DNA from: Deltaproteobacteria bacterium
Lineage (GTDB): Bacteria; Myxococcota_A; Polyangia; Fen-1088
DNA: 60,455 nucleotides
Direction of reading: 5' to 3'
NCBI GenBank assembly: GCA_016935975.1
Contig: JAFGPX010000288.1
Coordinates: 1 to 60,455 of the forward strand
Part shown: positions 1-60,455 of the stretch, piece after piece
Numbering within the stretch: the stretch's first letter is position 1
Layout of the letters: the number at the start of each line of letters is the position of its first letter
Position numbers and translations under genes: made by a program
Notes under the pieces: generated by a model
The model's input: only the letters and a program-made list of their open reading frames with translations
Database searches by the model: none
Told to the model about the DNA's origin: nothing

Positions 1-96
1 ACCCTCGATCGCTGCCAGCGCCTGTTCCCCAACCCCGCCCGCCGGCAGCAGCTGCTCGACGTCTTCCGCGCGCGCGCGGAAGACGCGACGGACTGA
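1..96 (+). CDS. 3' end of an unidentified gene (partial)
   Basis: Frame 1 is open from the window edge to a TGA at 94-96 and encodes about 31 residues. The end is charged and Ala/Arg-rich, finishing in [10 protein letters not shown]. It runs in the same direction as the sigma-54 activator that starts 52 bp later, so the two may be cotranscribed. Too little is present to name a family, and an accidental open frame in GC-rich DNA is possible. Confidence 0.4.
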
Positions 97-148
97 CAAA
101 GCAGCCGACCGCAAGCAACTTTTCCGGCCGCGGTCCGAGAAGCAAGGT

Positions 149-1201
<1,053 letters not shown>

Positions 1202-1254
1202 GCGTCGCGGCCGGTTCCCTCCTCCGCGCCCTGCCGCGGATTTGCCGGTTCGCT

Positions 1255-2052
1255 CTACCCACCCAGGAACGGCAGCACCTTCTCGAGAAGGACCTTCGGC
1301 CCCGTGATCATGGCCCTGTGACCGTGGCCGCGCAGGATCTTCACCTGACTGCCGGCCAGGGCCGCGGCGGCCATGCGCGTGCTTTCCTGCAAGTACGGGG
1401 GGCTCTTGTCCCCGTAGAGCAGCAGGACCGGCGCGCGCACGGCGGCGAACGCCTTGGCGCGAAAGCGGTAGGCGCTGGCCGCGAGGACCTCGCGCGGCAG
1501 GGTCGCCGCCGTGGCCAGGTGCACCGGCCAGCTCGATGTCCGGCGCAGGCGCCCGATCTCGGCGGCGCTCATGCGCAGCACCTCGCGCAAAAACGTCTCC
1601 ACCACCAACTCCCGATCGCCCGTGGCCAAGATGTCCGCGAGACGCTGGCCGAGAGCGGCGGCAAAACGCGAGGGCTCGCCGGGCAAGGGCAGCGGCGGCT
1701 CGTAGAGCGCCAGGCGCTCGATGCGCTCCGTGAGTCGGGCGGCCTCGATCGAGCAGAGCGCCCCGTAGGAATGCGCCAGCACGCGGGCCGGCGCCGGGGT
1801 CGCCTCCAGCACGGCGGCCACGTCCTCGAATTCCCGCTCGATGGCGTAGGGGGGACGATCGCCGCTCGGGCCCCGGCCTCGCCGGTCCATCATGAACAGC
1901 GTGAAACGCTCGGCGAGCGCGTCGACCACGCCGCCCCAGCGCGTGCGATCCACCGCCGAGCCGTGCACCATGACGAGGGGGGGCCCGTTGCCGCGGCGCT
2001 CGTACGCGATGTCCGTGCCGTCCTTGGAGGTTACGGTTGCGAAGCTGCGCAT
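1255..2052 (-). CDS. Alpha/beta-fold hydrolase
   Basis: The protein has 265 residues with the usual alpha/beta-hydrolase layout. The oxyanion motif HGSAVD lies near residues 30-35 and the nucleophile elbow AHSYGA puts Ser at 95. A likely acid is Asp215 in YGDKSPP and a likely base His245 in RGHGHRAM. The length suits small soluble esterases, lactonases or haloperoxidase-like enzymes. There is no signal peptide, so it is probably cytoplasmic. The substrate cannot be read from the sequence. It lies between a sigma-54 activator and a divergent rhomboid gene and has no obvious operon partner. Confidence 0.85.
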   Translation of the reverse strand: MRSFATVTSKDGTDIAYERRGNGPPLVMVHGSAVDRTRWGGVVDALAERFTLFMMDRRGRGPSGDRPPYAIEREFEDVAAVLEATPAPARVLAHSYGALCSIEAARLTERIERLALYEPPLPLPGEPSRFAAALGQRLADILATGDRELVVETFLREVLRMSAAEIGRLRRTSSWPVHLATAATLPREVLAASAYRFRAKAFAAVRAPVLLLYGDKSPPYLQESTRMAAAALAGSQVKILRGHGHRAMITGPKVLLEKVLPFLGG

Positions 2053-2087
2053 GGCGGTCGTGCTAAGGTGGCGGCAGTCTACGCCAC

Positions 2088-2849
2088 ATGATCCCGATCA
2101 GCGACGACAACCCGACACTGCGCTTTCCGGTGGTGACGGTCCTCCTCCTCGCCGCGCTGGGCGCCATGTGGATCTTCGTGCAAGGCGCGGGGCTCAGCCC
2201 GGTCCAGCTCTCGGCCACCGTGTGCAACTGGGGCCTGGTGCCGGGGGAGATCACGGGCCGGGCCGCGCTCGGCACCGCGGTGCCGCTCGGCCGGGGGCTT
2301 TTCTGCGTCGTGGATCGCGAAGCCGTGAACATCCTGACCCCTCTGCTTTCCATGTTCCTGCACGGGGGCTGGGCCCATCTGCTGGGCAATGCCCTGTTCC
2401 TCTGGGTGTTCGGCAACAACGTGGAAGACAGCATGGGGCGCGCGCGCTTCCTCGTCTTCTATCTCCTGTGCGGCTTGGCGGCGGCGCTGGCGCAAATCGC
2501 CGTCAATCCCGCGTCCGCGGCGCCGATGGTCGGGGCCTCGGGCGCCATCTCCGGCGTGCTCGGCGCCTATCTTATCCTCTACCCGCGCGTGCGCGTGCAC
2601 GTGTTCGTCGGCTTCTTCTTCCTGACCTTGCCCGCCTACTTCGTGTTGCTCATGTGGATCGGCATGCAGCTTCTGGCGGGCCTGCCCCAGGTGACCTCGA
2701 TCGAGAACGTGACCTCGAGCGGCGTCGCGGTGTGGGCGCACATCGGGGGCTTCTTCGCCGGCGTCTTGCTGGTCAAGCTGTTCGTCAACCCCGAGCTACT
2801 CGCCGCGCGCACGTTCATCAGGCGGCGCAACCACCCGACGCATTGGTAG
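2088..2849 (+). CDS. Rhomboid-family intramembrane serine protease
   Basis: The protein has 253 residues and about six hydrophobic segments. Rhomboid hallmarks are present: HGGWAHLLGN near residues 92-101, catalytic Ser151 in GASGAISG, and catalytic His218 in the last helix (WAHIGGFFAG). These form the Ser-His dyad that cleaves transmembrane substrates. An extended loop (about residues 40-80) follows the first helix. The gene starts 35 bp from a divergent hydrolase, and its stop lies 5 bp before the next gene, so those two are probably cotranscribed. The substrate is unknown. Confidence 0.92.
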   Translation: MIPISDDNPTLRFPVVTVLLLAALGAMWIFVQGAGLSPVQLSATVCNWGLVPGEITGRAALGTAVPLGRGLFCVVDREAVNILTPLLSMFLHGGWAHLLGNALFLWVFGNNVEDSMGRARFLVFYLLCGLAAALAQIAVNPASAAPMVGASGAISGVLGAYLILYPRVRVHVFVGFFFLTLPAYFVLLMWIGMQLLAGLPQVTSIENVTSSGVAVWAHIGGFFAGVLLVKLFVNPELLAARTFIRRRNHPTHW

Positions 2850-2854
2850 CAACC

Positions 2855-4687
2855 ATGGCCAGCACGAGAATTCCCATCGCCGCTTTCGTCGTCGCCCTGC
2901 TGACGGGTGGCCTCGCCCACGCCAAAGAGAAACCCTGCCGCGAATCCGCGGGCACGCGCATCTGGTGGTCGCCCCTGATCCCGACGGCGAAGAGCCCGCT
3001 GCGCGTTCTGGCCGTAAGCGAGGACCGGCGCCAGGGCGAGCTTCGCGTCGCCGTGCGGGGCCAGCCCGACCACGAGCCCGCGACCTCCGTGCGCGGCGGG
3101 CCGCCCTGGAGCTTCGCGGCCGAGCTGTGGCCGAGCGCGCCCGGCAACCTCCGCGTCGAGCTGCGACGCGACGACGAGGTCATCGCCTGTCGGCGCATCT
3201 CGGTCCAGGCGCGCGGCCGCGGGGGACCAGGGCCTCGTCCGGACGGTCCCGGCGCCTGGCGGGCCACCCGGGCATGGAACCGCGACATGGAGAATCTCTT
3301 CTCCGCCTGGATCGAGCGCCTGTTCGACGCGCCGGCCGAGGCGACGCTGGCATTCCCGTCGCTGGCTCCCGTGCTGCACGATCCGGCGCGCAACTTCCTG
3401 TGGGGCCATCTCGGGCTGCGCGAGGACGATGCCAAGAATCGGAAGATACCGCGCGCCGAGCCCGACTGCGCCGATCTGCCCTACTACCTGCGCGCCTACT
3501 TCGCCTGGAAGTTGGCCCTGCCTTTCGCCCTGCGCGACTGCGATCGCGGCAAGAGGAACCGGCCGCCAAAATGCGGCCCCATCCTGCACAACGAGATGGC
3601 CAACGAGAGGATCAAGGGCAGCACCGCCCTCGACCGCTTCAGGAGCTTTCTGCGCGTGCTCGCCAACCGAGTCCAGTCGGGCAGCGTGCGCACGGCGCTG
3701 CGGGACGACGAAACCGACTTCTATCCCGTGGCGCTGGCGCGCAAGGCGTTGCGGCCGGGCACCATCTACGCCGATCCTTACGGCCACGTCCTCATGCTAA
3801 CGACCTGGGTCGAGCAGACGCCCGAACGCGGCGGCCTGCTCTTCGCCGTCGACGGCCAGCCGGACAACTCCGTGGGCCGCAAGCGCTTCTGGGAGGGCAA
3901 CTTCCTTTTCGAAAGCGACAGCAAGAGCGCCGGACCCGGGTTCAAGGCTTTCCGGCCCATCGTGCGCGGCCCCGACAAGGAGCTTTTCCCCCTGACCAAC
4001 CGCGCGCTCGCCGCCGACCCGCGCTTCGCCCCGTTTTCGGCCGAGCAGGCCGAGCTGGAGCGCGAAGCCTTCTACGCCCGCTTGGCCAAGCTCATCAACC
4101 CACGCGGCCTCGACGCGCGCGCCGCCTACGCCGAAACCATGAACGCGCTCGTCGAGCAGCTCGCCACCCGGGTGGGTTCGGTCGAGAACGGCGAGCGCTT
4201 CATGCGCGACAAGCGCAATCCCGTCGTGCCCATGCCGGTGGGGCCCAAGATCTTCGAGACCACGGGGCCGTGGGAAGACTACTCCACGCCGGCGCGCGAC
4301 CTGCGCTTGCTTGTCGCCATGCGCGTGCTGGCCGGCCTGCCCGCGCGCATCACCCAGCACCCCGAGCTGTTCGAGCTGGGCGGCCGCAAGCCCGAGGAAG
4401 TGCGCAAGGAGATCGAGGCCCTGCACGACAAGCAAATCCACGAACGGGCCATCGAATACCGCCGCAGCGATGGCTCGCGCTTCCGTCTGACCGTGGCCGA
4501 CATCTTCGCGCGACGAACCGCCCTCGAGATGGCCTACAACCCGAACGACTGTGTCGAGATCCGCTGGGGCGCCGGCGCCGAAACCCCCGACTACGACACC
4601 TGCCAGCGCCACGCGCCCGAAGAGCAGCGCGCGCGCATGCAGGACTACCGGGCCTGGTTCCGCGAAGCGCGCCGACCGCCGCGCTGA
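2855..4687 (+). CDS. Secreted or periplasmic protein of unknown function
   Basis: I place the start at the ATG at 2855, giving 610 residues with a clear signal peptide ending near AHA (residue 22). The open frame continues far upstream, but that part overlaps the rhomboid gene and is not protein-like. I do not recognise the family. The middle has a hydrophobic LPYYLRAYFAWK segment, two nearby Cys residues, and a YADPYGHVLML segment whose His might be catalytic in a papain-like or NlpC-like fold, which is speculation. The last third is charged and ends in Arg-rich sequence. It follows the rhomboid gene closely and precedes the minor-pilin operon. Confidence 0.7.
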   Translation: MASTRIPIAAFVVALLTGGLAHAKEKPCRESAGTRIWWSPLIPTAKSPLRVLAVSEDRRQGELRVAVRGQPDHEPATSVRGGPPWSFAAELWPSAPGNLRVELRRDDEVIACRRISVQARGRGGPGPRPDGPGAWRATRAWNRDMENLFSAWIERLFDAPAEATLAFPSLAPVLHDPARNFLWGHLGLREDDAKNRKIPRAEPDCADLPYYLRAYFAWKLALPFALRDCDRGKRNRPPKCGPILHNEMANERIKGSTALDRFRSFLRVLANRVQSGSVRTALRDDETDFYPVALARKALRPGTIYADPYGHVLMLTTWVEQTPERGGLLFAVDGQPDNSVGRKRFWEGNFLFESDSKSAGPGFKAFRPIVRGPDKELFPLTNRALAADPRFAPFSAEQAELEREAFYARLAKLINPRGLDARAAYAETMNALVEQLATRVGSVENGERFMRDKRNPVVPMPVGPKIFETTGPWEDYSTPARDLRLLVAMRVLAGLPARITQHPELFELGGRKPEEVRKEIEALHDKQIHERAIEYRRSDGSRFRLTVADIFARRTALEMAYNPNDCVEIRWGAGAETPDYDTCQRHAPEEQRARMQDYRAWFREARRPPR

Positions 4688-4731
4688 GACCGTGGTCCGT
4701 TCCGCCGGCGGGCCGCGCCGTCACTCACCTT

Positions 4732-4747
4732 GTGGGAGTCCTCCCAC
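4732..4747. repeat. Short perfect inverted repeat between genes
   Basis: GTGGGAG and CTCCCAC face each other across a 2-nt loop. The site lies 45 bp past the stop of the upstream gene and about 130 bp before the predicted start of the pilin-operon transcript. There is no T-run, so a classical terminator is unlikely. It could be a weak terminator stem or an activator site for the sigma-54 promoter downstream. Confidence 0.4.
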
Positions 4748-4841
4748 CTGGCCCCACGCACCAGTTTGCGCCCCATGAAATGTTTTCCTAGTGCTGCCGA
4801 TGTATGACCTATGATCAGAGCGGAAAGTCCAACGATCTCGG

Positions 4842-4858
4842 TTGGCCGCATGTTTGCA
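4842..4858 (+). promoter_or_regulatory. Candidate sigma-54 (-24/-12) promoter of the minor-pilin operon
   Basis: TTGGCCGCATGTTTGCA has the invariant GG and GC exactly 10 bp apart and matches the sigma-54 consensus TTGGCACN5TTGCW at almost all conserved positions. It predicts a transcript start near 4869, only about 10 nt before the ATG of the first pilin gene. A GGGGA just inside that leader could serve as the ribosome-binding site. Myxobacterial pilin genes are known to use sigma-54, which fits. Confidence 0.6.
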
Positions 4859-4878
4859 GGCATACATCTGGGGACACC

Positions 4879-5478
4879 ATGTTGACGGGCCGGAAAGACG
4901 ACGCGGGTTTCACCCTGACCGAAGCCATGGTGGTCGTGGTGATTCTTTCGCTGCTCGCGGCGATTTCGACGCCGCTCATCACGCGCGACAACAAGGCGCG
5001 CAAGGGCCGCGACTGGGCCAAGGTCGTCGCGCAAACCCTGCAGCGCGCGCGCTTCCAGGCCATGGGCGACCGCTGCCCCGTGCACGTGATGCTCTACCGC
5101 ACGCACGTGGACATGTTTCGCGAGGAGCCGCCCGGCACCAACCCGAGGTACACCCAGCTCGCCAGCATACCGGGGCCGCTTGCCGATGACGGCCAGACGG
5201 TCGCCATCTGGGATGTCCAGACAATGCCGAACCCACCGCCCACCGGCCAGAGTTCCACCCTGTCGGCGGCGGCCGCGCCGCCGCCGCCGCCCGAGGAGCC
5301 GCCACCGCGGCCCAGCAACGAGATCGCCTTCTCGACCCTGGGCAGCGTCTCCGGCAACACGGACCGGTTCGTCTTCATCCGCAACGAGATCCTGCCGGCG
5401 CACCACCCCGACGCCTTCTTTCGGATCTCCGTCCGCTGGTTGACCGGCTTCGTCTCCTCAAGCGAGATGGTGAAGTAG
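4879..5478 (+). CDS. FimT/GspH-like minor prepilin
   Basis: The ATG at 4879 puts a short basic leader directly before the prepilin-peptidase site G|FTLTEAM, with Glu at mature position 5, followed by a hydrophobic helix. The product is 199 residues. Minor pilins of this class prime assembly of type IV pili. A Pro-rich segment (PPPPPEEPPPRPS) lies about 130-150 residues in. It is the first gene of a four-gene cassette, ending 2 bp before the next gene. Farther upstream start codons would put non-pilin sequence before the leader and lie upstream of the candidate promoter. Confidence 0.88.
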   Translation: MLTGRKDDAGFTLTEAMVVVVILSLLAAISTPLITRDNKARKGRDWAKVVAQTLQRARFQAMGDRCPVHVMLYRTHVDMFREEPPGTNPRYTQLASIPGPLADDGQTVAIWDVQTMPNPPPTGQSSTLSAAAAPPPPPEEPPPRPSNEIAFSTLGSVSGNTDRFVFIRNEILPAHHPDAFFRISVRWLTGFVSSSEMVK

Positions 5479-5480
5479 CC

Positions 5481-5993
5481 ATGAAACGCGACGACGGTTT
5501 CACGCTGCTCGAGGTTCTGGTGGCCATGCTCATCGGCACCATCGGCCTGCTGGGCACGATCGCGGTGCAGCAGTCCATCATCAGCGCCTCCAAGAACGCC
5601 AACGACGCGGCCGTTGCCATGCGTCTGGCCTCGCAGAAGATCGAGGAGCTTTACAGCCGCAGCTCCGATACGCAAGTCGCCGACCAGCTCAACGGACTGG
5701 GAGTGATCAGCACCTATGCCGGGGATGTCCCCATCTGGTACCCCAAGGACGCGTCGGGGCAGCAGATCCCCGAGCACGTGGACGCCGAGGGCCAGTATCT
5801 GCGCGATGGCGGCGGCTACGCCATCCTCCCCCAGCCCGGCGAGCTGGGCCGCTATCGCTGGCGCCGCCAGTGGAAGGTCGTGGACACCGGCGTGGGCCTG
5901 CCCTACGTCATCTCGGTCATCGTGAGCTACACCAACGATGTCGGCGAGATCAAGACCACCCGTCTCGATCTCGAGCGGAGGAAGTCATGGTGA
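5481..5993 (+). CDS. PilV-like minor prepilin
   Basis: The 170-residue protein has a very short leader (MKRDDG) and the prepilin motif G|FTLLEVLVAM with Glu5, then a hydrophobic helix that resembles PilV (IGLLGTIAVQQS). The C-terminal part is a small periplasmic domain with no obvious Cys pair. Its stop codon overlaps the start of the next gene by 7 nt, so translation is probably coupled. It is expected to sit in the minor-pilin priming or tip complex with its neighbours. Confidence 0.88.
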   Translation: MKRDDGFTLLEVLVAMLIGTIGLLGTIAVQQSIISASKNANDAAVAMRLASQKIEELYSRSSDTQVADQLNGLGVISTYAGDVPIWYPKDASGQQIPEHVDAEGQYLRDGGGYAILPQPGELGRYRWRRQWKVVDTGVGLPYVISVIVSYTNDVGEIKTTRLDLERRKSW

Positions 5994-7336
5994 CCGCCAG
6001 AGCCAAGCGGGAGCGGGGCATGACCCTGGTCGAGATCATGGTCACCCTGATCATCTCCTCGATCATCGCCGCCTCGACCTTTATGTTCTTCGCCGGCCAG
6101 CAGCGCATCTACGAGACGCAGACCAAGATCCTCAACATTCAGCAGAACCTGTGGGCCGCCATGGAGATCGTGTCCCGCTACACGCGCGCCGCGGGCAGCG
6201 GCATGTACGGGTGCGTGCGGCCGGCCAGCTACGCCAATGCCGCCGCGCAAGACGGTTCCCGCATCCAAAGCACCAACCCCAGCCCCGGGCCCTTCGATCC
6301 AGACCCCAGCCACAATAAGCTGGATCTCGCCGTGGCCCCGCCCACCGGTCTGCGCGCCTACAACCGCGACACCGGCGACAGGCAGTGGATCCCGCCGCTT
6401 TGGATCGTCAACAACTCCCAGAACGACACGGCGCTGCACGTGCCTCCCCGGACCGACATCCTCACCGTCGCCTTCGGCAACCGAACCTCGGGCACGGACA
6501 CCGACGCCGCGCTGGCCCTCAACTTCGCCACCACCGATGCCTCCATCTCCCTCACGGGCACCGGCACCAGCGACATGTTCCGTCCCTGGGAGTTCGTTCT
6601 CATGCTGGTGACCCCGGATTGGGGCTACGGCACCGACCCCGTCACGGACCGCGGCTGCACCACGTTCCAGATCACCAACATCCCCCAGGCCGACCCCAGG
6701 AACATCCTGGACCATGCCGGCAACAGCCCGGCGCCCTCCCCCCCGGGCAGCATCCCATGGAATCCGCCAGCCAACGTGGGGACGATGTTGCCCCCGGGCG
6801 GCTACACCGGAGGCTCGGCGGGAGTGCGCAACTTCGGCGCCTTGACCTGGGTGTCCTTCTTCATCCAGCAGATGGGAAACGGCGTGCCGATGCTCATGAT
6901 GCGGCAGTGGCAGCTGGCCGACGCCGGCACCGGGGAGCCACTGACGCAGATCTTGGCCGAGGGCATCGAGGATCTGCAGGTGTCTTATGCGTGCGACACG
7001 GGGACCATTCTCGCCCACAACCTGATGGCCATCAACGGCCAACTGGACGAGGGCACGAACGACGCCAGCCGCCTCACCGACGAGTGGTGGAACAACGTGC
7101 CCGGCGATGTCCTTCCGCCCATGGGCGACCCCGGCTTCTGCAATCTGCCCACGGCCGTGCGCATCACGCTGGTCGCGCGCACGCTCGCGCCCGACGACCT
7201 CATCGACCCGGTCGCCACGGGCAATGGCCCCCTGGACATCGAGGACCACCGCTACACCTCACCGCGCCCCACCGACCAATTCCGCCGCCGGGTACTCACC
7301 ACGACGGTCTTTCCCCGCAACAACAAACCCCTGTGA
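5987..7336 (+). CDS. PilW-like minor prepilin
   Basis: The start at 5987 overlaps the end of the PilV-like gene. The 449-residue product has a basic leader (MVTARAKRERG), the cleavage site G|MTLVEIM with Glu5, and a hydrophobic helix with IISSIIAASTFMFF. A large beta-rich, Pro/Gly-rich periplasmic domain follows, as in PilW proteins, though this one is somewhat longer than the typical 300-400 residues. Cys residues near CVRP, RGCTTF and YACDTG may form disulfides. It stands in the usual FimT-PilV-PilW-PilX order. Confidence 0.85.
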   Translation: MVTARAKRERGMTLVEIMVTLIISSIIAASTFMFFAGQQRIYETQTKILNIQQNLWAAMEIVSRYTRAAGSGMYGCVRPASYANAAAQDGSRIQSTNPSPGPFDPDPSHNKLDLAVAPPTGLRAYNRDTGDRQWIPPLWIVNNSQNDTALHVPPRTDILTVAFGNRTSGTDTDAALALNFATTDASISLTGTGTSDMFRPWEFVLMLVTPDWGYGTDPVTDRGCTTFQITNIPQADPRNILDHAGNSPAPSPPGSIPWNPPANVGTMLPPGGYTGGSAGVRNFGALTWVSFFIQQMGNGVPMLMMRQWQLADAGTGEPLTQILAEGIEDLQVSYACDTGTILAHNLMAINGQLDEGTNDASRLTDEWWNNVPGDVLPPMGDPGFCNLPTAVRITLVARTLAPDDLIDPVATGNGPLDIEDHRYTSPRPTDQFRRRVLTTTVFPRNNKPL

Positions 7337-7363
7337 GCCTCGCATGCACGGAGGAGATCCACG

Positions 7364-9820
7364 ATGAATAGCGCGAAAAATCGCCACGCCAGACGTCGCC
7401 AGCGGGACCGCGGCGCGGTCCTCATGGTGGTTCTCATCGTCGTGGTCGCTCTGCTGGGGCTGGGGATGACCGGCCTGTTTCTCACCAGCGGCAGCATCCA
7501 GATGAACACCAACATCAATCTGCGCAACCAGGCCCTGGTGGTGGCCGAGGCCGGCATCGAGCGAGCGCGCGGCATTCTCAACCACCGGGTTCTCGCCGAC
7601 CCGAGCTGGGTTCCTCCCGTGCCGGGCATGCTTGCCGCCTTTGGCAGTCCGACGAGCTACGACGAGATACCCAACCACAAAGACTACTGCAGAGGCGAGG
7701 CCCGCGGCGCCATCCTGGTGGACAGGTTCTCCCCGTCCTGCCAAGCCACCGAGTGCCCGCTTCGGGACGTCCCCTTCCCCTCCTTGGATCGGACCGCGGA
7801 TCTGCCCAGCACCGACATGACGGTCTCCCGACCGACCATGGGCAACTACACCGTGTACATCCGCCAGGATCCGGGCGATTGCCGCATGGGTAATTTCACG
7901 TGCGAGCGCGCCGTGACGACCGCGGTGCTCACCGACACGGACACGACATGCGACCCGCCTTCCGGGCTGCCGCCTCCGAACGGCTCGCTCGTGGTGCGCT
8001 CGGAAGGCGTGGCTGCCGACGGCAAGACGCGGGTCGTGCTCGAGGTGACCATGACCCCCGCCCTGGGCGCCGCGCAGGCGGCCAACGTTCCCCTGTCGGC
8101 CCTGTGCGCCGCGGGCGCGGCCGGCTGCGACGACAACGCCATGGTCCAAAGCGGCATCGTGGTCAACAGCAGCAACCCGCAGACTCCCCCGCCGCCCCCC
8201 ACCAGCACCAGCTCCGGCACCAGCACCAGCTCGGGCACCGACACCAGCTCGGGCACCGACACCAGCTCCGGCACCGACACCAGCTCGGGCACCAGCACCA
8301 GCTCGGGCACCAGCACCAGCTCCGGCACCACCACCGGCGGCGGCACCAGCACCACGACCAGCAGCAGCACCAGCACCAGCACCGCGACCTCGACCGCGAC
8401 CTCCACTTCGACGAGCACGAGCACCAGCACGAGCACCAGCACGAGCACCAGCACGGACACCAATAGCTGCATGCAGCATGGCTGCGCCCACGTCGGCGTT
8501 CTCGGGGAGTACGGGATCTGGGATCCGAACTTCAAGTCGGACATGTTTGTCAACTGGCTCCACACCCACTTTCCCGAATGCTCGGAGGAAGGGCAGAAGC
8601 TGCAGTACCAGTCGCCCAGCGGCAGCAGGTGGCACAACGGCAAGGACATGAAGATCACGCCGAAACGCCTCAAGTACTACTCGGCGCTCATCCTGCTCGA
8701 CATGCACCACACGCCGAACGACTTCATCAACTGCACCAAGACCAGCAACTTCCAGGCCTGCCTGGACAATCGCTGCTACCGCCCGAGCGGCAACAAGGAT
8801 CTCTGTTTCGCTCAGCCGGCCAACCAGAGCACCAGCACGGCCAGCAGCACGGATCCCTTCGTCGTTTCCGGGTGTCCGAAGACGGCGACCATCACCAACG
8901 CCACGGTAACGAAGCAATACACGTGGACCGGAACCCACACCGGCATCGCGGCCGCGGTGGACTTCTACGGCGTGACCCGTACCGGCACGGCAACCTACAC
9001 CCAGGGCGTCACGGGAACCGGGGTCTCCACCGGCGTGACCGTCCACGTCGATTGCACAACCAATCCGAGCGACCGGCTCACCTCCTACAACGCCAGCACC
9101 GGCCGCAAGCTCGACCCCGACGAGATCTCGTACCTGCAAACCTGGATCAAGGAGGGCCACGGTCTGGTCACGGTCTCAAGCTTCTTCTACAACGCGCCCG
9201 AGGTCGAGAACGTCAACAAGATCCTCGACGGCTTCGGTCTGAAATACGCAACCAAAGACCAGGCCGGCCACATCCCCACGGTGCTCGACGGCATCTGGGG
9301 CACCTACGATTCCGGCCTCAACCCCGTCGCCAGCGGCACATTGTACGAAGGCGGCGCCGACGTTGGTCAAGCCTACGACGACTGGGGCAATACCTTCAAC
9401 AACAACGTCGAGCCCCTCTTCCACCAGGAATCCGGCGGATACTCGCAGAAGGTCAATCGCCTCCAGGTCAGGTCCGGCGTGCCCATCGTCACCACCGCGT
9501 ATACCCCGGGAAGCGGCTGGGATACCCACATGCCCGCGAGCTGCGTCATCACGGCGAAGCAGCAATGTCCGCTGCCCAAGACCATGTCCACCTGCACACC
9601 AACGACCACGGTCCCGTGCGCGTGGGTAAGCGGCCTTTGGGCCTGCATGGGCGCGGTGGTCGACGGAGGACTGGCCGTCAATGGCCGCGTGGTCGTGTGG
9701 GCGGACGAATGGTTGACCTACGACCACGTCTGGAACAGCGCCAATGCCCGCGACGGGTGCTGGCAAGCCGAGACCTTCTGGGAAAACGTGGTGCGCTGGA
9801 ACAGCAATATCTGCAAGTAG
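7364..9820 (+). CDS. Giant PilX-like protein with Thr/Ser stalk and large C-terminal domain
   Basis: The protein has 818 residues in three parts. Residues 1-50 are a basic N-terminus and a hydrophobic helix ([20 protein letters not shown]), as in PilX. Residues 50-275 form a PilX-type periplasmic region with Cys pairs. Residues about 276-366 are almost only Thr, Ser, Gly and Asp, built from a six-residue tandem repeat. Residues about 370-818 form a Cys-rich domain whose blocks [29 protein letters not shown] and [10 protein letters not shown] resemble a class I glutamine-amidotransferase-like (flavodoxin-like) fold; this fold assignment is tentative. PilX proteins are normally about 200 residues. 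No PilY1 gene is seen in the window, so this protein may act as the pilus-tip factor. That role is inference. Confidence 0.75.
8201..8459 (+). repeat. Tandem repeat encoding a Thr/Ser stalk
   Basis: About eight 18-bp units of the type ACCAGCTCSGGCACCRRC encode GTSTSS or GTDTSS. They run into a region of 6-bp ACSAGC units encoding Ser-Thr. The array is in frame inside the PilX-like gene and separates the pilin part from the C-terminal domain. Near-identical units make length variation by slippage likely. Thr/Ser density suggests an extended and possibly glycosylated linker. Confidence 0.9.
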
Positions 9821-9824
9821 CTAG

Positions 9825-11303
9825 CTATCTCGGCTCGTTCGCGCCTGCGGGGATCGGGGCCGTGCCGGGCGCCCCGGCCGCGGGCGCCGTCCCGGGCGTG
9901 GGAGTGGGAGGCGCGGCCCCGGGAGTCACGGGTACCGCGGTTCCCGGCGCGGGAACCACGGCCCCTGGCCCGGGAACCAGGGCCCCTGGCGCGAGAGCCC
10001 GCGCTGTGGCCGTGGCGGCGGGCGTGGCCGGTGTGGGGACGGCTGGAGCCGGGGGCGTTGCCGCCGGCGGCGCGGGCACGGCTGGAGCCGGGAGCGTTGC
10101 CGCCGGCGGCGCGGGCACGACCGGAGCCGGGGGCGTTGCCGCCGGCGGCGCGGGCACGGCCGGAGGTGGCGCTGGCACGGCCGGAGGTGGCGCAGGGGCC
10201 GGCGGCGGGGGGGGCGGGGGCGCGGGCGGCGTCGCGACCGGCGGCACGGCCGCGGGCGGCGGCGGGGCCGGCACGGGCGGCGGCGCTCGGACAGGCGAAG
10301 GCGGGGGCGCGGCGCGGATCGGTGGGACGGGCTTGGCGGGCGGCGTGGTGGCGAGGAAGGGCGAGGTCTTGAGCCAATGCACGTTGCCCATTCTGGCGAA
10401 GGTGCCGCTCGCGCGAAAACCGACGAAGCCGTCGGGGCGTTTGCCCATCTGCGCCGTCAAATCCATGATGGTGCGCAGCTTCTCCGAGCTGCGCAGCAGG
10501 TTGTCGCTCAGCTTGAAGCGAACGTAGAGATCGACGCGCGAAGTGGAGAGGGGCTGTGCCAGGTGGATCTCGCCCTCGACGGTCGCTTCCAGATCCGGCG
10601 ACTTGAACTGCACGCCTTGCAGGCGGCCGACGCCCTTGTCGACGACGATCTTGCCCGAGTTGTCACCCAGGCGCATCCTGGGCAACCCCAGACCCTCGGC
10701 CAACAGGGGATGGCTGGCGATCACCAGTTTCGCCTTGCCGTCGCCCAACACGCAGGCGTCGCAGGACCAGTCGAGCGTGCCCTTGGCCTCGGACGGCCGC
10801 TTCTTGGGCAGCTTCAGGTTCAGCTTGACGTCTAGCCTACCGGAAGCCGGAAGGTTCGTGGCGTTCTTGAGCCAGGGAATCTCGGCCAGGTCGACTTCCG
10901 CGGCGGCGATCTGGGCCGAGGAATCCTCCTTGCCCGTCTTGATCTTGGCGCCGACCTCGCCCCCGAAGACGTCCATCGACACGCTGAAGGAGCGAGTGCC
11001 GAAGACATAGGACAGAAGCGACCAGCCCAGCGTGGCCTTGTCGACGATGATGCGCGTGGGCTTGCCGCCACTGGCCGAGGGCGCGACCAGGATGATTTCC
11101 TCCAGCGCCATGCCCAACCCCAACGAGGGTCCGGCGTGCTTCGCCTCCATCTGGTAGCCGGCGGCGGCGAGACGGCCGGCCAGACTGTCCCTGAACCGCT
11201 CGTAGGGCAAAGACAGGTAGAAGACGACGCCAAAGACGAACAGGCCGAAGCCGATCATCGCGGCGACCTTGCCCAGCCGGCGGATGCGATCGCTCGTGAC
11301 CAT
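9825..11303 (-). CDS. gspN: Type II secretion protein N with long Pro/Ala-rich tail
   Basis: The protein has 492 residues. An N-terminal membrane anchor (about 12-32) is followed by a GspN-type beta-rich periplasmic domain, with strings such as GGEVGAKIKTG and EIPWLKNATNLP typical of the family. From about residue 325 the protein is a run of roughly 165 residues of Pro, Ala and Val, which is unusual for GspN (normally about 250-300 residues). It is the last gene of the T2SS operon. The stop lies 4 bp from the stop of the convergent PilX-like gene, with no terminator between. GspN is accessory in the systems where it has been studied. Confidence 0.85.
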   Translation of the reverse strand: MVTSDRIRRLGKVAAMIGFGLFVFGVVFYLSLPYERFRDSLAGRLAAAGYQMEAKHAGPSLGLGMALEEIILVAPSASGGKPTRIIVDKATLGWSLLSYVFGTRSFSVSMDVFGGEVGAKIKTGKEDSSAQIAAAEVDLAEIPWLKNATNLPASGRLDVKLNLKLPKKRPSEAKGTLDWSCDACVLGDGKAKLVIASHPLLAEGLGLPRMRLGDNSGKIVVDKGVGRLQGVQFKSPDLEATVEGEIHLAQPLSTSRVDLYVRFKLSDNLLRSSEKLRTIMDLTAQMGKRPDGFVGFRASGTFARMGNVHWLKTSPFLATTPPAKPVPPIRAAPPPSPVRAPPPVPAPPPPAAVPPVATPPAPPPPPPPAPAPPPAVPAPPPAVPAPPAATPPAPVVPAPPAATLPAPAVPAPPAATPPAPAVPTPATPAATATARALAPGALVPGPGAVVPAPGTAVPVTPGAAPPTPTPGTAPAAGAPGTAPIPAGANEPR

Positions 11304-11306
11304 CCG

Positions 11307-11948
11307 CTAGCCCTTGCCCTTTCCCGCGCCCTTGCCACCTGGCTTCTTGCCGCCCTCTTTGAGCCGCTCGAAGGTCGTGGCGGTCAAGTCCACGTCGACG
11401 GTGGACCCGTCCCCGCCGAAGCTGCGCCGGATGCCGAGACGGGTGATGAGCACGAGCGCGCGGCCGGTCTCCACCTTGCTCAAGAAGGTGGCCAGCGACT
11501 TGAGATCGACCTTGCGCAGTTTCACGTCCAGGCTGTGCTCGACGTAGCGCTTGCCCGCCGGGGCCGGGGGGCGATCCGCGGTTTCCGGGATCTGGATGCC
11601 GGCATCCTTGGCCGCGGCCTCCAGATCCGCGGCCAACTGCGGCGGCTCGGTGCCGATGCGCAAGGCGTGCGCCTCGGCGCGCGCTTTGGCGTCGCGATAC
11701 TTGTCGCTGTGCTTGGCGATGGCCTCGATGGCGTCGCGCATGTCCTGGTTTTCCTGGCGCATGACCTGCAAGGCATCGAAGACCAGGTAGCCGACGATGA
11801 GCACGGCACAGCCGACGAGCGCGCCGCCGAGCGCCAGCAACAAGCGGCGCTCGCGCGCGGAAATGCGGTTCCATTCGGCGGCGAAGTACACGAGCGGCCG
11901 GCCCACCAGGTTGCGGATTCTGTCGAAGACGCGCTTGAGCGATTTCAT
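11307..11948 (-). CDS. gspM: Type II secretion protein M
   Basis: The protein has 213 residues: a cytoplasmic N-terminus of about 33 residues, one membrane helix (about 35-57, LLLALGGALVGCAVLIVGYL), then a predicted coiled coil and a small ferredoxin-like periplasmic domain. The end is Lys/Gly-rich. This matches GspM, which pairs with GspL in the inner-membrane platform. It lies 7 bp after gspL and 3 bp before gspN. Confidence 0.88.
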   Translation of the reverse strand: MKSLKRVFDRIRNLVGRPLVYFAAEWNRISARERRLLLALGGALVGCAVLIVGYLVFDALQVMRQENQDMRDAIEAIAKHSDKYRDAKARAEAHALRIGTEPPQLAADLEAAAKDAGIQIPETADRPPAPAGKRYVEHSLDVKLRKVDLKSLATFLSKVETGRALVLITRLGIRRSFGGDGSTVDVDLTATTFERLKEGGKKPGGKGAGKGKG

Positions 11949-11955
11949 GGCTACC

Positions 11956-13569
11956 TCATGGGCACTTTGCGGCGATGCTCAGGCTGAACTGCTTGGCGCC
12001 ATCCGAGACTTCGCTGATGGGCCCCTTGCTGATTTCCTCGAAGCACTCGATCTCCTTGAGCTTGGCCACGATCTCGTCGACCGCGGCGGCCGAGTCGATG
12101 GTGCCCTTGATGGTGGTCTTCTTGGGCCGGATATCGAGATCCTCGACGTTGATCTGGACCTTCTCGGACGGCGGGATCTTTTTCGAAATGGCATCGAGCA
12201 AATCGTAGGCCGTGGCCTTGGGCAACGGCGCCATCTCGTCGCGGAAGCTACGCTTGAGCGCCGCCGTCACGTCGGCCGCTTCCATGCGCGCGGCGCCGAA
12301 CAGCTCCTTGGTCGCGCTTTCGAACTGCGTCTGCAGCACCTTCTGCTCGGCCGACAGGCGACGCAGGGTGATGGTGGCGTGGATGCCGATGCAAGCGACG
12401 AGCGACGCCAAAAGCACGACGAGATGTGAGGCGCGCTGCCGCACGATGGAGAAGCTGGCGCGGTACTGGAACTCGCCCCGACGCAGGTCGAGCTCCTTGT
12501 GACCCCGGGCCGCCGTCCGGGCGATGCTGTCGGCCAGCACGAAGCGATCGGCCTCCGGGGCCTCCAGCTCCGCGCCCAGCGGCTGGCCGTCCGGACCGGC
12601 CTTGGGCTCGGGCGCAGAAAGCAGAGGTCGCACGGGCAGGCCGATCTCGTCCTCGAGATAGCCCGCCAGGTTGCCGAGCCGCGCACCGCCGCCCGCGAGC
12701 AGGATCTCCTCGACGGGCGCCTTGTCCCGACTCGCGAAGCTCGCCAGGGTCTGGCGAAAGTCGCGCAGCCAGGGCTCCATCGCCGGGCGCAGGATGGCAT
12801 CGACGCGGATCTCGACACCGGACACCGCGGGCCGAGCCCGGCTGGCCAGAAAGCCCATCTGTGCCTTGCCCTGCTCGGCCTGCTCCCAGGTCCAAGCCCC
12901 GTGCGAAGCGAGCTCGAGGGCGCGCGTCGGATCCTCGCCGCCGTGGAGCAGCGTGCGCGCGAAGACCGCCTCGTCGCCCACCACGAAACAGACGTTGGTG
13001 CGGCGGTGTCCGATGTCGGCGACGACTCGGCAGGCCGGCGGCGCGTCGTCGGTCGCCACGGCGGGGCTGCGCGGGCGGTAGAGCAACGGCGCCACGTAGA
13101 TCGACCTCGGCTCCGCGCCCGCGGCCTGCATGGCGGCCAGGAACTCGCGCACGTCCTCGATGCGTGCCGCCACTACCAACGCGCGGCAGCCCTCGTCGCC
13201 CTTCGCGACTTGTCCGCGCGCCGAGAGCACGCGATGGTCGAGGATTACATCGTTGAGCTCGTGGATGATCTGCCCTTCCATCTCGTAGCCCACCACCTGC
13301 TCGATCTTGCGCGCGTCCGCGAAGGGCAGCTCGAGCACGCGCAAAGTGAGCATGTCCCCCGGCAGGGCCAGATAGACGGTGGTGCCGCCCGGCAGGCGCG
13401 CGCAGCCCAGACGCAGGGCCTCACGCTGGCGCAGGACGAGCGGCCGCTCGTCGACCGGCAGGCGCTCCTCGTAGATCGAGGCGACCCGGGTGTGGCGAAA
13501 CCCGACTTCGAGGACGGCGAATTTGACCGACCAGGTGCCGAGATCGATTCCCGTGATGGTATGGGCCAT
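11956..13569 (-). CDS. gspL: Type II secretion protein L (PilM-like cytoplasmic domain)
   Basis: The protein has 537 residues. The N-terminal part is an actin-like fold resembling PilM and GspL (GIDLGTWSVKFAVLEVG near residues 8-24, and LAGGGARLGNLAGYLED in the second lobe). One membrane helix lies near residues 382-402 (VVLLASLVACIGIHA), followed by a small periplasmic domain. GspL recruits the ATPase GspE to the inner membrane and contacts GspM. It is longer than enterobacterial GspL (about 400 residues), mainly because the actin-like part is complete, as is usual in this phylum. Confidence 0.9.
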   Translation of the reverse strand: MAHTITGIDLGTWSVKFAVLEVGFRHTRVASIYEERLPVDERPLVLRQREALRLGCARLPGGTTVYLALPGDMLTLRVLELPFADARKIEQVVGYEMEGQIIHELNDVILDHRVLSARGQVAKGDEGCRALVVAARIEDVREFLAAMQAAGAEPRSIYVAPLLYRPRSPAVATDDAPPACRVVADIGHRRTNVCFVVGDEAVFARTLLHGGEDPTRALELASHGAWTWEQAEQGKAQMGFLASRARPAVSGVEIRVDAILRPAMEPWLRDFRQTLASFASRDKAPVEEILLAGGGARLGNLAGYLEDEIGLPVRPLLSAPEPKAGPDGQPLGAELEAPEADRFVLADSIARTAARGHKELDLRRGEFQYRASFSIVRQRASHLVVLLASLVACIGIHATITLRRLSAEQKVLQTQFESATKELFGAARMEAADVTAALKRSFRDEMAPLPKATAYDLLDAISKKIPPSEKVQINVEDLDIRPKKTTIKGTIDSAAAVDEIVAKLKEIECFEEISKGPISEVSDGAKQFSLSIAAKCP

Positions 13570-13576
13570 GGTGCTT

Positions 13577-14989
13577 CTATTCCTCTCGCCAGTACTGAAT
13601 GACGCCAGCGGCTTTCTCGTTGGCGGGATCGACGGTGACCGGGTTGTCGGGGGTGCGCGCGGTGTCGAGGATCGCGGTGATGCGCTTCTTGACCTTGCCG
13701 GACTCGCCGGTGGCCACGACCCGGTACACGCGCGGCGGCCCCACGTAGGCCACCGTGGCCAGCTGCGCCTTGTTGATGTTGACGCCGGTCAGGTTCTGCA
13801 TCATCTGAAAACGTGGATCGTCTTTCGACAGCGAGGCGGCCGGCTCGGTGAGCACCCTGATCACGGTGTCGAGGCTGGAAAAGCCCACGGCGACGCCGCG
13901 TTCGCACAGCACGCTGACTAGAGGATAGAGGCGGTCGTCGTCGAGGATGGACGGGTCTTCCGGGATCTTGCTGGGGTCGGGGATGAGCGCCGCGCGCACC
14001 AGGCCCACGAGGAGCGGCGTGCAATCGCCCTTGATCGAGGCCAGGTTGACCCGGCAGTTCTGGTCGGGGTCGCTGGCGTAGGTGGTGAGGTAGGGCCGGA
14101 AGGCCTCGGCGAAATCCGCGTTCATCCCGCGCACCAGGCTCGTCTCGCCGACGGTGTCGTAGTAGTTGTCGTGGGCCAGGTAGGGATCCGAGCGCTGATC
14201 GTAGCGATAGTCCTCGGGTCCGGCCGCGTTGGCGTCGATGCTGAACATCTGCTCGTCGCTGTCGGACCAATCCAAGAGAGCGCGCGCCAGGTCGACGCGG
14301 TCCACGTAGCGGCCTTCCGCATCCGGGGTCGAGAAGAGCAGATCGTAGCGGGGCGACATGGTCAACGCCGAAAGCAGTCGAAAGACGGTGAGCTGGCGAG
14401 CCCGCATGGGGGCCGGCCCCGCTCCGCAGTTGATGTCGATCTTCCCGTCCTCGTTGGTGATCTCGGCGCTCATTCTGCCCGGCACGAGATCGAGCCCCGT
14501 GGCCTCGGTGGTGTCGATGCCGACCAGGGTGCCCAGCAAGGCCACGTCGGTCTTGTTGCCGCTGAAGAACCCCAGCAGCGGACCGGTGTAGTCGGTGACC
14601 CGCAAGCTGATCCCGAGATCCTCCCCGGCCATCTCGTTCAGCATGTCCTGCGCGGTCCGCATGACCGGCTCGACGAATTTGAGCTGGATCTTGATGAGCA
14701 GGCGCGACAGCGACATGGCCGAGCGCGCCAGGTAGTGGGCGCGGACCTCGTCGCGCGCGTTGGCCGCCTGCGAGAGATCGACCGTGGTGCCGTACGCGAA
14801 CTGCCCCACCATGGCGATGAGCAAGGACAACGCCGAGATGGTCACCAGCAAGGCCACCCCGCTCTCCCCGTCCCGCGGCCGGCGGCGGCGCGACACGAGC
14901 GTCGCGCACAGCGAAGCGAGCGCTCCGCTCCCTCGTCCCGCGCGGCGGGGGGAGGGTCGGATCGAGGAAGCTTTCGCCGAAGTAGACAT
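13577..14989 (-). CDS. gspK: Type II secretion minor pseudopilin K
   Basis: The ATG at 14989 gives 470 residues; GspK is usually about 320. After a leader of about 44 residues comes G|VALLVTISALSLL. It lacks Glu at mature position 5, as is normal for GspK, the tip pseudopilin. The globular part has the GspK pattern EITNEDGKIDINCGAG, an acidic ion-binding-like stretch and DWSDSDEQMF. The leader is unusually long, Arg/Ser-rich and encoded by GC-rich DNA that resembles an intergenic repeat. It starts 2 bp after the gspJ stop. Confidence 0.9.
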   Translation of the reverse strand: MSTSAKASSIRPSPRRAGRGSGALASLCATLVSRRRRPRDGESGVALLVTISALSLLIAMVGQFAYGTTVDLSQAANARDEVRAHYLARSAMSLSRLLIKIQLKFVEPVMRTAQDMLNEMAGEDLGISLRVTDYTGPLLGFFSGNKTDVALLGTLVGIDTTEATGLDLVPGRMSAEITNEDGKIDINCGAGPAPMRARQLTVFRLLSALTMSPRYDLLFSTPDAEGRYVDRVDLARALLDWSDSDEQMFSIDANAAGPEDYRYDQRSDPYLAHDNYYDTVGETSLVRGMNADFAEAFRPYLTTYASDPDQNCRVNLASIKGDCTPLLVGLVRAALIPDPSKIPEDPSILDDDRLYPLVSVLCERGVAVGFSSLDTVIRVLTEPAASLSKDDPRFQMMQNLTGVNINKAQLATVAYVGPPRVYRVVATGESGKVKKRITAILDTARTPDNPVTVDPANEKAAGVIQYWREE

Positions 14990-14991
14990 GA

Positions 14992-15930
14992 CTAGGAACG
15001 GCCCGGGCGGTAGTCCACCTTTTCGAGGACGTGCAGGCGAGCGATGCTGACCAAGGAAAAGGGCAGGCCGCGCTCGTCGAGCACGGTGAGGGCGATGCGA
15101 ACCTGCGTGGGCAGGTACTGCTGGCCGTCGGCCGTGGTGGTGTCCCAATCTTCGCGCCATTCCTTCTGCTTGTAGTCGTAGTAGGCGAACTTCAGGCGCG
15201 AGACGGCCGGGCAGAGCAGATAGGTTTCGCCCGGAATCAGCAGGGGATCCTTGGCCTCCAGCCGCCGCGTCTCCCGCCGCATGAGGTTGGTCACCATCGG
15301 GTCGTCGGGATCTTGCGTGGTGAAGTAGTGCACCAGGGCCGTGTCGCCCTCGGCCGCGTCGGCGCGCATGCGCTGGTGCCCGAACCACGAGAAACGCAGC
15401 TCGTCGAATTCGTTGTGCGAGGTGCCCGAGAACATGGTGCGCCGTTCTTGCGTGCCGGACGCCTCGTGCGTGACGAAGGCCATCTCGATTTCGCGGCTCA
15501 TGCGCATGAGCGCCACGCGCAGGGTGTGCGTGCGGTCCTGGGCCTTCTCGACGCGCTGCTTGACCCTCGCGGTCTGCGCGTAGGTGCCCCACACCAGCGA
15601 CGTCACGAGGACCAGCAGGGCGAGCGCCAGCATGATCTCGATGAGCGTGAAGCCCGCTGCCGCGGGCGAGATCCTTGCCGACCGAAGACGTCGGCCGCCC
15701 GCCTTCTCGGTGAGAAGCGAAGCCCGTCGGATGCGCGACGGCCAGACCGGAAGTAGCCACAGAGGACGCGGAAACCGGAACGGAATCGGTTTCCCGGATC
15801 CTGATCCGACCTCTTCCTCCCTCCTCCGGCTCTGGGCTCTCCGTCCTCTCTGCGCTCTCTGTGGTGAAAGATCCGGAAACCGTCCGCCCTCCGGAACGCG
15901 GGATGCGGATCGAAGCTGGACACGGCTCAT
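14992..15930 (-). CDS. gspJ: Type II secretion minor pseudopilin J with a repeat inside its leader
   Basis: The ATG at 15930 overlaps the gspI stop as ATGA, giving 312 residues. The pseudopilin motif G|FTLIEIMLALALLVL starts only at residue 94, so the prepilin leader is 93 residues instead of the usual 6-30. Leader residues about 22-58 are encoded by a palindromic repeat (15757-15864) that also occurs elsewhere in this window. No ATG, GTG or TTG codon is in frame between the repeat and the cleavage site, so a shorter protein would need a non-standard start. The globular part has standard GspJ features (DELRFSWFGHQRM, LLCPAVSRLKFAYYD). GspJ forms the tip complex with GspI and GspK. Confidence 0.85.
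   Translation of the reverse strand: MSRVQLRSASRVPEGGRFPDLSPQRAQRGRRAQSRRREEEVGSGSGKPIPFRFPRPLWLLPVWPSRIRRASLLTEKAGGRRLRSARISPAAAGFTLIEIMLALALLVLVTSLVWGTYAQTARVKQRVEKAQDRTHTLRVALMRMSREIEMAFVTHEASGTQERRTMFSGTSHNEFDELRFSWFGHQRMRADAAEGDTALVHYFTTQDPDDPMVTNLMRRETRRLEAKDPLLIPGETYLLCPAVSRLKFAYYDYKQKEWREDWDTTTADGQQYLPTQVRIALTVLDERGLPFSLVSIARLHVLEKVDYRPGRS
15757..15864. repeat. Dispersed palindromic repeat, copy A (inside gspJ)
   Basis: The ends are CCACAGAG and CTCTGTGG, perfect inverted repeats 108 bp apart. The centre contains CCGGATCCTGATCCGA, and right-arm strings such as GCGCTCTCTGTGGTGA recur at 24788-24803. The copy is in frame within gspJ, has no stop codon in that frame and encodes part of the Arg-rich leader. 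Related copies lie at 24601-24726 and 55442-55556. Confidence 0.8.
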
Positions 15931-16598
15931 TTCTTCACCGCCGAGGGAGTGGTTGCCTTGGGCGTGGTGCTCGTGCTGGTCTTGGTCGCGGTGCCGCTGG
16001 CCGTGCCGGTCGCGCCGGTGGCCGCCAGCGTGACGGCGTCTTCCAAGCGCGCCGGGTCGGTCAGGAAGTTCACCACCTCGAAGGACTGATCCGGCTTGCC
16101 CGCCTCGTCCCACATCACGCGCACCGTGAGCTTGCGCACCGACTCCTGCAGGCCCAGGCGAATCGGATCCATCAGCGTGGCCATGAAGCCCCCCATGAAG
16201 CCCGACAGGATCTCCATGGGGTTGTCCGAGCGGGTGGCCTGGTTGGCGACATCCTGCACCTTCTGGGTGACGTCGGCGGGCAGCTCGATGCGCTCGACGT
16301 TCGAGTACCAGCGGAAGTGCGGGAAGCCTTCCTCGGCAAAGGTGCCTTCGTCCTCGCCATCCATCTCGGCGAAGCCGTATTCGAGCAGGCTTTGTTCCAT
16401 CATGGAGATGTGGCTGCGGGCCAGGAAGGTGGCGACCGTGATCATGCGCGCGTGGTTGGCCGCGACCACGTTGCCGGTCACGATGCGCGATAGAACCACC
16501 AGCGCCATGGCCAGGATGGCGATGGACACCAGGACTTCGAGCAGCGAGAAGCCGCCGTCCCGGCCGCGTGTCGCCCTGACGCCGATGGGGGCTGTCAT
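15927..16598 (-). CDS. gspI: Type II secretion minor pseudopilin I
   Basis: The ATG at 16598 overlaps the gspH stop (ATGA). The product has 223 residues: leader MTAPIGVRATRGRDGG, cleavage site before FSLLEVLVSIAILAM with Glu5, then a globular domain. GspI starts assembly of the minor-pseudopilin tip with GspJ and GspK. The protein is longer than the usual 120 residues, with an insertion around residues 65-150 and a Thr/Ser-rich tail of about 30 residues. Confidence 0.88.
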   Translation of the reverse strand: MTAPIGVRATRGRDGGFSLLEVLVSIAILAMALVVLSRIVTGNVVAANHARMITVATFLARSHISMMEQSLLEYGFAEMDGEDEGTFAEEGFPHFRWYSNVERIELPADVTQKVQDVANQATRSDNPMEILSGFMGGFMATLMDPIRLGLQESVRKLTVRVMWDEAGKPDQSFEVVNFLTDPARLEDAVTLAATGATGTASGTATKTSTSTTPKATTPSAVKK

Positions 16599-17404
16599 TG
16601 CACGATCGCCTCTCCGGTGTCGTCCACCTGCTCGCCGAGGTTCGGCTCGACGAACGAGTTCTTGACGCTGACCCGGCCGGTCAAGGGATGAACCACCAGC
16701 GAATAGTAGGCTTCGCGCTTCTTGTCCGTCAGATGGATGACCGCCGCCTCGGTCATGCCCAGGGGGAAAAAGTAGAGGTAGCCCTGGCCGGCCGCCAGAG
16801 GCTCGTCGAGACGTGGCGTGTAGATGTCGCCGAGCACGACGCTGGATTTCAGCGTGATGGGCTTGACCGCGGTCTCGCGGAAGGTGGCGAACTTGGCCCG
16901 CTTGGGCATGAAGGGCTTGGGCATGTACTTGCTGGGGATCGCCCCGGAGCCGAAGAAGGCCTCCTTCTCCGCCGCCTGGCGCTCGATCTCCTCCTCCTCG
17001 GCGATCTTCTCGGCCTCTCGCCGACGGGTCTCGTCGGTCTCCTTGCCGGCGGCGAAGATGAAGGGATCGTCGGACATCTCGGCCCAGTACTTGCCGTTGT
17101 CGAAATCGAGCACCAGCCGGTGGACCTTGCCGGTGGTCGAGGCCCGGTCGAAAAGGTAGCGAATGCTGCCTGCCATGCGGGAGGCGGTGCTGCGCAGATC
17201 GGTCTTGGCGAAAACACGCAGGCCGGTGGCCGTCACCACGGTGACGAGCGCGATGATGGCGAACACGGCCATCACCTCCATGAGGGTGAAGCCGCGCGCT
17301 CGATCGTGATGGGGGGAGGGTTCCCAACCCCTCCCGCGCTCTGGCTTCGGCGAGCCGAGCTCGCCTGCGCCAACGCGTTCCATTTGCCTGCGTCGCCGGT
17401 CCAC
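16595..17404 (-). CDS. gspH: Type II secretion minor pseudopilin H
   Basis: The protein has 269 residues from the GTG at 17404; the in-frame ATG at 17383 is an equally good start (262 residues). The motif G|FTLMEVMAVFAIIALV with Glu5 follows a 37- or 30-residue leader. The leader DNA holds a hairpin (GGGAGGG at 17314-17320 facing CCCTCCC at 17329-17335). A highly charged, probably coiled segment (EKIAEEEEIERQAAEKEA) interrupts the globular domain. GspH is usually about 170 residues, so this one is enlarged. GspH sits under the tip complex of the pseudopilus. Confidence 0.86.
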   Translation of the reverse strand: MDRRRRQMERVGAGELGSPKPERGRGWEPSPHHDRARGFTLMEVMAVFAIIALVTVVTATGLRVFAKTDLRSTASRMAGSIRYLFDRASTTGKVHRLVLDFDNGKYWAEMSDDPFIFAAGKETDETRRREAEKIAEEEEIERQAAEKEAFFGSGAIPSKYMPKPFMPKRAKFATFRETAVKPITLKSSVVLGDIYTPRLDEPLAAGQGYLYFFPLGMTEAAVIHLTDKKREAYYSLVVHPLTGRVSVKNSFVEPNLGEQVDDTGEAIVQ

Positions 17405-17416
17405 GGTGCGTGTTGC

Positions 17417-17833
17417 CTACTGTTCCGCCGCCTTGATGTCGTCCTTGGTCCCTTCCTGGCCGTCCGGACCCAAGGAGACGATGTCGAAACCATCGGTGTT
17501 GATCTGGCCCGGACAGCGCAGGATGTAGTCGCGGTTCCACGGATCCTTGCGCTTCTGCGGCATGTACTTCTGCGCCACCAAATCGTCCACGCTCTTGGGG
17601 CACTCGTTGTTGTTGTCGGTCATGTACTGGATGGTCTTCTGCGCGATCTCGTTCACCGCGATCTGCGCGGTCTTGACCTGGGCCCGCTTCCAGTTCGAGT
17701 ACACGCCCACGCCGACGACCGACATGACCAGCCCGATGATGGCGAGCACGATCATGATTTCGAGCATGGTCATGCCCCGCTGCACCTGGCGCCCCGCACG
17801 ACGGGCGGCGCGCATCACGTTCACTTCCTTCAT
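17417..17833 (-). CDS. gspG: Type II secretion major pseudopilin G
   Basis: The ATG at 17833 is preceded by a strong AAGGAGA ribosome-binding site and gives 138 residues. A basic leader of about 20 residues ends at G|MTMLEIMIVLAIIGLV with Glu5. The mature part has the GspG signatures DPWNRDYI and FDIVSLGPDGQEGTKDDI, the second being the calcium-binding loop. This is the major subunit of the T2SS pseudopilus. It lies 29 bp after gspF, the widest gap in the operon, and its strong ribosome-binding site fits the need for more of this subunit. Confidence 0.95.
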   Translation of the reverse strand: MKEVNVMRAARRAGRQVQRGMTMLEIMIVLAIIGLVMSVVGVGVYSNWKRAQVKTAQIAVNEIAQKTIQYMTDNNNECPKSVDDLVAQKYMPQKRKDPWNRDYILRCPGQINTDGFDIVSLGPDGQEGTKDDIKAAEQ

Positions 17834-17862
17834 GGCACTCTCCTTTTCCTGTGTATGCGTCA

Positions 17863-19125
17863 TCATTGAACCATTTGCCCCATCTCGATGATGGGCCCCA
17901 GAATCGAGAAAACGATGAAGCCCACCCCTACGGCCATGACGACGATCATCAGGGGGGCGAGAATCGAAGTGAGCTTGCCCACCTCGGTGGCCACGTCGCG
18001 CTCGTAGGCGGTCGCGACGTTCTCCAACATGGCTTCCAGCTGGCCCGAACGCTCGCCGACCGCCACCATGTGGCACATCATCGAGGGGAACTGGCCCGAC
18101 TTCTTGAGCGTGGCCGCGATGGATTCGCCCTCGCGGATGGCGACGCGCGCCTCTTCGACGACCTTTTCCAGCACGGTGTTGTTGAGCACGCGCTTGACGA
18201 TCTCGAGCGCCGTCAGCACCGGCACGCCCGAGGCCAGCATGGTGGCCAGCGTGCGCGAGAAGCGGGCGACCGCGATGAGTCGCACCAGGCGGCCGATGAG
18301 CCAGACGCGCAGCTTGAAGCGATCCATGACGGCGCGGCCCTTGGGCTTGCGCGACCAGCGCCGGAAGACGAGGTAGAGGCCCACGGCCAGGGGCAACAGC
18401 AGCCACCAATAGCCGCCCAGGATGTCGGCGACGAGCACCAAGAGCTGCGTGTTCCACGGCAACGCTTTGCCCGAGTCGGCGAAGATCCCGGCGATGGGCG
18501 GCACCACCACCGTCATCAGGAAGCCGAGCACCAGGCTGCCCACGATGGTCATGAGGATGGGGTAGGCCATGGCGCTCGCCACCTTCGCGCGCAGCTCGAT
18601 CTGCGCGTCCATGAAATCGGCCAGACGCGCGAGCACGGCGTCCAGGTTGCCCGCCGTCTCGCCCGAGCGGACCATGTTGGTGTAGAGCTCGGGGAAAACC
18701 TTGGGATGCTCGGACAGCGCCTCGGCGAACGAGCCGCCCTCGTTCACCTTCTGGCGGACGCCGGCCAGGATCATCTGCAGCTTCTTGTTGTCGGCCTGCT
18801 CGGACAGCGCCCCCATGGCTTCGGCCAAGGGGATCCCGGCATGCAGCAAGGTCGCCATCTGGCGCGTGAACACCGCCGCGTCGCGCGGCTTGACGCGTTC
18901 GAAAAGCCCCTTGATGTCGACCTCGCGACGCAGGCCCTTGGCCTCGGTGCCGCCAGCGGCCAACGCCCGCTTCGCCTGCCTGCCGCCCACCACCTCGCGC
19001 ACCTCGGAGATGAAGATGCTCTCCTTGCGCAGCACCTGGCGCAGGGACTTGGGGCCGTCGGATTCGCGCGTTCCCGAAACCGACTTGCCCGCGGCGGTGA
19101 GCCCCTTCCAGGCGTAGACCGGCAT
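17863..19125 (-). CDS. gspF: Type II secretion inner-membrane platform protein F
   Basis: The 420-residue protein has two repeated GspF domains, each with a cytoplasmic helical bundle (FTRQMATLLHAGIPL and FSRTLATMLASGVPV), and three membrane helices (about 185-210, 235-255, 395-415). The N-terminus YAWKGLTAAGK is typical. GspF is the polytopic core of the inner-membrane platform and contacts GspE and GspL. The gene lies 10 bp after gspE. Confidence 0.95.
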   Translation of the reverse strand: MPVYAWKGLTAAGKSVSGTRESDGPKSLRQVLRKESIFISEVREVVGGRQAKRALAAGGTEAKGLRREVDIKGLFERVKPRDAAVFTRQMATLLHAGIPLAEAMGALSEQADNKKLQMILAGVRQKVNEGGSFAEALSEHPKVFPELYTNMVRSGETAGNLDAVLARLADFMDAQIELRAKVASAMAYPILMTIVGSLVLGFLMTVVVPPIAGIFADSGKALPWNTQLLVLVADILGGYWWLLLPLAVGLYLVFRRWSRKPKGRAVMDRFKLRVWLIGRLVRLIAVARFSRTLATMLASGVPVLTALEIVKRVLNNTVLEKVVEEARVAIREGESIAATLKKSGQFPSMMCHMVAVGERSGQLEAMLENVATAYERDVATEVGKLTSILAPLMIVVMAVGVGFIVFSILGPIIEMGQMVQ

Positions 19126-19135
19126 CCTCTTCCCC

Positions 19136-20881
<1,746 letters not shown>

Positions 20882-20887
20882 GGCCGC

Positions 20888-23521
20888 CTACTCGTCCAAG
20901 CGTGGCAGCGCCGGCTCGGGGTCGGGCGCCTTCGACACGGTCTTTGCCTCGTCCTCTCCGTCCGCCGCCGCGGCCTTGCCGTCGCCGCTCTCGGCGTCCT
21001 GGCCCTCCGGCTCGGTTCCCGCCGCCGGTTCGATGGGGCTGGATTCGTCGCGCGCGTCGCGCTCGCGGATGAGCCTGAGCTGCCGCTCGTCCTCTTCCAT
21101 CTCGCGGACGGTGCGGTTGATCTCCTCCAACATGCCCCGCTTGCGGTGCAGATCCAGCTCGATGTCGCGCAGCTTCGAGGTGTCTTCCAGCGAGCTGTAG
21201 CGCTCGATGAACTCGCGGCGTTCGCGCAGCTTCTTCTCGGCCACCCGACGCAGGTCGGACAGATCCGAGACAACGTAGGGCGTGATGGCGATGATGATGT
21301 TCGACTTCTTCACGGTCTTGGTGGTGCTGCGGAAGAAGAAGCCGAGGACCGGGATATCGCCCAAGATGGGGATCTTGGTCACGTTCTCGGAGATGCGATC
21401 CGCCATCAGGCCGCCGATGACCACCGTCTGCTGATCGCGGGCCACAACCGTGGTCTTGGTCGAGCGCTTCGAGGTGGCGGGGCCCATGTTGTTGTAGTTC
21501 TGCGAGGTGACGTCCGAGATCTCCTGATCGACCTCGAGGCGGATGATGTCGTGCTCGTTGACGCTGGGGACGAGCTTGAGCTTGAGCTCGACCGGCTGGC
21601 GCTGCACGGAGGTGAACGGCATGTAGCCCACCCCACCCGACTGGGTCGCGCCCAGCGCCGCGGTCGTCGTGCCCGGGAAGGGCAGGACCTCGCCCACCGA
21701 GATCTCGCCTTCCTGGTTGTTCATGATGAGGATATGCGGGTTGGACAGGATGTTGACGTCGTTGTTGGTCTGGAGCAGTTGCAGAAACACGCCGAAGGAC
21801 GGGATGTTGATGGGCAGGCCCTTGAAGAGCGTGCTGTTGCCCAGAGAGCCCGTCGTCGGGCCGAAGAGGGCCGCCGAAAGACCGCCCAGGTTGTTGACCA
21901 GGGCGGTCGGGTTCATGGTCTGGTTGGCGTTGTAGCCGCCCATGATCAGCGAGGGCTGTCCGGCGATGCTCTCGCCCGTGCCGGCGTGGTAGGAAACGCC
22001 GACTGTGCGCGTCTTGTCGAGGAGCACCTCCATGATGGTCGCGTCGATGAAGACCTGTTTGCGCGGCGAATCGAGCTGCTCGATGACCTGGCGCAGCGAC
22101 TGAAAATCCTTGTACGACGACATGATGAGCAGCGAGTTTGTCGGCGCGTCGAAGGCGATGCGGATGTCGCTCTCGAAGAGCAGGGCGGTGGGGCTGGCCT
22201 GCCCGGGCGGCGTCGGGGCCGGCGCCGGGGCCGCGGCGCGGGCCTTGCCGGCCCGGCCGGTGGACAGCGAGCCGGAGATGGTCACACCGGTGATGGCGCT
22301 CAGGGTGACGGCCAGCTCGTCGCAATTGGCGTTGGCGCAGTAGTAGACGTGGAAGCGCCCCTCGCTGCCGCGCCCGGCCTCCTCGAGCGGAACGTCGAGC
22401 TTGTGAATCAAGGCCACCAGCCAATCGTGAGCGCGCCGGTTGGCCACGATGATGAGGCTGTTGGTGCGCTCGTCGGGAATCAGCTTGGTGATGCCCATCT
22501 CCGTTTCCAGGTCGCCGGGCTTGCCCACCGGCTTCTTGGGCGCCGCCGCGGGCGCCCCGCCTTGCCGCCGCTGCCCGGTACCGAGAAACTGCACGGGGAC
22601 GATCTCGGCCAGGCGCGACGCCATGTCGAGCACCGACATGTTCTTGATGCGTATCATCCAGATCTGATCGCGCGCGCTCGCCATCTTGTCGAACATCCGG
22701 ATGAGCTCGACCATGCGATCGATGCTGTCCGACTGGTCGGTGATGATGAGCGACATGCTGTACGGGATGATGTCGCCCGCCTCGGTCTTGATGCGATTGA
22801 GCAGGTTGGCGGTGACGTCGGCGGGATCGAGGTTCTGCAGGCGGACGAGCTTGGTGACGTAGCGCCGGTCGCTCGGCGTCTTCTGGTTGGGCCCGATGAC
22901 GGGCAAGGGAGCGAAGCGCGCCTTCGAGTTCTCGACGATGCGCAGGAACTTGCCGGTCGGCTCGACGGTGAGCCCCAGCGAGTCCAGGGCCGAGAAGAAC
23001 AACCGGTACGCCTCTTCGGGCGTGATGAGCTGCGGCGCGATGATGGTGATCTTCTTGCCCTGCACCGGCACGGCGACGATGAACTGCGCGCAGGTAATGG
23101 CGGAGATCCAACCGATGAGGTCCATGACCTCGGTGTCGGGCTTGAGATTGAGACGGACGATGCGCCTGCCCGGCGGCAGCTTCTTGCAGGAATTGAACTC
23201 CTTCTCCCCCGGGATCTCGACAACGCCGGCCGGGCCGGCGGCGGTGGGCGCGCCGGGCTTGGCCGCCGGCGGGGGCACGGCAGGCTTGGGCGCAGCCGGC
23301 CTCGGCGGCGGGGGCGGTACGGGCTTGGGGGCCGGCGGCACCGGCAGTCTGGGGCGGGGAACGCGCAGCGCGCCGCCCAAGGGGGCCGCCCGCTTGCCGG
23401 CCGGCCGCGCAGCCGGCGGCGCCGGCGGCGCGGGAGGGGGCGTCTGCGCCACGACCCGCGCGTCCATGGCCAGCGAAGCCACCAAGCCGGAAACCAGGGT
23501 ACCAACAAAGAGACGTTTCAT
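20888..23521 (-). CDS. gspD: Type II secretion outer-membrane secretin D
   Basis: The ATG at 23521 overlaps the gspC stop (ATGA) and gives 877 residues. A signal peptide (about 1-26) and a long Pro/Ala-rich linker (about 27-115) lead into the N0-N3 ring domains. The secretin domain follows, with PVELKLKLVPSVNEHDII, VVIGGLMADRISENVTKIP and ILGDIPVLGFFF. After the barrel comes an acidic, coiled-coil-like tail of about 140 residues that is longer than in enterobacterial GspD. It forms the outer-membrane channel. No gspS pilotin is seen nearby. Confidence 0.94.
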   Translation of the reverse strand: MKRLFVGTLVSGLVASLAMDARVVAQTPPPAPPAPPAARPAGKRAAPLGGALRVPRPRLPVPPAPKPVPPPPPRPAAPKPAVPPPAAKPGAPTAAGPAGVVEIPGEKEFNSCKKLPPGRRIVRLNLKPDTEVMDLIGWISAITCAQFIVAVPVQGKKITIIAPQLITPEEAYRLFFSALDSLGLTVEPTGKFLRIVENSKARFAPLPVIGPNQKTPSDRRYVTKLVRLQNLDPADVTANLLNRIKTEAGDIIPYSMSLIITDQSDSIDRMVELIRMFDKMASARDQIWMIRIKNMSVLDMASRLAEIVPVQFLGTGQRRQGGAPAAAPKKPVGKPGDLETEMGITKLIPDERTNSLIIVANRRAHDWLVALIHKLDVPLEEAGRGSEGRFHVYYCANANCDELAVTLSAITGVTISGSLSTGRAGKARAAAPAPAPTPPGQASPTALLFESDIRIAFDAPTNSLLIMSSYKDFQSLRQVIEQLDSPRKQVFIDATIMEVLLDKTRTVGVSYHAGTGESIAGQPSLIMGGYNANQTMNPTALVNNLGGLSAALFGPTTGSLGNSTLFKGLPINIPSFGVFLQLLQTNNDVNILSNPHILIMNNQEGEISVGEVLPFPGTTTAALGATQSGGVGYMPFTSVQRQPVELKLKLVPSVNEHDIIRLEVDQEISDVTSQNYNNMGPATSKRSTKTTVVARDQQTVVIGGLMADRISENVTKIPILGDIPVLGFFFRSTTKTVKKSNIIIAITPYVVSDLSDLRRVAEKKLRERREFIERYSSLEDTSKLRDIELDLHRKRGMLEEINRTVREMEEDERQLRLIRERDARDESSPIEPAAGTEPEGQDAESGDGKAAAADGEDEAKTVSKAPDPEPALPRLDE

Positions 23522-24450
23522 CGGATGTTGTATTCCTTCGTGATTTTCTGACCGTTCCGCTCCATGCCCAAAGAGAGATGGCTGGCGGACTTCAGCTTCG
23601 CGTAGACCTCGAGCGCCTTCTCGGGGCTGGTGATCTCGAGCCCGTTGATGGAGGAGATGATGTCGCCGTTCTGCATGCCAATCATGGCGAACGGCCCGTC
23701 GGGACGAACCGCGAACAGGCGGAACCCGGCTGCCTTGCCGTTCTTCATCTCGGGCACGATGCGGGCCGAGCGGGAGAGCAACGCCATGTTCCCCAGCACC
23801 GATTCGAGGGTGCCGCGCTGTAGCTCGTACTTGTTCTCGGAGAGCTTCTTGATGCCCTTGGCGAGGTCGACGGCGAGCGCATCGTCTTTGTTCGGGGCCG
23901 GACGGGGCGGCGGCGCCCCGGGCGGCGGCGGGGGCGGCTCCGGCGCCTCGAACAGGTCGATGTACTCGGCCTTGCCTTCGTTGTCGAGGTAGACGCGGGT
24001 TTCCAGGATCTCGGTGACGGTGGCGCCGTGGATCTTGCCGCCCACGGGAAAGGCGCCCGTGACCTTGGCCTCGGTGTCGCGCATGACCGCGATCGACCAC
24101 AGGATGCCGTTGGGCGGCGGCGCGTACATGATCGCGAGCAGGGCGAGCGGCAATGCCGTCTTGGTCTGCTGCTCGGTGAGCGTCTCCGGACCCTCGGGAA
24201 CCTCCTCGTCGAGCAAGGGCGGGCAGGTCGCGCAGAAGATGTTCCGCTTGAGTATTGCCGTGGGATCCTTGTCGAACGCGGGCTTCGCCTCGGCCTTGGG
24301 CGGCTTGGCCAAAGCCACGCGGGCAGGCGGCGGTCGGCTCGCGAGTCTCGATTCGACGGCGCCCGAAGCCGCCATTCCCAGAAACGTCGCGCACAACGCG
24401 ACCACCACGAGGTCGACGGCCCAAAGGTATTTTCGCAGCAGGGTTTCCAC
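23518..24450 (-). CDS. gspC: Type II secretion protein C with PDZ domain
   Basis: The GTG at 24450 gives 310 residues: a short cytoplasmic end, one membrane helix (about 11-33), a homology region (about 65-165) with ILKRNIFCATC, a Pro-rich linker (about 170-190) and a C-terminal PDZ domain (about 215-305, with IGMQNGDIISSINGLEI). GspC links the inner platform to the secretin and helps choose cargo. It is the first gene of the operon. The start is well placed for the membrane helix, but the candidate sigma-54 promoter would leave only about 7 nt of leader. Confidence 0.9.
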   Translation of the reverse strand: METLLRKYLWAVDLVVVALCATFLGMAASGAVESRLASRPPPARVALAKPPKAEAKPAFDKDPTAILKRNIFCATCPPLLDEEVPEGPETLTEQQTKTALPLALLAIMYAPPPNGILWSIAVMRDTEAKVTGAFPVGGKIHGATVTEILETRVYLDNEGKAEYIDLFEAPEPPPPPPGAPPPRPAPNKDDALAVDLAKGIKKLSENKYELQRGTLESVLGNMALLSRSARIVPEMKNGKAAGFRLFAVRPDGPFAMIGMQNGDIISSINGLEITSPEKALEVYAKLKSASHLSLGMERNGQKITKEYNIR

Positions 24451-24467
24451 GGTCTATCCCCTGCAAG

Positions 24468-24484
24468 AGCAACACCGGGGCCAA
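24468..24484 (-). promoter_or_regulatory. Candidate sigma-54 (-24/-12) promoter of the T2SS operon
   Basis: Read on the minus strand, TTGGCCCCGGTGTTGCT has GG and GC spaced exactly 10 bp apart and ends in the conserved TTGCT. It predicts transcription from about 24457, a few nucleotides before the gspC GTG. An inverted repeat TGCCAATTTGGCA lies about 96 bp upstream of that start, a normal distance for an enhancer site. A gene for an NtrC-type activator is the next gene upstream. Confidence 0.55.
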
Positions 24485-24546
24485 CCGAGGAGCCTGCCAA
24501 GCTCAAGGATTTCAGCTAGTTGTGGAAGCCACGGCGATCACTTCAC

Positions 24547-24559
24547 TGCCAATTTGGCA
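24547..24559. promoter_or_regulatory. Candidate activator-binding inverted repeat upstream of gspC
   Basis: TGCCAATTTGGCA is a perfect 6-bp inverted repeat around a central T. A close relative, TGCCACTTTGGCA, lies at 26456-26468, upstream of the NtrC-type regulator. Matching half-sites near both the T2SS promoter and the regulator gene suggest one DNA-binding protein, possibly that regulator. Confidence 0.4.
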
Positions 24560-24600
24560 AGGAGAGAGCGCAGAGGGGCAGGAGGACTCAAAGCAAAATT

Positions 24601-24726
24601 CACCACAGAGGACACGGAGGCCGCAGAGGCCGGAAGAGGAAGGGGTTTTCCGGATCTGGATCCGATCTCTCCCATCCTCCTTTGTCTCCGTGTCCTCCGT
24701 GTCTTCTGCGGCGAATTCTTCCACAG
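24601..24726. repeat. Dispersed palindromic repeat, copy B
   Basis: The left arm CACAGAGGACACGGAG (24604-24619) pairs with CTCCGTGTCCTCCGTG (24686-24701) with one mismatch. The centre contains CCGGATCTGGATCCGA, matching copies A and C. A second set of arms of the same family flanks it, so this looks like one copy nested in another. It would fold into a long hairpin on either strand. Confidence 0.8.
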
Positions 24727-24814
24727 GTCCACACCCTCCCCGGCTATCCCGTCCAGGTTGTCTCCCGCCCCACCCCTTGGCGCTCTCCGCGCTCTCTGTG
24801 GTGAGAAACCGGCT

Positions 24815-26275
<1,461 letters not shown>

Positions 26276-26314
26276 GTCGTGTGACCCTACCGAGGGTAGT
26301 TGCGGCAAAAGCGG

Positions 26315-26330
26315 TTCAACCTTGGTGCCA
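26315..26330 (-). promoter_or_regulatory. Weak sigma-54-like site upstream of the response regulator
   Basis: Read on the minus strand, TGGCACCAAGGTTGAA has a perfect -24 element (TGGCAC) and TTG at the right distance, but A replaces the important C at -12. It overlaps an inverted repeat CTTGGTG/CACCAAG (26321-26340). If used, transcription would begin near 26304, after the TTG codon at 26308. The mismatch makes this doubtful. Confidence 0.3.
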
Positions 26331-26663
26331 TCTCACCAAGATCATTTTGGCAGCCACAACCGGTTGAAATCATTCGTCCCATCTTCTCGCCGTGTTTCGC
26401 ATCGCTCCCTAGCCCTGTCATCTTGTCACAAGCTGCGCCCGCATGCTCGGCATGGTGCCACTTTGGCAAGAACCAGAAGCACGGAAAATACCGGAGAGCC
26501 GAAGGGGCGCGGCCCCGCTCTCATCCCGCCGAGCCGCGAAGCGGCGTCAAGCCCAACACGGGCAGAGCCGAGCAGCCCCCGCGCGCCGTCGTCCGAGTCG
26601 CGACCTTGGCCGGCTCCGATCCTGGCCGGGGCGATGGCGGTGTCTCGTCGACTCTCGCATTTC

Positions 26664-26713
26664 TTGACACGGGACATATGTTCCGTACCATACGTATGTT
26701 CAGTATTGGAGGA
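26664..26713 (+). promoter_or_regulatory. lexA promoter, LexA operator and ribosome-binding site
   Basis: A consensus -35 TTGACA (26664-26669) and a -10-like TACCAT (26686-26691) are 16 bp apart. CCATACGTATGTTCAGT (26688-26704) resembles the Myxococcus LexA box ending in GTTCAG and overlaps the -10 region. GGACATATGTTCC (26672-26684) is a second, near-palindromic site reminiscent of the GAACN4GTTC type. GGAGGA (26708-26713) is the ribosome-binding site, 4 nt before the ATG. The layout predicts self-repression. Confidence 0.7.
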
Positions 26714-26717
26714 CGGC

Positions 26718-27368
26718 ATGGCCCATTTGACCATCGTGCGTGACGAAGAGCCCGGGGGCGGACTGACCGACCGGCAACGCGAGGTGCTGGACTTCATCAG
26801 CGACTCGATCCGCAAGCGCGGCTATCCGCCGACCCTGCGCGAGATCGGCAGCCACTTCGGCATCCGCTCCACGAACGGCGTGAACGATCACCTGCGCGCC
26901 CTCGAAAAGAAGGGCTTCCTGCATCGCGAAGATCTGAAATCGCGCGCCCTGCGGCCGCTCGTCAGCGAAAAGGACTACGTGGACGTGCCCGTGCTGGGCA
27001 AGGTCGCGGCCGGCCAACCGCTCCTGGCCGTGCAGAACTACGAGGACACGGTCAAGATCGATCGCTTCTTCATCGGCCAGAGCCGCGAGGTCTTCGCCTT
27101 GCGCGTGAAGGGCGATTCCATGATCGAGGCCGGCATCTTCGACGGCGACTACGTCTTCGTCCGCAAGCAGCTGCAAGCGGCGCCCGGCGAAATCGTGGTG
27201 GCGATGCTGGGCGACGAAGCCACGGTCAAACGCTACTACCCCGAGGGCGACATCATCCGCTTCCAGCCGGCCAACGCCGCCATGGCCCCCATCCTGGTGC
27301 GCCGCCGCGATTTTCGCAGCGTGAACCTGCTGGGCGTGGTCATCGGCGTGTACCGCAAGATGGCGTAG
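26718..27368 (+). CDS. lexA: SOS repressor LexA
   Basis: The protein has 216 residues from the ATG at 26718, chosen by its strong ribosome-binding site. The winged-helix DNA-binding domain (about 17-75, [26 protein letters not shown]) is followed by the self-cleavage domain. The scissile bond is Ala98-Gly99 in VAAGQP, with nucleophile Ser134 (GDSMIEAG) and Lys171 (ATVKRYY). On RecA activation it cleaves itself and releases SOS genes. No recA or other SOS gene adjoins it. The stop lies 3 bp from the stop of the convergent metalloprotease gene. Confidence 0.96.
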
Positions 27369-27371
27369 GTC

Positions 27372-29471
27372 CTAGAACGCCAGCGCCGGCGCGCCGGGCA
27401 CGGCCACCGCGTGCCAGCCCGGCTGCGGCTCGGGCACCATCAGCATGCTGCCAAAGCCGTCCGAGATCTCGGTTCGATAGACGACAACGGTGGTCAAGGC
27501 CAAGCCCGTGCTGTCGTAGATCGTGGCCGTCTCTGGCTCGCCCTCGGGCGCGACTTCCTCCGCGATGGGGATGCCCCAGCGCGGTCCGCGATCGTCGGCC
27601 AGCAGGATGCGCCAGCGCGAAAGCGCGGTGGCCGGCGTGTAGATCATGGTGACGCCGTTGACCGCCGCCACGCGTGTCGCGAGTCCCTCGTAGGTGTAAT
27701 CGCTGATCCACTGGTTGCTACAGTAGCCCATGATGTCGGTGGCCTTGGTCGGGTCGAAGAGCGTCTGCTTGCTGGCGTCGTACCCCCAGACGCCGATCAC
27801 GCCGCCCTCGTACGGGTACTTGGGATCGATTCCGGTCATCGACGAGCCCCGGGGAGCGCAGGGCGCATGGCTCCGGCCGTGGTTGTGCCCGATCTCGTGC
27901 GCCATAGTGGTGTGGGAGTAGTCGTCGGCGAAAGCCACGCCGACGCCGGCGCGACTGCTGCCGGCCATGGTGCCCGTGGCGCTGGACACCACGTAGGCGA
28001 TGCCCGTGGTGCAGCCCGAGCCGCAGTAGGCGCGCATCGTCTCCGCCGGCTTGACCAGGCCGAAGTAGTAGACATCCGCCGCGGGCTTGTCGCTCTGCCG
28101 TTTGGCGCGTACCTTGTCGAGCATGCCGCTCCAGTCGAGCGGCGTCGTAACCGAAAGGCTGTCACTGCTGACGGTCATCGTGACCTCGTCGACGGGGTAC
28201 ATCGCGCCCATGTATTCGACATAGCCGGCCAGTGTGGCCTCCGAGGTGTCGGGAGAGAAGGTGCCGACTTTGATGGGGATGATGTGGATCTTGAGCCCGC
28301 CGGTGGTCTTCACGCCGAGATCGGCATCGCCGCTTCTGGGGAAGCTCGCCGTTCCCGTGGAGCCCGAAGAGCTGGTGCATTCGACGACCTGGATGGCGTA
28401 GCGCAGCGATGCGGTCATGGCGCTCGCCGGCACGGAGATGTTGAAGGTCGTCTTGAGATCGCTGTCCGTGGACGACGCGCTCAGGGTCTTCTTCGAGTAG
28501 TACTGCGCGGTCTGGCCATCCGCTCCGTTCAAGGTCACACGGGCGGATAGCTCGCGCGCGCTCCAGCCGCTGCCCAGGGTCACGAACACCCGGAACATGG
28601 TTTCACGGCCCTGCACCACTCTGGCGTTGCGTGAGGCGACGGCCACCTCGGTGCCGTTGTCCATGATCGGGATCTTGACCGACTGGTACACGGCAATCTG
28701 CTTCAAGGTCAAGTTGCTCGCCAGATCGTTCGAGCACCCGTCGATGCCCTCGCCGCCGCCCTCGACGCACACGCCGGCGCTGCACGTCTGGCCCGCGCCA
28801 CAGGCCCTGCTGCAGCTGCCGCAGTGATTGAGATCCGTGTTGATGTCGACACACTCCGATCCGCACAGCACCAGATCGCCCTCGCAGTCAGCACTCGTCT
28901 CGGCCTGGTCGCGGCTGGTCGCTGCGTCGCGGCCGCCAGTGCCGACGGCGTCGGCCCTGCCGCCATCGGTCCTCGCGCCACCCGCGCTCGCGTCGGCCGA
29001 CGAGCCGCCACTACCACCGCCCGAGCCCCCCCGGCCGCCGACGCCACCGGCCCCAGCCGAGCCGCCGCCGCCCCCGGAGCGACCACCCGAGCCCTCCGAA
29101 CTTCCGCCACTGCCGCCCGCGCCGCCCGAGCTGCCGCCCGCGTTCGTGCCGCCAGAGCCACCTCCCCTCCCACCCGAGGCCGAGCCGCCAGAGCCGCCCA
29201 CGGCGCTCCCTCCCGAGCCGCCAGAGCTGCCGCCTGCCGCCGAACCGCCTGCCGCCCCCCCCGAGCTGCCAGTGGAGCCGCCCGAATTGCCGCCGGAACC
29301 ACCGGCTCCGCTTCCGCCTTCACCACCGCCGCTGCCGCCCTTGGCGCTGTCTTGCCCGCCCGCTCCCCCAGCCTGGGAACTCGTGCTGGTGGGGCTCAGG
29401 CAGGAAACCGCACCTAGGGACACACTGGCCAACAAGACCAAAACCAAACGCTCCGGGCTCGTACTCTTCAT
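27372..29471 (-). CDS. Metzincin-type zinc metalloprotease lipoprotein with Gly/Ser stalk
   Basis: The ATG at 29471 follows an AAGGAG ribosome-binding site and gives 699 residues. The signal peptide ends in a lipobox-like AVSC. Residues about 30-175 are nearly all Gly, Ser and Ala. Next comes a Cys-rich motif (CGSECVDINTDLNHCGSC) of the kind common in myxobacterial surface proteins. The catalytic domain has HEIGHNHGRSH at 525-535, the full zinc ligand set, and a Met-turn near Met581 in IMGYC. It resembles M66-like enzymes, but I cannot fix the family. The stalk would hold the protease away from the membrane. Substrate unknown. Confidence 0.85.
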   Translation of the reverse strand: MKSTSPERLVLVLLASVSLGAVSCLSPTSTSSQAGGAGGQDSAKGGSGGGEGGSGAGGSGGNSGGSTGSSGGAAGGSAAGGSSGGSGGSAVGGSGGSASGGRGGGSGGTNAGGSSGGAGGSGGSSEGSGGRSGGGGGSAGAGGVGGRGGSGGGSGGSSADASAGGARTDGGRADAVGTGGRDAATSRDQAETSADCEGDLVLCGSECVDINTDLNHCGSCSRACGAGQTCSAGVCVEGGGEGIDGCSNDLASNLTLKQIAVYQSVKIPIMDNGTEVAVASRNARVVQGRETMFRVFVTLGSGWSARELSARVTLNGADGQTAQYYSKKTLSASSTDSDLKTTFNISVPASAMTASLRYAIQVVECTSSSGSTGTASFPRSGDADLGVKTTGGLKIHIIPIKVGTFSPDTSEATLAGYVEYMGAMYPVDEVTMTVSSDSLSVTTPLDWSGMLDKVRAKRQSDKPAADVYYFGLVKPAETMRAYCGSGCTTGIAYVVSSATGTMAGSSRAGVGVAFADDYSHTTMAHEIGHNHGRSHAPCAPRGSSMTGIDPKYPYEGGVIGVWGYDASKQTLFDPTKATDIMGYCSNQWISDYTYEGLATRVAAVNGVTMIYTPATALSRWRILLADDRGPRWGIPIAEEVAPEGEPETATIYDSTGLALTTVVVYRTEISDGFGSMLMVPEPQPGWHAVAVPGAPALAF

Positions 29472-29634
29472 GGCGGCTCCTTGCATTTCGGACAGCCCAT
29501 AAGGGGCTCCGCTCACCGCAGTCTGTCACTTCCTTAGAATAGTCTATCGCCTGAATTAGGTGCCACATGTCGCATGTTGCGGCTCATGATCTTTGTCCGG
29601 GCTGGCCGGAGGGCACGCCAGCACCCCAAGGGGT

Positions 29635-32600
29635 CTAGGCACTCTCGACCAGCGCCTCGTAGTCGTCGGAAAGCACAAAAGTCACCAACTCGCGCAGCGC
29701 CGCCGAGGCCCGCAGTTGTTCCCGCCTCTGCGCCACGGTTTGACCTTCGTCGACCGCCCCGAGATCCTTGTGCAGACCCGCGAGCGCGCGCAGGGCCGTG
29801 AGCGGCCTGCCGCACAAGAGCACCCCCACACGATCCGCGGTGTAGCGGCAGCCACGAATGTAGCTGTCGATCTCGGGGGGGTTGACCAGGGCCGCGGCCG
29901 CGTCGGCGAGGAGCTCGCCCTTGTGGGTGGCCAGCGGGATGAGCGCCGCGATCTCCGGCTTGCGCAGGCGCGATAGCCACAAGGCCGTGGGCTCGTCGGC
30001 GGCCTCCTCCGCCAGCTCGAAAGGCGTGCCGGGCGCGCCCGCCACCCGCAACACGGCACGTAGCATGCCTCGCAAATTGTCCGCCGACATACGCAGCACG
30101 GCCAGCGTCCCGGCGCGTGCCTGCTCGAAGGCGCGCGCCACGAGGAAACGCAGGTCGGGTGGAGGGAGACTCTCGGCACGGCGGCCAATCAAGATGCACA
30201 GCGGTTGGCTGGCCGAGAAGGTGACGTCCGCGCCATGCCCTTGCGCGACGAGCGGGATGGCGGGCACCGCCATGGGAACGCGCAGCGCCTCGCACAGGGC
30301 CAAGGTCTCGGGCTGCAGCGGCGCGGTCGGCTCGTCGTAGACCGGCGGGCCGGCGCTGGCCAGGGCGGCCGCGAGATGATGCAGGACCCGGCGCAACGGT
30401 CCTCGGCAAAGCGGGTGGACTGCGGTGTCCGGCGTAAACGCATCGGCCTTGGGCGCCGAGGTCTCGCCGAGCCGGGACAGCCGCTGGTCCGCCCCCATCC
30501 CCGGATCCACGAAGTGCGCCAGGCTGTAGGCGGCACGCGCCAGCACGACCTCGCCTTTCGTGTCGAAGAGCCGCGCCAGCACCATGGCCTGGCCGGCGTC
30601 GCCCGGATCGCTCGTCACGCCACGCAAGACGGCCGCGCGCAGATCGGCCTCGAAGCCCGCCGGCATGGCCGCGTACAAGAACGACAGCACCGTATCCAAG
30701 GCGTCGAGCGAGCCACGCGCGACCTTGGCCACCAGCTCGCCCAGCCGGGCCGCCGCCACCTCGGCGCGCAAGGGGGAACCGAGTGTGGTCGATTCCAGGG
30801 CCAGCTTGGCCAAGACCTCGTCGTGGTGATCGAGCAGCGCCGCCACGGTCACGAGCAGCCCCAGGTCGTCCTGGTCGACCTTGGGCACGGGCGAGGCCTG
30901 CACGAGATCCCCGCCCACATCGGCCAGCTTGGCCAGATCGCCGCGCGTCCAGTAGTAGGTCACCAGGCGGGCCAATGCGGGCGCATAGCTCGGGTCGTGA
31001 TCCGACGCGCGCAGGTAGGCATCGCTCGCCCCCTCGGGATCGCCGAGCGCGGTGCGCAGGATTTCGCCCTCGCGGAAAAGCGCCTCGGCCTTCTTGGACG
31101 GATCGGCCAGCACCCGGGACAGGCGCTCGCACATGGCCGCAGCATCGCGATGAAGCCCCAGACGCGAGTAGGTCGTCACCAGCAGCTCCTGGGTCGAGGC
31201 GCGATCCGGCTCGCTGGCCAGCGTGAGCTCCAGGTTCTGGCGCGCCGCCTGCAGGTCGCCGATGCCAAGATAGACCTGCCCCAGCCGCTGTCGGACCTGC
31301 GTGAGTCGGTCGACCGCTTCCTTCGGCAGAAGCCGCACCACTTCCTGCAGATGCATGGCTGCCTCGGCCAATTCGCCACGCAGGACGGCGAAACCGGCCA
31401 GAGCCTCGCGCGCGCCGTCGTTGTGCGGCTCCAACGCCACGACCTGGCGATAGCTCTGCTCCGCCTCGGCGTGATCCCCGAACATCTCGGCCAACTCGGC
31501 ACGGCGCAAGGCCAGCTTGGCGGGCGCCACGAGGTTGGCCACGCCGGGCAGCTCGGTCAGTTTCGCGTAGATGTCGCGCGCCTTCTCCCAGTCCTGCGCC
31601 CGGTACGCCAGATCGGCCGCGACCGCGAGGGCGCCGGGAGCCTCCGCGTTCGTGGCCAAGGCCTCGGCCAACTCCTCCTCGGCCGCGGCCGTCTCCCCGC
31701 GCGCCGCGAGCAGCCGCGCCCGCGCCACGAGTTGGTCGAGACGGACCTTGGGCGAGCGATCGAGCTTCGCCGCCTTCTCGATCATCTCCTCCGCGGCTCG
31801 CAGATCCCCCTCGTGCTCCGCCGCCTCGGCAAGCGCCATGTGCAGGCGAGCGCGGTAGACGTCGGGAAGCGCGGGCTCCTTGGCTAGCAGGTCTTGCCAG
31901 GCCTGGTTGCGCAGCCGCGCGTCGTCGAGCCGGGCATAGGCCTCGAAGAGCGCCTTGGCCACGAAGAGGTTGTCGGGATCCTCGACCAGCAGCCTTTCCA
32001 AAATGTCGATGGCTTCTTCGGCGGCGAGCCCCGGCAACAAGCACACGTCGGCCAGCCGCTTGGTCAGGCCGACGCGGGCATCGGCGCCGGCCCGGCGGCG
32101 CAGCTCTTCGAGACCATGGGCCGCGTCGCGGATGTCGCCGGCTTTCTCCGCCAGCTCGGCCCGCGAAGCCAGGGCCTCGTCGTCCAGATCCTCGAGCCGC
32201 AAGGTCTGCAGAAGCGCCAGCGCCGGCGCCGTGCCCTCCGGCCGAGCCGCGCACAGACGAGCGCGCGCCGTCACCAGCGCGGCCGCGTCTCCCTCGGGGG
32301 CCAGGGCCAAGCGCCGAGCGAAGACCTTGGCCGCCTCCTCGAAGGCATCCGCGTTGATGAGCAGCCCGTCCAGGGCGTCGAGCACGGCAGGCTGGTCGGG
32401 GGCGGCCTCGAGCAAACGCCGCAGGATGGCCTCGGCTCGCGGCCGGCGTGCGGAATCGCGCGCCAGCAGGGCGGCAAGGTCCAGGCCCACCGCCATGCCG
32501 TCGATGGCGGCTCGTTCCGACAGCCCCTCGCTCTCCACCACGGCCCACAGCTTGCCCAGCCACAGCAGCAGATCCTCGCTGCGCCCCTGGCGTTTGCACA

Positions 32601-35043
32601 GCGATGCCATGCGGTCGAGCAATTCGATGTCTTCGGGACTGGCATCGAGCAAGCTGCGATAAAGCGACTCGGCCTCGGCCAGATCCCCCCGACGCTCGGC
32701 CGCCGCGGCCAGCCGGCGCCGCAGTTGCTGCCGGCTCGCCTCGTCCGCCAGCGCCGCCTCGCGCCCGGCCAGGATCTCGCGCAGCTTCGCTTCGCGCCCC
32801 AGCTCGCGCAACGCATCGGCCAGCACATCGATCGCGGCGCCCTCCGGCTCGCAAGCCAGCGCTTGCGCCAGGCAGCGCTCGGCCTCGTCGCGATTGCCCT
32901 CCTGACGCGCCATCTGCGCCCGGCGCAGGTGGATTTCGGCCAGCTTGGCCCGCGACAGGCCCGTGGCCTCTGCCAGAGCGAAGTAGCTCGCCGCCGCCTC
33001 GCGCCGCTTGCCCACGTCCCAAGCGATGCGCGCCAGATAGAACGTCGCTTCCGCATCGTCGGGCTGGAGCCCGAGCAAGACCTGACAAGCCTCCTTGGCA
33101 TCCTCATACTCCCGGGTGACCTCCACGAGGAGGCGCACCAGACTGCGCAGCACCGCCTTGCCTTGCTCGGGCCGCAGCTCGGCCAAACCCCGGCGCAAGA
33201 CGGCCACCGCTCCGTCCGCGGCGCGCATCTGGTGCGCCACCCGCTCGAGCGCGGACAGCACGGCCTCGTCCGTCGGGGAGACGCCGAGCGCGGTTTCGAG
33301 CAGAGACAAGGCCTGTTCGGGCGAGCGCAGGTCACGCAGCGCGATCTCGGCGGCGTCGAGCATGTGCCGGTTCTTCTCGCGCGTGTCCTCGGGGACGCGC
33401 CCATCGCTCGCCCAGCCAACGAGCGCCTGCACCAGGCCCTCGGCCTCCCCCCGCCGTTGCATGATCTCGGCCAACGCCCGCCAGGCGGCGGCGGCCACCG
33501 CGCCGGACACCTCGCCCTCGATGCATGCGCCCAGCCAGCGCGAGGCCGCCTCGTCATCGCCGAGGGCAGTGCAGCAAAGCCCCAGCTCATAGGCCGTCTC
33601 GCCGCGCGACAGCGAGGCCGACTCTGGCCAGTTCTCGCGCACCAGAAGGGCTTCGAGCAACTCGGCCGCCCGCGCCAGCAACGCGGCATCGCCCTCCCGC
33701 TCCCCTTGGTGGACGAGTTCGAGGATCTGCGCCACCTCGTCGGCGGCATCGGGCTGGTCCTGGCGTGATTCCTCGCCGAGGATGGTCAGGAGATCGGCCC
33801 AGCGCCCCTCCGCCGCCCGCTTCATCACCCGGGCCCGCGCCACGGGGCGAAGCCACGAGCGCAGCACCAGTCCGCGCTCGAGCGTGACCAGCGCCTGCTC
33901 GACGTGGCCGCTCTCGGCCAACTGGCGAGCGGCCGCCACCCAGGCACAACTGGCGTCTTCGTTGCGGCCCTGGGCCGCCAGAACCTGGGCGACCTCGTCG
34001 AACATGGCCGAGGCCTCCTCCAGGTGGCCCCGTTCGGCCGCGACCACGGCCAGCGCCAGGGTTCCGAAAATGAACTCGGGCCAGCGCGAGAGCGCCGCCT
34101 GCGCCACCTCGTCGGCCTCGGTGAGCGTGTTCTGATCAGCCAACAAGAGCTGCAGCAGGCGCGTGGTGCCGACGCGGTCGTCGGCCTCGAGCGGATCCCG
34201 GGCGCGCAGTTGCGCCAGCGCCGTTGCGATGTCGCCCCGGGCAAGGGCGTCCTCGATGGCCCCGCAGCGCGCCGCAAACTCGCGCATGGGATAGGCTTCG
34301 GGATTGGCGTCCCCGTCGAGAAGCGGATCGTGGGGAGCTTGCGGGTCGTCGAGCGAGAAGACCAGCGGCACGCGCGTGGCCTTGCCGGCTCCGCCTGCGA
34401 CGCGAATCTTGACCTGCGAACGCTCGGGCATCCGCCAGCCATACATGGGCAGGATGGCCAGCGTGGCGAGCTCGCACGCCTCGATGCGAATGTCGGCCGC
34501 GCTGCCGATGTGCACGAGCGGGGGCACGGCGAGTTCGGGCACGCTGTCGCGGTTGGCCGGGGTTTCGGCCCCCAGGGCGGAGAAGAGCGCCGTTACCACC
34601 AAGGGCGCAGGTACCGGGAGAAAGCCGAAGGCGCGCACCTCGTAGACGCACAGACTGGCGCTGCGCGGAGGCAAGGGCGACAGCGCGGCCGCCGCCGTGA
34701 TCTCGACCTCGCGTCCGCCCAGGCGCACGCGCGCACAGAGTGTCAGCCGCGAGCCATCGACCGTGACGTGGGGATCGAAGATGCCGAAATCGCCAAGCGG
34801 AGCCCGCGCGAGATAGCCGCTCAGATCGTCGCTGCCCACTGCAAGCGCCAGCTCGCACAGCTTGAGTCGCCGGTTCTTGAAGCGCGCAATCCCACCGGAA
34901 AGATCGAAGGGGAAACGCAGGTTTGGAATCTCGAGTTCCAGGGAATCGACATGGCCCAGGCCCGCGAAATCACGGCCGGCCAGACTGAGCAACCCGCGCC
35001 CCTGCACGAAGGTGAGACGGAATGCGCCCTCGGTCTCAGTCAT
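29635..35043 (-). CDS. Giant TPR-repeat protein (1802 residues)
   Basis: The ATG at 35043 overlaps the end of the upstream membrane-protein gene. The frame is open further upstream, but that sequence is shadow coding of the neighbour. The N-terminal 250 residues form a beta-rich domain of unknown type (VDSLELEIPNLRFPFDLSGG). Residues about 270-1500 are dense TPR-like helical repeats with Ala, Leu, Glu and Arg (for example EEAAKVFARRLALAPEGD). The C-terminal 300 residues form a globular domain whose ADRVGVLLCGRPLTAL resembles the C-terminal helix of M48-type proteins, but no HExxH is present. There is no signal peptide, so it is probably cytoplasmic and a large interaction scaffold. Function unknown. 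Confidence 0.8.
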   Translation of the reverse strand: MTETEGAFRLTFVQGRGLLSLAGRDFAGLGHVDSLELEIPNLRFPFDLSGGIARFKNRRLKLCELALAVGSDDLSGYLARAPLGDFGIFDPHVTVDGSRLTLCARVRLGGREVEITAAAALSPLPPRSASLCVYEVRAFGFLPVPAPLVVTALFSALGAETPANRDSVPELAVPPLVHIGSAADIRIEACELATLAILPMYGWRMPERSQVKIRVAGGAGKATRVPLVFSLDDPQAPHDPLLDGDANPEAYPMREFAARCGAIEDALARGDIATALAQLRARDPLEADDRVGTTRLLQLLLADQNTLTEADEVAQAALSRWPEFIFGTLALAVVAAERGHLEEASAMFDEVAQVLAAQGRNEDASCAWVAAARQLAESGHVEQALVTLERGLVLRSWLRPVARARVMKRAAEGRWADLLTILGEESRQDQPDAADEVAQILELVHQGEREGDAALLARAAELLEALLVRENWPESASLSRGETAYELGLCCTALGDDEAASRWLGACIEGEVSGAVAAAAWRALAEIMQRRGEAEGLVQALVGWASDGRVPEDTREKNRHMLDAAEIALRDLRSPEQALSLLETALGVSPTDEAVLSALERVAHQMRAADGAVAVLRRGLAELRPEQGKAVLRSLVRLLVEVTREYEDAKEACQVLLGLQPDDAEATFYLARIAWDVGKRREAAASYFALAEATGLSRAKLAEIHLRRAQMARQEGNRDEAERCLAQALACEPEGAAIDVLADALRELGREAKLREILAGREAALADEASRQQLRRRLAAAAERRGDLAEAESLYRSLLDASPEDIELLDRMASLCKRQGRSEDLLLWLGKLWAVVESEGLSERAAIDGMAVGLDLAALLARDSARRPRAEAILRRLLEAAPDQPAVLDALDGLLINADAFEEAAKVFARRLALAPEGDAAALVTARARLCAARPEGTAPALALLQTLRLEDLDDEALASRAELAEKAGDIRDAAHGLEELRRRAGADARVGLTKRLADVCLLPGLAAEEAIDILERLLVEDPDNLFVAKALFEAYARLDDARLRNQAWQDLLAKEPALPDVYRARLHMALAEAAEHEGDLRAAEEMIEKAAKLDRSPKVRLDQLVARARLLAARGETAAAEEELAEALATNAEAPGALAVAADLAYRAQDWEKARDIYAKLTELPGVANLVAPAKLALRRAELAEMFGDHAEAEQSYRQVVALEPHNDGAREALAGFAVLRGELAEAAMHLQEVVRLLPKEAVDRLTQVRQRLGQVYLGIGDLQAARQNLELTLASEPDRASTQELLVTTYSRLGLHRDAAAMCERLSRVLADPSKKAEALFREGEILRTALGDPEGASDAYLRASDHDPSYAPALARLVTYYWTRGDLAKLADVGGDLVQASPVPKVDQDDLGLLVTVAALLDHHDEVLAKLALESTTLGSPLRAEVAAARLGELVAKVARGSLDALDTVLSFLYAAMPAGFEADLRAAVLRGVTSDPGDAGQAMVLARLFDTKGEVVLARAAYSLAHFVDPGMGADQRLSRLGETSAPKADAFTPDTAVHPLCRGPLRRVLHHLAAALASAGPPVYDEPTAPLQPETLALCEALRVPMAVPAIPLVAQGHGADVTFSASQPLCILIGRRAESLPPPDLRFLVARAFEQARAGTLAVLRMSADNLRGMLRAVLRVAGAPGTPFELAEEAADEPTALWLSRLRKPEIAALIPLATHKGELLADAAAALVNPPEIDSYIRGCRYTADRVGVLLCGRPLTALRALAGLHKDLGAVDEGQTVAQRREQLRASAALRELVTFVLSDDYEALVESA

Positions 35044-35698
35044 GGTCGACCTGCCTGAGTTGTCCATTGTAGAACAATCGGACGCGACGACCACGGAAGT
35101 ATGCAACCAGAACGAGACTCCACGCCACGGCCACGCCGGTGACCGCGAGAGGGACCTGCAGAAGATAGAAGCTGGCCTGCGCCGCGACCAGGTGGGGGTC
35201 GAACCCGGTCCGACCGGCCGTGACCGCGTCGCGGGCCAAGGCGTCCCCCAGCATCGGCGCCAGCCAAGGCAACATGGGGCGCACCACGGCCACCAGGAAC
35301 AGCGCATGCCCCGCACTGACCACGACCCCGGCCCAACCGGCGAGCAGGCCGGCGCGGCCTCCGCGCGTATCGCCCGAGAAGATCGCCGCCACGGCGAAGA
35401 GATAGAGCAGTCCCAAGCCCAGTCGAGCCAGCGCGTGGACGGCCAGGGAAACCGGACGGTGCCGTGACAACGCATTGACGAGCACGACCTGCCCGCGCAG
35501 GAGAGTCTCTTGCTGGGCATCGAGACTGCCGTCGAGATCGAGCACGTCGGCCGTGCCAGTGGCCACGCGGTGCAGGTCGCTCGCGCTGGTGACGAACAGA
35601 CGGCCGCCGACAAGCAGCAGCAGAACCGCCAGGAAGGTCAGCCAGCGCGGCCGAGGCGGGCGGTCACGCCCGTCTGCGCGTTCACCGGCGCCGGACAC
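35036..35698 (-). CDS. Integral membrane protein of unknown function
   Basis: I start it at the GTG at 35698, which follows a GGAG and puts a short basic end before the first membrane helix; a GTG at 35788 is possible and would add 30 residues. The 220-residue product has about four hydrophobic helices (WLTFLAVLLLLVGG, LGLLYLFAVAAIFSG, VVSAGHALFLVAVV, VAVAWSLVLVAYFRG) and a charged segment after the first. No enzyme motif is visible. The stop overlaps the start of the giant TPR gene by 8 nt, so the two proteins are probably made together and may form a complex. Confidence 0.65.
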   Translation of the reverse strand: MSGAGERADGRDRPPRPRWLTFLAVLLLLVGGRLFVTSASDLHRVATGTADVLDLDGSLDAQQETLLRGQVVLVNALSRHRPVSLAVHALARLGLGLLYLFAVAAIFSGDTRGGRAGLLAGWAGVVVSAGHALFLVAVVRPMLPWLAPMLGDALARDAVTAGRTGFDPHLVAAQASFYLLQVPLAVTGVAVAWSLVLVAYFRGRRVRLFYNGQLRQVDHD

Positions 35699-35856
35699 GT
35701 GGTGATCTCCCGGCCGCTGACGTGGTCGAAGTCCCCAAGACGGCCATGAGCACGGCTTTCCGGCGCGAGATTCGGGAGTCCCAGCCACACCACATGCCGC
35801 GCTCTCTCCCTCGCGCGACTAGGGACACCGCCATCGGCTCACCTGGTCCCGCCGGA

Positions 35857-37503
35857 CTAGTGCATCTGTGGCGGGGTGCAAGGCTCGTACTGTATGGCGC
35901 CCTCGGGCCCGCCCTCGTAGCGCAGCAGATCGGTGTTCACCTCGATCTGCTTGGCATCGCGCGCCTCTCGGCAACGCGCGAGCGCCCACTCCATCACCAC
36001 CAGGCTGCCTTTGCGCTTCGCCGCGTCGGCCATGAGCCCGACCTTGTGCTTCTCGAACTCGGCCATGTCGGGCTCTTTGCGCTCCTTGAGCTTGACGACG
36101 ATGAAGCTGCCCAGCTCCTCGATGGGACCGGCGAGCGGCGCCTCGGTGGTCAAGGCAAAGATGGCCTTGGCCAGCGCGGGCGCTTTGCCGATGCCTGGAA
36201 CCGTCGAACCATGGCGCGAGAACAGGCCGGTTTCCTCCACACGCGGACCCGAGGCCACGGTTTCCTGCTCCTCCTCGGGCGCAGGGTAGAGATCCTCGAG
36301 GGTCTTGGCGGGCGCGGCCTTGCTCTTGGCCAGAGCCGCGTCGGCAGCGGCCTTGGCCTGCGCCCGGCTCTTCTCCTCGCGCAGCTTGCCTTCGGCGAGC
36401 TCCAGCTTGGCCGCATCGAACTCGATGTCGCCCTCGCGGGTGGCTTCGGCGATGGCCAGCACGAAGCCGCTCGGGGTCTTGATCGGTCCCACCAGCTCGC
36501 CGTCCTTGGCGGCGGCAAGCTTGGCGTCGACGGCCGGGTCGAGCATGGTGCCGCCCACGCGCTGCCAGCCGAGATCGCCGCCGCGCGCCCTGGTGCGCTC
36601 GTCCTGCGAGTCTGCCTTGGCGACTTTGGCGAAAGCCTCGCCCTTGCGGATGCGTGCGGCCAGGCTGTCGGCCTTCTTCTGCGCCGCCGCCAGGTCGGTC
36701 TCGGTGGGCTCGGCCTCGAGTTTGACCAGAATCTGTCGCAAGCGGCGCTGCTTGGGCTGCTTCTCGTAAAGCGCGGCCTTGCGCTGGTCGTAGAGCTGCT
36801 TGAGCGCCTCCGCGTTGGCCGCGGCGTACCGGGCGATCTCCTCGGAGCGCAGCTCCAACTCGGACTCGTAGCGATGCACGGGGAAGCGCAGATACTCGAC
36901 GTTCGCCTGGTCCGCCTCGCGTATCCATTCCTCCTTGACCTCCTCGGGCGAAACCGCGACGCCGGCGCGCAGGCTTTCGCGCATGCGGTTGGCCAGCATC
37001 TCGCGGCGTTGCTCCTCGATGAACGAGCGCGGGGTCATGCCCAACTGGTACTGCACGAACTTGCGGAAGTTGTCGTACGAGACCTTGCCGTCCCGCTCGA
37101 AAAAGCTCATCTTCTGCTCCCGGCCGAGCGCGATGATCCGCTGCGACTCGCCGATGAAATCCTCGACCTCCTCGTCGCTGACCCGGAAGCCGGCTCGTTC
37201 GGCCTCGCTGGCCATGATCTCGCGGTCGATGAGCATGTCCATCACCGTCTCGTGCAAGCGCATCATCTTGGCCCGCTGCGGGGGGATGTTCTGCGCGCCC
37301 ACCATCATCATCCCGTACATGTAGTCCTGTTGGGTGAGAAGACGCCCCTTCACGCGCGCGCCTTCGAGGGCCCCCTGCCCGCCGCGGCCACCGCAGGACG
37401 TCGGCGACTGCGGGCCGAAGTTGACGATGAAGACTGCGATCACGATGCCAAAGAGCACGTAGATGATCAGCGACCGTGACTGTTGCCGCATCTGCTCGAG
37501 CAT
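35857..37503 (-). CDS. PpiD/SurA-like membrane-anchored peptidyl-prolyl isomerase
   Basis: The ATG at 37503 follows a GGAGGA site and gives 548 residues. A cytoplasmic N-terminus and one membrane helix (about 13-32, LIIYVLFGIVIAVFIVNFG) resemble PpiD. A SurA_N-type chaperone region (about 60-200) precedes a parvulin-like rotamase domain (about 258-365, RRLRQILVKLE, GGDLGWQRVGG). A second, weaker rotamase-like region may follow near 450-510. Such proteins help newly exported proteins fold in the periplasm, which fits a locus rich in secretion genes. No operon partner is evident. Confidence 0.85.
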   Translation of the reverse strand: MLEQMRQQSRSLIIYVLFGIVIAVFIVNFGPQSPTSCGGRGGQGALEGARVKGRLLTQQDYMYGMMMVGAQNIPPQRAKMMRLHETVMDMLIDREIMASEAERAGFRVSDEEVEDFIGESQRIIALGREQKMSFFERDGKVSYDNFRKFVQYQLGMTPRSFIEEQRREMLANRMRESLRAGVAVSPEEVKEEWIREADQANVEYLRFPVHRYESELELRSEEIARYAAANAEALKQLYDQRKAALYEKQPKQRRLRQILVKLEAEPTETDLAAAQKKADSLAARIRKGEAFAKVAKADSQDERTRARGGDLGWQRVGGTMLDPAVDAKLAAAKDGELVGPIKTPSGFVLAIAEATREGDIEFDAAKLELAEGKLREEKSRAQAKAAADAALAKSKAAPAKTLEDLYPAPEEEQETVASGPRVEETGLFSRHGSTVPGIGKAPALAKAIFALTTEAPLAGPIEELGSFIVVKLKERKEPDMAEFEKHKVGLMADAAKRKGSLVVMEWALARCREARDAKQIEVNTDLLRYEGGPEGAIQYEPCTPPQMH

Positions 37504-37652
37504 GGGACTGATTCCTCCGTGGACGTTCTGGGGTTCCGCAGGAGAACCCGGAGCGGGTTCCCCTGCACTTCCGTGAGGGTTCGCCACGCAGGCCGGCGGA
37601 GCCAGCCAAGCATAGGCGCCCCTCGCGAGGATCGAAAGGTGCAGCAACTTAG

Positions 37653-37671
37653 CACCACAGAGCCCACAAGG
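37653..37671 (-). repeat. Possible fragment of the dispersed palindromic repeat
   Basis: CACCACAGAGCCCACAAGG resembles the left arm of copy B (CACCACAGAGGACACGGAGG) over its first ten bases and part of the rest, but neither a right arm nor the conserved centre follows. It lies between the PpiD-like gene and the GH16 remnant. It may be a decayed end or chance. Confidence 0.3.
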
Positions 37672-37719
37672 AAAGCCGAGCTCCCGGAACGCGTAGCAGC
37701 AGGAGCTGCAAGGATGCTC

Positions 37720-38394
37720 CTACCTGCGCCGCAAGGGCCACGCGAACAGGAGAAGCGCCAGCGTCACGCCCGCGCTCCCCGAGGGCACGCCACCCACGCG
37801 GCAGTCGCAACCGCCGCCGCGGCTGGCTGGCGCGGTTGCTGGGGAGCCGCCGGTGGAGGTCGCGCCACCGCTCGACCCGGCGCCGCCGCCAGCCATGGTT
37901 CCGCCGGTCGCGGTCACGCCGCCGCTTCCCGGCAGTCCGCCGGTCGCAGATGCGCCGCCGCTTCCCGATCTGCCGCCATTCGCAACCACGCCACCGCCGG
38001 TCCCGGTCGTCCCTCCCGTGCCGATGCTTGCATCCCTGCCTCCTGCGCCCCCTGCCGCAGTACTTCCTCCGGTCCCACTCCTCCCGCCCGTCGCACGGTT
38101 GCCGCCCGTCCCAACCGCCCCAGCGCTGCCCGCGGCGCCGCCGGCTGCCGCGACGCCGCCGCTGCCACTGAGGCTGCCACCGTCGGCCACGCCAGCATCG
38201 GGCAGCCGCGTGTAGGCGCGCACGTAGTCGATCTGGTGGAGACCGGGGAACGGGGTCGTCGCGTCGGGCGGGCCGGGCCAGTTGCCACCGATGGCCAGGT
38301 TGACAATGATGTACATCTCGACCTGGGGCACGCCCTCGCCGGTGTGGCGCTGGTGCTCGATCCCTCCAGTGACCGGCATTGCTTCCAATCCCAT
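37720..38394 (-). pseudogene. C-terminal remnant of a GH16 glucanase with MYXO-CTERM tail
   Basis: The frame encodes the last strand region of a GH16 beta-glucanase: GIEHQRHTGEGVPQVEMYI, then IVNLAIGGNWPGPPDATTPF and DYVRAY, all family-typical. It continues through about 110 Gly/Ala/Thr-rich residues to a MYXO-CTERM-like end (GCDCRVGG, a hydrophobic stretch, RRR). The catalytic EIDxxE region and the signal peptide are missing, and nothing upstream restores them before the divergent gene at 38470. It is therefore a 5' truncation and probably not functional. A stem (AGGAGC/GCTCCT, 37701-37721) overlaps the stop codon. Confidence 0.7.
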
Positions 38395-38469
38395 TTGGGG
38401 GCGCCATCAGACGTCTGCCATGGAAGGATGGCGGGCTTGGCGGTAGAAAGGAACTCGCCAGAGTGAGGC

Positions 38470-40548
38470 ATGCGCCGACGACTGTATGGATTCGTCGTCT
38501 TATTCTCGATCGTCGTGATGGGCACGGCATGGCTGCGGTGGCGTGGCCAGCTGCCGCGGCAAGCGCCAGTGCCCCAAGAGCCGACAGTGCAGGCTCGCCA
38601 GCCGCCACCACCGCAAGAGGCAGCCGTGCCAGCGACGGCCACGCCCAGGCTCCACGTGCTCGCCATCAACGGCGGCGGCTCGGCGCGTAAGAACTACCTT
38701 TCGCATCTCCAGCATCTGCAGGGATTGGTCGATCTGCTCCATACCGCCGGCGTGCCGGCGGAGCGCATCACGGTGCTGGCCGGTGACGGCAGCGATTCCA
38801 CGCCCGACCTCGCGGTCCGGGTGGAGAGCATCGGCGCGGAGTACTGGCGGCTGCGCGGCACCCCCGCCGAGGGCAAGTTGCTGCCGCGTCTGGAACTGGG
38901 CAACTCCGCGGTCACGGGCGCCACGCTCTACCCCGCCACCCGCGGCTCCCTGTCGATCTGGACCCTGACCGTCGGCCAGCAGCTGCGGGCCGGGGACACC
39001 CTCCTCCTCTACGTCACGGATCACGGAAGCAAGGGTGCCACACCCGAGGAGAACCGCATCGTCCTATGGGGCTCCGAGCAGGGGCTGTCGGTCAAGGAGC
39101 TGCGCGAGACCCTCGAAACGCTGGACCACCAAGTCCGCATCGTCGCGCTCATGTCCCAGTGCTACTCGGGAGGATTCGCGACCCTGCTCTCGCTGGACGG
39201 CGCGCCGGGCGAGGCGACCGGGCGCTTCTGCGGGTTCTTCTCGGCGAAGGCCAAGGATGGGTCGTACGGCTGCTACCCCGAGACGCGCGATGATCCCAAG
39301 GTCGGCCATTCCTTCATGTTCCTGCAGGCCTTGCCCGCGACGGCCGGCCGCTTCGCGCTCGCGCACGAGCTGGTGGTAGAGCGCGACGACACCCCCGACC
39401 AGCCGCTGCGCACCTCGGACCTCTATCTCCACGGCCTGTTCGAGCAGGCCGCGCGCGGCCGGCAGCGATCCGTGGCCCAGCTCGCCGACGAGTTGTTGCC
39501 TTCGGCCTGGGCGCAACCGGGCGCCTTCACTCGCCAGGCCCAGCTTCTCGACCGCCTCGCCGCGCGCTTCGGCTTCGCCAGCCCCCGCCGCCAGGCCAGC
39601 GTCGATGACCTGCGTCGCCGCTTGCAGGAGTGGCAGGCGCGGCTCGACGAGGCAGTCGAGAAGCTCGGCCGGACGCTCGAGAATCTGAACCGTGCGGTGT
39701 TCCGCCGCTTCCTCCAGGCCCGGGCGCAGTGGCTGGCCTCGCTCAAGCCCGCTGCGCTCAAGGCGATGAAAACGAGCCAACGCGCACAACTGGGCGCGAC
39801 GCTGGTCACGGAGCTGGCCGCCTTCTCGCAGGATGACAGCCAGGGGCAGACGCAAGCCGCCGCGAAGGAGATGTGGGACGCCGCTCGGAAGCTCGCCTTT
39901 CGCATGCGGGTGCGCCTGGCAGCGCTCGAGCGCATGGCGCTCCTGCTCGATTCGGTGGCGGCGGCGCAGTATCTGGAAAACCACGAAAGGGAGCGCGCCG
40001 GTCTGGATCGACTGCTCGTGTGCGAGGATCTGGTGTTGCCCCTGCCCAGAAGGGAATGGCCGCCCCCTCCGCCGCTGCCTTTGCTCGCCGACGACCTGGC
40101 CCAGGTGGAGATGATCCTGGCGCTGACCTCGATCGAGGATCGATCCAAACCGGCGGCCCTGCGCGTGGGCGAGCCTTTGCCCATACTCGAGCTTGTCCCC
40201 TATCGTGGCGAGATCACGGCCGTCGGCAACGGCAAGCCGCTACTGCTCTTCTTCTGGGCGACTTGGTGCAAGCCGTGCAAGGACATCCTGCCGGATCTCT
40301 TGGCCTTGGCCGCGAAGCAGGATCTGACCGTGCTGGCGATCGCGGGTGAAACCGAGGCCGATCTCGACCGCTTCTTCGTCACCGCACGCGACTTCCCCGC
40401 GCTGGTGGCTCGCGACCCGGAAGCCCGCGTCCCCCTGCTCCTCGGATTGCGCGTCGTCCCCAGCTTGGTGCTTGTCGACGGGCAGGGCCGAGTGGCTAGC
40501 AAGATCGTCCATTCACCGCGCGAGCTGCCCGGGGCGGACAGCGAGTAA
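38470..40548 (+). CDS. Caspase/legumain-like protease fused to a thioredoxin-like domain
   Basis: The protein has 692 residues. An N-terminal membrane helix (about 5-23) and a Pro/Gln-rich linker (30-58) suggest a periplasmic protein tethered to the inner membrane. Residues about 60-300 form a clan CD peptidase-like domain: a first strand LHVLAINGG, His185 in YVTDHGSKG, and Cys231 in ALMSQCYSGGF. This is the His-Gly / Gln-Cys dyad of C13 and C14 enzymes. Residues about 330-530 are alpha-helical and Gln/Arg/Leu-rich. Residues about 555-692 form a TlpA-like thioredoxin domain with Cys600 and Cys603 (ATWCKPCKD) and the cis-Pro region VVPSLVLVDG. I know of no standard family with this architecture. 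A redox-controlled protease is one reading. Confidence 0.8.
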   Translation: MRRRLYGFVVLFSIVVMGTAWLRWRGQLPRQAPVPQEPTVQARQPPPPQEAAVPATATPRLHVLAINGGGSARKNYLSHLQHLQGLVDLLHTAGVPAERITVLAGDGSDSTPDLAVRVESIGAEYWRLRGTPAEGKLLPRLELGNSAVTGATLYPATRGSLSIWTLTVGQQLRAGDTLLLYVTDHGSKGATPEENRIVLWGSEQGLSVKELRETLETLDHQVRIVALMSQCYSGGFATLLSLDGAPGEATGRFCGFFSAKAKDGSYGCYPETRDDPKVGHSFMFLQALPATAGRFALAHELVVERDDTPDQPLRTSDLYLHGLFEQAARGRQRSVAQLADELLPSAWAQPGAFTRQAQLLDRLAARFGFASPRRQASVDDLRRRLQEWQARLDEAVEKLGRTLENLNRAVFRRFLQARAQWLASLKPAALKAMKTSQRAQLGATLVTELAAFSQDDSQGQTQAAAKEMWDAARKLAFRMRVRLAALERMALLLDSVAAAQYLENHERERAGLDRLLVCEDLVLPLPRREWPPPPPLPLLADDLAQVEMILALTSIEDRSKPAALRVGEPLPILELVPYRGEITAVGNGKPLLLFFWATWCKPCKDILPDLLALAAKQDLTVLAIAGETEADLDRFFVTARDFPALVARDPEARVPLLLGLRVVPSLVLVDGQGRVASKIVHSPRELPGADSE

Positions 40549-40587
40549 CCGGCGATCGCCCGCCGCCGGACGTAGAATGCGGACCGC

Positions 40588-42054
40588 ATGTCGCTCGGTA
40601 TCGATTCCCCCCTGGTGATCATCGGCCTGGAGATCCTGGCCGTGCTCCTGCACGTGACCGTCATTGCGGCCGTGCTGCTGGCGCGGCGGCGCGAGCCCTC
40701 GGCCACCCTCGCCTGGATTCTGTTCATCGTGGTGGCGCCCTTCCTCGGCGCCGGGCTCTACTTGCTCCTGGGTCGCACGCGCATGCGGCGAGCGGCCCGG
40801 CGCTCGAATCGCGCCGAGGCCAGGCTGCGCGCGCTGCTCTCGCGCTACGACGTACGCGGCCGCCTAGAGCGTGGCACCGGCGTCGTGGATGCCCGCACGC
40901 GAGCCATGATTCGGCTGGGCGGCGCCCTGGCGAGCACGCCGGCGAGCCTGGGCAACGCCACGCAGGCCCTCGTCGACGCCGCCACCACCTATCGCGAGAT
41001 CGCGGACGCCATCCGGCAAGCGCAGCACCACATCCACGTCGAGTTCTACATCATCCAGCCCGACGCGGTCGGCACCGGGCTGCGCGATCTGCTGGCGGAA
41101 CGGGCCGCGGCCGGTATCGAGGTGCGCGTGCTGTGCGACGGCATCGGCAGCATGTCGCTGCCCGCGGACTTCTGGGCGCCGCTGCGTGCGGCCGGCGGCC
41201 GCGCGGCCACCTTCGCACCGTTGTCCAAGTTGATACCCCACTTCCGGCGCCGCGACCGTTTCGACTTCCGCAACCATCGCAAGATCGTCGTGGTGGACGG
41301 GCATATCGGCTTCACCGGCGGCATCAACGTGGGCAAGGAATACCTCGGCCTGGATCCGGCGATCGGGAAGTGGCGGGACACCCACATCCGCATCGCGGGC
41401 CCGGCCGTGCTCAGCCTGCAGCAGACCTTCCTGCAAGACTGGCTGCTGACCACGGGCCAGGCCCCGGACGACGAACACTATTTCCCTGCCTGCCCGCCGG
41501 CGGGCGAGTGCCTGGTGCAGGTGATCGACTCGGGGCCCGACCAGGCCTGGGCCTCGGTCGAACTCTACTACGCGCAGGCCATCGCGCTGGCCTGCGAGCG
41601 CGTGTGGATCACCAACCCGTACTTCGTACCCAGCCAGCTCATCGAAGCGGCGTTGACCGTGGCCGCCCTGCGCGGCGTGGACGTGCGCATCCTCTTGCCC
41701 AAGAAGTCCGACAGCCGCCTCGTGACATGGGCATCCCACTCGTACTACGCGCCGCTCTTGCACGCGGGAGTGCGCATCTTCGAATACGCGCGCGGCTTCG
41801 TGCACGCCAAGACCATGGTCGTGGACGAGTGGGTCGCGACCATCGGCTCGGCCAACATGGACATGCGCTCGTTCAAGCTCAACTTCGAGCTCAATGCCTT
41901 CGTATTCGGACAGCGACTCTGCCGGGACGTGGCTCGCCAATTCGCGTTGGACCTGGAAGCCGCGACGGAGGTGACCGGGGAATGGGAGAAGCGTATGGGC
42001 CTTGGCCGCCGGCTCGTGCGCGGGGTGGCGCGCCTGCTGTCGCCGTTGCTGTAG
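40588..42054 (+). CDS. cls: Cardiolipin synthase (phospholipase D family)
   Basis: The protein has 488 residues with two N-terminal membrane helices (about 10-30 and 40-60) and two phospholipase-D HKD motifs: NHRKIVVVDG near residue 228 and HAKTMVVDEW near 404, each followed by a GG or GS segment. It joins two phosphatidylglycerol molecules, or a related pair, into cardiolipin at the inner membrane. The length and layout match ClsA-type enzymes. The stop is 5 bp from the stop of the convergent PIN toxin gene. Confidence 0.93.
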   Translation: MSLGIDSPLVIIGLEILAVLLHVTVIAAVLLARRREPSATLAWILFIVVAPFLGAGLYLLLGRTRMRRAARRSNRAEARLRALLSRYDVRGRLERGTGVVDARTRAMIRLGGALASTPASLGNATQALVDAATTYREIADAIRQAQHHIHVEFYIIQPDAVGTGLRDLLAERAAAGIEVRVLCDGIGSMSLPADFWAPLRAAGGRAATFAPLSKLIPHFRRRDRFDFRNHRKIVVVDGHIGFTGGINVGKEYLGLDPAIGKWRDTHIRIAGPAVLSLQQTFLQDWLLTTGQAPDDEHYFPACPPAGECLVQVIDSGPDQAWASVELYYAQAIALACERVWITNPYFVPSQLIEAALTVAALRGVDVRILLPKKSDSRLVTWASHSYYAPLLHAGVRIFEYARGFVHAKTMVVDEWVATIGSANMDMRSFKLNFELNAFVFGQRLCRDVARQFALDLEAATEVTGEWEKRMGLGRRLVRGVARLLSPLL

Positions 42055-42059
42055 CCGGG

Positions 42060-42446
42060 CTACCAGATCGCCGGCACCGGGTACTGGGTGACCAGCGGAT
42101 CGGGGCTAAGCAGGGTCAGCCCGCCCATGATCGCTTGGCACACGAGCATGCGATCGAACGGATCCTTGTGCAGCTCGGGCAGCTTGGCACTGGCGAGCGC
42201 CGCGTTCTCGTCGAGGGGTAGCGGCTCGATGCGGTGGCGTTTGCGTTCCTCGGGCACGAGCACGGACGGCGGACGCGGCAGGGGCAGCTTGCCCAGGCTG
42301 TGCTTGAGCGCGATCTCCCATGCCGAGACTGCGCTGAGAAAGACCTCGTTTCCCGGATCCGTGAACTGCTCTCGCGCCGTCGCGGATAGTGAATCGTCGC
42401 CCGTGATGATCCATAGGAAGGCGCAGGTGTCGAGCAGCAGTCTCAT
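42060..42446 (-). CDS. vapC: PIN-domain toxin (VapC-like)
   Basis: The protein has 128 residues. PIN-domain acidic residues are Asp6 (LLLDTCAFLWI), Glu44 (SAWEIALK), and Asp95 and Asp98 (HKDPFDRML), expected to bind Mg/Mn for RNA cleavage. The motif set is that of the Sll0205-like PIN group. The ATG overlaps the antitoxin stop as ATGA. As a type II toxin it would be neutralised by the upstream partner. Confidence 0.9.
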   Translation of the reverse strand: MRLLLDTCAFLWIITGDDSLSATAREQFTDPGNEVFLSAVSAWEIALKHSLGKLPLPRPPSVLVPEERKRHRIEPLPLDENAALASAKLPELHKDPFDRMLVCQAIMGGLTLLSPDPLVTQYPVPAIW

Positions 42447-42688
42447 GGCTTCTCGCCGCGGAAGGACGCCACGACCTCGTCGGGCAGAGGTTGGAAGAAC
42501 CGTGGCGGCACCCGGAACTGCCCCTTGGCCAGGCCCACGGGACGTGGGTGCTTTCCCGGCTGGGAGATGGCGCGCAGCTCGGCCAGCGGCGCGTTCCGGC
42601 TGCAGATCACGACGGTCTCGCCTCGCGCCACGGAAGCTACGTACTCGGAAAGCTTGGCTTTGGCCTCGGCAATGTTGACCTTCAACAT
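42443..42688 (-). CDS. Phd/YefM-type antitoxin
   Basis: The protein has 81 residues from the ATG at 42688, which gives the standard start MLKVNIAEAKAKLSEYV. Other in-frame ATGs at 42694 and 42706 come from a 12-bp tandem duplication over the start region, so the real start is uncertain by a few codons. The N-terminal part (GETVVICSRNAPLAELR) is the DNA-binding Phd fold. The C-terminal 40 residues should wrap the toxin. It is translationally coupled to the PIN toxin and should repress its own promoter with it. Confidence 0.85.
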   Translation of the reverse strand: MLKVNIAEAKAKLSEYVASVARGETVVICSRNAPLAELRAISQPGKHPRPVGLAKGQFRVPPRFFQPLPDEVVASFRGEKP

Positions 42689-42710
42689 GACCATGATTAT
42701 GACCATGATT
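42687..42710. repeat. Perfect 12-bp tandem duplication over the antitoxin start
   Basis: ATGACCATGATT occurs twice in a row. On the minus strand each unit supplies in-frame ATG codons (AATCATGGTCAT), so the antitoxin has several alternative starts. Changes in copy number would keep the frame, because 12 is a multiple of 3. Confidence 0.85.
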
Positions 42711-42908
42711 GTGCCCAGTAGCAAGGCTAGCGAGGAGGTAGCCATGCCTAGGATCTCGGCAACGGGAGGGAGAAGTTGCCTGAGCGGAGAACGAAAAGTA
42801 CCCTTGGAGGGAGATACAGAGGGAGATCCAGGGAGAGCCTAAATGCGACGACTGGCCCACGGGGTAGCCGTTTGCGCGCTCGACGCGACGCTGTCCGCGA
42901 GTTGCTAG

Positions 42909-44174
42909 AGCCCTCTGCGTGCGAAGACACCCGGGGGCGGCGGCACGACGAGCGCGAGCGGCGGTTTCGGCGCCTCGGCAGGGGCGTCCGCCTGGGGCGG
43001 CAACGCCGGCGCGGGCGGCCTGCAGCCCGTCACCATCGACCTCAGCCTCGGCGGAGCGCTCGCGACAGGCGGCGCGAGCGGAACTGGCGGCCTGCCTGGA
43101 CTTGGCGGTTCCTCTTTCGCGGGCGGTGCCGTCTCGACCGGCGGTTCCGTCCCGACGCCCACGACCGAGTGCTCGGCCGGACGTTGCCTCGTTACCCTGG
43201 CCTCCGGACGGGATCACATCTCGGAAGGTCTTGCGGTGGACGGCGCCGGCGTGTACTGGACCGAGCACCCTCCCGGCACTCCGGTTTTCCCTGGGACCGG
43301 CGACGGCAGGGTGATGAAGGTGCCCGTGGATGGCGGCACGCCCACCGTGCTCGCCTCGGAGCAGGACTGGCCCTCCTCCATCCAAGTGGACGCCACGAGC
43401 GTGTACTGGACGACCTGGTCCGAAGGCATGGTCGACCCCGGACTTCGCGGCTACTACTCGGTGATGCGCGCTCCTCTCGCCGGCGGCAAGATCGGCGTGG
43501 TGGTCTCCCTCGATCAGCCCCCAGGCCTTTTCCGTTGGTACAACGACATCGCCGTGGACGCTGCCGGCGTGTACTGGGCGTTTGAATGCGACTGGCGCAA
43601 CGACCCCCAGAATGGCTCCGTCGTGGAGGTCTCGCTGGCCGACGGCAGTATCACGACCCTGGCCTCTGGACAGTCGAGGCCCTACAGAATCGCGGTGGAC
43701 ACGAGCAACGTCTATTGGGTGAACCGCGGCAGCCAAGACAGCGGCAGCCAAGACAATAGACCCGGCTCCTTGATGAAGATGCCGTCGGGAGGTGGCGACG
43801 TCATCACGCTCTACGCGAGTCAATCGTACATCGCTGACATCGCCCTGGACGCCACCCACGTCTACTGGACCAGCTTCGACGCCGGTGCCGTGACGAAGAT
43901 ACCTCTTGGCGGTGGCAGTCCCGTCACGCTTGCTTCGTGGCAGTCTGGCCCAGCCGATATCGCCGTGGACGCCACCAGCGTCTACTGGACCAACCGCGGA
44001 GACAGCACGGTCGCGAAGTCATCTCTCGACGGCGGAACCACTACGACGCTGGCGTCTGGCCAGTCCGCCATCCAAGACATCGCGGTAGACGCCACCGGCG
44101 TCTACCGGACCAACGCCGGCACGTACGCCAACGACTACAAGGACGGCACGGTGATGCGGCTGACCCCCAAGTAG
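42909..44174 (+). pseudogene. Beta-propeller-like surface protein lacking its 5' end
   Basis: The frame runs from a TAG at 42906-42908 to the stop at 44174. It begins with a Gly/Ala/Ser-rich stalk, then a Cys pair (TECSAGRC), then six or more repeats of about 45-55 residues built around DIAVDATSVYWTN and GGGSPVTLASGQS, as in propeller proteins. No signal peptide or ATG is present. The first usable start is a GTG at 43236, inside the first propeller repeat. Relatives are secreted lipoproteins, so I read this as a gene that lost its 5' end. A 312-residue product from 43236 could still be made but would not be exported. Confidence 0.6.
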
Positions 44175-44256
44175 GTCGGAGCGTAGACGTCTAGTTTCCC
44201 CTCCGCGGATTCGCCTCCGAGGGTAGTTCCACGGACGTAAGAAACATGGCGTCACG

Positions 44257-44324
44257 GGAAGCCCGCGCAGGCACGGCCACGACGACGGCCACGTCACCGC
44301 CCCCACGTGGTTTCGCGGGCTTCC
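44257..44324. repeat. 11-bp perfect inverted repeat upstream of mreB
   Basis: GGAAGCCCGCG (44257-44267) faces CGCGGGCTTCC (44314-44324) across 46 bp. The loop itself holds two ACGGCCACG units. It lies between the end of the propeller remnant and the mreB promoter region. No T-run follows. It could form a long stem in RNA or bind a regulator. Confidence 0.6.
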
Positions 44325-44353
44325 ATCTTCCGCGATGGCGCTGCTGCGAGCTG

Positions 44354-44362
44354 TGTGATAAT
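44354..44362 (+). promoter_or_regulatory. Candidate extended -10 promoter for the mreB operon
   Basis: TGTGATAAT combines an extended TGN with a near-consensus -10 (GATAAT), about 54 bp upstream of the mreB ATG. No good -35 is visible at 16-18 bp, which extended -10 promoters can tolerate. In sequence this rich in GC such an AT-rich hexamer stands out. Confidence 0.4.
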
Positions 44363-44364
44363 AG

Positions 44365-45450
<1,086 letters not shown>

Positions 45451-45507
45451 TCCGTGTTTCGAGTGGATCGCCCGCCTGACGGGCCGTAGATTCGAGGCAC
45501 AGCCAGC

Positions 45508-46410
45508 ATGGTCCCTACCGGCCACAGACAGAAGGTGCGCGAGGTCGTCGTCGTCACAACGACCTTCGTCGTGGCGCTTTTTCTCTTGCGCGGCAGCGCG
45601 CACTCGCCCGAGTACCTGTCGCCTCTCGACCGCGGCATCTTGACCGTCGTGGCGCCCATCCAGTCGGCCTTCGCCACGCTGGCCCGTAGCATCGGACACG
45701 TGGCCGGCCGCTACGTCGATCTCGTGCATGTGCGCGCCGAGAACGAGAGCCTGCGCAACGAGAACCGCCGTCTGCGCGCCGAGCTACTCGAAGCCAAGCG
45801 CGGTTCCGCCGAGAGCATTCGCTTCCAGAAGCTGCTCGGGCTGCGCAACGCCGTCACGGCAGAAACCCTCGTAGCGCGCGTGATCGCCATCGACGTCTCT
45901 CCCTATTTCCGCGTCGCCCGCGTCCGCCTGGATCGCGGCGAGAACCTGGTCCAGCGCGGAATGCCGGTCATCACGCCCGAGGGCGTCGTCGGCAGAATCA
46001 ACCGTACGTCGGGCGACACCTCCGACATCATGCTGTCCGTGGATCCACGCTCGGCCATCGACATCGTGCTGCCGCGCACCGGCGGGCGCGGCATCTTGAA
46101 AGGCAAGCCGGGAGAGAACGGCTACCGCTGCGTCATCGAGTACCTGATGCAGGGCGATCAGGCCAAGGAAGGCGACGTGGCGGTCACCAGCGGCCTCGGG
46201 GGTTTTCCACGCGATCTGCCCGTGGGTCGGGTCAGCAAGATCGTGAGAAACGCGGCCGGGCTGACCCAGGACATCGAGGTCACGCCCGACGTCGATTTCG
46301 CGCGCTTGTCCGAGGTGCTGGTGGTGGTGGCGCCGACCCCACCCCCCGATCCGGAGGCCGCCGTGAAGAAACCCTTGGCGCCCGCGCACGGGCTCGGGGT
46401 GTATCGCTGA
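45508..46410 (+). CDS. mreC: Rod-shape-determining protein MreC
   Basis: The protein has 300 residues: a short cytoplasmic end, one membrane helix (about 12-28), a coiled coil (about 70-100, ENESLRNENRRLRAELLEA) and two small beta-barrel domains (VIAIDVSPYFRVARVRLDRG, GVVGRINRTSGDTSDIML, SGLGGFPRDLPVGRV). MreC links MreB to PBP2 in the periplasm. The stop overlaps the mreD start by one base (TGATG). Confidence 0.95.
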   Translation: MVPTGHRQKVREVVVVTTTFVVALFLLRGSAHSPEYLSPLDRGILTVVAPIQSAFATLARSIGHVAGRYVDLVHVRAENESLRNENRRLRAELLEAKRGSAESIRFQKLLGLRNAVTAETLVARVIAIDVSPYFRVARVRLDRGENLVQRGMPVITPEGVVGRINRTSGDTSDIMLSVDPRSAIDIVLPRTGGRGILKGKPGENGYRCVIEYLMQGDQAKEGDVAVTSGLGGFPRDLPVGRVSKIVRNAAGLTQDIEVTPDVDFARLSEVLVVVAPTPPPDPEAAVKKPLAPAHGLGVYR

Positions 46411-46964
46411 TGCGCTCCATCGCCACTCTCACCGTCGGGCTTCTGCTGCTGCTCTTGCAGTCCACGGTCATGGAGTTTGCGCCCGTCCATCTCGTGACCC
46501 CCAGCCTGGGACTGCTGGTGGTGCTCTATGTCGGCATGGCGCCCGTCAAGTGGGCCCCCGGCGCGGCGGTGGTGGTGGGGTTCTGTCTCGGCTATCTCTT
46601 CGATTTGGTTTCCGGTGCGCCCCGTGGCGTGCACGCCTTCGTCTTCGCCAGCATCGCCCTTGTCGCGCGCTTGCTGATTTGGCGTCTGGCCGTGCGCGGC
46701 ATCGTGCTGCAAGCCGCGACCGCTTTCGTGGCCAGCATGATGGCGGCGTTCCTGATTGTGGTCGTGCGCGCCCAGATCAGCCCCGAGAGCGGCTACGGCG
46801 GACTTCGCCATGCGCCGCTGGAAGCTCTACTCACCGCCGTGTTCGGCCCGCCGGTCCTGTGGCTCTTGTCCCGTCTCGACGGACGTCTCGATCCTGCGCG
46901 ACTGCGGGTTGGCCTTGCGCGCCGCCGCGCTCGCGCGCTTGGCCAAGGCATTCCCCAGCGCTAG
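46410..46964 (+). CDS. mreD: Rod-shape-determining membrane protein MreD
   Basis: The protein has 184 residues with about five membrane helices, including LTVGLLLLLLQSTVMEFAPV near the start and the family segment GYLFDLVSGAPRGVHAFVF. The C-terminal end is Arg-rich and cytoplasmic. MreD works with MreC in the elongasome. Sequence conservation in this family is low, so the call leans partly on gene order between mreC and the PBP2 gene. Confidence 0.92.
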   Translation: MRSIATLTVGLLLLLLQSTVMEFAPVHLVTPSLGLLVVLYVGMAPVKWAPGAAVVVGFCLGYLFDLVSGAPRGVHAFVFASIALVARLLIWRLAVRGIVLQAATAFVASMMAAFLIVVVRAQISPESGYGGLRHAPLEALLTAVFGPPVLWLLSRLDGRLDPARLRVGLARRRARALGQGIPQR

Positions 46965-46987
46965 GCCTAGGGTAGGCTCGCTTGCCG

Positions 46988-48988
46988 ATGGAAATCGCAG
47001 GACAGGACGCCGAGCTTCCCGAGATACGGCATCGCAGCCAGGTGCTTTCCGTGATCGTGGCCTTGGTCCTTCTGGCGCTCGCCGTCCGTCTCTTCTACCT
47101 GCAGATCATTCAGGGCGACGATTTCTATCGCATGACGGCCGAGAACATCATTCGCACCATCAGCTTGCCCGCCACGCGCGGGCAAATCCGCGACCACAAG
47201 GGCCGCGTGCTCGCCGTCATGGTGCCGTCCTACGACGTCGAGGTGCACCCCTCGCAGCTTGCGCGCGAATCCTACGACTATCTGCGCGCCCTGCTGGGCC
47301 CCGATGTGGAGCGCCTGCGGACCTTCGAGGAGATCGCGACCGAAGCGAAGGGCAAAGACCGAACACTGGTCGTGGCCGAGAACGTCAGCCGCGAGGTCAT
47401 GGCCGTGCTCGAGACCTCTCTCGACAAGCCGGGCATCCACGTGGCCGAGACGCAGCGGCGCCACTACCCGTACGGCGGCACGGCGGCGCACGCCGTCGGC
47501 TACATGAACGAGGTATCGGCGGAGGAGCTCAAGACCCTCAAGGAAGAAGGCTATCAGGCAGGTGACACCATCGGCCGCGCGGGCATCGAGCGACAGTGGG
47601 AACCATACCTGCGCGGGAGGAAGGGCTTCAAGAAGGTGGTGATCAACCGACGCGGACTGCGCCGCACCGACGTGCACATCGCCGATCTGGTGACCGATGG
47701 TCCCATCAGCCAGCAGCCCTCGGCGGGCAACGACGTCGTCCTCACGCTCGACCTCGACGTGCAGAAGATCGTGGAACGCGCCTTGCGCGGAGTGCACTCG
47801 GCCGCAGCCGTGGTGATCGACATCGCAACCGGGCGCATCCTCGCCATTGCGTCGAAGCCAGCCTTCGATCCCAACATGATGTCGGGCGGCGGATCGCCGG
47901 AAAGACTGGCGCGCGTTCTGACCGACCGTCTGCGTCCCCTACGCGACAAGGCTTTGTCCGATACCTTCAATCCGGGCTCCACCTTCAAAGTCATCACCGC
48001 GCTGGCCGGACTGGAAGAAAAGGTCGTCGTGCCCGAGGACAAGGTCAAGTGCACCGGCCGCATCCAGATTGGCCGCCGCCGTTTCCGTTGCACCAAGGCG
48101 CACAAGACCGTGAACCTGTACGACGCCATCGTGCAGAGCTGCAACGTGTTCTTCTATGATCTCGGAGCCCGGCCAGGAATGATGAACCGCATGGCCAAGT
48201 ACGCGGCGGATTTCGGGCTTGGTGCCCCCAGCGGACTCGGGCTGAACGGCGAGCAGGCCGGTTTCATCCCAACGGAAGAATGGCACCGCGCCCGCGACGC
48301 CGCGAACCAGAAGGGCGATGGGTTTGCGATCGGGCACGCGCTCAACACCGCCATTGGGGAAGGCGCGACGCGCGCCACGGTGCTACAGATGGCGCTGCTC
48401 TACGCCGCCATCGGCGGCGACGGCAAGCTGTGGCTGCCCCAGATCGTCGAACGGGTCGAATCGCCCGACGGCCAGATCATCGAGGACTTCCCACCGCGCG
48501 TGCGGCGCGAGGTCACGGTGTCGCCCGAGTCCCTGGCCTTCCTGCGACGCGCCCTGTATGGCGTCATCTTCGATGCCAAGGGCACGGCGCACAAGTCGCG
48601 TCCCCACCACATCGAGATCGCCGGCAAGACCGGCACGGCACAGGTGTTTCAGGGTGGCCGGCGCGGCGGCGACGAGCCGCCGCTACCCTACGAACGTGTT
48701 GACCACGCCTGGTTCGCCGGTTTCGCGCCGGCGACCAAGCCACGCATCGCCTTCGCGGTCCTCGTCGAACACGGCGGTCACGGCGGAGCGGTGGCGGCGC
48801 CCGTGGCCGTCGAGATCGTCGAGAACTACTTCGACACGGTAGTGCCACCCGAGGAGCGCGCCCATCTCTCCCGCCGCGGCGAGCGCCAGTGGAGCGCCGG
48901 CGCCGCCAAGCCTCCGCCCACCTCGGCCCGCAGAGCCAAGTCCGCGGCTGGCGACGTGCCGCCGCCCGTAGCCGGTGGAGTCCCCTGA
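46988..48988 (+). CDS. mrdA: Penicillin-binding protein 2 (elongasome transpeptidase)
   Basis: The ATG at 46988 gives 666 residues; a TTG two codons upstream is possible. A membrane helix (about 20-40) and pedestal domain (about 50-240, ATRGQIRDHKGRVLA) precede the transpeptidase. The active site shows SxxK in NPGSTFKV near residue 331, SxN as SCN in QSCNVFFYD, and KTG in AGKTGTAQVF near 545. It cross-links side-wall peptidoglycan. A Pro/Ala/Lys-rich tail of about 40 residues follows the domain. The TGA overlaps the rodA ATG (TGATG). Confidence 0.96.
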   Translation: MEIAGQDAELPEIRHRSQVLSVIVALVLLALAVRLFYLQIIQGDDFYRMTAENIIRTISLPATRGQIRDHKGRVLAVMVPSYDVEVHPSQLARESYDYLRALLGPDVERLRTFEEIATEAKGKDRTLVVAENVSREVMAVLETSLDKPGIHVAETQRRHYPYGGTAAHAVGYMNEVSAEELKTLKEEGYQAGDTIGRAGIERQWEPYLRGRKGFKKVVINRRGLRRTDVHIADLVTDGPISQQPSAGNDVVLTLDLDVQKIVERALRGVHSAAAVVIDIATGRILAIASKPAFDPNMMSGGGSPERLARVLTDRLRPLRDKALSDTFNPGSTFKVITALAGLEEKVVVPEDKVKCTGRIQIGRRRFRCTKAHKTVNLYDAIVQSCNVFFYDLGARPGMMNRMAKYAADFGLGAPSGLGLNGEQAGFIPTEEWHRARDAANQKGDGFAIGHALNTAIGEGATRATVLQMALLYAAIGGDGKLWLPQIVERVESPDGQIIEDFPPRVRREVTVSPESLAFLRRALYGVIFDAKGTAHKSRPHHIEIAGKTGTAQVFQGGRRGGDEPPLPYERVDHAWFAGFAPATKPRIAFAVLVEHGGHGGAVAAPVAVEIVENYFDTVVPPEERAHLSRRGERQWSAGAAKPPPTSARRAKSAAGDVPPPVAGGVP

Positions 48989-50088
48989 TGCCCAAAGCGG
49001 TTTCATGGCGCAAGCTCCGCTTTCGCTTCGATTGGACCCTGACCCTCGCCGCAGCGGCGTGTTTCTCGCTGGGCCTGCTCAATCTCTGGAGCGCGGTGCG
49101 CGAACGCCAGTTCAACCTGTTCGCGCAGCAGTTGTCGTGGATCGCGGGCGGCGCGCTGCTCTTCCTGGCCGTGGCCAGCTTCGACTACCGCCTCATCTCC
49201 CGGCTCGGCTACGTTCTCTATGCAGCGGGCATCCTCCTGCTGGTGTCGGTGCTCGTACACGGCAAGGTGGTCAGCGGTTCTCGCCGCTGGTTCGACCTTG
49301 GCGCCTTTCACCTGCAGCCCTCGGAGCTGATGAAAGTCCTGACCATCATCGCTCTGGCCAAGTACATCCACGACACGCCTTCGCTGGACGGCCGCACCCT
49401 GCGCCACATCCTCGTGCCGCTCTTTCTCGCCGGGCTCCCCGTGCTGCTGGTCGCCGCACAACCCGACCTCGGCACGGCCCTCATCATCGGCCTGCTCTCG
49501 GCGACCGTGGTGGCGGTCGCGCGCCTGCGCATGAAAACCTTGGCCGGCATCGTGGTGGCCGGCGTCCTGGCCATCGCACCCTTGTGGGAATACGCCCTGC
49601 ACGACTACCAGCGCAACCGCGTGCTCGCCTTCATCAACCCGGCCCTCGATCCCGCCACGGCCTGGCAGCCACGCCAGGCCATGAACGCCGTGGGCTCGGG
49701 CCGGTTCATCGGCAAGGGCTTTCTGCAGGGCACGCAGATTCGCTTGCGCTCGCTGCCCGCCCTGTGGACGGATTTCCCTTTCGCGGTCTGGGCCGAAGAG
49801 TGGGGGTTCATCGGCTGCATGGCCGTGCTCTTCGCCTATGGCTTGCTCATCTTGCGGGTCCTCAAGATCGGTCGCGAGGCGCGCGACCGCTTCGGCATCA
49901 CGGTGTGCGTGGGCGTGGCCTCGATGATCTTCTGGCAGGTGGCGGTCAACATCGGCATGGTGACCGGGGTGCTGCCCGTGGTCGGCGTCACCTTGCCGCT
50001 CATCAGCTACGGCGGGTCGAGCGCGCTTTCCGTCATGCTCGCCTTGGGCCTCGTCATGAACGTGTCGGTGCGCCGGTTCGCATATTGA
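48988..50088 (+). CDS. rodA: Rod-shape peptidoglycan glycosyltransferase RodA
   Basis: The ATG at 48988 gives 366 residues with about ten membrane helices. SEDS-family motifs are visible: FDLGAFHLQPSELMK, AAQPDLGTALII with its catalytic-region Asp, and GVTLPLISYGGSSALSVML near the C-terminus. RodA polymerises glycan strands together with PBP2. The overlap with mrdA suggests equimolar translation of the pair. It is the last gene of the operon. Confidence 0.96.
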   Translation: MPKAVSWRKLRFRFDWTLTLAAAACFSLGLLNLWSAVRERQFNLFAQQLSWIAGGALLFLAVASFDYRLISRLGYVLYAAGILLLVSVLVHGKVVSGSRRWFDLGAFHLQPSELMKVLTIIALAKYIHDTPSLDGRTLRHILVPLFLAGLPVLLVAAQPDLGTALIIGLLSATVVAVARLRMKTLAGIVVAGVLAIAPLWEYALHDYQRNRVLAFINPALDPATAWQPRQAMNAVGSGRFIGKGFLQGTQIRLRSLPALWTDFPFAVWAEEWGFIGCMAVLFAYGLLILRVLKIGREARDRFGITVCVGVASMIFWQVAVNIGMVTGVLPVVGVTLPLISYGGSSALSVMLALGLVMNVSVRRFAY

Positions 50089-50092
50089 CGAT

Positions 50093-50112
50093 GGGCGCGA
50101 TGAATCGCGCCC
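50093..50112. terminator. Hairpin between convergent rodA and membrane-protein genes
   Basis: GGGCGCGAT and ATCGCGCCC are perfect 9-bp arms around a GA loop, 5 bp past the rodA stop and 12 bp before the stop of the convergent gene. The stem is strong, but there is no T-run on either side. It may be a bidirectional terminator stem or a REP-like element; strings like GGGCGCGATGAATCGCGCCC are, from memory, frequent intergenic repeats in several phyla. Confidence 0.5.
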
Positions 50113-50124
50113 CTACCCGTGGGA

Positions 50125-51786
50125 CTACCGCACAGCGATGCCGGCGCGGGACGCTCTCTCCAGGCGGCGTGCCCGCAGACCAGCCAGGGCCACCATCTGC
50201 ACGACGGTCACGCCGAGCAGGCAACTCGAGTAGTAGTAGGTCGGGAAGCTCTGGTGCCAGCCGCGAAAGAGCGACCAGGACTGGCGCAGCGGTTCCCAGC
50301 CGCCGAAAAGCACGTAGCCGAACGAGCCCACGAGGAACAGGAAGGCCGCACCGAGCGCATGGGCGGGCTTGCCGAGATCCGAGGCGAAGAACACGAGCGG
50401 CACGCAGAGAATGAGATAGTAGTAGTAGGCCGCGATGCTGAAGAGGAACACGAACACGAAACCGTAGGCCAGGGCCTCGTGGTGTTCGAGTGCGCGCACG
50501 AACGTCAGCGCAGGCAAGGCGAGCAGCAAGAGCGTCACAATCTCCGCCGGATGGATTGCCGAAACCGGGGTCTGGCCGCCGGCCAGGGCGAGGCTGGCCT
50601 CGCGCACGGGCACACCGTCGACGAAGGTGGCCTCGAGGATCGTGCGTAGGCCCAGATCCCAATCGCTGCCGTCCGCGTAATGAAGCGCGAGCTTCGCGCT
50701 CCATTCCCGCCAGATCCCGAAACCGCCGAAGTACGCGCTCGAAGCCAACACAAGCACGACGATGGTTGCGCCGCACGCGACGAAGAAGCCGGCCAGCCGC
50801 CGATCGAGCTGGCGCCTGCGCCACAAGCCATGCGCCAGCAGCACAGCCGGGCCAATCAGGAGAAACGCCGGAAAGACTCGCGAGAGAATCGCCCAGCCGA
50901 GCAGCACGCCGGCCAGCTTGTAGCGTCCCTGCTTGACCAGACACACGGCCAGCAGCGAGCCCATGGCGAAATCGGTGCGCAGCAACGCTCCCTTGAGATG
51001 GCCCCACGAGAAAAGGTAGTGGGTTCCGATGAAGATGACCACGAGCCAGGCCGCGCGCAGGCCAAAGGCCCAGCCCACCGCGGCCACGGTTGCCAGCAGC
51101 AGCAGAGGGTCGAGCAAGAGCATCAACCAGCGCGAAAGCGGCTCGCGGACGGAAAGGTGGCGCGTGAGAAGCCCGCCCGCCACGAAGGACCAGGCCGGAG
51201 TCCCGTTGTACCCGTGGTCCGCCAGGATCAGGCTCCAGCGCTGCGGGGGAAGCTGCTGCTTGAACCACGTGATGTCCGCGACGAATTCGCGCCAGCGCGA
51301 CTCGCTGAAACGGCTGCGATAGCGCTGGGCTTCGGTCGCCACGGTCATCACGCTGCGCAGTCTCGCGGTCGCCAGATCCCGGATCTCGCCGCGGGGATTG
51401 CGGTAGCGCAGTCCGCCTTCAACATCGGCGAGCAGCGTGGCGCCATACAGGTTCGTGTAGCGCAGCTCCGGGGCGTACTTCGTGCCGACGTAGTAGTGGT
51501 AGAAGTCCCATTCGTTCAAATACGTGCCGTAGCGGAACAAGCCGAAATCCACGTAGGTGCCGACGGCCAGCACCCCCGCCAGGCCGAGGACCGCGAGCAG
51601 CGCGCGCCGTGCGCGCCGGCACAAAGCGGCCGACAGGCGGCGTGCCGCAGCCCGCGATTCGAGGGCGACATAGGCCGCGATTGCCAGAACGGCGATAGCC
51701 ACCAAGACATGCGCCATGGTCCAGCCGTGCGTCGGCGCCCATGAATCGGGAAGCTCCGTTGGTCTCCACGAAAGGAGAAGATTCAA
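50125..51786 (-). CDS. Multi-spanning membrane protein, GT-C glycosyltransferase-like
   Basis: The protein has 553 residues with about eleven membrane helices. The first periplasmic loop carries YLNEWDFYHYYVGTKYAPEL, with acidic residues placed as in the catalytic loop of GT-C enzymes such as the GT87/DUF2029 mannosyltransferases. Similar proteins use lipid-linked sugars. A large soluble loop (about 120-190) follows the first pair of helices. No neighbouring polysaccharide genes support a pathway. The family assignment is inference. Confidence 0.65.
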   Translation of the reverse strand: MNLLLSWRPTELPDSWAPTHGWTMAHVLVAIAVLAIAAYVALESRAAARRLSAALCRRARRALLAVLGLAGVLAVGTYVDFGLFRYGTYLNEWDFYHYYVGTKYAPELRYTNLYGATLLADVEGGLRYRNPRGEIRDLATARLRSVMTVATEAQRYRSRFSESRWREFVADITWFKQQLPPQRWSLILADHGYNGTPAWSFVAGGLLTRHLSVREPLSRWLMLLLDPLLLLATVAAVGWAFGLRAAWLVVIFIGTHYLFSWGHLKGALLRTDFAMGSLLAVCLVKQGRYKLAGVLLGWAILSRVFPAFLLIGPAVLLAHGLWRRRQLDRRLAGFFVACGATIVVLVLASSAYFGGFGIWREWSAKLALHYADGSDWDLGLRTILEATFVDGVPVREASLALAGGQTPVSAIHPAEIVTLLLLALPALTFVRALEHHEALAYGFVFVFLFSIAAYYYYLILCVPLVFFASDLGKPAHALGAAFLFLVGSFGYVLFGGWEPLRQSWSLFRGWHQSFPTYYYSSCLLGVTVVQMVALAGLRARRLERASRAGIAVR

Positions 51787-52250
51787 GTCATCGCTCCGGC
51801 ACGTCTGCGCAGCGCCCTTTCCAACATTGCCGGGAGCACCGGCTCATCGCCAGTCCCTTGCCCCCATGGGCCGCGCCAGTTTCACGACAGAATAGCGAAC
51901 CTTCCACCTCGGCCGTTCGGACGAGTCCTGACCCCTACCATGGTAGGGGGGAGCCGCTCGGTTGACCGCATCGGGCTTCCCGACTCTAGCGGGCGTGCTC
52001 ATTCCATCGATCAGAGGCGGCCCCCAGTTTTCAGTTGTAGGGAAAAGAAACCTCGTCCGGGTGTCGAACCGCGCAGAAGGTCCAGCCAGAATGATGAACC
52101 CCGCCCGCAAGCCGGTCAAGACAGCGGGGCGGCTTTGACCGCCGAGCTGCCCCGCGCCTACAATGGCGTCGTGGACAAGGACGACACGACGGATACCGCT
52201 GCGTCCGCAGCCCGGCTTCGCTCGCGGCGTCGGGCGCGTAGGGGCGTCGC
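51787..52250. other. Intergenic region, no gene seen, with an 18-bp palindrome
   Basis: Between the divergent membrane-protein and methyltransferase genes I see no convincing coding sequence. CCCCTACCATGGTAGGGG (51933-51950) is a perfect palindrome. A relatively AT-rich patch (CCCAGTTTTCAGTTGTAGGG, around 52022-52041) could include a promoter, but no clear -35/-10 pair stands out. A short open frame (51940-52254) has the composition of random GC-rich DNA. Confidence 0.6.
51933..51950. repeat. Perfect 18-bp palindrome
   Basis: CCCCTACCATGGTAGGGG reads the same on both strands with no loop. It sits upstream of both divergent genes, which suits a dimeric repressor or activator site better than a terminator. 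Confidence 0.6.
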
Positions 52251-53042
52251 TTGACCTCGTCCGACGCCCAGTATTGGCTTGCTATCGGCGAGCGCTGGGC
52301 GAGCGCAGGCCGTGATCGTCTGTGGCGCCGGCATTGCGACGCCGTGAATGCGCGATTGCTTGCGCGCTGGCTACCGCGGACGCCCGTGATGCGCCTGCTC
52401 AAGACCGATCTCTTCGACGAGGCGCTGACTGCGGGCCACCAGCGGTGTATGTGTCAGCGCGCGGGTCTGGTCGTCGGTATCGATCTGTCGCAGGCCATCG
52501 TCCGAGAGGCGGCTCGACGCTGTCCGTCTGTCAGCTGCCTGCGCGCCGATGTTCGCCAGCTGCCCTTCGCGAGCGACGTTTTCGATGCCGTCGTCTCCCT
52601 GTCGACCCTCGACCACTTCCAGACCGAAGGAGAGGTGGCGGAAAGCCTGCGCGAGCTACGCAGAACCCTGCGTCCGGAGGGCCTGCTGCTTCTGACCATG
52701 GACAACGCGGCCAATCCGCTCGTGGCCCTGCGCAACGCCCTGCCGTTTGGCTTGCTCAACCGCCTAGGTCTCGTGCCCTACTACGTCGGCGCGACGTACG
52801 GGCCGCGGCGCTTGCAGTCCCTGCTGGCCGCAAACGGGTTTGTCGTGCTCGAGACCACGGCCGCCATGCATTGTCTGCGCGTGCTCGCGGTTCCCTTGTG
52901 CCGCGTGTTCGATCGCCTAGCCGGTGAGGGCGCGCAGAACGCGCTGCTACGTTTCTTGATGGGCAACGAACGCCTGAACCAGCTGCCCACCCGCTACACC
53001 ACCGGGAGCTTCGTGGCGGTGCTGGCCAAGAAGCTCAGGTAG
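52251..53042 (+). CDS. SAM-dependent class I methyltransferase
   Basis: The protein has 263 residues from a TTG at 52251. An in-frame TAG lies four codons upstream and the next ATG (52389) would remove part of the fold, so TTG is the best start. A Rossmann methyltransferase core is visible: LLKTDLFDEAL in place of the usual Gly-rich motif I, GLVVGIDLSQAIVREAARR, RADVRQLPFASDVFDAVVSL and STLDHF. The TLRPEGLLLLTMDN segment closes the core. The missing GxGxG suggests a subfamily where K-T-D-L-F-D-E binds the cofactor region. The substrate is unknown. Confidence 0.75.
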   Translation: MTSSDAQYWLAIGERWASAGRDRLWRRHCDAVNARLLARWLPRTPVMRLLKTDLFDEALTAGHQRCMCQRAGLVVGIDLSQAIVREAARRCPSVSCLRADVRQLPFASDVFDAVVSLSTLDHFQTEGEVAESLRELRRTLRPEGLLLLTMDNAANPLVALRNALPFGLLNRLGLVPYYVGATYGPRRLQSLLAANGFVVLETTAAMHCLRVLAVPLCRVFDRLAGEGAQNALLRFLMGNERLNQLPTRYTTGSFVAVLAKKLR

Positions 53043-53052
53043 CGGTCTTCTC

Positions 53053-54180
53053 CTATTTCTTGGCCGCAGCCGCAGCCGCCTCGGCGCGCGCGCGCATCTG
53101 CGCGCGCACGAACGCGCCGCTCGACGAAAGCTCGTCCGGCCCCCAAAGCGCATGGCCTTCGGGCCCCCGCGTCTCGGGCACGAGCAACGACTCGCGCTCG
53201 AGCAGGTCCGTCCTGCCCTCCTTGAGCGCCACGGCCAGACTCTTGAGCGCCGCCGAGGTCTCGCTCTTGTCGCAGAGCGACCAGTTGACCCAGCTGATGG
53301 TGTGGCGGTCGAGAAAGGCCAGCCACTCCAAGGCGGCGCGTAGATAGGGGCCGCCGTCCCCCGACGCCTCGCTGGTGCCCCACTCGCTGCAAAACACGGC
53401 GGCCCCTCGGTCGATGGCGGCCTGCACCTTGCTGCGCAGGGCCTCGCCGTGACTGCCGGCGTAGAAGTGGAACGTGTACATCAGGTTCCTGCCGAGTAGC
53501 GGATCCGCCGCGGCAAGATGGACGTCCTGACTCCAGGTTCCCGAGCCGATGAGAATGATGCCCTGGGGATCGTTGGCCCGAATGGTGGCGACCATCTTCT
53601 GGGCATACGGCTTCAGATCGGCGGCCCAGTCCAGCGCCCCGTTGGGCTCGTTCATGATCTCGTACAGGAGGTTGGGGTACTTGCCGTACTTGCGCGAGAC
53701 TTCGTCGAAGAACGCCGGCGCGCCGGCGTACTCGGGAGCGTTTGGATTGCCGGGCGTGAGCACGTGCCAGTCGACGATGACGTAGAGTCCGTTGGCGATT
53801 GCCAATTCGATGCCTTTCCATACGAACTGCTTGAGCTCGGGATGGGTTGCATAGCCGCCCTCGCCCACGTAAAGAGCCAGCCGGACGACGTCCGCCTTCC
53901 AGTCCTTGGCCAGCGCCGCGAAAGCCTTGGCGTTCACGATCTCGCCGTGCCACTGCAGTCCCATCGTGCTCATGCCTCGGAGTTGGACGGGCTGGCCGTC
54001 GCTGCCGCACAGGTGGGTGCCGATCACGGCAAGTCTGCCGTACTTGGGCGCCGGCGGAGTCGCCGACATCACCACGCCCGGCGCCGCAACCCGGGGCGCC
54101 ACGGACGTGCAGGCGACAAGCGTCGAGACGAAGGACGCGACGAAGAACGGAGAGCCGAAGCGAAGGACCGAGCCGGTCAT
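53053..54180 (-). CDS. GH5-family cellulase-like lipoprotein
   Basis: The ATG at 54180 gives 375 residues. A lipoprotein signal ends in LVAC near residue 24. The TIM-barrel motifs of GH5 endoglucanases follow: LRGMSTMGLQW, VVRLALYVGEGGY, the acid/base Glu in YEIMNEPNG near 175, and the nucleophile Glu in CSEWGTSE near 270. It should cut beta-1,4-glucans or related polymers. The C-terminus is Ala/Lys-rich. The lipobox suggests the enzyme stays on the cell surface or in the periplasm. It could reach the surface through the T2SS in this window. Confidence 0.9.
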   Translation of the reverse strand: MTGSVLRFGSPFFVASFVSTLVACTSVAPRVAAPGVVMSATPPAPKYGRLAVIGTHLCGSDGQPVQLRGMSTMGLQWHGEIVNAKAFAALAKDWKADVVRLALYVGEGGYATHPELKQFVWKGIELAIANGLYVIVDWHVLTPGNPNAPEYAGAPAFFDEVSRKYGKYPNLLYEIMNEPNGALDWAADLKPYAQKMVATIRANDPQGIILIGSGTWSQDVHLAAADPLLGRNLMYTFHFYAGSHGEALRSKVQAAIDRGAAVFCSEWGTSEASGDGGPYLRAALEWLAFLDRHTISWVNWSLCDKSETSAALKSLAVALKEGRTDLLERESLLVPETRGPEGHALWGPDELSSSGAFVRAQMRARAEAAAAAAKK

Positions 54181-54259
54181 CGGCGGGCTTTCTACCCCGA
54201 CCCTCGCGCGGCAACAACCCGCGGATTCCACGAAAGGGGGCCAGCCGGCTCTGGCCGTT

Positions 54260-55363
54260 CTATTCCAAGCGCCGCCCCGCCTCCTCGGCAAGGGCCAGAC
54301 AGGAGGTGAGACCGGGAGAGTCGATGCCGAAGAGATTGAGCAGGCCCGGCACCTTGTGCGCCTCCGATCCCTGCAGCACGAAATCGACGAAACCCGAGCC
54401 CTCGGGCGCCAGCTTGGAGCGCACGCCCACGAAGCCCGGCGCGAGCGCGCCCTCCGCCAGGCCAGGGTAGTAGCAGCGAATTGCGCCATAGAAATGGGCG
54501 GCGCGACTCTCGTCGAACTCGTAGTCGGGAAAAGAGGTGAAGCACACGTCCGGCCCGAAGCGCAGGTTGCCGCCGAGATCGAGCGCGACGTGGATGCCGA
54601 GGCCGTCCTTGCCCGGCACGGGATAGATGAGCCTCCGGAAGGGCGACGGGCCGGACACCGTGAAGTAGTGGCCCCGGGCGAAATAGGGTGTGGGGATGGT
54701 CTCGGTCGGCAGGCCGCGCAGCGAGCGCGCCACGGCGGGGGCCCCGAAGCCCGCGCTGTTCACCACGGTCCGAAAACGAAACCGGCCGGGTTCGCGTCCG
54801 CCGATGTCGAGATCGATGCCGTCGTCCGCGACCTCGCCGCTCACGACCGGACTGGCGAGCACGATATCGGCGCCGGCCCGACGGGCATCGGCCGCCAAGG
54901 CCTGCATCAGGCCGTGGCTGTCGACCAGTCCGGTCGAGGGCGAAGACAGGGCTCGCGCGCAGGTCACCGCGGGCTCGAGAGCGCGGACCTGCTCTCGGTC
55001 GAGCCAGGCCAGATCGTCGACCCCGTTGGCCTCCCCGTGCGCCTTGTGCTGTTCCAGTTGCGCGATCTCGTCCTCGGTCACCGCAACGACCAGCTTGCCG
55101 ACGCGCCGACACGGAATGCCGTGCTCGCCGCAGTAGCTGGCCAGCATGCGCCGTCCCGCGACGCATAGCCGCGCCTTGAGCGTCCCGGACGGGTAGTAGA
55201 TGCCCGCGTGCATGACTTCCGAGTTGCGCGAGCTGGCGTGCTGGCCCGTGCGCTTCTCGGCCTCGAACAACACCACCTGCCGGCCGCTCAAGGCCAGCCG
55301 GCGAGCGATGGCCAGCCCCACCACGCCGCCGCCGATGACCGCGCAGTCGAGTCGTTCCGTCAT
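54260..55363 (-). CDS. FAD-dependent L-2-hydroxyglutarate oxidase-like enzyme
   Basis: The protein has 367 residues. The N-terminal dinucleotide fold is CAVIGGGVVGLAIARRLA, with the FAD ribose Glu at the end of VVLFEAE. SSRNSEVMHAGIYYPSGTLK is the signature of the LhgO/L2HGDH group of the DAO family. The C-terminal FGIDSPGLTSCLALAEE also fits. The enzyme oxidises L-2-hydroxyglutarate to 2-oxoglutarate. It has no signal peptide and is likely cytoplasmic or membrane-associated. The gene lies alone 79 bp after the GH5 gene. Confidence 0.9.
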   Translation of the reverse strand: MTERLDCAVIGGGVVGLAIARRLALSGRQVVLFEAEKRTGQHASSRNSEVMHAGIYYPSGTLKARLCVAGRRMLASYCGEHGIPCRRVGKLVVAVTEDEIAQLEQHKAHGEANGVDDLAWLDREQVRALEPAVTCARALSSPSTGLVDSHGLMQALAADARRAGADIVLASPVVSGEVADDGIDLDIGGREPGRFRFRTVVNSAGFGAPAVARSLRGLPTETIPTPYFARGHYFTVSGPSPFRRLIYPVPGKDGLGIHVALDLGGNLRFGPDVCFTSFPDYEFDESRAAHFYGAIRCYYPGLAEGALAPGFVGVRSKLAPEGSGFVDFVLQGSEAHKVPGLLNLFGIDSPGLTSCLALAEEAGRRLE

Positions 55364-55441
55364 GGGGCCTGCAACCTAGCAAGGCCGCGCGCACACCGCC
55401 AATGGCACGGTTCAAGCGCGGCGCGAGGTACGAACAGCATG

Positions 55442-55556
55442 CACCCCAGAGGACACGGAGGTCGCAAAGGCCGGAAGAGACCGGGACCCGGGTCCGAACC
55501 CTTCCCTTCCTTCTTCGACTCCGTGCCCTCTGGATCCTCTGTGGCGAAGGATTCGG
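55442..55556. repeat. Dispersed palindromic repeat, copy C
   Basis: The left arm CCAGAGGACACGGAG (55446-55460) pairs with CTCCGTGCCCTCTGG (55519-55533) with one mismatch. The centre has GGCCGGAAGAGACCGGGACC and a GGGTCCGA element like copies A and B. It ends in CTCTGTGGCGAAGG. It fills the gap between the end of the amidohydrolase remnant and the start of the flavoenzyme gene. Confidence 0.8.
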
Positions 55557-55586
55557 AAGACGCCACGCATGCGAGGCATCGGCGCC

Positions 55587-56744
55587 CTACGGAGCGGCCG
55601 GCGGTGGGTTGTCCTCCATGGGATCGACGACGGGGACGGTGACCTTGCGGGCGAAGATGAGCTTGTCGGCGTTTTCGTAGTAGAGCTTGCGCAGAACCTG
55701 TGGCGGCAGGTGGATGGCGTTGACCTTCCAGCGCCCCTGGATGGGCGTCGGGTGGTCGATGTTCTTCCGATCCGTCTCGAAGAAGCGGAAGTGCGCCTCT
55801 TAGAACTTGACCGCGTCTTCGAAGCCGACCGGCGTTTCCGAGACAGAGCCGAGTTGCCAATAGTCGGGACCGATGGCCAGGTCGGTGCCGAACAGAATAC
55901 GGTCCTGGAACTTGATGAAGAAGCGCCGCAGCTTCTCCACGGGGTGACGGCCGAACTCCGGCACGCGCGCCGAGGTGTCCAGGTACACGTTGGGATGGGC
56001 GTCGAGCAGCTTCTCCATGAAGCCGATGTCCTCGGCCATCCCCAGGTGAATGAACAGGAAGGTCGTGTCGGGATGGCGGCTCACCAGCCGCTCGGTCTGC
56101 TTCCACAGCTCCAGCAAGGGCGGGTAGTCCTGGCCGAAAAAGCTCCAATCGGGCGCCAGTTGCAGCTCGTCCCAGCGCTCGTTTTGCGGCGTGGGCGGCT
56201 CGAAGAAGGCCTTGGGATCGCCGACATGAATCGCCACGACGGCGTTCAACTTCGCGGCCGTGGCCATGATGGGAGCGAAGCGGGCGTCGTCGATGCGAAT
56301 GAGCTTCTCGTCGGCATCGCGCGCGCCCAATCCCATGGCCTTGAAGAACTTGATGCCCTTGGCGCCGAACCCGACCTCGCGCGCGAAACGCTCGGCCTCG
56401 AAGTCGCCCCAGCCCGACTCCTCGACGCGCGCCCAGGAAACGTTGGCGAAAAACTCGAAGCGCTCTTTGAGCCGGTGCTTGATGTGCAGCGTGGCCGCAA
56501 AGACGCGCGAGCCCAGGAAACCGCCGTTCTTGTTGCAGAACTTCACCACGCCCACGCGCTCGAAAAGCTTGAGGGCGGTGTCGATCGTCTCATCGAGCGG
56601 CGAGATGAGAGTGTGCGAATCGATCACCGGACCGCGGGCGGCCGGAGCCGGCGGTAGATTGGCCGGGCGCGGTTGATGCTTCCGGCACGCGGCCGCGGCA
56701 ACGAGACAAAGCACAAGGCAAAGCAGGCGGACTGGCGCGACCAT
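55587..56744 (-). pseudogene. Amidohydrolase-like lipoprotein interrupted by an in-frame stop
   Basis: The frame starts at 56744 with a lipoprotein signal (VAAAAC) and runs 314 residues to a TAA at 55800-55802. The same frame then continues for 70 residues (EAHFRFFETDRKNIDHPTPI, ending PPPAAP) to TAG at 55587-55589. The part after the stop is conserved-looking amidohydrolase C-terminus, so the TAA probably replaces a Tyr codon. The body has AIHVGDP, LFIHLGMAED and LFGTDLAIGP metal-site segments. The first metal motif, normally HxH, reads DSHTLI and lacks the second His. The gene may be dead, read through, or affected by a base-call error. Confidence 0.75.
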
Positions 56745-56851
56745 GGCCCCTAGTCTAGTTGAATTGGCCTGCCGCCGGCCACAAGATGAAGAGGCAAGCC
56801 GTCACATTCGGAGGCATGATAGGGGCCCTCCTAGATCCGAGGAGTCTACCC

Positions 56852-58237
56852 ATGAAGAACCCACTGCTCGTTCCCGAACTACGCGACATGATCGCCGACA
56901 ATCGCGTCGAGGATCTTCGCGCCTTCTGCACCAGCACCTCGCCAGATGTCGTCGCCGAGTTCCTGGGCGCGCTGACCGCCGCCGAGCTTGCCGAGGTGCT
57001 GGGGCTCGTGGAAAGCCCCGAGCGCGCCGCGATATTCGCCAATCTGGACGACGACGCTCGCCTCGCGCTCATCGACATCCTCGACAAGGAGGTCGCCTCG
57101 GACCTCATGGCGGCCATGCCGGAAGAGGCCAGGATGGGGTTCCTGGAAAGGCTATCCGATGAACAGCAGGCCAAGATGCGCGCCATCTTCGAGCAGGCCC
57201 CTCCCGAGGAAGCACGTCCTCTACTCGAGACACTGGAGGAGGTCATCGAGAAACCCGAGCCGGGAGAGATGACGGCGGAGGAGATCGCCAGCGAGGTGGC
57301 CGAGCACCTGGAGTGCTTTCGCGTCGCGGGCGGCCGGGTCGAGCGCATCGCGCACATCGAACGGGGCTGCTGGGTCAACATCGTCGAACCGACCAAGGAG
57401 AACCTGCCGCTCATCGCCGAGCACTTCAAGATCCCGCTCGACTTCCTGTCCGCCTCGCTGGATATCGACGAGACGGCGCGCATCGAGGTGGACGAGGGCG
57501 CCACGCTGTTCATCGTCAAGGCGCCCTACTTCGACGAGAGCAACGTCGACGTCCTCTACTTCACGATTCCCATCGGCATCATCCTGGCCAACGGCATCAC
57601 CATCACCGTCTGCTCCAAACCGCAGAGCGTGCTGCGCGCCTTCATGGACAACCAGGTGCGCAATCCGGCCGGCGGCCACCGCTTCATCCTGCAGATCATC
57701 TTCCGTTCCACCCTGCTCTTCCTGCAGCACCTCAAGCAGCTCAACAACGCGGCCAGCGTCATCCAGAAGAAGCTCGAGCAGGAGTCGCGCAATCAGCAGC
57801 TCATCAAGTTGTTCAACATCGAAAAGAGCCTCGTGTACTTCACGACCTCCTTGAAGAGCAACCTGCTCATGCTCGATCGCCTCCGCCGCCTGCGCGGCTT
57901 CGAGCTCAACGAGGAAAACGAAGATCTGCTCGAGGACACCCTCACGGAATGCAAGCAGGCCATCGAGATGGCCAACATCTACAGCGACATCCTGAGCGGC
58001 ATGATGGACGCCTTCGCCTCGGTGATCTCGAACAACCTCAACATCGTCATGCGACTTCTGACCTCCATCACCATCGTCATCACCATTCCCGTCTTGGTAA
58101 CCGGCTTCTTCGGTATGAACGTGGAGTTGCCGCTCGAGAAAGAGCCGTACGCCTTCCTGGCCATCCTCGGCCTGTGCGCGGCGCTCGGCCTGGGCGCCGT
58201 CGCCTACTTCCAACGCAAGCGTTGGCTGGAACCTTGA
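56852..58237 (+). CDS. MgtE_N-CorA fusion, divalent-metal transporter
   Basis: The ATG at 56852 follows GAGGAG by 7 nt and gives 461 residues. Residues about 8-125 form the helical MgtE N-terminal domain (VVAEFLGALTAAELAEVL, LIDILDKEVASDLMAAMPEE), normally a gate of MgtE channels. Residues about 150-461 are a CorA protein with its cytoplasmic funnel, a long stalk helix, and the two C-terminal membrane helices with the selectivity motif GMN in GFFGMNVELP. CorA proteins form pentameric Mg2+ (or Co2+/Ni2+) channels. The fusion would give a CorA pore a Mg-sensing arm taken from an unrelated channel family. Acidic residues after GMN (ELPLEKEP) vary from the usual MPEL. Confidence 0.88.
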   Translation: MKNPLLVPELRDMIADNRVEDLRAFCTSTSPDVVAEFLGALTAAELAEVLGLVESPERAAIFANLDDDARLALIDILDKEVASDLMAAMPEEARMGFLERLSDEQQAKMRAIFEQAPPEEARPLLETLEEVIEKPEPGEMTAEEIASEVAEHLECFRVAGGRVERIAHIERGCWVNIVEPTKENLPLIAEHFKIPLDFLSASLDIDETARIEVDEGATLFIVKAPYFDESNVDVLYFTIPIGIILANGITITVCSKPQSVLRAFMDNQVRNPAGGHRFILQIIFRSTLLFLQHLKQLNNAASVIQKKLEQESRNQQLIKLFNIEKSLVYFTTSLKSNLLMLDRLRRLRGFELNEENEDLLEDTLTECKQAIEMANIYSDILSGMMDAFASVISNNLNIVMRLLTSITIVITIPVLVTGFFGMNVELPLEKEPYAFLAILGLCAALGLGAVAYFQRKRWLEP

Positions 58238-58274
58238 ACCGGCAGCCCCGCGTCTTCGCCGTAGGAGAACCGTC

Positions 58275-59489
58275 GTGCCCGATTTCGACGTCCTGGTCGT
58301 AGGTGCCGGCCCCGCCGGCGCCGCTTGTGCGAAGAGCTGCGTGCAAGCCGGCCTGCGCACCCTGCTCGTGGAGCGGCGGCCCCTGCCACGTTCCAAACCG
58401 TGCTCCGGCCTCGTCGCCCTGGAGGCGGAGCGCTTCGTCACGAAGCATTTCGGCCCCCTGCCGGCCGCTTGCCGCAGCCGTTCGGGCGACTACACGGGCA
58501 TCGCGCTGCACTTCGCGAGCGTGCCGTCCCTCTTCGTGCCCGGCCGGTGCAAGGCCGCCAACGTCTGGCGGCACTCCTTCGATCATTTCCTGGTCGAGCG
58601 CAGCGGGGCCGAGGTGCGCGATGGCACCCGCTGCGCGGCGGTCGAGGAGATCCCGGCGGGCGTCGCGGCCCGTCTATGCGACCGGCCAGGGCAACAAAGC
58701 CGCGTGACCGCGCGCTACCTGGTCGCGTGCGACGGCGGCTACTCGAAGGTCGTCGCTGTCGTCGCTCCCGAGGTGTACCGCCAGACGGCCTGGGCCCTGG
58801 TCTACCAGCGCTACTACCGCGGCCGCATCGAACTCGACCCCGGGCCCTACCACACCTTCCTTGCGCGCGGCATGGGTATCTACACATGGGTCACCTTCAA
58901 GGACGACTTCATCATCGTCGGCTGTGGCTGCATGCGCGGCGACCGCATCGGCGGCTACCACCGCCGCTTCGTCGAGCACCTGCGCTCCCGCTTCGGCTTC
59001 GAGCCCAAGGAGAGCCTGCGCGACGAGGGCTGCCTGGGCAACGCGCTCGGCCCGACCAACCGTTTCTTTCTCGGCAAGGGCCGCGTGCTGGTGGCGGGCG
59101 AGGCAGCCGGCTTTCTGCACTTGGGCGGCGAGGGCATCTCGGCCGCGCTCGCGACGGGCTACCTCGCGGGGCAGGCCGTCGTCTCGGCCATCGCCGAGGG
59201 ACGCGATGCCCTGACCTGCTACCTGGCCGCGACGCGCCACGAGCGCGAGCGGGTGCTCGACCAGTGGAGCTTCACGCGCCTGTTCCGCTCGTTTGCCCAC
59301 CCCCTGGCCCTCGGGGCGGCATTCGCGCGCTATCCGTGGCGCCACTATCCGGGCCTGGTACGCGACACCTATCGCTTCCTCGATCAAGAGGGGCGCGGCA
59401 GCGGCGTGGGCGCGGCCATGGTTCGCAACTCCTGGCAGCGTCTGTGGAGCCGGCGCCGCTACAGCGTCGGCGAGGTGGAGCAGGAATAG
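58275..59489 (+). CDS. Geranylgeranyl-reductase-family FAD oxidoreductase
   Basis: The protein has 404 residues from a GTG at 58275 with a GGAGA site 7 nt upstream. The FAD fold DVLVVGAGPAGAACAKSC is followed by PRSKPCSGLVALEA, a family hallmark, and the second FAD motif VLVAGEAAGFLHLGGEGISA. Members reduce isoprenoid chains or oxidise other lipophilic compounds. The protein is soluble or peripheral. It follows the CorA-fusion gene by 37 bp, but no isoprenoid or carotenoid pathway gene adjoins, except perhaps the partial protein at the right edge. Confidence 0.85.
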   Translation: MPDFDVLVVGAGPAGAACAKSCVQAGLRTLLVERRPLPRSKPCSGLVALEAERFVTKHFGPLPAACRSRSGDYTGIALHFASVPSLFVPGRCKAANVWRHSFDHFLVERSGAEVRDGTRCAAVEEIPAGVAARLCDRPGQQSRVTARYLVACDGGYSKVVAVVAPEVYRQTAWALVYQRYYRGRIELDPGPYHTFLARGMGIYTWVTFKDDFIIVGCGCMRGDRIGGYHRRFVEHLRSRFGFEPKESLRDEGCLGNALGPTNRFFLGKGRVLVAGEAAGFLHLGGEGISAALATGYLAGQAVVSAIAEGRDALTCYLAATRHERERVLDQWSFTRLFRSFAHPLALGAAFARYPWRHYPGLVRDTYRFLDQEGRGSGVGAAMVRNSWQRLWSRRRYSVGEVEQE

Positions 59490-59680
59490 GCAGCCCACGA
59501 GTCTTGGGCGGTTCCTGGCGGACCGGCGGCGGCCGATGGAAGCCTCGGCGAGCGACCGCGAAGGTCGAAGGCGGCCCGCTCCGGGGCCGGGTACGCTGAC
59601 GCCGGCTCCGGCCAAGTCGACGTCGTTCGCTCGACAGGGATTGCGACCTGCAGGGGCCGGCGGTCATCCTAGGGCTAGCC

Positions 59681-60175
59681 ATGGCAGACTCGATCTTCGC
59701 TCTCTCCGCACGCGCCAACCACGGCGGCGAGGTGTCTTTCCGCGACTTCGAGGGAAAGGTGCTTCTGGTCGCGAACACCGCCAGCCGCTGCGGCTTCACG
59801 CAGCAGTACCAGGGCCTCGAGCAGCTGCACAGAACCTACGGGAACCGAGGCCTCGTGGTGCTCGGCTTCCCTTGCGATCAGTTCGCCCACCAGGAGCCTG
59901 GTGACGACGAGGAGATCGCCCGGTTCTGCCAAGTCAACTATGGTGTCACCTTCCCGTTGATGTCCAAGGTAGAGGTCAACGGCCCCGGGGCCCACCCGGT
60001 GTTTCGGTTCTTGAAAGCCCAGGCCCCGGGTTTCCTCGGTCAGCGGGTGAAGTGGAACTTCACCAAGTTCCTCGTGCAGCGGGACGGACGGACCGTCAAA
60101 CGGTTCGCGCCGTATGCGAAACCGGAAAAGCTGGAGAGAGATATTCGCGCCGCGCTTGGCTCCGGACAGGGCTAG
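59681..60175 (+). CDS. Glutathione peroxidase-family thiol peroxidase
   Basis: The protein has 164 residues. The peroxidatic Cys37 lies in NTASRCGFT, with partner Gln71 (FAHQEPG) and the Trp-Asn pair of VKWNFTKFLV near residues 125-126. Cys (not selenocysteine) enzymes of this size usually take electrons from thioredoxin. A second Cys (in GFPCDQF) occupies the place where other members have Asn, and Cys in RFCQVNYG is a candidate resolving residue. It detoxifies organic hydroperoxides in the cytoplasm. No regulator gene adjoins. Confidence 0.95.
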   Translation: MADSIFALSARANHGGEVSFRDFEGKVLLVANTASRCGFTQQYQGLEQLHRTYGNRGLVVLGFPCDQFAHQEPGDDEEIARFCQVNYGVTFPLMSKVEVNGPGAHPVFRFLKAQAPGFLGQRVKWNFTKFLVQRDGRTVKRFAPYAKPEKLERDIRAALGSGQG

Positions 60176-60230
60176 GCTCGGCTTCGGGCACCTCACGAAG
60201 TGCCGGCGCCGATGACGATCGCGTCGTCGA

Positions 60231-60455
60231 TCATGGCGCCGGCTTGCCGGATTGCGGTGTTGGGGTTTCTCTCCGGAGCTTCCGGTCGAGCAGAATGCGG
60301 TTGTAGCGCTGGGTCACCATGCAAGGAAGGTTCACCAGGGCGCCGAAGGCCACCATCACCGCCGCGGCCCAGGGCGGGTTTATGAGAAGAAAGAGCGGCG
60401 CATGCGCCAGCATCACCAGGTGCGCCAGCTCCGCCCGAACGGTCTCCACCCGGAA
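60231..60455 (-). CDS. C-terminal part of a small membrane protein, acyltransferase-like (partial)
   Basis: The frame is open to the right edge of the window, so the N-terminus is missing. The 74 visible residues include a hydrophobic pair of helices and ALVNLPCMVTQRYNRILL. The NLPC..xQRYNR pattern resembles the end of glycosyl-4,4'-diaponeurosporenoate acyltransferase (CrtO-like) proteins. If right, a carotenoid-related gene lies just beyond this window, next to the geranylgeranyl-reductase-like enzyme. Recognition rests on one motif. Confidence 0.55.
   Translation of the reverse strand, partial: FRVETVRAELAHLVMLAHAPLFLLINPPWAAAVMVAFGALVNLPCMVTQRYNRILLDRKLRRETPTPQSGKPAP

Follow-up and report, generated by a model that had tools for sequence, protein, structure and literature searches.

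A predicted membrane-tethered, legumain-like cysteine peptidase joined to a TlpA-type thioredoxin in myxobacteria

Within the window (the whole stretch of 60,455 nucleotides that was analysed) we found a gene whose product, judged from its sequence, is a predicted divergent C13-like clan CD cysteine peptidase in a new domain context. Both the clan CD peptidase and the TlpA-type thioredoxin are of known kinds, and what is new here is a C13-like peptidase in the context of PDZ and thioredoxin domains. The host is a soil bacterium, and the family is undescribed yet widespread in myxobacteria. Perhaps the protein is a legumain-like (C13-type, clan CD) cysteine peptidase that is anchored in the envelope and uses its C-terminal thioredoxin to handle substrates, a tentative reading to which we give a little under half of our belief.

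The open reading frame is intact from ATG to TAA, encodes 692 amino acids, and has a GC content of 0.73/0.48/0.86 at the three codon positions, as in genuine genes of GC-rich DNA. A first-pass annotation made from the sequence alone had read a membrane helix at the N-terminus of this protein, followed by a clan CD peptidase and a TlpA-like thioredoxin, and this reading of the domains was confirmed by Pfam and by structural models (Table 1).

Table 1. Location in the window of the gene and of the predicted features of its product
Feature	Residues	Coordinates	Strand	Basis
Whole gene: membrane helix, legumain-like peptidase, helical region, TlpA-like thioredoxin		38470..40548	+	
Hydrophobic N-terminal helix, signal anchor	3-25	38476..38544	+	sequence/model
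Clan CD (C13-like) peptidase core	about 58-314	38641..39411	+	Pfam, models, Foldseek
Asn75, aligned to legumain Asn-Tyr	75	38692..38694	+	invariant in 35/35 TDHG-clade proteins
Catalytic His185 of TDHG	185	39022..39024	+	alignment
Catalytic Cys231 of MSQCYSGG	231	39160..39162	+	alignment
Cys254, non-catalytic, invariant	254	39229..39231	+	alignment
Cys268 (GCYPE), non-catalytic, invariant; in loop following strand 253-257	268	39271..39273	+	alignment, model
Helical region; two long helices, 375-417 and 457-504	315-519	39412..40026	+	models
Cys518 (CED), non-catalytic, invariant; end of helical region	518	40021..40023	+	alignment
Short linker; HtrA-type PDZ of ~100 aa here in most relatives	520-563	40027..40158	+	
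TlpA/ResA/DsbE-type thioredoxin domain	564-684	40159..40521	+	Pfam, NCBIfam, Foldseek
Redox motif Cys600-Lys-Pro-Cys603 (WCKPC)	600-603	40267..40278	+	alignment
Pro664, cis-Pro position of the thioredoxin fold	664	40459..40461	+	kept in 26/27 fused proteins

The peptidase was recognised as Peptidase_C13 of Pfam (PF01650; residues 174-281, E 1.7e-7, score 31.5 bits, curated cut-off 22.8). No C14 Pfam match was obtained with the 692-residue protein even at E up to 10, and filing it with the C14 caspases was rejected for this reason. Of the earlier description as caspase/legumain-like, the clan therefore stands and the caspase family does not, the protein being nearer to C13/legumain by both Pfam and Foldseek. 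Because several relatives score under the Pfam C13 cut-off, we consider the family to be a divergent branch of C13.

Using a profile of the peptidase-helical part, homologues were found in 67 of the 379 Myxococcota genomes of the sample and, in phylum samples centred on Acidobacteria, Deltaproteobacteria and Acetobacteraceae, in 2 of 247, 2 of 198 and 6 of 399 genomes respectively, counts that are not estimates of prevalence because the sampling of genomes is uneven. Both proteins of the Deltaproteobacteria-centred sample were full peptidase-PDZ-thioredoxin proteins, and those of the Acetobacteraceae-centred sample were weak, partial matches to the core only. The tree has two clades with a long branch between them. 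One is made up of 24 proteins that have neither PDZ nor thioredoxin and in which the histidine motif is variable and mostly AGHG-like; the other is the TDHG clade, whose usual form is an export signal followed by peptidase, helical region, PDZ and thioredoxin. The PDZ of these relatives is nearest to that of the HtrA/Deg proteases (degP_htrA_DO, E 9.5e-13).

On the phylogenetic evidence the fused architecture has a single descent. A fusion made by the assembly was rejected, since it is present in 27 proteins, in many genomes and in another phylum; a separate descent of the fused thioredoxins was likewise rejected, as the thioredoxin tree places all of them on one side of one branch, even though that branch is weakly supported. 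In one Acidobacteria metagenome-assembled genome (QHYA01000101.1, L036:3809-6182) a peptidase-PDZ-thioredoxin homologue is split over three reading frames, and the portion with the catalytic cysteine was not found in frame; this is a broken gene or the result of assembly errors.

Four proteins bear the thioredoxin and no PDZ (those of the window, G002, G007 and G008 C41) and form one clade (support 100/98), and in the window's family the proteins with PDZ alone fall into a separate clade of nine (support 100/99). One further protein without thioredoxin, L090, lies elsewhere in the tree of the TDHG clade. The genome of the window (G000) has a second copy of the gene, on contig C115 (13369-14790, - strand; L039:5001-6965), consisting of peptidase, helical region and PDZ without thioredoxin, and one copy of each kind is present in each of G000, G002 and G007. 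In the tree of 37 TDHG-clade proteins this pattern of labels needs three changes, one for PDZ and two for thioredoxin. The tree alone does not separate gain from loss, and we infer loss because the deepest split of the TDHG clade has peptidase-PDZ-thioredoxin proteins to either side: the branch of the window would have lost its PDZ, and the sister copy its thioredoxin but not its PDZ. The branches uniting each lineage with its nearest PDZ-thioredoxin relative have moderate support (91/80 and 81/96), and consequently the duplication can be placed in time only approximately.

The catalytic residues are where the first-pass annotation had placed them, and in the TDHG clade His185 is present in 34 of the 35 aligned proteins and Cys231 in all 35; Asn75, His79, His82, Asp113, Cys254, Cys268, Asp310 and Cys518 are equally invariant in these. 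The protein has exactly six cysteines (231, 254, 268, 518, 600 and 603), and the peptidase-helical part of the family nearly always has exactly four, the catalytic one and the three invariant ones, which are invariant also in the sister clade without thioredoxin. A weak profile alignment to legumain 4aw9 (E 0.15) brings Asn75 to the Asn-Tyr of legumain, which we take to hold the catalytic Asn42, and brings the positions of Arg44 and Glu187 of the legumain S1 pocket to the variable residue 77 and to Ser229. On this weak alignment the asparagine-specific S1 pocket is apparently not kept, which suggests another specificity. One fused homologue (L128:2897-5311, - strand) has Gln in place of the catalytic histidine (SSQGE) and an intact CxxC, and is possibly a pseudo-peptidase.

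A full-length AlphaFold2 model, made with 15 homologues, had a mean pLDDT of 85.6 and a pTM of 0.71, and a model of the peptidase and helical region alone, made with 52 homologues, reached 94.6 and 0.92. The latter values indicate that these two parts are confidently predicted as a single unit, which adds to the helical middle that had been noticed earlier. In the models His185 follows strand 177-182 and Cys231 follows strand 223-228; this is the layout of clan CD that had been claimed for them, and from such a topology of neighbouring strands the two residues are probably close to each other. Compared with solved structures by Foldseek, the full model had legumain at the top (E 3.6e-7), with a GPI transamidase subunit and thioredoxins of the Etrx2/DsbE/ResA type also among the matches. 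The peptidase-helical model likewise had legumain at the top (4n6o, E 1.3e-6, TM 0.59 by target length), followed by metacaspases, MALT1 and GSU0716, with the VyPAL2 ligase also among the matches. By sequence, GSU0716 (3bij) was the best match among solved structures (E 1.8e-5), and Foldseek gave no convincing match for the helical region among them.

The thioredoxin fold with its WCKPC motif was also read correctly in the first pass, as Cys600, Cys603 and Pro664 are present and AhpC-TSA of Pfam is matched above its cut-off (residues 585-676, E 1.7e-8, 34.8 bits against 26). The CxxC, like the cis-Pro, is kept in 26 of the 27 fused, thioredoxin-bearing proteins, and this conservation supports well that the fused thioredoxin is probably redox-active. 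The domain resembles the TlpA/ResA/DsbE-type thioredoxins in its WCxxC, cis-Pro and fold, and differs from them in being fused to a peptidase and in scoring under every NCBIfam equivalog cut-off (for DsbE, 37.8 against 123 bits; for ResA, 34.5 against 170 bits). In one fused homologue (L093:4489-7005, + strand) both active-site cysteines of the thioredoxin are lost (TSWSGKG) and the peptidase dyad is intact.

Most members of the family have signal peptides, lipoboxes or N-terminal membrane helices, and such export signals are found in many of the homologues without thioredoxin as well; no clear signal peptide was seen in one deep fused subclade (L099-L102, L106, L108, L114, L128). The helix of the window's protein has positive charges at both flanks, and for this reason its topology was taken from those homologues that have a signal peptide or lipobox. 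Two DsbD_TM proteins and two VKOR proteins are encoded in the genome, which makes both reducing and oxidising envelope pathways plausible. Upstream, the first gene of clear function codes for an envelope chaperone like SurA/PpiD, a weak piece of context. There was no conserved neighbour around the thioredoxin-only copies and no conserved operon that would link this gene with envelope quality control, so that coupling by gene neighbourhood was set aside as uninformative. The copies without thioredoxin adjoin genes for a HEAT-repeat protein, a RecD2-like helicase and a phosphofructokinase. The direct neighbour of five fused members of one subclade (L100, L101, L106, L108 and L114), in the same orientation, is a radical SAM gene like that of lysine 2,3-aminomutase. 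None of the PADLOC families was matched by the protein, and a reading as a defence system was rejected on this result.

According to the reading that we prefer, the protein would be anchored in the inner membrane and face the periplasm, where its thioredoxin would draw electrons from the DsbD/CcdA-type membrane carriers of the genome and reduce disulfides in envelope proteins that are misfolded or damaged. With these bonds opened, such folded proteins could then be cut by the tethered peptidase. In the ancestral form an HtrA-type PDZ would also capture substrates, and in the window's family these accessory functions would have been shared out between two gene copies, the thioredoxin staying with one and the PDZ with the other. 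The first-pass annotation had proposed instead that the thioredoxin may sustain the activity of its own protease in the oxidising periplasm, or may make the protease respond to redox stress. More broadly, such a domain might keep Cys231 reduced or open an inhibitory disulfide, so that activity follows the redox state of the envelope. The redox type of the thioredoxin agrees with this, and the three invariant cysteines cannot all pair among themselves, which would leave one of them free or paired with Cys231. Furthermore, the strand neighbouring the catalytic one is followed in the model by a loop that contains Cys268, and in clan CD enzymes this loop is on the active-site side. However, the same four cysteines are unchanged in proteins without thioredoxin, namely the PDZ-only clade of nine, L090 and the 24-member sister clade. 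Since exported homologues of this kind keep the catalytic residues and the three invariant cysteines, the fused thioredoxin is not generally needed for the peptidase cysteine, and a reduction of disulfides on the side of the substrate is therefore favoured; the HtrA/Deg-like PDZ of the relatives, as a substrate-binding context, was counted for it too. This objection is limited by the fact that the proteins without thioredoxin could be served by a reductant acting in trans or by their fused sister copy. We thus regard maintenance or switching of the protein's own peptidase as possible, weakened and, on balance, rather unlikely. Still less likely, in our estimation, is a specific form of redox gating in which Cys231 would form an inhibitory disulfide, with Cys268 as the best candidate partner, to be opened by the fused thioredoxin when it is given electrons; the sister copy would have its switch operated in trans and receive substrates through its PDZ. 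If true, this would couple proteolysis directly to the reducing supply of the envelope. The preferred reading, for its part, gives the three extra invariant cysteines no explanation, and counted against it are also the homologue without thioredoxin cysteines, the fused subclade without clear signal peptide and the absence of a conserved operon.

A thioredoxin of the DsbE/ResA/TlpA type, losable without change in the peptidase motifs, could also be an independent thiol reductase that shares only the anchor with the peptidase and serves cytochrome c maturation or a general TlpA duty. However, the fusion is old, is found in many families and in another phylum with the catalytic residues of both domains conserved together, and would be expected to split more often if the two were uncoupled; we find this explanation doubtful. 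The matches to the GPI transamidase subunit and to VyPAL2 raise the idea of a transpeptidase or transamidase like GPI8 or the asparaginyl ligases, attaching or processing surface proteins, and a MYXO-CTERM-tailed open reading frame divergently adjoins the gene. These matches are nevertheless weaker than or equal to those with ordinary legumain, no consistent neighbour was found, and the enzyme that processes MYXO-CTERM proteins is another, unrelated one, so that such an activity seems very improbable.

With the C13 family (legumain, PIGK/GPI8) the protein shares the TDHG and C-x-S-G motifs, the asparagine aligned with Asn-Tyr and the fold, whereas it is bacterial and membrane-tethered, is associated with PDZ and/or thioredoxin, has a helical region unlike solved structures and extra invariant cysteines, and has many relatives below the Pfam cut-off. 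The ancestral form resembles the HtrA/Deg proteases in being an envelope protease with a PDZ most similar to that of Deg, but it is a cysteine peptidase and not a serine peptidase, its catalytic fold is unrelated to theirs, the window's copy has no PDZ, and no trypsin-like serine protease domain was found by Pfam and NCBIfam profiles in the protein and its relatives. Prokaryotic metacaspases or orthocaspases (C14B) and GSU0716 belong to the same clan, and differ by the C14 Pfam match that is missing here. A 2012 survey of prokaryotic caspase homologues (PMC3501461) mentions neither PDZ nor redoxin nor thioredoxin. No family with this architecture was found in Pfam, NCBIfam or PADLOC, and nothing relevant in the open literature, subscription papers being outside the search; this is in agreement with the earlier statement that no family with such an order of domains was known.

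A legumain-type peptidase is here joined to a disulfide reductase and, ancestrally, to an HtrA-type PDZ, functions that usually belong to separate proteins of envelope quality control. The duplication followed by opposite losses of accessory domains offers a natural experiment, in which two copies in one genome separate the contributions of PDZ and thioredoxin. If the coupling is real, the protein would be a bacterial counterpart, on a single chain, of the lysosomal thiol reductase acting with legumain and other cysteine proteases.

Other genes of the window were also noted. An open reading frame at 37720-38394 (- strand) contains a short piece like the C-terminal end of glucan-active proteins, a long Gly-rich stretch and a MYXO-CTERM sorting signal (20.5 bits against a cut-off of 20), and resembles the tail of a truncated enzyme gene. 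A Phd/YefM antitoxin followed by a PIN-domain toxin at 42060-42745 (- strand) is an ordinary type II toxin-antitoxin pair, and mreB and mreC, ordinary cell-shape genes, are consecutive at 44416-46410 (+ strand).

Follow-up and report, generated by a model that had tools for sequence, protein, structure and literature searches.

What does the cytosolic domain of one Mg2+ channel family do when it is carried by a channel of another? MgtE and CorA are unrelated families of Mg2+ channels, the latter pentameric. The window analyzed here, a stretch of 60,455 nucleotides forming one contig of a deltaproteobacterial draft genome, carries a gene whose product joins an MgtE_N-type domain to a CorA channel, representing a domain exchange between these two families. 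The job of the N domain within MgtE is disputed (PMC3435302), and a natural CorA carrier that has neither CBS domains nor a plug helix and has lost most Mg2+ ligands isolates the domain from the rest of the MgtE machinery. Such a fusion would let the mechanical effect of the MgtE N domain on a channel be tested alone.

Domain architecture of the fusion protein

The gene and its parts are as follows.

56852-58237, plus strand: MgtE_N-CorA fusion gene, 461 residues, stop codon included (open reading frame, Pfam, and homology to three other fusions from this ATG)
56840-56844, plus strand: AGGAG ribosome-binding site, 7 bases upstream of the ATG at 56852
56861-57247, plus strand: MgtE_N-type all-helical domain, residues 4-132 (Pfam match at residues 31-128, 56942-57235; profiles and models)
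57248-57307, plus strand: linker, residues 133-152 (model and conservation across fusions)
57308-58036, plus strand: CorA cytosolic alpha/beta domain and stalk helices, residues 153-395 (Pfam and model)
58037-58111, plus strand: first transmembrane helix, about residues 396-420 (hydropathy and model)
58112-58120, plus strand: GMN motif, residues 421-423 (sequence and alignment of fusions)
58145-58216, plus strand: second transmembrane helix, about residues 432-455 (hydropathy and model)

A longer reading from a TTG codon (492 amino acids) is unneeded, because GGAGTC stands upstream of the ATG in all four fusion genes known to us and homology with the other fusions starts at ATG 56852.

The preliminary description of this locus had read an MgtE_N-type domain in front of a complete CorA with GMN, and had named a profile search of the N-terminal part as the check on that reading. 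The search supports the domain: PF03448 (MgtE_N) matches residues 31-128 with an E value of 8.8e-10 and 39.5 bits against a curated cut-off of 25.9, and PF01544 (CorA) matches residues 172-455 with an E value of 1.2e-53 and 182.7 bits against a cut-off of 27. A trace mgtE match in NCBIfam covers residues 12-109 (E 0.0096), while Pfam gives no match to CBS domains or to the MgtE pore domain (PF01769) anywhere in the protein. A profile built from two fusions also finds solved MgtE cytosolic domains (8gpv, E 9.4e-11; 2oux, E 9.1e-4).

Fold comparison agrees. Modeled alone from two sequences, the N domain reaches a pLDDT of 88.2 and a pTM of 0.78, and the first four Foldseek ranks of this model are MgtE chains (E 9.8e-4 to 1.8e-2), with the top row alone, 8gpv at 9.8e-4, below 0.001. 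By VIA-align the six best rows are again MgtE (Z 11.1 to 15.4; 8gpv 15.4, 2oux 13.0, and 2yvy 12.0, these three sharing the helical fold at 12 to 22% identity) and FliG comes next (10.6), but for helical repeats a Z value below about 13 can be of little significance, a caution that spares no more than the first one or two rows, so that the fold evidence rests chiefly on 8gpv. The Pfam and sequence-profile support is independent of this caveat. By its model, the N domain best resembles the N domains of MgtE. The whole-chain model (13 sequences; pLDDT 81.5, pTM only 0.53) has helices from residue 4 to 132, low confidence at 133-138, a short helix at 142-150, and then the CorA part, and its best Foldseek matches are the CorA proteins of Methanocaldococcus jannaschii and Thermotoga. 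The linker is thus predicted to be a flexible, proline-rich stretch (pLDDT below 50 at 133-138) followed by a short helix that is conserved in the alignment.

The CorA half shows the hallmark of its family, two C-terminal transmembrane helices with GMN in between, and its stalk and first transmembrane helix contain long invariant runs across the four fusions. The NCBIfam equivalog for the magnesium/cobalt transporter CorA (TIGR00383) is not reached (122 bits against a cut-off of 200.75). By profile score, the fusion protein is a member of the wide CorA/2-TM-GxN family outside that equivalog. The best solved match is M. jannaschii CorA (4ev6 and 4cy4), over residues 171-459 by sequence and over the whole model by fold. 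Like the fusion, it has GMN, an LPL-type loop, and two transmembrane helices; unlike the fusion, it consists of the CorA part only, without MgtE_N, and identity in the structural alignment is about 26%. Among the homologues compared, the closest unfused CorA is annotated as "magnesium transporter CorA family protein" on plasmids of Listeria and Peptoclostridium, with about 45% identity over the CorA part. It has no N-terminal domain, and the annotated genes start 6 to 9 codons before the CorA match.

The loop after GMN had been taken for an unusual form that might alter ion choice. We rejected this suggestion, since the loop has the form common among relatives with GMN. Of 36 unfused homologues, 20 have GMN near their end and 16 have no GMN there; a hydrophobic residue and a proline follow shortly after the motif in 16 of the 20, and the M. 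jannaschii loop (GMN-FSYLPLANNP) is similar. Some of the homologues differ at the motif itself. SMN replaces GMN in 11 of them (L017, L018, L051, L062, and L073-L079; for example, AFSMNV), GGMS without Asn is found in four (L054, L063, L080, and L081), and one has GSN (L084). The 15 homologues with SMN or GGMS form one side of the CorA tree, and ion choice may differ there.

Is the CorA half gated by a known Mg2+ site? In our reading of the alignment, D253 of the Thermotoga CorA Mg2+ site corresponds to D362, invariant in all four fusions, and D89 corresponds to A201. With no acidic counterpart of D89, the CorA sensor would therefore not be the Thermotoga one. M. jannaschii CorA likewise has no acid at that position, and its regulatory Mg2+ is believed to sit on an acidic surface between protomers (PMC4579555).

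Distribution and descent of the fusion

The same architecture recurs outside the window's genome. A full-length homologue with 64% identity is encoded by Anaeromyxobacter sp. RBG_16_69_14, and a search of 317 genomes of the window's class with the N-domain profile yielded two further fusions, both from genus g294 of family f11, which share 58% identity with the window protein across residues 1-460. The profile has matches in 124 of the 317 genomes. Loci of 30 of these 124 were read. Apart from the window's and those of the two new fusions, all 27 are ordinary MgtE without a CorA part, and no diverged fusion was found among them. With a full-length profile at E 1e-25, no further fusion appeared in 377 genomes of the window's phylum, a sample that includes the window's genome and in which scoring was limited to four candidates per genome and a diverged fusion could therefore escape. 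Nor was any fusion other than the Anaeromyxobacter one found in 145 genomes of that organism's order (E 1e-25) or 195 genomes of its phylum (E 1e-30); the three sets overlap in part. A scan of 84,980 species genomes by exact peptide seeds is confined to close relatives and missed the g294 fusions. Across the genomes searched, the fusion is rare. In the parts of the literature that our search covered (InterPro domain architectures lay outside its scope), no published report of an MgtE_N-CorA fusion was found.

In a tree of 40 CorA domains, restricted to homologues whose matches have an E value no higher than 1e-20 and span more than 200 residues, with weaker ones excluded, the four fusions form one clade with support of 100/99. 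The larger group around this clade also contains CorA proteins from Bacteroidota and Bacillota, along with unfused CorA encoded in genomes of the window's class. The N domain was apparently gained once in the fusion line, and the fusion is conserved in at least three lineages.

Could the fusion be an artefact of assembly or binning? The genome is a draft in 341 contigs, and two genomes of the same genus (G001 and G002) have no N-domain profile match at E 1e-5. The two genes flanking the fusion gene, identified by reading their translations, bear on this point.

55800-56744, minus strand: amidohydrolase-like gene
58275-59489, plus strand: FAD-dependent oxidoreductase-like gene

Stretches of both genes have 79 to 84% DNA identity to G001 and G002, lying there on another contig in each case, and both genomes encode a protein with 80% identity to the product of the gene at 54260-55363. 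Because the genes on either side are this similar in same-genus genomes, the contig is native. The same architecture in three other assemblies, with the CorA parts of all four in one clade, led us to reject an assembly chimera, and an artefact of any such kind is highly improbable. Nothing in the G001 and G002 stretches examined beside the flanking-gene matches matches the fusion segment. Either the window's line gained the fusion or these sisters, whose genomes are only 74% and 84% complete, lost it.

How strongly is the N domain constrained? Between the window and Anaeromyxobacter proteins, identity is 43.9% over the MgtE_N Pfam match versus 76.8% in the CorA cytosolic part, and a simple count gives dN/dS of about 0.36 for the N domain and about 0.24 for the CorA part. 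The faster divergence of the N domain, together with the rarity of the fusion among the genomes searched, would fit a neutral passenger, that is, a domain joined once and merely tolerated since. This is improbable, given that the domain is intact in three lineages, that 10 of the first 11 residues are invariant in the four fusions (M-K/R-NPLLVPELR), and that its dN/dS lies far enough below 1 to suggest purifying selection. The near-invariant start, the dN/dS value, and the conserved helix just before the CorA part together suggest that the N domain matters to the protein.

The window's genome and that of Anaeromyxobacter sp. RBG_16_69_14 seem to belong to different phyla of the classification used, because the former is absent from the profile search of the latter's phylum, a set not marked as a sample. 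Synonymous divergence between the two CorA parts is about 0.69 by simple count and unsaturated. For two distant lineages this would suggest horizontal transfer, an inference weakened by strong codon bias (third-position GC of 0.92). Spread by viruses or plasmids was considered and rejected: a scan of viral contigs found no relative, and among 105 plasmid records none has a place covering 80% of the query, with the N domain alone unmatched. The viral contigs likewise provided no additional MgtE N domains for the structure alignment.

Mg2+ ligands and the likely role of the N domain

In Thermus MgtE, the N-domain Mg2+ ligands are E59 (Mg7), D91 (Mg4), and D95 (Mg6); through Mg4 and Mg7 the domain is connected to the plug helix or CBS domain, and it participates in Mg2+-dependent closure (PMC5882242). 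Among 11 MgtE N domains compared (four solved and seven from relatives, two of the latter near-identical), position 59 is acidic in all, position 91 is Asp in all, and position 95 is Asp in nine; a further MgtE stretch, L069, fell to the alignment filter and does not enter these counts. The four fusions have A/Q/L/L at position 59, E/D/E/E at 91, and G/K/A/A at 95, as read from the MgtE alignment for the window and Anaeromyxobacter proteins and in the columns of the four-fusion alignment for the g294 pair. Beyond its N domain, MgtE itself carries CBS domains, a plug helix, and an MgtE pore, none of which is matched in the fusion, where two of the three ligands are missing as well. Judged by these residues, the MgtE-style Mg2+ sensor is not conserved, because none of the four fusions has an acid at the E59 or D95 position and neither CBS domains nor an MgtE pore is matched.

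These residues decide how much of the original proposal, the sensing part of one family combined with the pore of the other, can stand. The protein is a true hybrid of two families, conserved in at least three lineages and apparently under purifying selection, whereas a transfer of the MgtE mode of Mg2+ sensing along with the domain is not supported. The fusion is real, conserved, and rare in the genomes searched, and with most of the known sensor residues lost it is less dramatic than a sensor on a foreign pore. A modified form of that proposal would have MgtE_N and new acidic residues of the linker or CorA part bind Mg2+ and close the pore when cytosolic Mg2+ is high. The acidic D91 position is consistent with it, as are the part of the MgtE N domain in Mg2+-dependent closure and several acidic positions that are invariant across the four fusions (for example, E9, E36, E45, E54, D66, E99, E104, E143, E144, and E148). 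Against the loss of the other two ligands and of any CBS match, we regard such a transplanted sensor as unlikely; even in MgtE, two studies that deleted the N domain came out opposed, one with a channel that was more open and the other with a channel that was less active (PMC3435302).

MgtE_N also occurs away from Mg2+ channels. It is an ARM-like assembly domain, forming rings and dimers, in FlgY, FlbB, and MotE of the flagellar E-ring (PMC13023049 and PMC11870540), which are motor proteins and not channels like the fusion, and the domain is therefore not tied to Mg2+. From this ring and dimer role, and from FliG as the next structural neighbor after MgtE, it might be argued that the ARM-like domain recruits a cytosolic protein, such as a Mg2+ user or a protease adaptor, with little effect on gating. 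A partner of this kind might be expected beside the gene, yet among open reading frames of at least 120 amino acids compared at E 1e-8, the flanks of the window, Anaeromyxobacter, and g294 fusions share no gene other than the fusion itself, except within the g294 pair. Recruitment thus remains a rather doubtful alternative.

We favor, with a probability of about 0.6, a self-gated CorA Mg2+ channel in which the ARM-like domain serves as an accessory or clamp that modulates opening or assembly without the Mg2+ bridges of MgtE. The protein would be a CorA-type pentamer that relies mainly on its own CorA cytosolic domain for gating, in a line that apparently once gained the MgtE-type helical domain on a flexible tether. 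Each N domain would most likely dock on the CorA cytosolic funnel, a neighboring N domain, or a partner protein, and docking would shift the ease with which the channel opens or assembles. Five such domains tethered under the funnel could contact one another or CorA, as MgtE_N does in flagellar rings, and so bias opening or assembly. Mg2+ as the substrate, the pentameric state, docking, and modulation are all features that we infer. The accessory-domain reading agrees with the Pfam, PDB sequence, and fold matches of both halves and with the differing gene neighbors outside the g294 pair. The lower conservation of the N domain relative to the CorA part counts against it and would fit a loosely constrained passenger. 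Other points against it are the whole-chain pTM of only 0.53, the lack of an acidic counterpart of Thermotoga D89, and a score below the TIGR00383 cut-off. Residues 8-128 also carry a surplus of acids (27 D/E versus 11 K/R), although most of the compared MgtE rows do as well.

Mg2+ uptake and genomic surroundings

Profile searches of the window's genome, which is 94.19% complete, return one CorA match and one MgtE_N match, both of them the fusion gene; the MgtE pore (PF01769) has no match, and the P-type ATPase matches to the MgtA model all stay below its threshold. This makes the fusion a probable main route of Mg2+ uptake in this organism, as the sole CorA match in a nearly complete genome with no MgtE pore or MgtA match over the cut-off. 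The Anaeromyxobacter genome has a second CorA-like match besides its fusion. More speculatively, the five N domains may form a ring or clamp under the CorA funnel that sets opening independently of MgtE's Mg2+ bridges, which would make MgtE_N a transferable gating module, here on the sole housekeeping Mg2+ uptake system; we put this forward tentatively.

No Rfam family, and so no Mg2+ riboswitch, reaches its gathering score near the gene. The sole Rfam match over the gathering score in the window is a 6S RNA (RF00013) at 51897-52082 on the minus strand (54.9 bits, gathering score 46.4). A dispersed repeat of about 110 bases lies at 55439-55559 and 24598-24715, with many more copies in this genome and in other genomes of its family. 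Tandem repeats at 8128-8493 (mostly in an 18-base register) and 10003-10275 (about 39 bases) possibly encode low-complexity protein repeats. The last 29 bases of the window (60427-60455) are identical to the start of another contig of the same genome (C13), and the two contigs probably adjoin.
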